Of a stretch of DNA of 36,625 nucleotides, positions 1 to 36,625 are shown piece after piece. The notes under the pieces are model-generated. The model made no database searches and was not told where the DNA came from. It was given only the letters and a program-made list of their open reading frames with translations. Position 1 is the stretch's first letter, and each line of letters begins with the position of its first letter. Origin of the DNA: Candidatus Campbelliibacteriota bacterium. Its GTDB lineage: Bacteria > Patescibacteriota > Minisyncoccia > Phycocordibacterales > UBA1006. The translations under genes were made by a program, and so were the position numbers. The stretch lies in NCBI GenBank assembly GCA_002698305.1, contig NZWR01000003.1, forward strand, positions 74,794 to 111,418. The letters are read 5' to 3'.

Positions 1-2
1 GT

Positions 3-95
3 GTAGATAATGAAGATAGAAAAACTCCTTCTATCAACGAAACATCTAAAGAAGGTAAAAACAAGAAAGCAGTTAATGTGGTCAATAAGCATTAA
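3..95 (+). CDS. 3' end of a truncated CDS (unknown product)
   Basis: Open frame from window start (VDNEDRKTPSINETSKEGKNKKAVNVVNKH*) ending TAA at 93-95, followed by a terminator-like hairpin. Confidence 0.5.
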   Translation, partial: VDNEDRKTPSINETSKEGKNKKAVNVVNKH

Positions 96-118
96 TTTCT
101 TAACCTATTTGATATTTA

Positions 119-144
119 GGCCCGATTGATTATTCGGGTCTTTT
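119..144 (+). terminator. Rho-independent terminator
   Basis: GGCCCGA...TCGGGTC stem followed by TTTTG. Confidence 0.6.
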
Positions 145-184
145 GTTTGCAAAATCTTGAGCTCATGGTAGTGTAAGAGACGTT

Positions 185-451
185 ATGTTAACAACAAAGA
201 AGAAAAAGGACGTTATCACGGGTGTACAAACTCATGATTCTGACACCGGTTCTCCTCAAGTGCAAATTGCACTTTTGACCGAACGGATTGCAGAATTAAC
301 TGAGCACCTTAAGGTCCACAAAAAAGATATTCACTCACGACGTGGTCTTATCAAAATGGTAGATACACGACGTAAATTACTACGAAATTTCAAAAACAAT
401 GATTTTGAAGCGTATCAAGCGCTTATTCAAAAACTTGGATTGAAAAAATAA
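185..451 (+). CDS. rpsO: 30S ribosomal protein S15
   Basis: 88 aa with S15 motifs ([47 protein letters not shown]). Confidence 0.97.
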
Positions 452-480
452 AAAACTTCCTGGATTCAGGAAGTTTTTTA
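450..480 (+). terminator. Rho-independent terminator of rpsO
   Basis: AAAAAACTTCCTG gatt CAGGAAGTTTTTT perfect stem. Confidence 0.9.
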
Positions 481-521
481 TTTGAATTGTTTAGTCTCTG
501 ATATCGCGATACACTATATAT

Positions 522-3500
522 ATGAGTGACACCAACCAACCTCAATCTAATAGCGATGCCCAGAACATGAATTCTAATACTCTCCCTGACACAGGAAAAG
601 ACAATCAGCATGTTTTAGCAAAAGATGAAATAGAGCGACTTGCTCACCAATCTGCACAGTACCGTGATTTAGGTCAGAAAAATCAATCTCCAAAATCGTC
701 TGATGATGATGCTATTTCATCCTTACACAATGATATAGAAGCCGCGATTAATGGAGGGCAAGCGACTTCTTCTGATGATTCTCAAATAAATACCGATGCA
801 CCAAATGATGAATCGCTTCTTGAATTACGCAAAGAAATTGAAGCATCTCTTGAGAAAGAAAGTCAACCGCCAAAAGAACATCTCGACGCTGACCTTTCAG
901 CACCAGCCGCCAATCAATCACCAAACGATGTGCCAGGTCCTGCTAGCGAGGCTGCTCTTGAGGCGATAGCACAAAGAAATAAAGATAATCAACCAACAGA
1001 AGCTACACCCGAGTCTACTTCAGAACCAGTTCAAGACAGTGCAGAAGAGAAAGCTGCAATCGAAAGCTTAAAAAATCAAATCTCTGATTCTTTGGAGCAA
1101 GTTGATAAGGAGCGAGCTCAAGGTGATACCACGGGCGTAGGTCAAACGTATTATTCTGATCTTTCAAAAGCGATGAGTGCGAATGAGCCACAGACGATGT
1201 CGGAGCTTATTCAGCAATCTCGTTTCGAAGAGAAAGAAAAAAAAGTTCTTTCTGCAAGTTCAAAAAAGAATATTTTGTTTATAGCTGGAGGGGTAATTCT
1301 TCTGATTTTGGGTATTCTGGCTCTTGTTTTCTCTTTCAAGCCAACAGAAGAGGTTGAGTTTATTACCGATAGAACGGTAAGTTCGTTAGTACAGAGTGAA
1401 TATAATACCGGTATTAATATTACTGGGCTTGATCCAACAACAATTAACAATGCTATTCGTGACGTTGTTGAAAAAGAGTACCAAGAAGATACGGTTCACC
1501 AAATTTATTACCTTCGTAATGATGGTGTGGGTAACCTTCGCCGGCTTGGGATTAATGATGTTTTTGATGCCACTGAAAGTGAGGCGCCAGGATTGTTGTA
1601 TGACAACATTGAACCTGAGTTTACTCATGGCGTGTATACATCAGATAGACGGTATCCATTCCTACTATTAAAAAGTCTTTCATATGACCGAGTCATGCTG
1701 GGCATGAAAGAGTGGGAGCCAACAATGATTGATGATTTAACCGTATTTCTAGACCTTCCACCAGAAGCAACAGACAGAAGTCTTGTAGAAGATGGCTTTG
1801 AAGATGATTTGATTTTGAATAAAAATGTACGGCTTGCTCGATATATTCCACGTGAAAAAGATAGTCGTAATATTCTCGATCTTTTGAATCTGCGACCAAG
1901 TGAACCAGAACAGCCAGAGCCAGTAAATAATCGAATCAATAATTTCTTTGAAGGTGATGAGATCAATGTTATTCAAGATGAAGATCAGACAAATGGAACA
2001 ATAGGTGTTGATGGTGAAGCAGATAATTCGCTGCCGATTTCACTGAATTCATTGAAACGATTTATTGCACGGGCCTTTGCCCCAGAAACAGCTACAGCGC
2101 AATCACCTCAGGTGACAGGGGTAGGATTTAATACCATTGATTCAGGTCAAACGGGTACCGAGACTTGTTATGATACGACAAGACCTGGAGAAACATTCAG
2201 ACCTGATGAGGTAAATGAAGCACTTCCAAATATTTTCTGTTCAAATACGATTACTCAAGGAGATGCGATTTCAAATATCAGTACCGAGAGAACGCAGCCA
2301 ATCTGTTTTGATAACTCAACAGGAAATCGAGTTCAGGGGACTGGTATTGCAACCAATCCTGGGCTGACATGTTTTGAAGCATATGCATGTTACCGATATG
2401 TCTGCCGACAAGGAAACCAGGTCGTTTCCCAGGATCTTTTAGGGACACCAGGGGTGGTGTGTAGTGAAGACCGTTCTGCTCGGGTGTTTGCTGATAATGA
2501 TGATAGATTTAATCCAGAAATAGATGGCGGACCAAAGATTTGTTACCCATATTTTGGAGTTTCAAACCTTCAAAATCTTAGTCAGGCAGCAATTTGTTTC
2601 ATTCAGGAAGGAGATACGCTGAGTTACCTACCAGGAGTAACTGCCCCTGATCCGTCTCGAAACATCAGCTGTGAATATCCTATAAACAGAACTGAAACTA
2701 TATGTTTGAATGCAAACCAGGAAATTGTTCCAGCAACTGACCCATCCAAACGAATTTGTTTTGAGCCTTTAGGGACTCAAAATACTATTACGAATCAAGG
2801 TGGGGTAACTCAGGGAATTGCTATTGGACAGGAATGTTCTGATCAAGCCCTTCCTGTACAGGAGCTCAAGATTCGTTTTGCACAGGTTGCCCAACAATTA
2901 CGCCTCGTGCGCGAAGCCTTGCAGGCAGTAGGAGCTGATGAGGCGGCACAAAAAGTAAATGAAGCGGCAAATCTTTTCCACCAATTAAGTATTTCTAATC
3001 TTGGATCAATAGCATTGGTGCAAGAAGGAATACAGGCCCTTGAGGTTATTAAGGGATTACAAAATGGGGTTTTGAAAACAGGAAATCCTATCATAGATAT
3101 TATTGGAAATTCAGGACTCATTAATATTAATATTCCTCAAGAACTTATTGATCTTATTAACCTTCTTGAATGTGCTCTTGGATATCAAGAAAATATTTTG
3201 TGGCCACCACTCTTTGATATGCCTCAAGGTATTACTATTTTGCCAGGGCAAGAGATTCCAGAATTAGAACCTATCCAGCAAGCCTTAGTGGCAATGGGTC
3301 TGATGACACCAATCCAAGCCAATGGTGCACATACGGTTACCTCACAGCAAGCCATTATTCAATTTCAAATAGCCAACGGTCTTGAGCCAAACGGTATTAT
3401 TGATCCAAACACCTTACTTCTGTTAGGAGAAATTGTTGAAAACCAAGGAGAGCTTCTTGCAGGCACGAGTATCGCGACTATTGATGATTACTTTATCGTG

Positions 3501-4004
3501 ACCAATGGAGCGATTTCAAATAACGGACAGCAAATTCTAACAATGGGTGCCTATAACCCATCAGTTCAACAACTGCAAGTAACACTCTATGCATTAGGGT
3601 ATTCAATAAACCAAATTACCGGTCTCTTTGATGCAAATACCTGTGATGCCTTGCAAGAGTTTCAAGCTGCAAATGGATATGAGCCTGCAGGAGATACCGA
3701 TTGTATTCCTGGGGCTGCAACCATTGAAGCCTTAAACAATGCTATTAGAGAGAATGATTTACTTGGAGGTGGATTCCGTTTGAATGAGAATAATATTCTT
3801 GAAGGAACTGGACCTCTTGAAGGAAGCTTTGGGCCAGGTGAGATTGATTTTGGGGTAAATACAGCCTATGCAGATACTTTGAATGAAGGAGACGTTGTTC
3901 TTCTCTACACCTTCTTGGACGAAGAAACACTTTTAATTGCCCGTGATAGCGTTGTTATTGACGAGATTATTGAGCGCAGGGCAAACGAAGATATCTTTAG
4001 TTAA
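522..4004 (+). CDS. Large membrane-anchored protein with C-terminal peptidoglycan-binding-like repeats
   Basis: 1160 aa; acidic low-complexity N-terminus, one TM helix (NILFIAGGVILLILGILALVFSF), Cys-containing extracytoplasmic region, two PG_binding_1-like stretches near the C-terminus (LVAMGLMTPIQANGAHTVTSQQAIIQFQIANGLEPNGIID; LQVTLYALGYSINQITGLFDANTCDALQEFQAANGYEPAG). Confidence 0.8.
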   Translation: MSDTNQPQSNSDAQNMNSNTLPDTGKDNQHVLAKDEIERLAHQSAQYRDLGQKNQSPKSSDDDAISSLHNDIEAAINGGQATSSDDSQINTDAPNDESLLELRKEIEASLEKESQPPKEHLDADLSAPAANQSPNDVPGPASEAALEAIAQRNKDNQPTEATPESTSEPVQDSAEEKAAIESLKNQISDSLEQVDKERAQGDTTGVGQTYYSDLSKAMSANEPQTMSELIQQSRFEEKEKKVLSASSKKNILFIAGGVILLILGILALVFSFKPTEEVEFITDRTVSSLVQSEYNTGINITGLDPTTINNAIRDVVEKEYQEDTVHQIYYLRNDGVGNLRRLGINDVFDATESEAPGLLYDNIEPEFTHGVYTSDRRYPFLLLKSLSYDRVMLGMKEWEPTMIDDLTVFLDLPPEATDRSLVEDGFEDDLILNKNVRLARYIPREKDSRNILDLLNLRPSEPEQPEPVNNRINNFFEGDEINVIQDEDQTNGTIGVDGEADNSLPISLNSLKRFIARAFAPETATAQSPQVTGVGFNTIDSGQTGTETCYDTTRPGETFRPDEVNEALPNIFCSNTITQGDAISNISTERTQPICFDNSTGNRVQGTGIATNPGLTCFEAYACYRYVCRQGNQVVSQDLLGTPGVVCSEDRSARVFADNDDRFNPEIDGGPKICYPYFGVSNLQNLSQAAICFIQEGDTLSYLPGVTAPDPSRNISCEYPINRTETICLNANQEIVPATDPSKRICFEPLGTQNTITNQGGVTQGIAIGQECSDQALPVQELKIRFAQVAQQLRLVREALQAVGADEAAQKVNEAANLFHQLSISNLGSIALVQEGIQALEVIKGLQNGVLKTGNPIIDIIGNSGLININIPQELIDLINLLECALGYQENILWPPLFDMPQGITILPGQEIPELEPIQQALVAMGLMTPIQANGAHTVTSQQAIIQFQIANGLEPNGIIDPNTLLLLGEIVENQGELLAGTSIATIDDYFIVTNGAISNNGQQILTMGAYNPSVQQLQVTLYALGYSINQITGLFDANTCDALQEFQAANGYEPAGDTDCIPGAATIEALNNAIRENDLLGGGFRLNENNILEGTGPLEGSFGPGEIDFGVNTAYADTLNEGDVVLLYTFLDEETLLIARDSVVIDEIIERRANEDIFS

Positions 4005-4017
4005 TGTAATAAAAAAT

Positions 4018-4048
4018 AAAAATAAAGAGCACCGCTCTTTATTTTTTT
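4018..4048 (+). terminator. Rho-independent terminator
   Basis: AAATAAAGAGC acc GCTCTTTATTT + T-run. Confidence 0.85.
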
Positions 4049-4071
4049 ACCTTGGTTGCTATACTTTTTGC

Positions 4072-4422
4072 ATGATTGATCTTAACGAACAAAAAGCGAA
4101 GCTAGAAGATGAAGTAAAAGAATTGGAAAAAGATTTGTCGACTATTGCACGTCAGACAGATGACGGTGACTGGATTGTGAATCAAGAAGACATGGGAGAG
4201 TCTCATGCTGACCCTCTAGATACTGCCGATGATGTTGAAGAGATGGAAGAACGATTAGCGCGAATGGTGGTTCTTGAAAAAGAACTTGCCCAAGCAAAAA
4301 AGGCGTTAACTGCTATTGAAAACGGTAGCTACGGAGTCTGTGAAGTGTCAGGTGAGAAAATTCCTGAAGATCGACTTAAGGCACAACCGTCAGCAACGAC
4401 AACCGTAGAACACGCATCATAG
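4072..4422 (+). CDS. TraR/DksA-like protein with degenerate zinc finger
   Basis: Coiled-coil N-terminus and YGVCEVSGEKIPEDRLKAQPSATTTVEHA tail; the ATG at 4072 is 6 nt after TGCTATACT and is preferred over the ORF-track start at 3937. Confidence 0.75.
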   Translation: MIDLNEQKAKLEDEVKELEKDLSTIARQTDDGDWIVNQEDMGESHADPLDTADDVEEMEERLARMVVLEKELAQAKKALTAIENGSYGVCEVSGEKIPEDRLKAQPSATTTVEHAS

Positions 4423-4445
4423 GTGTTTTTTGTTATACTCTCTTC

Positions 4446-4967
4446 ATGAAGAAAAAAGGATTTACATTAATAGAATTATTAGTAGTTATTTCAATCATCG
4501 GAGTGCTTTCCTCTATTGTTTTGGGAACCCTAGGTGATGCTCGAAATAGCGCGCGCGACGCTGCTTTCTTAACACGAGCAAAAGAACTACAGAAATCTAT
4601 TGAAATTTTTTATCTAGAAAATGATCGCTATCCAACCTCAGGGAGTGTGATTAATGGGGGTGGTGGTACCATCGCTGCCGCAAATAATTGCCCAGAGCCA
4701 TCGAATCCAACCTATAATGATAATTGGGATGAATTTGTAGCTGATATGGGGGGATACCTCTCACCTGGTCTTGGCGCGATTGACGGACAAGGACATAAAC
4801 ATTGTATGGTCTACGTTTTAGGAAAACATCCTAAATGTAACAAATATGCAGATAGCGCGTACAACATTATTTATACAACGTACAATACGACGTACGGAGA
4901 AGGAGGGGAAATTGACTATTGGGTGGATGGTGCAGGTGACACTCGCCACTGCCTCTATCCTTTATAA
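4446..4967 (+). CDS. Type IV pilin-like / pseudopilin with prepilin N-terminal methylation motif
   Basis: MKKKGFTLIELLVVISIIGVLSS motif. Confidence 0.93.
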   Translation: MKKKGFTLIELLVVISIIGVLSSIVLGTLGDARNSARDAAFLTRAKELQKSIEIFYLENDRYPTSGSVINGGGGTIAAANNCPEPSNPTYNDNWDEFVADMGGYLSPGLGAIDGQGHKHCMVYVLGKHPKCNKYADSAYNIIYTTYNTTYGEGGEIDYWVDGAGDTRHCLYPL

Positions 4968-5004
4968 CAGGCGGAAAGGTCTGTTTTTTTGATATACTTT
5001 ATGT

Positions 5005-6537
5005 ATGAAATACGCAAAGCTGATGGCAGGGCAACCAGAATACTTAACCGGAAAGATTGTTCAGGTTGAGATTGATATTTCTCGTGGGCTGCATGCTATT
5101 ACTATTGTGGGAATGGCATCAAAAGCCGTTGAAGAATCAAAAGACCGTGTTGGCTCCGCTATAAAGCATTCAGGGTTTACTTCACTTAATTCAAGAAATG
5201 AAAAGGTCATTATCTCACTTTCACCTGCTGATTTAAAAAAAGATGGTGCATACTATGATCTTGCTATTGCATTAGGGTACCTCCATGCGGCAGGTGATAT
5301 TGCTATAGCATCTCCTGAGACAAAAGTATTTATTGGAGAGCTTTCGTTAGATGGAGCTGTTCAGTCATTAGAAGGGGTGCTGCCAATCGTCCAGGCTGCA
5401 GCCCGCGAAGGATATCAGGAAATATATGTTCCGTATGCAAATCGCAAAGAAGCTGCAATGGTTTCGGGTATTGCTGTATATCCAGTAAAACATCTCAAAG
5501 AACTTGTTGCTCACCTTGATGCTACTCATCCAGACCATGCCTTCATATCACAACAAAAGAAAACAAAATTAGATACCCTAGCGCACCATGTCCCTACTAA
5601 TTTTCACGACATCAAGGGTCAAGAAATTGCCAAGAGAGGGCTTGAGATAGCAGCTGCCGGTGGACACAATGTGTGTATGTTTGGTCCACCAGGTACAGGG
5701 AAGACCATGCTGGCTCGAGCGTTTATAGGAATTGTTCCTGAGCTTAGTGATGCTGAGGCGCTTGAAGTAATTGGTATCCATAGCGTCTCTGGTTCGCTCC
5801 GGTATGAAAAAATGTCTAAAATTCCGCCCTTTAGGTCACCTCACCATACCTCAAGTTATGTTGCTATTGTAGGAGGGGGAGCAAATCCAAAACCAGGAGA
5901 GATTACGATGGCTCACAGAGGAGTGCTTTTCTTAGATGAATTTCCTGAATTTGATAAGCGCGTTATTGAAAGTATGCGCCAACCCCTTGAAGATAAAATA
6001 GTAACTGTTTCTCGAGCACGCAAGACTGTTACTTTTCCTGCAGACATTACGTTGATTGCAGCTATGAATCCGTGTCCGTGTGGATATTATGGTAGCGACA
6101 TAAATACATGTACCTGCAGTGCATATACGATTGAACGATATAAGAAAAAAATCTCAGGGCCTATTGTTGACCGCATTGATATATGGTTGCCGGTTGAACA
6201 TATTGATTATGAATCACTTACCGATGCACAGCATTCTGGTGAATCATCAGAGACCATTCAAAAGAGAGTGTGTACTGCGCGCTCATTTAGAACACAGAGG
6301 ACAGGTAAGATCGACCTGAATAATGCAATGAGCTCACGCGATGTTCAAAATCTTGATCTATCTGATTCAGTCCTCACGGTATTACGTCGTAGTGCAGAGC
6401 ATATGAAATTATCACCGCGTGCGTATCACCGGGTAATAAAGCTTGCACGAACGATAGCAGATCTCGAAGAAGCAGTCTCAATTACTGAATCTCATATACT
6501 TGAAGCATTGCAGTATCGACCGCAAATATATCAATAA
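5005..6537 (+). CDS. comM: YifB/ComM family Mg-chelatase-like AAA+ ATPase
   Basis: 510 aa; GPPGTGKTMLARAF Walker A, FRSPHHTSS, LFLDEFPEF, AAMNPCPCGYYG, YHRVIKLARTIADLE motifs. Confidence 0.95.
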   Translation: MKYAKLMAGQPEYLTGKIVQVEIDISRGLHAITIVGMASKAVEESKDRVGSAIKHSGFTSLNSRNEKVIISLSPADLKKDGAYYDLAIALGYLHAAGDIAIASPETKVFIGELSLDGAVQSLEGVLPIVQAAAREGYQEIYVPYANRKEAAMVSGIAVYPVKHLKELVAHLDATHPDHAFISQQKKTKLDTLAHHVPTNFHDIKGQEIAKRGLEIAAAGGHNVCMFGPPGTGKTMLARAFIGIVPELSDAEALEVIGIHSVSGSLRYEKMSKIPPFRSPHHTSSYVAIVGGGANPKPGEITMAHRGVLFLDEFPEFDKRVIESMRQPLEDKIVTVSRARKTVTFPADITLIAAMNPCPCGYYGSDINTCTCSAYTIERYKKKISGPIVDRIDIWLPVEHIDYESLTDAQHSGESSETIQKRVCTARSFRTQRTGKIDLNNAMSSRDVQNLDLSDSVLTVLRRSAEHMKLSPRAYHRVIKLARTIADLEEAVSITESHILEALQYRPQIYQ

Positions 6538-6563
6538 AAAACAACGACTCGATCGTTGTTTTT
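6537..6563. terminator. Bidirectional terminator between comM and the convergent M23 gene
   Basis: AAAAACAACGA ctcga TCGTTGTTTTT. Confidence 0.85.
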
Positions 6564-7566
6564 ATAATAAGAAGTTAGTATTCATTTTCTTACCGTTTGA
6601 ATACATAATTTCAAAGTGTAAGTGTGGACCAGTAGACCGCCCGGTTGAGCCAATAGCTGCAATTTTTTGCCCTTGGACAACATATGCACCAACGCCGACA
6701 TAAAGTTTGCTTGCATGAGCGTACAGACTGCGCGTACCATTGTCGTGTTCAACAATTAGACACTTTCCGTATCCCGAACCACAACTTGTTTTAATTACTC
6801 GCCCGGATGCAGCGGCAACAATTGGTGTTCCTGTTGACGCGGCAATGTCAATTCCGTAGTGATAGCGACCGCTTCGTGGACCGAATTTTGAACTTCCACG
6901 ACCTTGAGCTGGTCTAATGTATGCGCCTTTATTGGCGTTACTTGTTGATACGGCAACTGATGTTGAGATTGATGAACCAGATGATGTTGACCTGATTGCT
7001 CTTAGTACTCCGTTTGGAACAATAATTTTTTTCCCAGGAACAAGTTTTGTTGCATCAATATCATTAAAGACCGTAATGTCTTCAATTTCTACGTCATAGA
7101 GGTTGGCAATTTTTCCAAAGGTATCTCCTTTTTGAATAGTGTGACGTACTCCTGTTACTGGCAGAATACGTAATTCTTGGCCGGGTTTGATGTTCTTTGA
7201 ATTTCCATTTTCCCAAATAATAGTATTTACAGAAACATCAAATTGTTCAGCAATCTCTGAAAGGGTATCTCCTTCTTGAACCACATAGATAACAATACCA
7301 TCTGGATCAACCTCAATCTTCCCGGTAATAGTGTCATTGTCAGATACACCAACCTGAGGAGTCAGCAAAGCCAGTTTTTCATTAACAGAGTCAACATAGG
7401 GACCTCCTACCGCAGACGGTACCATAACAGCATAATCCTGAGACAGGACGTGAGTTCGCTGCGCGTTTGTACTATCTGAAGGGGTTTTCTCTAATTCGAG
7501 GGCTGAACTTCCAAGTGAAGAAAGCACTACAAAAACACCAACGCTGATGATTCCAATAAAAAACAA
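6562..7566 (-). CDS. Secreted/anchored LysM + M23 (LytM) endopeptidase
   Basis: Two LysM-like repeats ([51 protein letters not shown]) and an M23 domain ([26 protein letters not shown]...GPHLHFEI). The start is uncertain: TTG at 7566 gives MFFIG, and the frame stays open further upstream to a TAG at 7665-7663. Confidence 0.9.
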
Positions 7567-7713
7567 ACCATGCTTGCGCAGAAAAGAATATGTCGTCTTC
7601 CCATCTATATGTGAAGAGTCTTGAGCATTATCAGTAATAAGCCAAATTAAAATCCATAAAAACTATGGATAGGTTGTATGCCATAATCATACCAAGACCA
7701 CATATTGTGACTA

Positions 7714-7743
7714 TTGACAAGTACCATATTAGTATGGTATATA
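7714..7743 (+). promoter_or_regulatory. Sigma70-like promoter with embedded inverted repeat
   Basis: TTGACA (7714-7719), 18-nt spacer, TATATA (7738-7743); perfect TACCATA-TTAG-TATGGTA inverted repeat (7722-7739) lies in the spacer. Confidence 0.5.
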
Positions 7744-7764
7744 TAAATCATACTTAACACTCAT

Positions 7765-10083
7765 ATGTCAAAAGAAAATCCCGAAAACAATAAAAAAGTG
7801 ACGAATGATATTACCGAGCTGGAGTCTCTTTTGAGTTCTCAAAAAACAAATGAAGAACTTGCAGAAGATGCAATTGAGAAACTTCAAAATTTAGATATCG
7901 CCCAAAATACAAAAGATAGAGACGCCGCTGTTGAAATACTGAGGACTTTACCTTCAAAAAGTAATGAAATTAAATTGGTGATTAATAGTTTACCACTCAA
8001 TAAACGATATGCGTTGTTGGCTGTACTACCTGAAGAACGAGAGCTTAAAAAAAGGTTAATTTATGACGGCAGTAAAAAATCCTGGGATGGCTCGAATGTA
8101 CGAAGAGAGGGAGAGTCTGATATTCCTTATGAAGATTATGTCACTAATTATAATAGTAAGTTTAAAGAAATTTCACCTTCGAATGTTAATAGTGAATACC
8201 TTGATCATTCTGATGGAGAAGTTGAATCACCGTTTTCCTATATACAAAATAAAATACATGAAGAAGATGGAAACGATGTAGTAAGCATGAAAGAGAGTAA
8301 GAATGGAGATAGTTTGAACGTTGAGTATAAAAATGGAACTCGTGAAAAAATTCAACTCGATAAAGAAGGAAAACCCTTTACTAAACGGCTTGAGGAAGAT
8401 GAGGTGACGACCCATTATAAAAAAGATGGAAGCGGAAAAATTACCCAAAAAGATTATCAGGCTGGATACAGTGTTGTAGGCAATGATCCAAAACATCTAG
8501 AAACTGAACAAGCAGGACCGATTACAATAAGCAGAAACAAGGAAAAGTATAAACAGTCACAAGGTGAACAAACAGAACAACCAATTCTTAAAAATATTAC
8601 TGAACAATCAGAAAATGAGACTGAAGAAGTTAAAGCAAAAATAAGCGAGTCTATTGAAAATAATGCTCAGCATCTTTTAGAAAAATCTAACTTTTCAGAG
8701 GAAGCTCGTGCGTATCGACGCTATATGATGTTTAAGGAAACAGATTCATCGCAGACATTAATTGATGATGCGTATGAAGAATGGCAAAAAGCAAAAGAAC
8801 GAGCGCTACAAAAAGAGGAGCCCGTTATTACCGCTGAAGAAGCGGCTGATGAAAAGCTGCGACAAGAACCAGTACAAGAACATGTTCGAGCAGATACAAT
8901 TATTGAGCAAGAGAATGCTACAACACGAGCCTTTCATCGTATGAAAGCTGTAATCGAAAAAATTAAAGAAGAAGGGGTTGCTGATTACAAAAAAGATTCA
9001 CGATATAAAAAATATTATGATGTATGGAATTCTCACAAAGATAGACTCCAGAAAATATATGAAAATGGACGTAAAGAAATAGCTAGTATCAATCAGCAGA
9101 TTGCATCGGCACAGAAAACTATTGAATGGATGAAAGGTAAAAATAAAAAGTTTACCAAGCCAAGCATGCTAATGCGTGAGGAGCGAAAGCTGCGTAATCT
9201 AGAGGTAGCCTTGCCAGCACTTATTAAAGCCTTAGGTGAAGAGGTTCATAAAAAGGAAGAGCAACAAGCAAAAGCTCCTAAAGAAAATAAAACGTCTTCT
9301 CGAAACTCAAAGGAAGAGAGGGAGGATAAAGAAAAACCAAAAAACAGTGCTGAACACAAGGAAGAGAAAGAAGAAAAAGCAAAAACCTGGCTCAGTCGAC
9401 GTATAGACACCCTGAAAAAGCACCCTAAAACATTAGCATATGGTGTGGTGGCTATTGCAGCAATACCATTGTTTGTTCATGTAGGTATGCGTTCACTAGA
9501 TCAGAAAAAAGAAAAAATTAATAAAGCTTTACTTGAAAAAGTAGTGCCAGTCACAACCTCAGCTAATGCCTTAGAGAAAGATACAGAAACCTATGTCGTC
9601 GAATCAATCTCAGAAGATGTGGAAGAAGAGAAGGAAAAGATTGAGAAGCCAGCAATTACGCATCAAAAAATAGAAGAGAAACCTGAAATAACGCACGTAA
9701 AAGAATCAGAGCCGTTTGAGCGTCACCCATCAGATAATCAGATTAAATTATTAGATAATATTCTTTTTGGAAAAGATAAAAACCCTGTTGAATATACTAA
9801 ACTCATAACTTTGGAGGGGATGAATCATTACTCCACGGTACTTAAATTACCTGATGGTAATTATCTTTTAGGATTTAAATCAGAGCGAGAACAAAAAATT
9901 GCTGCAGAAGCAGCATCAGCTATAAATTTGAAGATGGCTTCAGAAAAATTACTAGGCATCACCTATAACCAGGCATATACCAATAGTGAATATGATCAAG
10001 TATCAGGAAAACAAATTAGCTATAGCTATGTTCAGATAAACGCTGAGGAAGCGCAGGGGCTTATTAAGAACTTCAAACAATAA
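7765..10083 (+). CDS. Large charged coiled-coil protein with one TM helix; unknown function
   Basis: 772 aa, Lys/Glu-rich, TM-like TLAYGVVAIAAIPLFVHVGM. Confidence 0.7.
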   Translation: MSKENPENNKKVTNDITELESLLSSQKTNEELAEDAIEKLQNLDIAQNTKDRDAAVEILRTLPSKSNEIKLVINSLPLNKRYALLAVLPEERELKKRLIYDGSKKSWDGSNVRREGESDIPYEDYVTNYNSKFKEISPSNVNSEYLDHSDGEVESPFSYIQNKIHEEDGNDVVSMKESKNGDSLNVEYKNGTREKIQLDKEGKPFTKRLEEDEVTTHYKKDGSGKITQKDYQAGYSVVGNDPKHLETEQAGPITISRNKEKYKQSQGEQTEQPILKNITEQSENETEEVKAKISESIENNAQHLLEKSNFSEEARAYRRYMMFKETDSSQTLIDDAYEEWQKAKERALQKEEPVITAEEAADEKLRQEPVQEHVRADTIIEQENATTRAFHRMKAVIEKIKEEGVADYKKDSRYKKYYDVWNSHKDRLQKIYENGRKEIASINQQIASAQKTIEWMKGKNKKFTKPSMLMREERKLRNLEVALPALIKALGEEVHKKEEQQAKAPKENKTSSRNSKEEREDKEKPKNSAEHKEEKEEKAKTWLSRRIDTLKKHPKTLAYGVVAIAAIPLFVHVGMRSLDQKKEKINKALLEKVVPVTTSANALEKDTETYVVESISEDVEEEKEKIEKPAITHQKIEEKPEITHVKESEPFERHPSDNQIKLLDNILFGKDKNPVEYTKLITLEGMNHYSTVLKLPDGNYLLGFKSEREQKIAAEAASAINLKMASEKLLGITYNQAYTNSEYDQVSGKQISYSYVQINAEEAQGLIKNFKQ

Positions 10084-10085
10084 TT

Positions 10086-10325
10086 ATGAACGATTATCGA
10101 AACTATATAATAACTGAACTTACCAACAAGAGAGGTCACGATGATCCAAGCGACGAGTTAATCGCTCTTGTATTAGAGGCAGCCGTTTTGGAATATATTA
10201 CGTCATCAAACCTGGATGAAGATGTAATAAAAGAATTATCAGAAACTGAAATGATAGAGTTACTGCAAAACGCGGAGTTAAAACCCTATATTAATAAAAT
10301 AATACAAGACCTGGAAACAGAATAA
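10086..10325 (+). CDS. Small hypothetical protein
   Basis: 79 aa ORF starting 3 nt after the upstream stop, same strand, no competing frame. Confidence 0.6.
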   Translation: MNDYRNYIITELTNKRGHDDPSDELIALVLEAAVLEYITSSNLDEDVIKELSETEMIELLQNAELKPYINKIIQDLETE

Positions 10326-10335
10326 TAGATAGCAT

Positions 10336-10971
10336 ATGAACGATTTTGAACAATTAAAAAAAGATTCTATAAAAGAATTTGAGAACAATTTTGAACAAGC
10401 GAAAAACGAATCAGAACAGTTAACGAACGAGCAGAAGGATCATGATATTGATCGTGCCTGGGATCAAAAGTCAGAGAATCAGATTGCTTATGAAAAAAGG
10501 CAAATAAAAAGAGAAAAGGTCGGTGAAGAAGAGGTAGCGAAAAGGAACCGCAGGCAGTTTAGTGGTGTTGAGCCTGACAAACTTCCATACTTTGAAGATG
10601 GCGAACGCCAAGAGGTTTTGTATTCTAAAAACAACATTAAATTTTTTGACCAAGAAGATCTTGCTCTTATTAAGGAAGATATAGCTGAGGATGGGACCGA
10701 TGCGGAAAAGAAAATGATTGAACAATTACTTGAACGCCTTGATCATTTGATGATTCTCGAGGACAAAGCAAAAGATGCATTTAGAAATATGCTTGCTATG
10801 GAAAAGGGATCAGGTGAACGTGCTGCTGCATATCAAGAGTGGATGAATGCACGCAATCATGTTGTTGAATTTGAGCAAGCATCACTTGATATGGTATTTG
10901 CACAAAAATCAGATACTCCAGATTCTCATACTGAAGATACTAACCAAGACTCACTTCAGGAAGCCGCGTAA
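10336..10971 (+). CDS. Hypothetical charged protein
   Basis: 211 aa ORF closely following the previous gene. Confidence 0.65.
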   Translation: MNDFEQLKKDSIKEFENNFEQAKNESEQLTNEQKDHDIDRAWDQKSENQIAYEKRQIKREKVGEEEVAKRNRRQFSGVEPDKLPYFEDGERQEVLYSKNNIKFFDQEDLALIKEDIAEDGTDAEKKMIEQLLERLDHLMILEDKAKDAFRNMLAMEKGSGERAAAYQEWMNARNHVVEFEQASLDMVFAQKSDTPDSHTEDTNQDSLQEAA

Positions 10972-11016
10972 TAGCAGGCTTTTTGCATGCCCTATTCTAT
11001 TGGTTATACTGGGCGT

Positions 11017-12936
11017 ATGAACTATCTTGAAAGCTTGAATGAAATGCAAAAAGAAGCGGTCCTTCATACAGAAGGACCGCTTCTTGTCGTAGCGGGAGCA
11101 GGAACGGGAAAGACAAAAACCTTAACTCACCGGATTATTCACCTAATAAAAAAAGGTACAGATCCGCGAAGTATTTTAGCGATTACTTTTACCAACAAAG
11201 CCGCTAAAGAAATGCGAGAGCGTGTTATCGCAATGCTTGGAACAGATGATCATATTCCGACAATGAGCACTTTTCACTCGCTCGGTGTACGCATTTTGCG
11301 TGACCATCACACAAAAATAGGGGTAAATAAATATTTTAATATTTTAGATAGTCAGGATAAAGGAACGCTTATCAAGCAGGCAATGAGAATCCAAGATATT
11401 AACCCCAAAGAATGGGAACCTCGAAAAATTGCATCAACGATTTCACGTGCGAAATCAAATGAAGAAACAGCAGAAACATATACGGCCAATAAAAATCCAC
11501 TCACCTCTATTGTTAAAATAGTATGGCCAGAATATGAACGTTTAAAGCGTGAAGAACAATCGCTTGATTTTGATGACTTGCTTTCAGAAACATATTTTCT
11601 ACTTAAAAAACATCCTGAAATATTAGCTCAGTACCAGTCACGCTGGCAGTATGTGCATGTTGATGAGTACCAAGATACTAATACTATTCAATATAAATTG
11701 GTGCGTCTATTGGTTGACCAGCATAAAAATATTTGTGCGGTTGGAGATGGAGATCAAAATATTTATTCATGGCGCGGTGCGGATATGAAAAATATTCTTA
11801 ATTTTGAAAAAGATTTTCCAGGTGCAAAGGTGGTGTTACTTGAAACCAACTATCGCTCAACTCAAATCATTCTTGAAGCTGCTCATGAGATTATCAAAAA
11901 AAACAACGAGCGTATTGATAAAAAACTTGTAACCGATAACCAAGAAGGAAAAGAAATTGCACTCTACGAAGCATTTTCAGCTCACCAAGAGGCATCGTGG
12001 ATAGCCACCCAAGTAAAAAAATATATCGATGAAGGGACAGAACCTAAAGATATTGCCGTACTATTTCGGACTAATTTTCAATCACGAATTTTAGAAGAAG
12101 CATTTCTGCGCAAAGCACTTCCATACCAGGTCGTCGGCGTAAAATTCTTTTCTCGAAAAGAGGTAAAGGATGTTATGAGTTATCTCAAGGCTGCCTTTAA
12201 CAATGATTCGTTGTCAGATGTTAAACGTATCATCAATGAACCCAAGAGAGGTCTTGGAAAAGTTGCAGTTGCTAAAATTTTTGCCGGGAGAATATCTGAC
12301 CTTCCCAAGAAACAACTTGAATCGTATCAAAAATTTTCAGAACTACTGGATGATATTTATCAGTTTGCCCTTACTCACACACCGTCAGATACCATACGTC
12401 ATATCGTAAAGGCAACAGGTCTTGAAAAAAAACTTGGCGAGGGAACAGACGAAGATAAAGAGCGTCTTGAAAACATGAAGGAGCTCGTGACCTATGCAAC
12501 TAAATATGATGATCTCGAAAATGCATATGACATCTTTTTTGAAGAAGTTGCACTCCTTTCTGATCAAGACAGCCTTGGGTCAAACCGCAAAGATTCTAAT
12601 ACGGTGAAGTTGATGACCATTCACTCTTCTAAAGGGCTTGAGTTTAAATATGTTTTTGTTTCAGGACTCGAACAAGGACTCTTCCCTTCACAACGAGATG
12701 ATGCATTAACCAAACATGAACAAGAAGAAGAGCGTCGTTTGTGCTATGTGGCCTTTACGCGAGCCAAAGAAATGCTGCATCTGTCCTATGCAAAACTACG
12801 AACCATCTATGGTCAGGAGCGTATTAATGTTCCATCGGAATTTGTACGAGATTTGTCTTCTCATCTGGTAGTTGAGGCAGGTGAAAACTACGACGACGAT
12901 GAGGGTGCTGTTGAGACTTTTTATTTAGATTTTTAA
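11017..12936 (+). CDS. UvrD/PcrA-family superfamily 1 DNA helicase
   Basis: GAGTGKTKTLTHR, AITFTNKAAKEMRER, DEYQDTN, GDGDQNIYSWRGAD, LETNYRST, TIHSSKGLEF, RRLCYVAFTRAKE. ATG at 11017 is 6 nt after TATACT; the track start at 10987 lies upstream of that box. Confidence 0.95.
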   Translation: MNYLESLNEMQKEAVLHTEGPLLVVAGAGTGKTKTLTHRIIHLIKKGTDPRSILAITFTNKAAKEMRERVIAMLGTDDHIPTMSTFHSLGVRILRDHHTKIGVNKYFNILDSQDKGTLIKQAMRIQDINPKEWEPRKIASTISRAKSNEETAETYTANKNPLTSIVKIVWPEYERLKREEQSLDFDDLLSETYFLLKKHPEILAQYQSRWQYVHVDEYQDTNTIQYKLVRLLVDQHKNICAVGDGDQNIYSWRGADMKNILNFEKDFPGAKVVLLETNYRSTQIILEAAHEIIKKNNERIDKKLVTDNQEGKEIALYEAFSAHQEASWIATQVKKYIDEGTEPKDIAVLFRTNFQSRILEEAFLRKALPYQVVGVKFFSRKEVKDVMSYLKAAFNNDSLSDVKRIINEPKRGLGKVAVAKIFAGRISDLPKKQLESYQKFSELLDDIYQFALTHTPSDTIRHIVKATGLEKKLGEGTDEDKERLENMKELVTYATKYDDLENAYDIFFEEVALLSDQDSLGSNRKDSNTVKLMTIHSSKGLEFKYVFVSGLEQGLFPSQRDDALTKHEQEEERRLCYVAFTRAKEMLHLSYAKLRTIYGQERINVPSEFVRDLSSHLVVEAGENYDDDEGAVETFYLDF

Positions 12937-13029
12937 ATGAGCACAGAAGCGTTAGCGACTAGTCTGTACTCATGAGGTAATTCGCTAAAGATGTATTCAA
13001 TATATCCTTGAAGAAAGGCTGTTATTAAA

Positions 13030-13054
13030 CAACACGAGAATTCGTGTTTTTTTT
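13030..13054 (+). terminator. Rho-independent terminator
   Basis: AACACGA gaat TCGTGTT + T-run. Confidence 0.7.
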
Positions 13055-13075
13055 GTCCAGATATATACTTTAGGT

Positions 13076-13888
13076 ATGAATAACCTGCATGCTAAAAAGT
13101 CACTCGGCCAGAACTTTCTTAAATCAAAAAAAGCTATCACCACCATGATAGAGTCTGTAGGTACGAATGAATCATCGCTTGTCGTTGAGATAGGTCCAGG
13201 AAAAGGAGCGCTGACGGGACCACTTTTAGAAACGGGTGCCACAGTTATTGCTTATGAACTGGATGAACGGATGATTCAATTGTTAGAAGAAAAGTTTAAA
13301 CCTTATACTTCATCAAAAAAACTTATTCTCCATCATACTGATATTTTAGAAGCAGACCTCTTGGGAGACACGCAAGGTAGGCAATATTCAATTGTTGCAA
13401 ACATTCCTTACTATATTACCGGTATGATTTTGCGAACAATGTTATCTCACGATCATCCGCCAATGAACATGTCTTTGCTTATGCAAAAAGAGGTTGCTTA
13501 TCGGATCACCAGACAAGATGGAAAAAACTCGATTCTTTCACTGGCCGTTGATTTTTACGCTGATGCTCGGTATGAAATGCTCGTTAAAAAACAATATTTT
13601 AACCCCTCACCAAAAGTAGACTCGGCAATTATCAGCCTCTTTAATATTCGAAATAAAAGTAAAGACTACCACGCACTGGAAAAAGAATATTTTCAAGTCG
13701 TAAAACAGGCGTTTTCCCAAAAGCGTAAAAAAGCAATAAATAATTTGTCACAATTAGCACCAAAAGAGTTCTGGAAGCATGTTTTTGCATCACTAGAAAT
13801 ATCTGATGCCGAACGCGCTGAAAATATTCCACATCAGCTGTGGCTCTCACTTGCTTCGGCTTTCAGAGATTGGACCAATGACCAGTAA
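13076..13888 (+). CDS. rsmA: 16S rRNA (adenine1518/1519-N6)-dimethyltransferase
   Basis: KKSLGQNFL, VVEIGPGKGALT, VANIPYYITG, MQKEVAYRI motifs typical of KsgA/RsmA. Confidence 0.95.
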   Translation: MNNLHAKKSLGQNFLKSKKAITTMIESVGTNESSLVVEIGPGKGALTGPLLETGATVIAYELDERMIQLLEEKFKPYTSSKKLILHHTDILEADLLGDTQGRQYSIVANIPYYITGMILRTMLSHDHPPMNMSLLMQKEVAYRITRQDGKNSILSLAVDFYADARYEMLVKKQYFNPSPKVDSAIISLFNIRNKSKDYHALEKEYFQVVKQAFSQKRKKAINNLSQLAPKEFWKHVFASLEISDAERAENIPHQLWLSLASAFRDWTNDQ

Positions 13889-13909
13889 TTTTTTGCTATA
13901 CTTAGTGCC

Positions 13910-14836
13910 ATGAATACTTCATATCTTCCTTCTAAAAAAATTCAAATAACGATTCTTATCCTCATCGTCCTTCTATGTGGTTTCCTCGCATTTTTCTTTT
14001 TTGATAACGAGAGAAATGAGACAGATGAAAATACCTTTGTCGACGTTGCAGCAGTAACTTCAGATGAAGATAATATTAATACTTTAGATAGCGATGGTGA
14101 TGGAGCATATGATTGGCAAGAAGAATTATGGCCAGAGCTTGATCCAAATAACCCAGATTCAGATGGTGATGGTGTCCTTGACGGGCAATACATCAGATTG
14201 AAACAAAATGAGGCAATCCTGCGTGCGCGAGGAGAAGAAAATGTTGAATCAGATTTAACAGAAACCGAAAAATTTGCTCGGACTGCGGTAACCGCATTGA
14301 TTGCGGTTGCTCAATCAGGAGGAGAGCTCACCGAAGAACAGCAGCGAGTTTTTTCTGAGAATTTAGCAAATTATGTTCAAAACTTAACGCTCGGAGAAAA
14401 GCTATATACGCGCGATAGTTTTAATCTTGTTTCAAATACCAAAGAAAACATTCGAGCCTATTCAAATGGGATGAAGCAACTCTTTAGAACCTATCCGGTA
14501 GCCACCAGTGATATTGAACTGATTATCACGGCCCTAGAGGAGCCAGAGGTGAATCAGGGAGGACTACGTGCTATCAATAAAAAATACGGGGATTATTTGA
14601 TAGAACTTTCTTCACAAGAAGTTCCACAAAATATTGCGGCCCGACATACCCAATTAACAAATAGTATTAGTCAGCTGGGGGCTGCGACAGATAATCTCTT
14701 GCAAGAAGAGCAAGATGAGTTGATTACGCTTTCACTTGTGGCTCAGCTTGAAACAATCCTTTCAAATGCAGCAGCAGCCATCATTAATCTCAACAAATAT
14801 TTTGAAATTGTAGAAGATGATATTTATTTTAACTAA
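13910..14836 (+). CDS. Membrane-anchored protein with TSP3-like Asp-rich Ca-binding repeats
   Basis: N-terminal TM (IQITILILIVLLCGFLAFFFF) followed by LDSDGDGAYDWQEELWPELDPNNPDSDGDGVLDG. Confidence 0.75.
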   Translation: MNTSYLPSKKIQITILILIVLLCGFLAFFFFDNERNETDENTFVDVAAVTSDEDNINTLDSDGDGAYDWQEELWPELDPNNPDSDGDGVLDGQYIRLKQNEAILRARGEENVESDLTETEKFARTAVTALIAVAQSGGELTEEQQRVFSENLANYVQNLTLGEKLYTRDSFNLVSNTKENIRAYSNGMKQLFRTYPVATSDIELIITALEEPEVNQGGLRAINKKYGDYLIELSSQEVPQNIAARHTQLTNSISQLGAATDNLLQEEQDELITLSLVAQLETILSNAAAAIINLNKYFEIVEDDIYFN

Positions 14837-14858
14837 TTGAATACCCTACATATATATG

Positions 14859-14864
14859 TATACT
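14859..14864 (+). promoter_or_regulatory. -10 element (TATACT) upstream of the nusA leader
   Basis: TATACT exactly 6 nt before the ATG at 14871. Confidence 0.55.
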
Positions 14865-14870
14865 AGAGGT

Positions 14871-14942
14871 ATGAACAAAGAGTATGAGATTCATATTCTT
14901 TTTTTAAATGAGCAAATCGGTATTTCAATACAGCGCATTTAA
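14871..14942 (+). CDS. Candidate leaderless 23-codon upstream ORF preceding nusA
   Basis: MNKEYEIHILFLNEQIGISIQRI*; its ATG sits at the predicted +1 of the TATACT box. Confidence 0.35.
   Translation: MNKEYEIHILFLNEQIGISIQRI
14877..14905 (+). terminator. Attenuator-like intrinsic terminator in the nusA leader
   Basis: AAAGAGTATGA gat TCATATTCTTT, 11-bp stem (one G-U), followed by T-run, positioned downstream of the -10 element. Confidence 0.55.
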
Positions 14943-15012
14943 ACAGATAATTTTCATTTATGTAAAAATCTGCAGTTCAAGAATTATAAAAATTAATAAA
15001 CAAAAAAATATT

Positions 15013-16305
15013 ATGTTTGATTTAAAAGTACTTCAATCGACCTTAGACCAGATTGAACAAGAAAAAAATATACCACGAGATAAAATTCTTGAAGCCATTG
15101 AGCATTCGCTCGCAGCGGCATATAAAAAAGACTACGGAGCCAAAGGGCAAATAATCCGTGCACACTTTAATCCAGAAACAGGAGATCTTGAGTTTTTCCA
15201 AGTAAAAACAGTTGTAGACGATACCTTGGTAAAACCCGCCTTAACCGAAGAGCAGCTTGCTGATCCTAATTTTGAAGAAGAAGTCGATGAAGATGATGAA
15301 CGTGTTCGTTTTAATGTTGAGCACCATATGTACCTGGAAGATGCACGCCGCATCCGTGGTGGTGCAGCTCTTGAAGATGAAATTATCTTCCCATTAGATA
15401 ACCCTCTTGAAGATAATGAAGAATTTGGACGCGTTGCAGCAATGACCGCTAAACAGGTTATTATGCAAAAATTACGAGAAGCTGAAAAAGATATCAAACT
15501 TGCTCGTTATGAAAAAATGGTAGGGACGGTTCTGACCGGAACAATTCAAAAAGTTGTAGATGGTAAGGTATTTGTTGAACTTGCGCCGCGAACTATTGGG
15601 GTGGTTGATCGAAAAGACCAACCAAAAGGAGAATGGTATAAACCAGGTGACAGAATCAAGGTATTCCTTGAGTCTGTTGAACCAGGTACCAGAGGGGTAC
15701 GGATGACGCTCTCACGAACAAACCCAGAAATTATTCGAGAACTGTTTAAAACAGAGTCTCCAGAGGTAGCGACTGGTATTGTTGAGATTAAATCTATTGC
15801 ACGAGAAGCAGGAGCACGAACAAAAATGGCAGTGTATAGTAATGACCCTGACGTTGATCCAATCGGGGCCTGCGTCGGTCAAAGAGGAAGCCGTATTAAT
15901 GCAGTAACCTCAGACCTTGGAAATGAAAAGATCGATATTATTGTATGGTCTGAAGATGAATTGCTGTACGTAGCGAATGCCTTGGCACCCGCTCAGGTCC
16001 TCGATATTGAAGGGGATCTCGAAGATAAAAAGGCAAAAGTTATTGTTGCTGAAGATCAGCTTTCATTGGCCATTGGAAAAGAAGGTCAAAATGCTCGGCT
16101 TGCAGCACGGCTCACAGGGTGGAAAATTGATATTTCAGGAACTGATGAAAATCCTGATCTTGTGAATGAACTTGAAACAGAAGAAACAGAAGATGAATTC
16201 GTGTCACTTGATGATTTAAAATCAGCAATTGGTAAGGCGACAAATGAAAATTCTGAAATAGAGGAGGAAAATCCAGAGACTGAAGAAGATTCTAAAACTG
16301 AATAA
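15013..16305 (+). CDS. nusA: Transcription termination/antitermination protein NusA
   Basis: MFDLKVLQSTLDQIEQEKNIPRDKILEAIEHSLAAAYKKDYG N-terminus, S1 domain, KH motifs (GACVGQRGSRINAV; LAIGKEGQNARLAARLTGWKIDI). Track start at 14908 is an in-frame extension. Confidence 0.95.
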   Translation: MFDLKVLQSTLDQIEQEKNIPRDKILEAIEHSLAAAYKKDYGAKGQIIRAHFNPETGDLEFFQVKTVVDDTLVKPALTEEQLADPNFEEEVDEDDERVRFNVEHHMYLEDARRIRGGAALEDEIIFPLDNPLEDNEEFGRVAAMTAKQVIMQKLREAEKDIKLARYEKMVGTVLTGTIQKVVDGKVFVELAPRTIGVVDRKDQPKGEWYKPGDRIKVFLESVEPGTRGVRMTLSRTNPEIIRELFKTESPEVATGIVEIKSIAREAGARTKMAVYSNDPDVDPIGACVGQRGSRINAVTSDLGNEKIDIIVWSEDELLYVANALAPAQVLDIEGDLEDKKAKVIVAEDQLSLAIGKEGQNARLAARLTGWKIDISGTDENPDLVNELETEETEDEFVSLDDLKSAIGKATNENSEIEEENPETEEDSKTE

Positions 16306-16309
16306 AAAC

Positions 16310-16349
16310 AAAGAAAACACCCTTGTATCTGTACAAGGGTGTTTTCTTT
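16310..16349 (+). terminator. Strong Rho-independent terminator of nusA
   Basis: AAAGAAAACACCCTTGTA tctg TACAAGGGTGTTTTCTTT, 18-bp perfect stem. Confidence 0.9.
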
Positions 16350-16410
16350 GAAAAATAAATAGTGATATACTAAATACGTTACCTAAGGTATTAACGAATA
16401 ATTAATTATT

Positions 16411-16719
16411 ATGAACGATCCACTAAAAGATACGCGTGTATTTCCTGAAGAAATGCACGAAAAACCACAGCCTCATGAAGAGCATCACCACCACAGAAAA
16501 TTATTGTGGGCAGCAGTGATTGCTTTTATCGCGGTTGCAATATATGTGCTTACCTCAACTAATTTTTTCAAACAGGAAAAAAATGGAGAAAATGTATCTC
16601 CAGATGAAATTCGTTATGCACAAGAAGAAGAAGCAGCTGTTGCTATCGAACGTTTTCGAGAGGAGTTAACACCAGAAGAGCGAGAACGTCGTCTTAATAT
16701 GCTATTCAATAACAACTAA
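16411..16719 (+). CDS. Small single-TM protein, His-rich juxtamembrane segment
   Basis: 102 aa: HEEHHHHRKLLWAAVIAFIAVAIYVLTSTNFF; TGATATACT -10 at 16366-16371 gives a short leader. Confidence 0.65.
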   Translation: MNDPLKDTRVFPEEMHEKPQPHEEHHHHRKLLWAAVIAFIAVAIYVLTSTNFFKQEKNGENVSPDEIRYAQEEEAAVAIERFREELTPEERERRLNMLFNNN

Positions 16720-16724
16720 TATTT

Positions 16725-17678
16725 ATGAAGATGAAATCAACAACAATTAATACCTTTCTCGGTCTGGGAGTTTCGTTCGCAATGATTGCCACCTTTATAT
16801 TCGCAGGGTTTAGCCATCCACAGACGACCTATGCTCAATGTACGAGCAATGACGACTCAGGTAATTTGTACGGATACGCCGACACTGAAAACTTTGGCCG
16901 CATCTATATGAGTCGAACCTCATGGAATGATTTTGAGGCAACCCAAACAACGCAGCCATTCAGCGTTTCTTACAATAGACAAAACGATACATGGTCTGGT
17001 CGTGGTTGGAATGAAATCATGGGGTGGGTAGATTTTGGAGAGACAAACTCTGATAATATTAGCCTCAGAAGAGCCGAATTTGAATCAGCCTTAGCAAATC
17101 CAGGAGATTACGGAAACCTAGTACCTCAAATATATCTAGGGGATGAGAATATTGTTCTTCAAACTGGTGAAACGATATCTGTTGCAGGAGTTGCTTACTC
17201 AACTAACTCAGGTTCGTTTGTAGGGTCTGGATGGAACGGTGACTATACCATAGCCAATGTGGGTAATGGGGATGACGTAGCTGTAGGGGCCGGTGAAATA
17301 ACTTTTGCTAATGTCTCACTTGTTGAGTCGCCATGTCAGGAATATGTAGACCTATTAGTGAACGGAGAAGAAACCTACTATCAAGAAACCTGCCCAATTA
17401 CTAACCCGACGCTTACCTGGAACACTACTAACGTGAACAATTGTGTGATTGGTTCAGATAACTGGTCTTCACCACAAGGAACATCAATAGGAACATCAGG
17501 CTCACAAAATGCTAACGTCAGCGTGAACCCATCTGAAACATTTAGTTTGAATTGTACGGGTACTCAATCCGGTAATACGATTCAAGGAATTGCAATTGCC
17601 GTCTGTGGACCAACAACAGGAGGTGGAGACGATCCGGTCGTCGATAACGTCGTAGCTCCAGACTTTAAGGAAGTATAA
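16725..17678 (+). CDS. Secreted surface protein, Ig-like/Cys-containing
   Basis: Signal peptide-like N-terminus; GRGWNEIMGWVDFGE and GSGWNG motifs. Confidence 0.7.
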   Translation: MKMKSTTINTFLGLGVSFAMIATFIFAGFSHPQTTYAQCTSNDDSGNLYGYADTENFGRIYMSRTSWNDFEATQTTQPFSVSYNRQNDTWSGRGWNEIMGWVDFGETNSDNISLRRAEFESALANPGDYGNLVPQIYLGDENIVLQTGETISVAGVAYSTNSGSFVGSGWNGDYTIANVGNGDDVAVGAGEITFANVSLVESPCQEYVDLLVNGEETYYQETCPITNPTLTWNTTNVNNCVIGSDNWSSPQGTSIGTSGSQNANVSVNPSETFSLNCTGTQSGNTIQGIAIAVCGPTTGGGDDPVVDNVVAPDFKEV

Positions 17679-17690
17679 TCTTTGTAATAT

Positions 17691-19340
17691 ATGAAAAAAT
17701 TTCTAACACAAAAAATTAATTTTAGAGCCGCTGCAATCTTCTTACTGTTCTTGGTTGCTGGTGTCAGCACTATCAGCGCTGCAGCTCCTGGAGGGTCTCT
17801 TAATGCTGTTGTTCACCGTAGTGGGGGTGATCAAGCAATCCAAAGCTTACAGCTTGGCCCGTGTAGTGGTGGAGGATGTAATGCTCTTGGTGATCTTGAT
17901 GCTCGAGGGCTAGGAAATGGTTTGGCATACTTTGCTGTTTCTGATATTACTAATGCTTTATTGTATTCTTCTAACACAAGTTTCTTGCTCGATAAGGTCT
18001 TTGTTGGTGAGTACGATGGTCAACCTGCATCAGCAAGTCTCCCTATCTGGTCAACAACTCAAACATCTGGAGCATCAAGAGGTGGTGGAGAAACAGCAAC
18101 ACTTCAATCAGTAAATGTTGGTGGTTCAGTTATTGCAACGAACCTCACTAACAGTGGCGGTCTTCCGTCGGTATGTTTTGATGAGGAGGGTACCTTAATC
18201 ATTTGTGAATCAACGCCAAGTAATGGGTTATGTGGTTTTGCAGATGGCGGATCATATTCATCAGCACCATCTTCAGGATTGTGTTTTTCAGGATCAGCAG
18301 GCGCAGTCTCAGGAGGTAGCGGAGCAAGAAATGATGATTGGGCATGGACATGTTTTGGTTCAAATGGAGGAACTGATGATCAGTGTTCAGCTAATTATGT
18401 ACCTGGACCAACCAATGGTCAATGTGGCTCATCTGACGGACAATCATTTAGTCAGCCACCAACATCAGGACTGTGTTCACCTGGCTCAGCTTCTACTGTA
18501 AATGATAATGGACCATTAATAACACCACGATATACATGGTCATGTGCAGGGTACAATGGTGGAACAACAGATGATTGTGATGCTAATTACCAAGCAGGAC
18601 CTATAGATGGACAATGTAAAAATTATCCATTTGGACCATATGGAACAGAGCCAGCAACAAATACCTCTACAGGTTGTGATGCAGGAACCTTCCAAGATAT
18701 TAGTGATACCGGTTCTCAATGGCGATGGCGATGTCTCGGTCAAAATGGTGGATCAAATTCACCTACCTGTACAGCGGCACGTGCAAATGGAAACCCACAA
18801 TGTACAAGTCACCCGGGTACTCATGCAACCCAACCTGCAACGAATTCTTCAAATGGTTGTGACGTAGGATCATACAGTGATACAGGTGATACCGGTTCTC
18901 AATGGCGATGGACCTGTACTGATCAGGGGGTGACACAAACCTGTTCGGCAAACAAAGAAGCTAATACAGGATATCTCTTTGTGTGTGGTACAGATCCAGA
19001 TGGAGTGTTCGGGGCAACACAATCAGCACCTAATAATTCACGTTACGGACAATGGACGCGGGGAGGAACCTACTCACCGCAAGGAACAGGGGATGAATTC
19101 CCATTCAACATGGGGACACCTGACTGTTCAAACCCAACTACTATTCCGTTTTGGACAGCTAATCCATGGTCACTGCCAAACGGTCAAGACGGAAATAATC
19201 CAGCGAATGATGGGTACGATGGTTCAGTACTTAATCCAAACGGACAAGGAGATAGGCTTTGGTATAAATTCTTCTGTTTGGATGGCCCACCTGATGATTG
19301 TTTCTGTAATACTGCAGCTGCTAATGAGAATATGTGTTAA
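17691..19340 (+). CDS. Secreted Cys-rich modular protein with several tandem ~60-aa modules
   Basis: Signal peptide-like N-terminus; repeated (N)GQCGSSDGQSFSQPPTSGLCSPGSASTV...YTWSCAGYNGGTTDDCDANY-type modules. Confidence 0.75.
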   Translation: MKKFLTQKINFRAAAIFLLFLVAGVSTISAAAPGGSLNAVVHRSGGDQAIQSLQLGPCSGGGCNALGDLDARGLGNGLAYFAVSDITNALLYSSNTSFLLDKVFVGEYDGQPASASLPIWSTTQTSGASRGGGETATLQSVNVGGSVIATNLTNSGGLPSVCFDEEGTLIICESTPSNGLCGFADGGSYSSAPSSGLCFSGSAGAVSGGSGARNDDWAWTCFGSNGGTDDQCSANYVPGPTNGQCGSSDGQSFSQPPTSGLCSPGSASTVNDNGPLITPRYTWSCAGYNGGTTDDCDANYQAGPIDGQCKNYPFGPYGTEPATNTSTGCDAGTFQDISDTGSQWRWRCLGQNGGSNSPTCTAARANGNPQCTSHPGTHATQPATNSSNGCDVGSYSDTGDTGSQWRWTCTDQGVTQTCSANKEANTGYLFVCGTDPDGVFGATQSAPNNSRYGQWTRGGTYSPQGTGDEFPFNMGTPDCSNPTTIPFWTANPWSLPNGQDGNNPANDGYDGSVLNPNGQGDRLWYKFFCLDGPPDDCFCNTAAANENMC

Positions 19341-19351
19341 CAAAAAATTGT

Positions 19352-20953
19352 ATGAAAAAAATATCTAAAACAATTAAAAAAAGTATCACAGGAATAGCAA
19401 TCATTTCCCTGGTGGCTTTGGCTTCGGTTGGGATTGTTCAAAATGCAGCAGCTCAGGGTGATCTGGCTGCTGGTGGAGGAAACTTCTCTCTAACGCAGCT
19501 TGTTCCTAGGGATGTATCTGGACTGGTTAGTCGCGTCGGGTCATTAACTATTGGTTCGCTGACACCAAACCCTAATATTAGCTTAGGTTTTATGGGTTGT
19601 ACTAATGAGAATTTTGCAGGCACTCCTTGTCTAATCGTTGAAGGGGCAAGCACCTTTGCCAAACTATGGTCAGATGGTGATTTCTTAAACACTAGTCTTG
19701 TCGGGGTATCATCTCTTTCAGAGGTTGGAAGTTTCGCTGTGCTTGATAATGGAAATAACAGTCCAACTTTGGTTGTGGATGATCTTCCAGGCACAGACGA
19801 CAGTATCATGATTAGTAGTCTTGCGTATTATGAAAATGGAGTCTTTGCACCGCGAGATACGACCACTCAACGTTTGGTCTGTGCTACCACTGCAGGAAAA
19901 CTAGTAACTTGTGGAGAGCCGGGTGGCGGAGATGGATCAAACCCAACAGATGGACAATGTGGTTCTGCAGACGGCGGAACCTATGCTAGCGCCCCTACAT
20001 CAAATTTATGTGATGAAGGAACGGCCAGTTCTGTTAGTTATGGGTCAGGGGCACGCGGTGGAAGCGGTGGTTGGACATGGACCTGTTACGGGACCTCAGG
20101 TGGATCAAATGATAATTGTTCTGCTTCTGTGCCACCTAATACGTACAGTTGGTACACTGGTGCATGGGGATCATGTACTGGAGGATCTGGAGGGTCATGT
20201 TCAGGAACACCAACAGGCGGCTCACAAGGAGCAAAAATTGATTGGAATGGTAACCTCTTTGATTGGACCGATGGTACGGTCTATGAATCAGTAGGAGGTA
20301 ATCCAGACACTATTACCGTGTGTGCTGGACCTGATGATTTACATGACTTATCTTCAGGAAAAAATCTTGATTATAATGCAGCAATTTCTAACACTGCTTG
20401 TTTCCGCGAATCGCCTCCATATTCATGGACAAACCCTTTGTACGAACCTTCTCTTGATGCAGAGAATTGGCATCAACTGCAGGTAACACCGGGTACAGGA
20501 GGAGATAGAACAAATCCTGGGAACAGTTCAACACCAGGATGGATTAATCAGGTGAATAATTTAGGAGCGAGCCCGCTGTATCAGCAAGGACAGCTTTATC
20601 AAAGTTATTGTAGTTACGATGGGACGACACCAAATACACAAATAGATTGTGGGCCAGGTGGCAGTTATGGTATATGGGTAGATGAAGGTACATCATGTAG
20701 TCCTATTACTAACTCATCATTACCAACACCACCAAACTATGCTGGCGATACAATTTGCGTGAATCAAAATACACTTTCATGTAATGGTTCAAGTCAAAGT
20801 TCATGTGAAGCTGTTTCAGGATGTAATTGGTCAGGAGGAACACCAGGAACACAAACACGTCTAGTACAATGTCGAGACCAAAATGGAAACGTAGTACAAA
20901 ATGAAGATTTCTGTACACCGCCATCAAAACCAGCAGAAACTCAAACCTGTTAG
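19352..20953 (+). CDS. Secreted Cys-rich modular protein (paralogous module)
   Basis: MKKISKTIKKSITGIAIISLVALASVGIVQNAAAQ signal peptide; DGQCGSADGGTYASAPTSNLCDEGTASSV...WTWTCYGTSGGSNDNCSAS. Start at 19352 preferred over 19334. Confidence 0.75.
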   Translation: MKKISKTIKKSITGIAIISLVALASVGIVQNAAAQGDLAAGGGNFSLTQLVPRDVSGLVSRVGSLTIGSLTPNPNISLGFMGCTNENFAGTPCLIVEGASTFAKLWSDGDFLNTSLVGVSSLSEVGSFAVLDNGNNSPTLVVDDLPGTDDSIMISSLAYYENGVFAPRDTTTQRLVCATTAGKLVTCGEPGGGDGSNPTDGQCGSADGGTYASAPTSNLCDEGTASSVSYGSGARGGSGGWTWTCYGTSGGSNDNCSASVPPNTYSWYTGAWGSCTGGSGGSCSGTPTGGSQGAKIDWNGNLFDWTDGTVYESVGGNPDTITVCAGPDDLHDLSSGKNLDYNAAISNTACFRESPPYSWTNPLYEPSLDAENWHQLQVTPGTGGDRTNPGNSSTPGWINQVNNLGASPLYQQGQLYQSYCSYDGTTPNTQIDCGPGGSYGIWVDEGTSCSPITNSSLPTPPNYAGDTICVNQNTLSCNGSSQSSCEAVSGCNWSGGTPGTQTRLVQCRDQNGNVVQNEDFCTPPSKPAETQTC

Positions 20954-20958
20954 TTTAT

Positions 20959-20981
20959 AAAAACTCACGCTGTGAGTTTTT
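20959..20981 (+). terminator. Rho-independent terminator
   Basis: AAAAACTCAC gct GTGAGTTTTT. Confidence 0.85.
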
Positions 20982-21022
20982 AATTTGCCTGTATTGCTTC
21001 AGAGGTGATATAATGGAAGTGT

Positions 21023-22156
21023 ATGAAATTACGTCTAAAAAATATTATTGTCGGTTCAGCTATGGGTCTTTTGATAGCGATAGGAGCCATCGCTGTGCGA
21101 TCAGAAATGACGCAAGCAGCTGATTCAACCCCATTAACGGTAGCAGGTGGTCGGGTACAGGATTTGCAAATACTTTCTCCAAGTACCCCAGGCTTCTATT
21201 CACAAAGCAATGATAATAGCGTAACAGTGCTCGGTTTAACAACATCAAACTCCCCTACTGTTTTCAAGTTGGCGGGACTTCCAATATTGAACGGTTTAAC
21301 AGCATATGGAAATTCATATTTTGGAAGAATGTATACAGGGTATAGTTCAATACCCACGTCAGGTGCAGGTTTTGAGGCGTTCTCTAGTGGTGAACCAGTA
21401 ACCCTGAGCTCAAGTGGAGGTATTAGAATTCAATCACAGGCGACCTCTGGCGGTGGTGAAGCGGGATTTGAACAGTCAATTTCTGGTAATATATACACTT
21501 GTGTAAATGACTTTGGAGTGCTGCAAAAATGTGGCGCACTTCCTGAATCAGCAAGCTGTGGGCCAGCTCATGAAGGGTCAACATCATCAGCTCCGTCATC
21601 AGGGTTGTGTTCTTCAGGAACCGCAAGTTCGGTAAGTCCAGGTGGAGCACGAGGTGGGTATGATTATACCTGGACCTGTACTGATGGTGCAGCTTCGGTA
21701 AGTTGTGGATCGTATCAATCAGGAGGTACTCTCACTATAAATGGTCAATGTGGATCTGCTGACGGCGGAACCTATTCATCAGCTCCAAGCTCGAACCTGT
21801 GTTCAGCAGGATCAGCATCTTCGGTAAATGATGGTGGAGCATTTTCTGAACCTCGGTACACTTGGACTTGTTCAGGTTCTGGTGGAGGGTCAGATGACTC
21901 ATGTTCTGCAAGCTATTCTTCAGGTGGAGGGGGAAGTCTTCCTGTAAATGGCCAATGTGGATCTGCAGATGGTGGAACCTATTCATCGCCACCAAGCTCG
22001 AACCTGTGTTCAGCAGGAAACGCAACAAGTGTACAGACAAATCCAGGTGTTAAAGGAAATCCTGGAACCTATACTTGGGATTGTAACGGAACCGACGGAG
22101 GGTCAGATGACTCATGTTTGGCAACAGAAGGTTCTGGAGGCGGAAAAGAAGGTTAA
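21023..22156 (+). CDS. Secreted Cys-rich modular protein with three tandem modules
   Basis: Signal peptide; three copies of CGxAxxGxxSSxPSSxLCSxGxAxSV...YTWxCxGxxGGSDDSC. Confidence 0.78.
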   Translation: MKLRLKNIIVGSAMGLLIAIGAIAVRSEMTQAADSTPLTVAGGRVQDLQILSPSTPGFYSQSNDNSVTVLGLTTSNSPTVFKLAGLPILNGLTAYGNSYFGRMYTGYSSIPTSGAGFEAFSSGEPVTLSSSGGIRIQSQATSGGGEAGFEQSISGNIYTCVNDFGVLQKCGALPESASCGPAHEGSTSSAPSSGLCSSGTASSVSPGGARGGYDYTWTCTDGAASVSCGSYQSGGTLTINGQCGSADGGTYSSAPSSNLCSAGSASSVNDGGAFSEPRYTWTCSGSGGGSDDSCSASYSSGGGGSLPVNGQCGSADGGTYSSPPSSNLCSAGNATSVQTNPGVKGNPGTYTWDCNGTDGGSDDSCLATEGSGGGKEG

Positions 22157-22177
22157 AACTCACATCTGTGGGTTTTT
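22155..22177 (+). terminator. Rho-independent terminator
   Basis: AAAACTCACA/TGTGGGTTTT hairpin with T-run. Confidence 0.75.
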
Positions 22178-22180
22178 CTA

Positions 22181-22210
22181 TTGACAAAATTATATTATGT
22201 AATGTATAAT
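22181..22210 (+). promoter_or_regulatory. Sigma70-like promoter
   Basis: TTGACA (22181-22186) - 18 nt - TATAAT (22205-22210), about 19-nt A/T-rich leader to the ATG at 22236. Confidence 0.6.
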
Positions 22211-22235
22211 TTAGAAAACCTTAAAAATTATACTT

Positions 22236-24149
22236 ATGAAAAATTTAATCTTTTTTCTTGCGTTTGCTTTAACTACTTTTTCGTATGGGCAAATACCAGG
22301 AGTATTGGAAACTGAATCCTCAGTAAGTATTGAGGATCTAAAAACAGCTGGTGTTTCTCTCGGTTCTACAGGAGATACTAATGCCGATGGAATTGATGAC
22401 TTTATCTCTCAAGGGGTACGTACATTATTTCCATTTACATTTGGCACGACTCAGCATTTATCTGATGGTACTGCACAGTATACAAGTAATAATACTATTT
22501 TTACTCAGACTTATGATGGAGCAGTAGTTTCTGCTGATGTGAACAGTGATGGACATATAGATGTTTTCAATGGTGGAGCTACTTCCGTTACTGGAAATAG
22601 ATCACCAATCGCTGAAATCAATTTTGGCTCTCCGACTGGTACTTTTAATACAATTACTTTAATTGGCTTAGATTATGTCCGTGCAGGATGGGTTGATTAT
22701 GATAATGATGGTGACTTGGATTTAATCTATAGCGGTATTGATCCGGCTACAGGAGATAATCGCCTACTCGGGTATCGTAATGATGGAGGAACAACCTTCA
22801 CCAAAGATTTGGATAACACTGAGTTCGCTCTTAATGTAGGAAGTATTACATTTGGAAATTTAAATCTTGATAGTTTCCCTGATATATTTATCACAGGTAA
22901 CGATGACGCTGGAGTACCTCAATCATTTTTATTATTTAATGATCAAAATTTTGATATTGGTTCTGTTATAACAAGTGGTTTTACCAAAGTAAGACAGTCT
23001 TCTGTCATCATCAAGAATATAGATGGTGTTCCAGGAGATGAAATATTAATTACTGGTACTAAATCAAATGAATTAGGTGCCGCTGATTTATATATTAATA
23101 ACGGAAATAATACATTTACTCTTATGTCACCTGCATCAGCCTTGCCGCCGTTGTCTAAAAGTAAAATTAGAATTATTGACCCATATAAAGATGGAACTCT
23201 CGTAGTTATGGCAATAGGTAATCTAGATAATGGACAAAAGTACATGGGTTTCCACGATGCAACTTCAACTAGCCTTGCTTTAATTGCAAATGGCCCCGAA
23301 GGTATGCATTCAGGAGATATTTTAGAATTATCTAATGGAGATGTTATCGCTATGGGAGAGACAGAAAACCTCCCCTCATCTACTCCAGTAGTTGTATATT
23401 TAAGAAACATGGTTTCCAATAATACTGATACTGACGGTGATGGCGTTACTGACGTTGATGAAGGTACTGATGGAACTGATCCGAATGATCGATGTGACTT
23501 TGTTTTATCTAGTCAAACCGTTGAACCAAGTACTGCTTGGAAAAACGACGATTGTGATAACGATGGTTTATCTAATGAAGGTGAGTTGAACAATGGTACC
23601 GACCCGCTGAATCCTGATACCGACGGTGACGGTGTTACTGATGGTGATGAAGCAGCCGATGGAACCAATGGTACTAATCTCTGTAGTTTTGTTTTATCCA
23701 GTCAAACACTTCCTCCAAGCACTGCTTGGGAAAACGCTGACTGTGATAATGACGGATTAAATAATGCAGATGAATTAACGATTGGAACCGATCCGCTGAA
23801 TCCTGATACTGATGGTGATGGTGTGCTTGATGGGGATGACAATTGCCCTCTAGAGGGACCTCCCGGTCAAGGTCAGACCAGTAATCCTGATGGATGTAAT
23901 ACCTTAGGTGTTGAAGATAATTCATTGAATACCTTTGTAATGTATCCAAATCCAGCAGACACGAGTGTAACAATTGAGCTAGAACATCAGACATCTGATA
24001 TTTCTATCGTGATTGTTAATATGCTTGGGCAAACAGTGATGACAAGTAACAGCTTAACTGTTGATGTCTCGCAATTGAGTTTAGGTATGTATGTTGTTCA
24101 GGTATCTACGGATATCGGTTCATCAGCAAAACGACTGATGGTACAATAG
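22236..24149 (+). CDS. VCBS/FG-GAP-repeat + TSP3-repeat secreted protein with a T9SS type A-like C-terminal sorting domain
   Basis: Signal peptide MKNLIFFLAFALTTFSYGQ; VCBS-like DVNSDGHIDVFNGG / GWVDYDNDGDLDLIYSG / NLDSFPDIFITGN; TSP3-like GTDPLNPDTDGDGVTDGDE; C-terminus FVMYPNPADTSVTIELEHQTSDISIVIVNMLGQTVMTSNSLTVDVSQLSLGMYVVQVSTDIGSSAKRLMVQ. Confidence 0.85.
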   Translation: MKNLIFFLAFALTTFSYGQIPGVLETESSVSIEDLKTAGVSLGSTGDTNADGIDDFISQGVRTLFPFTFGTTQHLSDGTAQYTSNNTIFTQTYDGAVVSADVNSDGHIDVFNGGATSVTGNRSPIAEINFGSPTGTFNTITLIGLDYVRAGWVDYDNDGDLDLIYSGIDPATGDNRLLGYRNDGGTTFTKDLDNTEFALNVGSITFGNLNLDSFPDIFITGNDDAGVPQSFLLFNDQNFDIGSVITSGFTKVRQSSVIIKNIDGVPGDEILITGTKSNELGAADLYINNGNNTFTLMSPASALPPLSKSKIRIIDPYKDGTLVVMAIGNLDNGQKYMGFHDATSTSLALIANGPEGMHSGDILELSNGDVIAMGETENLPSSTPVVVYLRNMVSNNTDTDGDGVTDVDEGTDGTDPNDRCDFVLSSQTVEPSTAWKNDDCDNDGLSNEGELNNGTDPLNPDTDGDGVTDGDEAADGTNGTNLCSFVLSSQTLPPSTAWENADCDNDGLNNADELTIGTDPLNPDTDGDGVLDGDDNCPLEGPPGQGQTSNPDGCNTLGVEDNSLNTFVMYPNPADTSVTIELEHQTSDISIVIVNMLGQTVMTSNSLTVDVSQLSLGMYVVQVSTDIGSSAKRLMVQ

Positions 24150-24192
24150 AATAGATCTTAATTGCCAAAATGTATTATTTTGAGCAAAAGAC

Positions 24193-24220
24193 ATCCCGCG
24201 AAGATATTTCGCGGGATTTT
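24193..24220 (+). terminator. Rho-independent terminator
   Basis: ATCCCGCGAA gatat TTCGCGGGAT + TTT. Confidence 0.85.
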
Positions 24221-24265
24221 GTTATATACAAAGGGCCAAATCAAATATGGTATACTAGAGACACT

Positions 24266-25066
24266 ATGTTTATAAAACCTAAAAAAATGATTGTTGCTAA
24301 TTGGAAAATGAATGTAACATCAGAAAAAGATGCTGAACGCCTTTTCCTTTCTATAAAAAATGTGGTCTCAAAACTTGAGTACACCAATATGATTTGCTGC
24401 CCTCCACATATGTATGTGAATCAGGTTGCACAACACGTAAGCAATAAAAATTACCGCGTCGGAGGACAAGATGCCTACCCAGAAGAATCAGGTTCACGAA
24501 CGGGAGAAACATCAGTATTGATGCAGAAGAATGCTGGAGCTGAATACATCATTCTTGGGCACTCGGAACGACGTCACCTAGAAACCAAACTGGATATTTC
24601 CCGAAAGGTAACGGCTGTTCTTGAGCACGGCATGATGCCAATTATCTGTGTTGGGGAAGAACAGCGTGACAAGAATTGGAAGAAAAATCTAATTCAACAA
24701 GTCCGTGATGTGTTTAATCGCGTACCAAAAAAAGAACCGGAAAATATCATTGTTGCTTACGAACCAATTTGGGCCATCAGTTCTGATAAGAAAAACCCAG
24801 CCACCTCTGCTGAATATATGGAGGCCTTAGAGGTTATTAAAAAAGAACTGCAAAAGATTTTTAAAACCGTCGCTGCAGCAAGTAAAATTCGTTTCTTATA
24901 CGGAGGCTCTCTTGATGATAAAAACATCGAAGACTTTTTGAAAAATGCCGAGGTTGATGGATTCTTGGTTGGTCGTGTATCACATGATCCACGAATTCTG
25001 ATGACCATGTTCAGACTTATCGAAGATCATGTTCAAAAAGAGCTCTTTGCACCAAAGGAAGAATAA
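24266..25066 (+). CDS. tpiA: Triosephosphate isomerase
   Basis: KMIVANWKMN, GGQDAYPEESGSRTGETS, ILGHSERR, VAYEPIWAI, LYGGSLDDKN, DGFLVGRVS. Start chosen downstream of TGGTATACT. Confidence 0.96.
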   Translation: MFIKPKKMIVANWKMNVTSEKDAERLFLSIKNVVSKLEYTNMICCPPHMYVNQVAQHVSNKNYRVGGQDAYPEESGSRTGETSVLMQKNAGAEYIILGHSERRHLETKLDISRKVTAVLEHGMMPIICVGEEQRDKNWKKNLIQQVRDVFNRVPKKEPENIIVAYEPIWAISSDKKNPATSAEYMEALEVIKKELQKIFKTVAAASKIRFLYGGSLDDKNIEDFLKNAEVDGFLVGRVSHDPRILMTMFRLIEDHVQKELFAPKEE

Positions 25067-25080
25067 GCCTTTGGTTTTTT
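25052..25080 (+). terminator. Rho-independent terminator overlapping the tpiA 3' end
   Basis: CCAAAGG aagaataag CCTTTGG TTTTTT. Confidence 0.8.
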
Positions 25081-25098
25081 CTTTGCTATAATCAAAGT

Positions 25099-26244
25099 AT
25101 GAACATTGTTGAACAAGTAAAAAATCGCTCTATTGCCACGGTAGATGATTTAAAAGGAAAAAAGGTAATTGTCCGCATAGATGTAAACACGTCATTAGGT
25201 GAAAATGGAACGGTTGATCCAGGGGAAGACTGGAGAATTTTAAAGTCGTACCGAACCATCGAGTATCTTCTTGAGCGCGAAGCATGCGTAATACTAATAT
25301 CACATATTGGCCGCGACCCAGAAGAATCACTTAAGCCAGTATATGAGTATATGAAAGAACATTTTACTCTTGGTTTTATTCCTCACTGGGATGCACAAGT
25401 TCTCGAGCATACTATTGAAAATATGCAGCATGGGTCTGTAGTGATGCTTGAAAATGTACGACAATTTGACGAAGAAAAGAATAACAATCTTGACTATCTT
25501 AACAATGTGATAGCGATGGCAGATTATTATGTGAATGACGCTTTCTCTGTTTCACACAGGAATCATGCCAGCGTATCAGCTATTACTGAAATGCTGCCAT
25601 CATATTTTGGCTTGCAATTTGCTGACGAGGTAACACATGTAGCTAAGGCCTTAGACCCTTCAAAAAAGAGCGTCCTTCTTCTAGGAGGAGCAAAATTTGG
25701 AACGAAAATCGATTTACTTGAAAAATTACTTCCTCAAATCGAATATGCTTTGGTTGGTGGAGCGCTTGCAAATGTTTTCCTTGATGCGCGTGGTATTGAT
25801 GTAGGTGCGTCTTTTAAAGACGATGTTGATATTAGTCACATGGTAGAAAACCCTAAAATAGTGCTCCCTATCGATGCAGTAGATCAGCACGGCGATATTA
25901 TTAGTGTGGATGAAGTACGTAAAGAGGATATGATTCTTGATATTGGCCACGCTACTGAAAAAGTATTTGAAAAAATTATTGATCAAGCAGAAATTGTTGT
26001 CTGGAATGGACCCATGGGTAAATATGAAGACGGATATGTATCAGGCTCAGTTGCTATGGCAGATGCCCTATCAAAATCAAAAGCATTTTCTGTAACCGGC
26101 GGAGGGGATACAGCAACGGTCATTCTTGAAGAAGATTTGGTAGATGATTTTGATTTTATCTCAACTGGCGGAGGGGCTATGCTTGATTTTATGGTTGATG
26201 GCACGCTACCCGCGATAGATGCATTATTAAAAAACAACAGCTAA
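25099..26244 (+). CDS. pgk: Phosphoglycerate kinase
   Basis: VIVRIDVNTSLGENG, LISHIGRDP, VMLENVRQFDEE, YYVNDAFSVSHRNHAS, LLLGGAKFGTKIDLL, WNGPMGKYE, SVTGGGDTATV. Confidence 0.96.
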   Translation: MNIVEQVKNRSIATVDDLKGKKVIVRIDVNTSLGENGTVDPGEDWRILKSYRTIEYLLEREACVILISHIGRDPEESLKPVYEYMKEHFTLGFIPHWDAQVLEHTIENMQHGSVVMLENVRQFDEEKNNNLDYLNNVIAMADYYVNDAFSVSHRNHASVSAITEMLPSYFGLQFADEVTHVAKALDPSKKSVLLLGGAKFGTKIDLLEKLLPQIEYALVGGALANVFLDARGIDVGASFKDDVDISHMVENPKIVLPIDAVDQHGDIISVDEVRKEDMILDIGHATEKVFEKIIDQAEIVVWNGPMGKYEDGYVSGSVAMADALSKSKAFSVTGGGDTATVILEEDLVDDFDFISTGGGAMLDFMVDGTLPAIDALLKNNS

Positions 26245-26258
26245 GCTGGTGTTTTTTA
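26228..26258. terminator. Bidirectional terminator between convergent pgk and rnhA
   Basis: AAAAAACAACAGC taa GCTGGTGTTTTTT (one mismatch). Confidence 0.75.
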
Positions 26259-26987
26259 TTGCTCAATACCCCATTCTTTGAGAATCTCTTGTTCATGGTC
26301 AGCTGAGAGGGCTTTTTTAAATTTTGCATTATTTCCTTTTACTCGTGCCTCACATTCTGCCCAAGAACTATGTTTTTGAAGCTCTCCATCTATGAGCGAA
26401 AGGTATGAATAGGCTTTTCCAGAAGATGATTTCTTCGATGCTTTTAATTGTTCCGACATATCTGGAACAGAGAGAACATTACCGTGGGGATACTGTGAAA
26501 GTCGCCCGCGATAGAGTGAAACATTTGTTCCTTCGGCAAGCTCGCGTGCAATATCATCAACACGTTCGTTTCCAGGAACCCCAACATGACCGCGGACATG
26601 TTCCCAGGTAATGCTTTCTTTTCCACGTTTTTCAATTAATTCATACAGCTGCTCCCACAGAGCTTTATTTTTAACAGGTTCTTTTTGTGCTGTAATCCAT
26701 CCGTTCTTTTTCCATCCATACATCCATTTGGTGCATCCATTGATAGCGTACTGGGAATCTGTGTAGAGAGTAATAGGTTCGGTGTTCATTTCAGCATAGC
26801 TCAAGGCCGATACAATAGCAGCAAGCTCCATTTCATTATTGGTTGTTTGTAGTTTGGTACCGCCAAGCTCAATCACCTCATCAAGCTCTTGATAGACAAT
26901 AAGCGCTCCCCAACCACCTGGACCAGGATTTCCGAGCGATGATCCATCAGTAAAAATAATAAGTCTTTTTTCTGGAGTAGTATTCAT
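26256..26987 (-). CDS. rnhA: Ribonuclease HI with C-terminal accessory domain
   Basis: IIFTDGSSLGNPGPGGWGALI, NNEMELAAIVSAL, LYTDSQYAING, WEHVRGHVGVPGNERVDDIA; C-terminal YSYLSLIDGELQKHSSWAECEARVKGNNAKFKKALS. Confidence 0.93.
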   Translation of the reverse strand: MNTTPEKRLIIFTDGSSLGNPGPGGWGALIVYQELDEVIELGGTKLQTTNNEMELAAIVSALSYAEMNTEPITLYTDSQYAINGCTKWMYGWKKNGWITAQKEPVKNKALWEQLYELIEKRGKESITWEHVRGHVGVPGNERVDDIARELAEGTNVSLYRGRLSQYPHGNVLSVPDMSEQLKASKKSSSGKAYSYLSLIDGELQKHSSWAECEARVKGNNAKFKKALSADHEQEILKEWGIEQ

Positions 26988-27057
26988 ATAAAAATTGTAA
27001 CATAGAAATGAATGTCATATTTCTACAGGTACCTATCATATCTGATACAATAGATAT

Positions 27058-27540
27058 ATGAAAAAAGGATTTACGCTTATAGAACTGCTTGTAGTGATTT
27101 CAATCATTGGTGTTCTCTCATCAACAATTTTAGGCTCACTGAGTGATGCTCGTTCTCAGGCTCGCGATGCACGAAGATTACAAGATGTTCGAAGTATCAA
27201 AACGGCACTCGAGGTATACTATGCCAACAACGGACAATATCCTGCTACTAGTTGGCAATATAGCCATACATCCAGTTGGGATAATTTAACGACGCTTTTA
27301 GGTGGATCTCTTCCAGTTGATCCTATTAATGAAGCGGCAACCACTTCATCAGGAGCTTATAGTTATTCATATTTTGCGCATCCAAGCCCTGATTACTGTG
27401 AAGGTCAGGCATATATGCTGCTCTATAACTTAGAAAATTCAATAGGAAACGACCCAGATGATGGTGTAACCTTTTGTAACGGCAGCACTTTTGCTTATGG
27501 AAATGTATTCGTAACAGGAGTATCACCTGCTGAAAACTAA
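27058..27540 (+). CDS. Type IV pilin-like / pseudopilin protein
   Basis: MKKGFTLIELLVVISIIGVLSSTILGSLSDARSQARDARRLQDVRSIKTALEVYYANNGQYP. Confidence 0.93.
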   Translation: MKKGFTLIELLVVISIIGVLSSTILGSLSDARSQARDARRLQDVRSIKTALEVYYANNGQYPATSWQYSHTSSWDNLTTLLGGSLPVDPINEAATTSSGAYSYSYFAHPSPDYCEGQAYMLLYNLENSIGNDPDDGVTFCNGSTFAYGNVFVTGVSPAEN

Positions 27541-27570
27541 TAGGTTGCATCTGTGCAAACATGGGTATAA

Positions 27571-27600
27571 AAAAAGACCAGATTTCACTGGTCTTTGTGT
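27571..27600. terminator. Rho-independent terminator between convergent genes
   Basis: AAAGACCAG atttca CTGGTCTTT. Confidence 0.75.
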
Positions 27601-27615
27601 TTGAATTCTTCTTGC

Positions 27616-28074
27616 TTACGCAACAAGAATCTTTACTCGATTCCGGCGGTAGCCACGTTTTTCGTTGAATTTACCTTTATAAATCATACGAATAGGACTT
27701 ACGACAATTGGGTCAATTACCTCAACACGCTTGCTCTGTTCATAGAAAGCTTCAGGTTCTTCTGCCACCTCTCCCCACTCTTCCTGGTAAGCTTGTAGCT
27801 GAAGTTTGTCTAAGAAATCTTTATTAAAGTTCGGTATTTCTACAGGTGATAGTCGTATACCTGCACGCAGAGGGTGCTGAAAAGTATCAAGAGCTTGTGT
27901 CTGATAATCACCGCAGTACTCATCACAGCAAAATTCTTCATCAACGCCATCAAAATCAAGGCAATACTCAAAGTGATTTTTCCGTACACGGTCATTCTCA
28001 AACGGATCACTGTTTTCAATCATTTGACCTGGGAATAACTCGTTTAATTCGTGGGTGGTAAGTTGAATACTCAT
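27616..28074 (-). CDS. Hypothetical protein with clustered cysteines
   Basis: 152 aa; EYCLDFDGVDEEFCCDEYCGDY; TGTTATAAT box upstream with about 28 nt between box and ATG. Confidence 0.65.
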   Translation of the reverse strand: MSIQLTTHELNELFPGQMIENSDPFENDRVRKNHFEYCLDFDGVDEEFCCDEYCGDYQTQALDTFQHPLRAGIRLSPVEIPNFNKDFLDKLQLQAYQEEWGEVAEEPEAFYEQSKRVEVIDPIVVSPIRMIYKGKFNEKRGYRRNRVKILVA

Positions 28075-28112
28075 AATGATATATTTTAAAATTGTTTTTA
28101 TTATTATAACAC

Positions 28113-28146
28113 AAAAAAATAAAAGTCAAACGACTTTTATTTTTTA
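28113..28146. terminator. Rho-independent terminator of recA
   Basis: AAAAAATAAAAGTC aaac GACTTTTATTTTTT. Confidence 0.88.
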
Positions 28147-29228
28147 TCTTCTTTCATTGCTTTTCTAATTTCTTTTTCAAGTTGGTTCATGATTTTAGTT
28201 TCACTTTCAAGCTTCTTTCGTGCTGCATCATATCCGCGTCCAAGCTTCATTTCCTCGTCAAGTTTTGATCCTTCAGCTGGCAGATATGTGTATGAGGCTC
28301 CTGCTTTTTTGATCAGGCCAAATTTTTCTCCAAGAGCCAGAAGCTCTCCGTTTTTGGCGATTCCTTCTCCGTAAATAATATCGAATTCAGTTTTCCTAAA
28401 TGGTGCAGCTACTTTGTTTTTTGCTACTTTTACGCGCGTACGTGATCCGACAACCTCATCTCCTTTTTTGATTTGTGCAATCCGGCGAATATCAAGTCGT
28501 ACCGATGAGTAGAATTTCAATGCTTTTCCTCCTGGGGTTGTTTCTGGTGATCCAAACATTACTCCAATTTTCATACGGATTTGGTTAATAAAGATAACTG
28601 TGGTGTTTGATTTTGCTACCAGAGCTGTTAGTTTACGCAGAGCTTGTGACATCAAACGTGCTTGTTTTCCAACATGGTGTGCACCCATATCACCTTCAAT
28701 TTCATCTTTTGGCGTCAGTGCGGCTACCGAGTCAATGACTACAACCCCAACATTTCCCGAGCGAACCAATGAATCAACAATCTCAAGAGCTTGTTCACCG
28801 GTATCTGGTTGTGATACTAAGAGTTGATCAGTCTTCACACCAATTGCCTTTGCATAGACTGGGTCAAGAGCGTGCTCTGCATCAATAAAGGCGCAGACAT
28901 CACCTTTCTTTTGGGCTTCTGCTACAACATGCAAGGTCAGCGTTGTTTTACCTGATGATTCAGGTCCATAAATTTCGATAATTCGTCCGCGTGGAATTCC
29001 TCCAACACCAAGCGCATCATCAAGACCAATTGATCCGGTAGAGATGGCAGCAACATCTACTTTTGGTGCATCTCCTAGTTTAATGATTGATCCTTCACCA
29101 AATTTAGTTTGGATAAGATCAACCGTTTGAGCAAGCTGATCTTCTTTCTCTTGTTTTTTAATTTGAGCTTCGCTTGGCTTTTTAGCTTTTTTCGTTTTTG
29201 TTTCTTTTTCGTCTTTCTTTGCTGGCAT
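28137..29228 (-). CDS. recA: Recombinase RecA
   Basis: [98 protein letters not shown]. Confidence 0.98.
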
Positions 29229-29236
29229 GATGTGTG

Positions 29237-29671
29237 TTAATTTAGATTTGGTAATAATAGTTCTTCGTCTGGTGATTCTTCGACTTGGGATTGCTGGGCT
29301 TCATCCAGCGTTGTGAAGTAGTCAGGAGCTTCGGCTACCGATACAAGGGTGTACGAATATTCTCGTGAACTGCCGAATGAATCTTCAAGTCGTACTCTAA
29401 TTATAGTATGACCAGGGGCAAGAGCAATGGTATGCCTAAACTGCGAATCATCTTTGATGACAATCGGGTATCCGTTAATGCTTATGTGCTGGGTGTTTTT
29501 AACTCTTCCTACAATAGTTTTAGACATGTTGTCACTATACTCATAGTCTTGAATGTTTATATCAGTTAAGAGTGGCCCATCAATGATGCCGCTGAATCTG
29601 TTATAGGCAAAGAGGAGAATACCGAGACCAAGGAGGATACCGAGGGTACTGATAATAATTTTTCTCATCAT
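29237..29671 (-). CDS. Membrane-anchored Ig-like/PEGA-like small protein
   Basis: N-terminal [38 protein letters not shown]. Overlaps the ftsK stop (ATGA-type coupling). Confidence 0.7.
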
Positions 29672-31926
29672 ACCTCTACGGATCCGTCAGTATCGATATC
29701 TTCTGGATCAGCAGCCAGGTCCTCGGCCTTTTGGTGCACGTCTCGGGGTTTTGATCCGTTTTGTGGACCGATAATTCCCCGCTCTTCAAGAAGGTCAATA
29801 ATCCGAGCAGCTCGGCTATAGCCAATTGATAATCTACGTTGAAGGTACGAAGTAGAAGCCTTCTGACTTTGAACAACAACAGCGATAGCTTCGTCTACCA
29901 TCGGGTCTTCGTCGTCATCACTGGAAAGCGTAATACCTCCAGTACCATCTTCGACGCTGTCATCAGAGATGCTAATCGTATCTTCTAGTTCGTATTTATA
30001 GTTTTTCTTGATGTAATCAACAACACTTTTCACTTCTTGTTCTGATACAAACGGACACTGAATACGGATAGGTTCATTTGCACCTTCTCCTTTATAGAGC
30101 ATGTCTCCATAGCCAAGCAGTTTTTCAGCTCCGCGGCCATCGAGAATCGTTCGCGAATCAACTTGTGAAGCTACCTTAAGCGCAAGACGTGATGGTACGT
30201 TTGCCTTAATCAGTCCGGTAATAACATTTACCGATGGACGCTGGGTCGCAAGCATCAGGTGAATACCAACTGCACGGGACATTTGTGCAAGTCGCACAAT
30301 AGAGGCCTCAAGTTCACGCGGGTATGAGCTCATAATATCTGATAGCTCATCAATAATGACAACAATATATGGCATCTTTTCTGGAAGCTCTCCTGATTGT
30401 TCTTCAATTTCTTCAGGGGACAGTCCTTTATAGGCAGGGCCAACAATGCTTTTATGGTACGAACTGATGTCACGTACGGCTTGTTTTTGCAGAACATCGT
30501 AGCGCCTTTCCATTTCTTTGACTGCCCATTTTAACGAGAGAACCGCTTTTTTAGGATCAGTAATAACGGGCGTTAGCAGGTGAGGGATTTTTTTATACAA
30601 GGTCATCTCAACCCGCTTCGGGTCAATCATAATAAACCGCAACATGTCTGGCCCATTTTTGTAGAGCAGCGACATAATAATATTATGAATGGTTACAGAT
30701 TTACCAGCACCGGTAGCTCCAGCAATTAGGGCATGCGGCATTTTACCAATGTTTGCGAAATGTGATTTTCCAGATACTCCTTTTCCAAGTGATACCAATA
30801 ATGGTTTTGATGCATCATTAAAGGTATCTTCTGCAAGCAGGGTACCAAGACCAATCGTTGATTTCTTACTATTGGGTACTTCAATCCCGACCAGTGATCG
30901 TCCTGGGATTGGTGCCTCGATTCGAATTGATTTAGCAGCAAGTGCTAGAGCAAGCTCGTTCTGCAGGCTTGCAATCTTGGATAAACGTACGCCTTGGGCA
31001 GGCTTCATGGCGTACCGCGTTACGGTTGGCCCGATTGAGATTTCATCCATTTCTACTTCAATACCAAAGTTTGAAAGGGTTCGCTTGATAAGGTTTGCAT
31101 TTGCTTTGATATCACCGGTTGATGGTTTCCCTGAACTCTTTCCAAGAAGTGAAAGTGGGGGAACGGTATACGATGATGCAAAGACTGCCTGAGAATCAAT
31201 CGCAATATCGTCATCTTCAGATTGAGATTTTTTCTTTTTCTTTGTAGCTTTCTTTGTTTCCGCAGGTTCTTCTATTGCTTCGGTGTGCGTGTCGTGTTGG
31301 GCGCTTTCAAGAGCCTTACTCACTTCTTCATTAATCCGATCAACTTCCTCTTGGTGAGCTGCTCGTTCTTCCATCCGTTCCTCGATGGTATCTTTAACTT
31401 TCTTCAGTGAAGAGAGTTTAGGATCAAAAATAATAAATGAAAGAATACCAATCAATCCAAACAAAAGAATGAGAGAAAAGTACACATCAAATCCCGCAAC
31501 CAAGTTTGAGCCAATCATTTTCCCTATGATTCCCGATGCATCAAGTTCAGCTCCAGATCCTAAAATATCAATAATCCCCAAGATGCCGAGGAATACCCCA
31601 AGAAAAGCAAAACGATCTTTCAATGAAGTATCAATTTTCTTAAATCCACGGTAGGAAAAGAAAAGACACAGTCCAATCAATGCAATATAGCCAAAGCCAA
31701 AGAGACTCCAAATAACGGTACCGAAAATAAAGTCACCAATCGTTCCTGCATATGATGCGGCACTCATACCAATGAATAACGCAAAGAGGAGGTACATGAT
31801 ACCTGCTACATATCTGTTTTTTGGTTCATACGACATGTCACGGAATGAGAACTTTTTCTCTACCGATGGTCGTTTCTTTTTGCTTGCGCGCACTATTTTT
31901 TTCTTTGTTGATTTCTTTCTTGCCAT
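29668..31926 (-). CDS. ftsK: DNA translocase FtsK/SpoIIIE
   Basis: N-terminal TM helices, HALIAGATGAGKSVTIHNIIMSLLY Walker A, IVVIIDELSDIM, GIHLMLATQRPSVNVITGLIKAN, C-terminal gamma domain (STSYLQRRLSIGYSRAARIIDLLEERGIIGPQNGSKPRDV). Start at 31926 (MARKKSTKKK) behind a strong SD, not 32073. Confidence 0.95.
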   Translation of the reverse strand: MARKKSTKKKIVRASKKKRPSVEKKFSFRDMSYEPKNRYVAGIMYLLFALFIGMSAASYAGTIGDFIFGTVIWSLFGFGYIALIGLCLFFSYRGFKKIDTSLKDRFAFLGVFLGILGIIDILGSGAELDASGIIGKMIGSNLVAGFDVYFSLILLFGLIGILSFIIFDPKLSSLKKVKDTIEERMEERAAHQEEVDRINEEVSKALESAQHDTHTEAIEEPAETKKATKKKKKSQSEDDDIAIDSQAVFASSYTVPPLSLLGKSSGKPSTGDIKANANLIKRTLSNFGIEVEMDEISIGPTVTRYAMKPAQGVRLSKIASLQNELALALAAKSIRIEAPIPGRSLVGIEVPNSKKSTIGLGTLLAEDTFNDASKPLLVSLGKGVSGKSHFANIGKMPHALIAGATGAGKSVTIHNIIMSLLYKNGPDMLRFIMIDPKRVEMTLYKKIPHLLTPVITDPKKAVLSLKWAVKEMERRYDVLQKQAVRDISSYHKSIVGPAYKGLSPEEIEEQSGELPEKMPYIVVIIDELSDIMSSYPRELEASIVRLAQMSRAVGIHLMLATQRPSVNVITGLIKANVPSRLALKVASQVDSRTILDGRGAEKLLGYGDMLYKGEGANEPIRIQCPFVSEQEVKSVVDYIKKNYKYELEDTISISDDSVEDGTGGITLSSDDDEDPMVDEAIAVVVQSQKASTSYLQRRLSIGYSRAARIIDLLEERGIIGPQNGSKPRDVHQKAEDLAADPEDIDTDGSVEV

Positions 31927-31934
31927 AGTTATTT

Positions 31935-31940
31935 CCTCCT
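31935..31940 (-). promoter_or_regulatory. Shine-Dalgarno sequence of ftsK
   Basis: AAGGAGGAAATAACTATG on the minus strand. Confidence 0.8.
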
Positions 31941-32170
31941 TAAATATACTAGTATCATACCATATATAGGTATAAGCCCTTTTTCTTCTACGGGGTGCAA
32001 TCGCGCAACCATAATCAAAAAAAACGATTGTACATATATATAGTAAAAATAGTAAGAAATACACCCCTTTCAAATCTCAAGGTCATATCATAGAGAATGT
32101 TGACAGATTCAATATGATAAATATAATAAAAGACATAGAAACGTTTTTAAAACGTATACTAAAAGACAAT

Positions 32171-33145
32171 ATGCAATCTCAAAAAGACAACAATAAAAAT
32201 AGCCTAGAAAATAAGGCTGGTACAGGTGAATCATCTGCTGCTATTACTAATTATCACGGTGTCTTTAATCACGAAGCTTACCGAGTAACAGCTGATGCAT
32301 CAGGAAACATTACGACAGCTATTTATATGATTAGTGATTTCCTTGAAAATACTGATCCGTTAAAGGCAACAATTCGCAGCACCGCTGTCGGTATTATGGA
32401 TAGTCTTTACCGAGCGCTGCATCTTGATAAGAAAGAACGCGCCGAGATTTTGGCCAAGGCTTACAATGACTATTATGCGCTTATCTCATATTTGAAGGTA
32501 ATTCAGAAGAATGGTTTTGTATCAGAGATGAATTACAAGGTTATTAGTAGAGAAATTGAAAAAGAACGTACGCGAATCCATGCACACCTTGAACGGAGTC
32601 TCCCGTATGATAAAAAACGCAGTAGAACGCGCGCTGTAGAATCGTTTAGTTTTGCATCTGATTTTTTTGATGATACTAGGGAGAACAATACATCAAGGTC
32701 ACAAGGCACACGTTCTGATAGTCCTGCCCCCAAACCAGTATCACAGCAGAAAAGCCAGAAGAGTGTAAAAGACAGTAAAGAATCACACGAAGATTCATTA
32801 AAGACAAACGAAAGTACATCTTCAGAAGAAGAGAAGCCAGTGTTCGTAGAAAGAAATCCTAACCGAGCACTTGATAATTACCGCGCCCGAAAAAACGCTG
32901 GAAAGAAAGGAGTGAAACAGAAAGCTAAGCGGAAGCCAAAACTTAATGAAGCGAAGATTGAACGTAAGGAAAATATCATTAAGATACTGAAACAAAAGAG
33001 TGATGCATCTATAAACGACATTACCGCCTTGATGAAGAATTATTCTTCAAAGACAATTCAACGTGACCTGAAAGAATTAATAAAAGACAACCTTGTGAAG
33101 AAAGAAGGGTCACGACGATGGAGTACCTATAATCTCACCTTCTAA
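32171..33145 (+). CDS. C-terminal winged-HTH (DeoR-like) putative regulator
   Basis: ERKENIIKILKQKSDASINDITALMKNYSSKTIQRDLKELIKDNLVKKEGSRRWSTYNL. Track start at 32114 lies within a TTGACA-16-TATAAT promoter-like sequence (32100-32127), so the downstream ATG is preferred. Confidence 0.75.
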   Translation: MQSQKDNNKNSLENKAGTGESSAAITNYHGVFNHEAYRVTADASGNITTAIYMISDFLENTDPLKATIRSTAVGIMDSLYRALHLDKKERAEILAKAYNDYYALISYLKVIQKNGFVSEMNYKVISREIEKERTRIHAHLERSLPYDKKRSRTRAVESFSFASDFFDDTRENNTSRSQGTRSDSPAPKPVSQQKSQKSVKDSKESHEDSLKTNESTSSEEEKPVFVERNPNRALDNYRARKNAGKKGVKQKAKRKPKLNEAKIERKENIIKILKQKSDASINDITALMKNYSSKTIQRDLKELIKDNLVKKEGSRRWSTYNLTF

Positions 33146-33164
33146 AAAAGAGGAACGCTATCTC

Positions 33165-33202
33165 ATACAAAAATGTGCCAAAGCTACGGCACATTTTTGT
33201 AT
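33165..33202 (+). terminator. Rho-independent terminator
   Basis: ATACAAAAATGTGCC aaagctac GGCACATTTTTGTAT, 15-bp perfect stem. Confidence 0.9.
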
Positions 33203-33271
33203 AGAATAATGACCATATTTATATGGGCACACAGAACAACAAATCACCTGTTTCAGCTACCTGTACAAAAC

Positions 33272-33300
33272 TTGCAAAAAACAATATTTTGTGGTATTTT
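33272..33300 (+). promoter_or_regulatory. Putative promoter of the structured non-coding region
   Basis: TTGCAA (33272-33277), 17-nt spacer, TGG-TATTTT (33295-33300). Confidence 0.4.
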
Positions 33301-33306
33301 AACGAA

Positions 33307-33740
33307 AGACTGTAATGTTTCGGGCGCTCGCCCGTCATATACAGTGAGCACCTCTTGTGCCTTTTTTAACACCGTTAAGAAATGGCGCGGGTGCTCAGGT
33401 ATAATATTTCGGTTGTAATGTATTTGCGCGGTGCTTGCATCATGTGATACACTTCTGCCGATGCCCGATTTAATCGGGTCATTATATTTCTTTCGAGTTT
33501 TATATTTGAAAAACTCGAACGCTCATAACGGGTGCCGTCATCCTGTCGAAAATTATGGATGGCAACAGGTTCTTTATGCGCGTAAAGAACCTGGTGAACG
33601 GTGGAGCTCGGGCTGTCGAAAACCCGCCACCCACAAACCACTTATTTAGAAACCATTGTGAACAATTTTTATTATTCGTTTTATTACTTTGTAAAAATTA
33701 TTCACGACTTCTAAATAAATTTTTATAAAAATTTATTTAA
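33307..33740 (+). ncRNA. Candidate structured non-coding RNA / long 5' leader of the S-layer-like gene
   Basis: No convincing ORF; consecutive hairpins at 33309-33345, 33346-33396, 33460-33483, 33492-33519, 33533-33564, 33566-33593, 33600-33631, 33642-33718, 33712-33739. Confidence 0.55.
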
Positions 33741-33758
33741 CAAACACAGATAGAAATT

Positions 33759-35798
33759 ATGAAAAAATTCGTAACTATCGCTGCTGCAGCTGCTTTCCTT
33801 TTCACAGGACTAGTAAACACTGCATCAGCACAAACTACGCAGGAACAAATTGAAGCTCTGCTTGCACAACTTGCAGCACTTCAAGGAGAAACTGTAGTAT
33901 CAGGTGAATGTGCAGCAGAATTTACCTACAGTGGAGTTCTTCGACAAGGATCTCGAGGACAAGCTGTTATGGATCTGCAAGCAGACCTAAACACATTTAA
34001 CAACGCTGGAATCGCAGTTGATGGTGCATTTGGACCAGGAACTCGAGCAGCAGTAGTATCATTCCAAGCTTCACAAGGACTTGTGGCTGACGGAATCGTT
34101 GGACTACAAACAGCTAACGCTCTAGGTGCAGTTGCTCAAGCTTCATGTGCTAACGGTGGAAACAACGGTGGAGACATGAACCTTCCAGAAGGATGTACTT
34201 CAACTATGGGATACTCACCAGTAACAGGAGAACGTTGTGATATGGACATGGATGACATGGACGAAGACGACGACGAAAACGATGCTGATGAAGACGACTT
34301 CCCAATGACCGGAGACGGTGACGAAGCTTCACTTGAAGATTACAACTTCACATCAGAAGATGATGCGCAAGAAGGTATGATGGAGCACGTTGCTACAGCA
34401 GAATTCGATGTTGAAGACGGAGATTTCCGGCTAGACCGAATCGATCTTACATTCGTACCTGACGCTGGAAATGACGAAGACGAACCATGGGATTCATTTG
34501 AAACTATCACTCTTCAAGTTGACGGAGACGAAATCGCCTCAGAAGACGTTGATGATGAAGATGACTGGCTAGACGATGACGAACCATACGAATTCCGATT
34601 CAATGACATTGACTTTATCGCCGAAGACGGAGATCAAGTTGAAGTTGAAATTTGGGTAACTGCTCAAGACGGTGTTGACGGAGTTAACTCTGGAGACGCT
34701 ACTTGGACAATTTACATCGAAGAAGAAGGAATCCGAGGTCTTGATACTGCTGGTATTGATCAATACACAGGAGATGAAGACGATACAGTAACATTTGATA
34801 TTGAAGAAGAAGGAGACGATGCAGATCTTGACTTCAACGAATCTTCAAACAATCCTGATGAAGAAACATTAGCAGTTGATGCTGACACTGAATCAGAATG
34901 GTACGATCTTGTTATTGGAGATCTTGAAGCTGAAGGAGCAGAATTTGAAATCGAAGAAGCTACAGTAGAAATCGTACTTTACGATGTATCTGCTGATGCT
35001 GACCTTGATGATGCTGCTGATGTACTCTTTGACGAAGTTATTTCAGATCTTGAAATGATGTTCGGAGACGAAGAATTTGATGATTACGATGTTAACACTT
35101 CACTTACAGGTGACAATGCTGCAACTCTAGGAGATGTAGATGGAGACGGTGATAACAACGATGCAACTTATACTGTAATCTTTGATCTTGATGATGAATT
35201 CATGCTTGATGATGAAGAAGTACAAGTTTCAGTTATGGTTGAATTCCAAGAAGCTGAAGATTACCCACAAGGGCAAGAAATCATGGTGAGCATTGTTGAC
35301 CTTGAAACTGACGGTCCTGACGGAGCTGATGTAGATATCGACGTTGTAGACGGAGAACTACACTCACTTTCAATCTTTGCTATTGATGCAGAACTTGAAG
35401 ATGAAGAAAACAGCGAGCGTGTAGAAACTTACACCATTGCAATTACTGCTGATGATGAAGGAGAAGATGTTCTTATTCCAGCAGGAGTAGAAGAAGAAGG
35501 ATCAGAAGACGCAACGACTGGATTCGTATACGTACTAGAATACGGAACAGTTGCATCTGCAACTATCGACAACGATGATGACCTTGATGAAGAAGTTATC
35601 GGAGGAGTTACATACTACCGAGTTGATGCTGGTGAAACTGAAGAGTTTGAAGTACGATTCAACTTTGCAGCTGACGCAGCAGCAGAAGACGATGGTAACG
35701 TTACTATTGAAGCAATTCAATATACATCAGAAGATGGAGCAGGGGTATTCCCAGTAGAAGTTCTTGATGATGATGTAAACTACTCAGCAAACGACTAA
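33759..35798 (+). CDS. Acidic S-layer-like secreted protein with N-terminal peptidoglycan-binding domain
   Basis: Signal peptide MKKFVTIAAAAAFLFTGLVNTASAQ; PG_binding_1-like RQGSRGQAVMDLQADLNTFNNAGIAVDGAFGPGTRAAVVSFQASQGLVADGIVG; remainder extremely Asp/Glu-rich. Confidence 0.88.
   Translation: MKKFVTIAAAAAFLFTGLVNTASAQTTQEQIEALLAQLAALQGETVVSGECAAEFTYSGVLRQGSRGQAVMDLQADLNTFNNAGIAVDGAFGPGTRAAVVSFQASQGLVADGIVGLQTANALGAVAQASCANGGNNGGDMNLPEGCTSTMGYSPVTGERCDMDMDDMDEDDDENDADEDDFPMTGDGDEASLEDYNFTSEDDAQEGMMEHVATAEFDVEDGDFRLDRIDLTFVPDAGNDEDEPWDSFETITLQVDGDEIASEDVDDEDDWLDDDEPYEFRFNDIDFIAEDGDQVEVEIWVTAQDGVDGVNSGDATWTIYIEEEGIRGLDTAGIDQYTGDEDDTVTFDIEEEGDDADLDFNESSNNPDEETLAVDADTESEWYDLVIGDLEAEGAEFEIEEATVEIVLYDVSADADLDDAADVLFDEVISDLEMMFGDEEFDDYDVNTSLTGDNAATLGDVDGDGDNNDATYTVIFDLDDEFMLDDEEVQVSVMVEFQEAEDYPQGQEIMVSIVDLETDGPDGADVDIDVVDGELHSLSIFAIDAELEDEENSERVETYTIAITADDEGEDVLIPAGVEEEGSEDATTGFVYVLEYGTVASATIDNDDDLDEEVIGGVTYYRVDAGETEEFEVRFNFAADAAAEDDGNVTIEAIQYTSEDGAGVFPVEVLDDDVNYSAND
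35400..35487 (+). repeat. 88-bp perfect direct repeat, copy 1
   Basis: GATGAAGAAAACAGCGAGCGTGTAGAAACTTACACC...CCAGCAGGAG identical to 36538-36625. Confidence 0.97.
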
Positions 35799-35823
35799 TC
35801 ATTTAGTTCAATTATGTTGAAAT

Positions 35824-35850
35824 AAAAAACCGCAAGTCGGTTTTTTATTT
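35824..35850 (+). terminator. Rho-independent terminator
   Basis: AAAAAACCG caagt CGGTTTTTT. Confidence 0.88.
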
Positions 35851-35943
35851 TTGGAAAATTTTATGCGAGAGTGTTTTGTAATATCTTATATCTTCATACG
35901 TCATATAGATTAGTGACATTTAATTATTTGTTATACTAAGAAC

Positions 35944-36625
35944 ATGAAAACATTACATAAAAAATTTATTGGTATTACGGCAGCCATATTATTTGCCGTA
36001 TCAGGAAATGCAGCCTATGCACAAACCAGCGCACCAGCAGAGGCCCAACTATCATTGGTTAACCAAATTGTAGCGATTATTGTTGCGAATCCAGAATATC
36101 GTAGCTTTATCCCAACGGTCATGTCGTTGCTTGAAAATATAGCATCAGATATCGATGACAATGCCAACGAACTACCAACAGGAAATGACGTGGTCTATGA
36201 CCCAGCGAACATTGAAGATATTGATTTTGATATCGATGATGATGAATTGGTAGTAACGCTGTCAGGATCAGACGGTGGATGTTCACGCGTCCAAGAGCCA
36301 AGTGTAGAAAGAAATGGTGATAAATTTGAAATCACCCTACTAGAAACAAATCCTGCAAACCCAGCAGTTGTATTGTGTACCGCAGATATCAGATTCTTTG
36401 AAAAAGAGGTCGTTATTGATTTAGATGATCTTGATGAAGATACTTATACGATTTTGGTAAATGATGAAGAGGAGTTCGAGTTTGAGATTAAAAAAAGTAG
36501 TGAATCAGATAAAAGTAATAAAGGAGTTTATCTCGTCGATGAAGAAAACAGCGAGCGTGTAGAAACTTACACCATTGCAATTACTGCTGATGATGAAGGA
36601 GAAGATGTTCTTATTCCAGCAGGAG
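35944..36625 (+). CDS. Secreted acidic surface protein, 3'-truncated by window end
   Basis: Open frame from ATG 35944 (MKTLHKKFIGITAAILFAVSGNAAYAQ...) to window end; TGTTATACT box 6 nt upstream. Confidence 0.8.
   Translation, partial: MKTLHKKFIGITAAILFAVSGNAAYAQTSAPAEAQLSLVNQIVAIIVANPEYRSFIPTVMSLLENIASDIDDNANELPTGNDVVYDPANIEDIDFDIDDDELVVTLSGSDGGCSRVQEPSVERNGDKFEITLLETNPANPAVVLCTADIRFFEKEVVIDLDDLDEDTYTILVNDEEEFEFEIKKSSESDKSNKGVYLVDEENSERVETYTIAITADDEGEDVLIPAG
36538..36625 (+). repeat. 88-bp perfect direct repeat, copy 2 (reaches window end)
   Basis: Identical to 35400-35487 and in the same reading frame (DEENSERVETYTIAITADDEGEDVLIPAG). Confidence 0.97.

Follow-up and report, generated by a model that had tools for sequence, protein, structure and literature searches.

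The DNA in front of a putative surface-protein gene most probably encodes a structured RNA that forms a 5′ leader, about 450 nt long, in the mRNA of that gene and acts in cis. A probability of roughly 0.8 is assigned to this reading. The helices of this RNA are real on the + strand, they are under selection, and they are linked to the surface gene across the order. As for a cis-acting mRNA leader, helices with compensatory change lie on the coding strand, and their position before one gene family is constant.

Locus and extent of the leader

The window, that is, the whole stretch of DNA analysed here, comprises 36,625 nt of a 571-kb draft genome (G000). In this window, an intergenic gap of 613 nt (33146-33758) separates a gene with an HTH_DeoR domain (HTH gene; stop at 33145) from the gene of a secreted protein with a PG_binding_1 domain (surface gene; start at 33759) (Table 1). 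The product of the latter is a putative S-layer protein; among the surface proteins of the bacterium it is probably the main one, and it probably faces the host cell. The effective number of codons (ENC) of the surface gene is 31.0 vs. 39-55 in the other window genes measured, and this strongest codon bias is, as far as codon usage can tell, a sign of very high expression. The order of FtsK gene, HTH gene, a gap of 260-1280 nt, and surface gene is conserved. The HTH gene is followed by a long gap and a secreted surface-type gene in nearly every examined genome of the order, and the same arrangement recurs beyond the order, in several further orders of the class. In genomes of the same genus, homologous sequence with 67-82% identity lies at the same place. 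The FtsK and HTH_DeoR-domain genes adjoin the surface-protein leader across the order, and the HTH protein may be a regulator of the surface gene.

The sequence-only reading had described a hairpin array at 33307-33640 with five named hairpins and no credible ORF. All five hairpins (P1, P2, P5, P6, and P9) are present at the places given. The proposed end at 33640 did not hold; the element continues to the start codon, and P7, P8, P10, P11, and a perfect 28-nt AT palindrome had been overlooked. About ten helices fill 33309-33739 of the gap and reach up to the start codon of the surface gene. The lack of a credible ORF was borne out: there is no conserved protein frame, and internal starts give frames of very different lengths in relatives. 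A small leader peptide or another protein-coding gene was therefore rejected by these differing frame lengths and by the absence of a Pfam match.

Table 1. Coordinates of the leader RNA, its helices, and adjoining features in the window.
Feature	Position	Strand	Remark
FtsK translocase gene	29668..32073	-	Divergent neighbour
HTH_DeoR-domain gene	32114..33145	+	Conserved neighbour 5′ of the leader
Terminator-like hairpin (intrinsic) of HTH gene	33169..33198	+	Sequence AAAAATGTGCC..GGCACATTTTT; precedes the leader
Leader promoter TTGCAA-17-TATTTT	33272..33300	+	Homologous box in several same-genus genomes
P1 helix	33309..33345	+	Predicted RNA 5′ end
P2 hairpin	33346..33396	+	Arms differ between species
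TTTGC..TGNTAGAAT-like conserved element	33423..33453	+	P4 hairpin and/or second promoter (candidate)
P5 hairpin	33460..33487	+	3′ flank GGTCATTATAT conserved
P6 hairpin	33492..33519	+	Arm-swap test 6/2000
P7 short hairpin	33520..33534	+	CGCTC/GAGCG in relatives
P8 hairpin	33537..33563	+	Loop UGUCGAAA; order-wide counterpart carries CUUGUGUCGAU
P9 hairpin	33566..33593	+	Loop UGCGCG; arm-swap test 0/2000
P10 hairpin	33600..33631	+	Loop GUCGAAA
P11	33642..33718	+	A (UUAUUUA) pairs with B (UAAAUAA) around AU-rich loop UUAUUNNUUUUAUUA
AT palindrome, perfect, 28 nt (B and C)	33712..33739	+	Invariant in genus; B pairs with A or C
PG_binding_1 protein gene, secreted, putative S-layer protein	33759..35798	+	Very strong codon bias

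Folding strength and compensatory change

The strong folding that had been claimed for the region was confirmed. The predicted folding energy of 33300-33645 is -129.4 vs. -93.2 for shuffled sequences (z = -6.55), and none of 100 shuffles is as low. Over the final 300 nt of the leader, the median z among 53 relatives is -5.7, compared with -0.8 for the HTH region (P = 8e-11), and leaders from other orders have a median z of -3.0.

Compensatory change was examined by alignment and also by an alignment-free arm-swap test, in which the 5′ arm of each species is paired with its own 3′ arm or with those of other species. In an RNAalifold consensus of seven genus members, 19 of 70 pairs are changed on both sides. 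The structured alignment of P8-P10 from ten genus members gives a covariation of 0.355, whereas shuffled alignments give 0.185 (0/500 as high) and slid ones at most 0.18. In the arm-swap test, own-species partners pair and foreign ones do not for P5, P8, P9, P10, and P11 (each 0/2000); the energies of own vs. swapped arms are -12.6 vs. -4.8 for P5 and -12.4 vs. -4.8 for P11. The corresponding values for P2 are -18.0 vs. -7.5 (0/5000 permutations). The arms of P11 are wholly replaced in G002, G004, and G001, and the pairing is preserved. The covariation check in relatives suggested by the sequence-only reading thus found helices that are kept while their arms are replaced.

Distribution in the order and the class

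A covariance model built from the genus (R1) matched genus members only, and the search was therefore based on another model, which describes the P8 hairpin in its order-wide form. This form of P8, ACTA-stem-CUUGUGUCGAU-stem-TAGT, had been spotted by inspection. Of 297 genomes in the order, 72 contain a match to the model (E up to 0.5). Among the 21 strongest non-training matches, 19 lie upstream of a gene with a signal peptide, namely a surface-protein gene, and the other two are unassigned; 15 of 20 weaker matches are also upstream of a signal-peptide gene, and the remaining five are probably due to chance. Covariation over the 33 sequences of the order-wide alignment is 0.508 vs. 0.283 in shuffled alignments (0/500); since this alignment was fitted to the model, the slid control, which gives at most 0.27, is the fairer one. 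A search of the class and the phylum with covariance model R3 gave no true match outside the order, and two matches in the phylum were antisense to coding genes.

Common to the wider group are both GUCGA-loop hairpins, the last hairpin, and the location of the element, and P1-P7 and P9 are known in the genus only. In the order, 27 of 53 gaps have GTCGAA close to the start codon, where 4.2 are expected. In other orders of the class, two GUCGA-loop hairpins are found at the same places: of 15 leaders, 14 contain GTCGA in their final 150 nt (mean of 1.6 after shuffling, none on the reverse strand), and a second GTCGA lies further upstream in 12 of the 15. The arms of P10 covary in these orders (0/5000), and those of P8 do so more weakly (17/5000).

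Proposed function of the leader

Transcription from the promoter at 33272-33300 would yield the RNA as the leading part of the surface-protein mRNA, and the RNA is predicted to set the output of this very highly expressed gene through translation start and/or mRNA stability. The GUCGA-loop hairpins P8 and P10 may be recognition sites for a putative trans-acting factor, and the 3′ module may alter how accessible the start codon is; no Shine-Dalgarno sequence accompanies this codon. In this module, segment B (UAAAUAA) could pair alternatively with A, forming P11, or with C, forming the palindrome just before the AUG; the palindrome ends 19-20 nt 5′ of the start codon. Calculated pairing probabilities for A-B are 0.63-0.95 in eight of ten genus members, in G006 and G005 B-C is the preferred pairing or coexists with A-B, and B-C reaches 0.59 in one genus member. 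In this model, the alternation of A-B and B-C suggests a switch, and a translation switch at the surface gene is plausible. Since the palindrome is invariant, B-C pairing in RNA draws no support from covariation, and the palindrome may instead be a DNA or protein site. In other genera of the family, different AT palindromes stand at the start codon, for example AATTAAAATTAATTTTAATT and TTATAAGTACTTATAA (leaders of G012, G018, G020, G013, and G014). A kissing interaction of the P8 and P10 loops through UCGA was considered but is not obligatory, as several genomes have UCGA in P8 without GUCGA in the P10 region.

A broader proposal, to be taken as tentative, places the leader in an RNA family that spans the class within Patescibacteria. 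There, the two GUCGA-loop hairpins would be bound by a dedicated factor, which may be the surface protein or its sensor, and would flip A-B/B-C at the start codon lacking a Shine-Dalgarno sequence. If true, such a switch would allow RNA-based tuning of the dominant surface protein in a reduced genome whose mRNAs are mostly leaderless. It is also possible, though not probable, that the leader stabilises the mRNA passively, with no sensing or switching. Strong 5′ hairpins and the variable peripheral hairpins P2, P5, and P6 fit a need for a stem rather than for its sequence, and the surface gene is highly expressed; however, the sequence conservation of the GUCGA and UUAUUA loops and the invariance of the palindrome point to specific recognition. 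The leader is conserved and tied to one surface gene, and both a covariance model and reporter fusions are suitable for testing it.

Probable transcription together with the surface gene

The promoter that had been placed just upstream of the hairpins, TTGCAA-17-TATTTT, is indeed there. It ends 8 nt before P1, and the RNA is therefore predicted to begin with P1. TTGACTTT occurs in 16 of 53 gaps vs. 1.7 in shuffled ones, at about -370 to -680 from the ATG with one outlier at -1067. The conserved element at 33423-33453 (TTTGC..TAGAAT) may act as another promoter, may form a hairpin in the RNA, or may do both; TTTRCA-N-TATAAT is found in 14 of 53 gaps, compared with 0.2. In a pattern scan, no terminator-like site was found from P6 to the AUG. 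A single weak terminator-like site was located at P5 (33463-33479), far upstream of the gene, and the rate of such sites equals chance. A transcription attenuator was also rejected, because a G+C-rich terminator hairpin followed by a T run is missing before the gene and the sole weak site occurs at the chance rate. From the position of the promoter and the absent terminator, the leader appears to be co-transcribed with the surface gene.

The sequence-only reading had left the choice between a stand-alone ncRNA and a long 5′ UTR. The 5′ UTR is clearly favoured, because the RNA, which begins next to a promoter, is always upstream of the surface gene and is not separated from it by a terminator. 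A separate RNA that is ended or processed before the surface gene is improbable: large multi-helix RNAs without a protein frame do exist as separate transcripts, and the helices here are dense and have their own promoter, but all clear copies precede the surface gene, the conserved 3′ hairpin and the palindrome extend almost to its start codon, and no credible terminator lies between RNA and gene.

Shine-Dalgarno-like motifs are rare, being present in two of 53 surface genes and one of 22 window genes. A -10 box is found at -17 to -11 in 12 of 28 window genes (3.6 expected), and the window genes look mostly leaderless by these motifs. Thus, the 450-nt leader would stand out as a costly exception that is kept by selection. 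A TATAAT-like box 12 nt 5′ of the start codon is seen in many of the 28 window genes.

RNA or DNA element

It is very improbable that the inverted repeats act at the DNA level as operators or as mobile or recombination sites. The reverse strand of 33300-33645 folds nearly as well as the forward one (z = -6.18), and the AT palindrome is invariant. However, the RNA is assigned to the + strand because G-U pairs exceed A-C mismatches 77 to 21; in addition, GUCGA loops are strand-specific, being absent or rare on the opposite strand, and the element is present as a single copy per genome at a fixed place. A scan of 264 Gb for the exact 27-mer of the palindrome gave ten matches, nine of them in Patescibacteria records, of which six match contigs already included; no viral contig was among the matches. 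The sole match without a Patescibacteria label is a Neomarinimicrobiota contig (L094).

Identity and relation to known RNAs

With Rfam 15, the window and 20 related loci have no family above the gathering cut-off except one tRNA outside the leader, and relaxed thresholds gave chance-level scores only, with nothing relevant. A literature search found no description of the leader element. The proposal of an undescribed structured RNA is upheld by conservation, controlled compensatory change, strand polarity, and absence from Rfam. The earlier statement that hallmarks of RNase P RNA, 6S RNA, tmRNA, and SRP RNA are lacking likewise agrees with the absence of Rfam matches. RNase P RNA was rejected, as RF00010 is unmatched here and RNase P RNA is encoded elsewhere in G003, G005, and G010, all of which carry the leader RNA; 6S RNA was rejected as well, RF00013 being unmatched in seven genomes. 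A divergent housekeeping RNA has hardly any probability: 6S RNA is missing in these seven genomes of the order, but the leader has no Rfam match, RNase P RNA lies elsewhere in three carriers, and a strict link to one gene is atypical of housekeeping RNAs. The genomes in which the 6S RNA match is absent are G000, G003, G005, G010, G022, G031, and G052, six of them nearly complete.

Gene regulation in Patescibacteria is very poorly known. As a kind of element, structured mRNA leaders have been described before, and what is new is the family, its signature, and its distribution. In Thermus and Lactobacillus, slpA mRNAs for S-layer proteins have long structured 5′ leaders with a proposed role in translation or stability. 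The present leader, likened to them by description only, is similarly long and likewise belongs to the mRNA of a surface protein with high expression; it differs in its approximately ten helices, conserved GUCGA-loop hairpins, order-wide covariation, and lack of a Shine-Dalgarno sequence. Leaders of ribosomal-protein mRNAs are autoregulatory, and similarly to them, a class-restricted RNA always precedes one highly expressed gene here and conserved loops suggest a protein ligand, whereas the gene product is secreted and mimicry of another RNA is not seen. With riboswitches it shares the cis position and a 3′ module with mutually exclusive pairings beside the start codon, but Rfam is unmatched, no metabolite-type conserved core was identified, and metabolic genes are not linked. 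OLE, GOLLD, and ROOL RNAs are stand-alone or associated with other genes; they likewise have many helices over hundreds of nucleotides, while the present RNA gives no match to them and is tied to the surface gene. As a minor observation on the same gap, G001 and G004 (L058 and L048) have a common inverted repeat, GGTGACACCACTTTTGC...GCAAAAGTGGTGTCACC, upstream of the leader.
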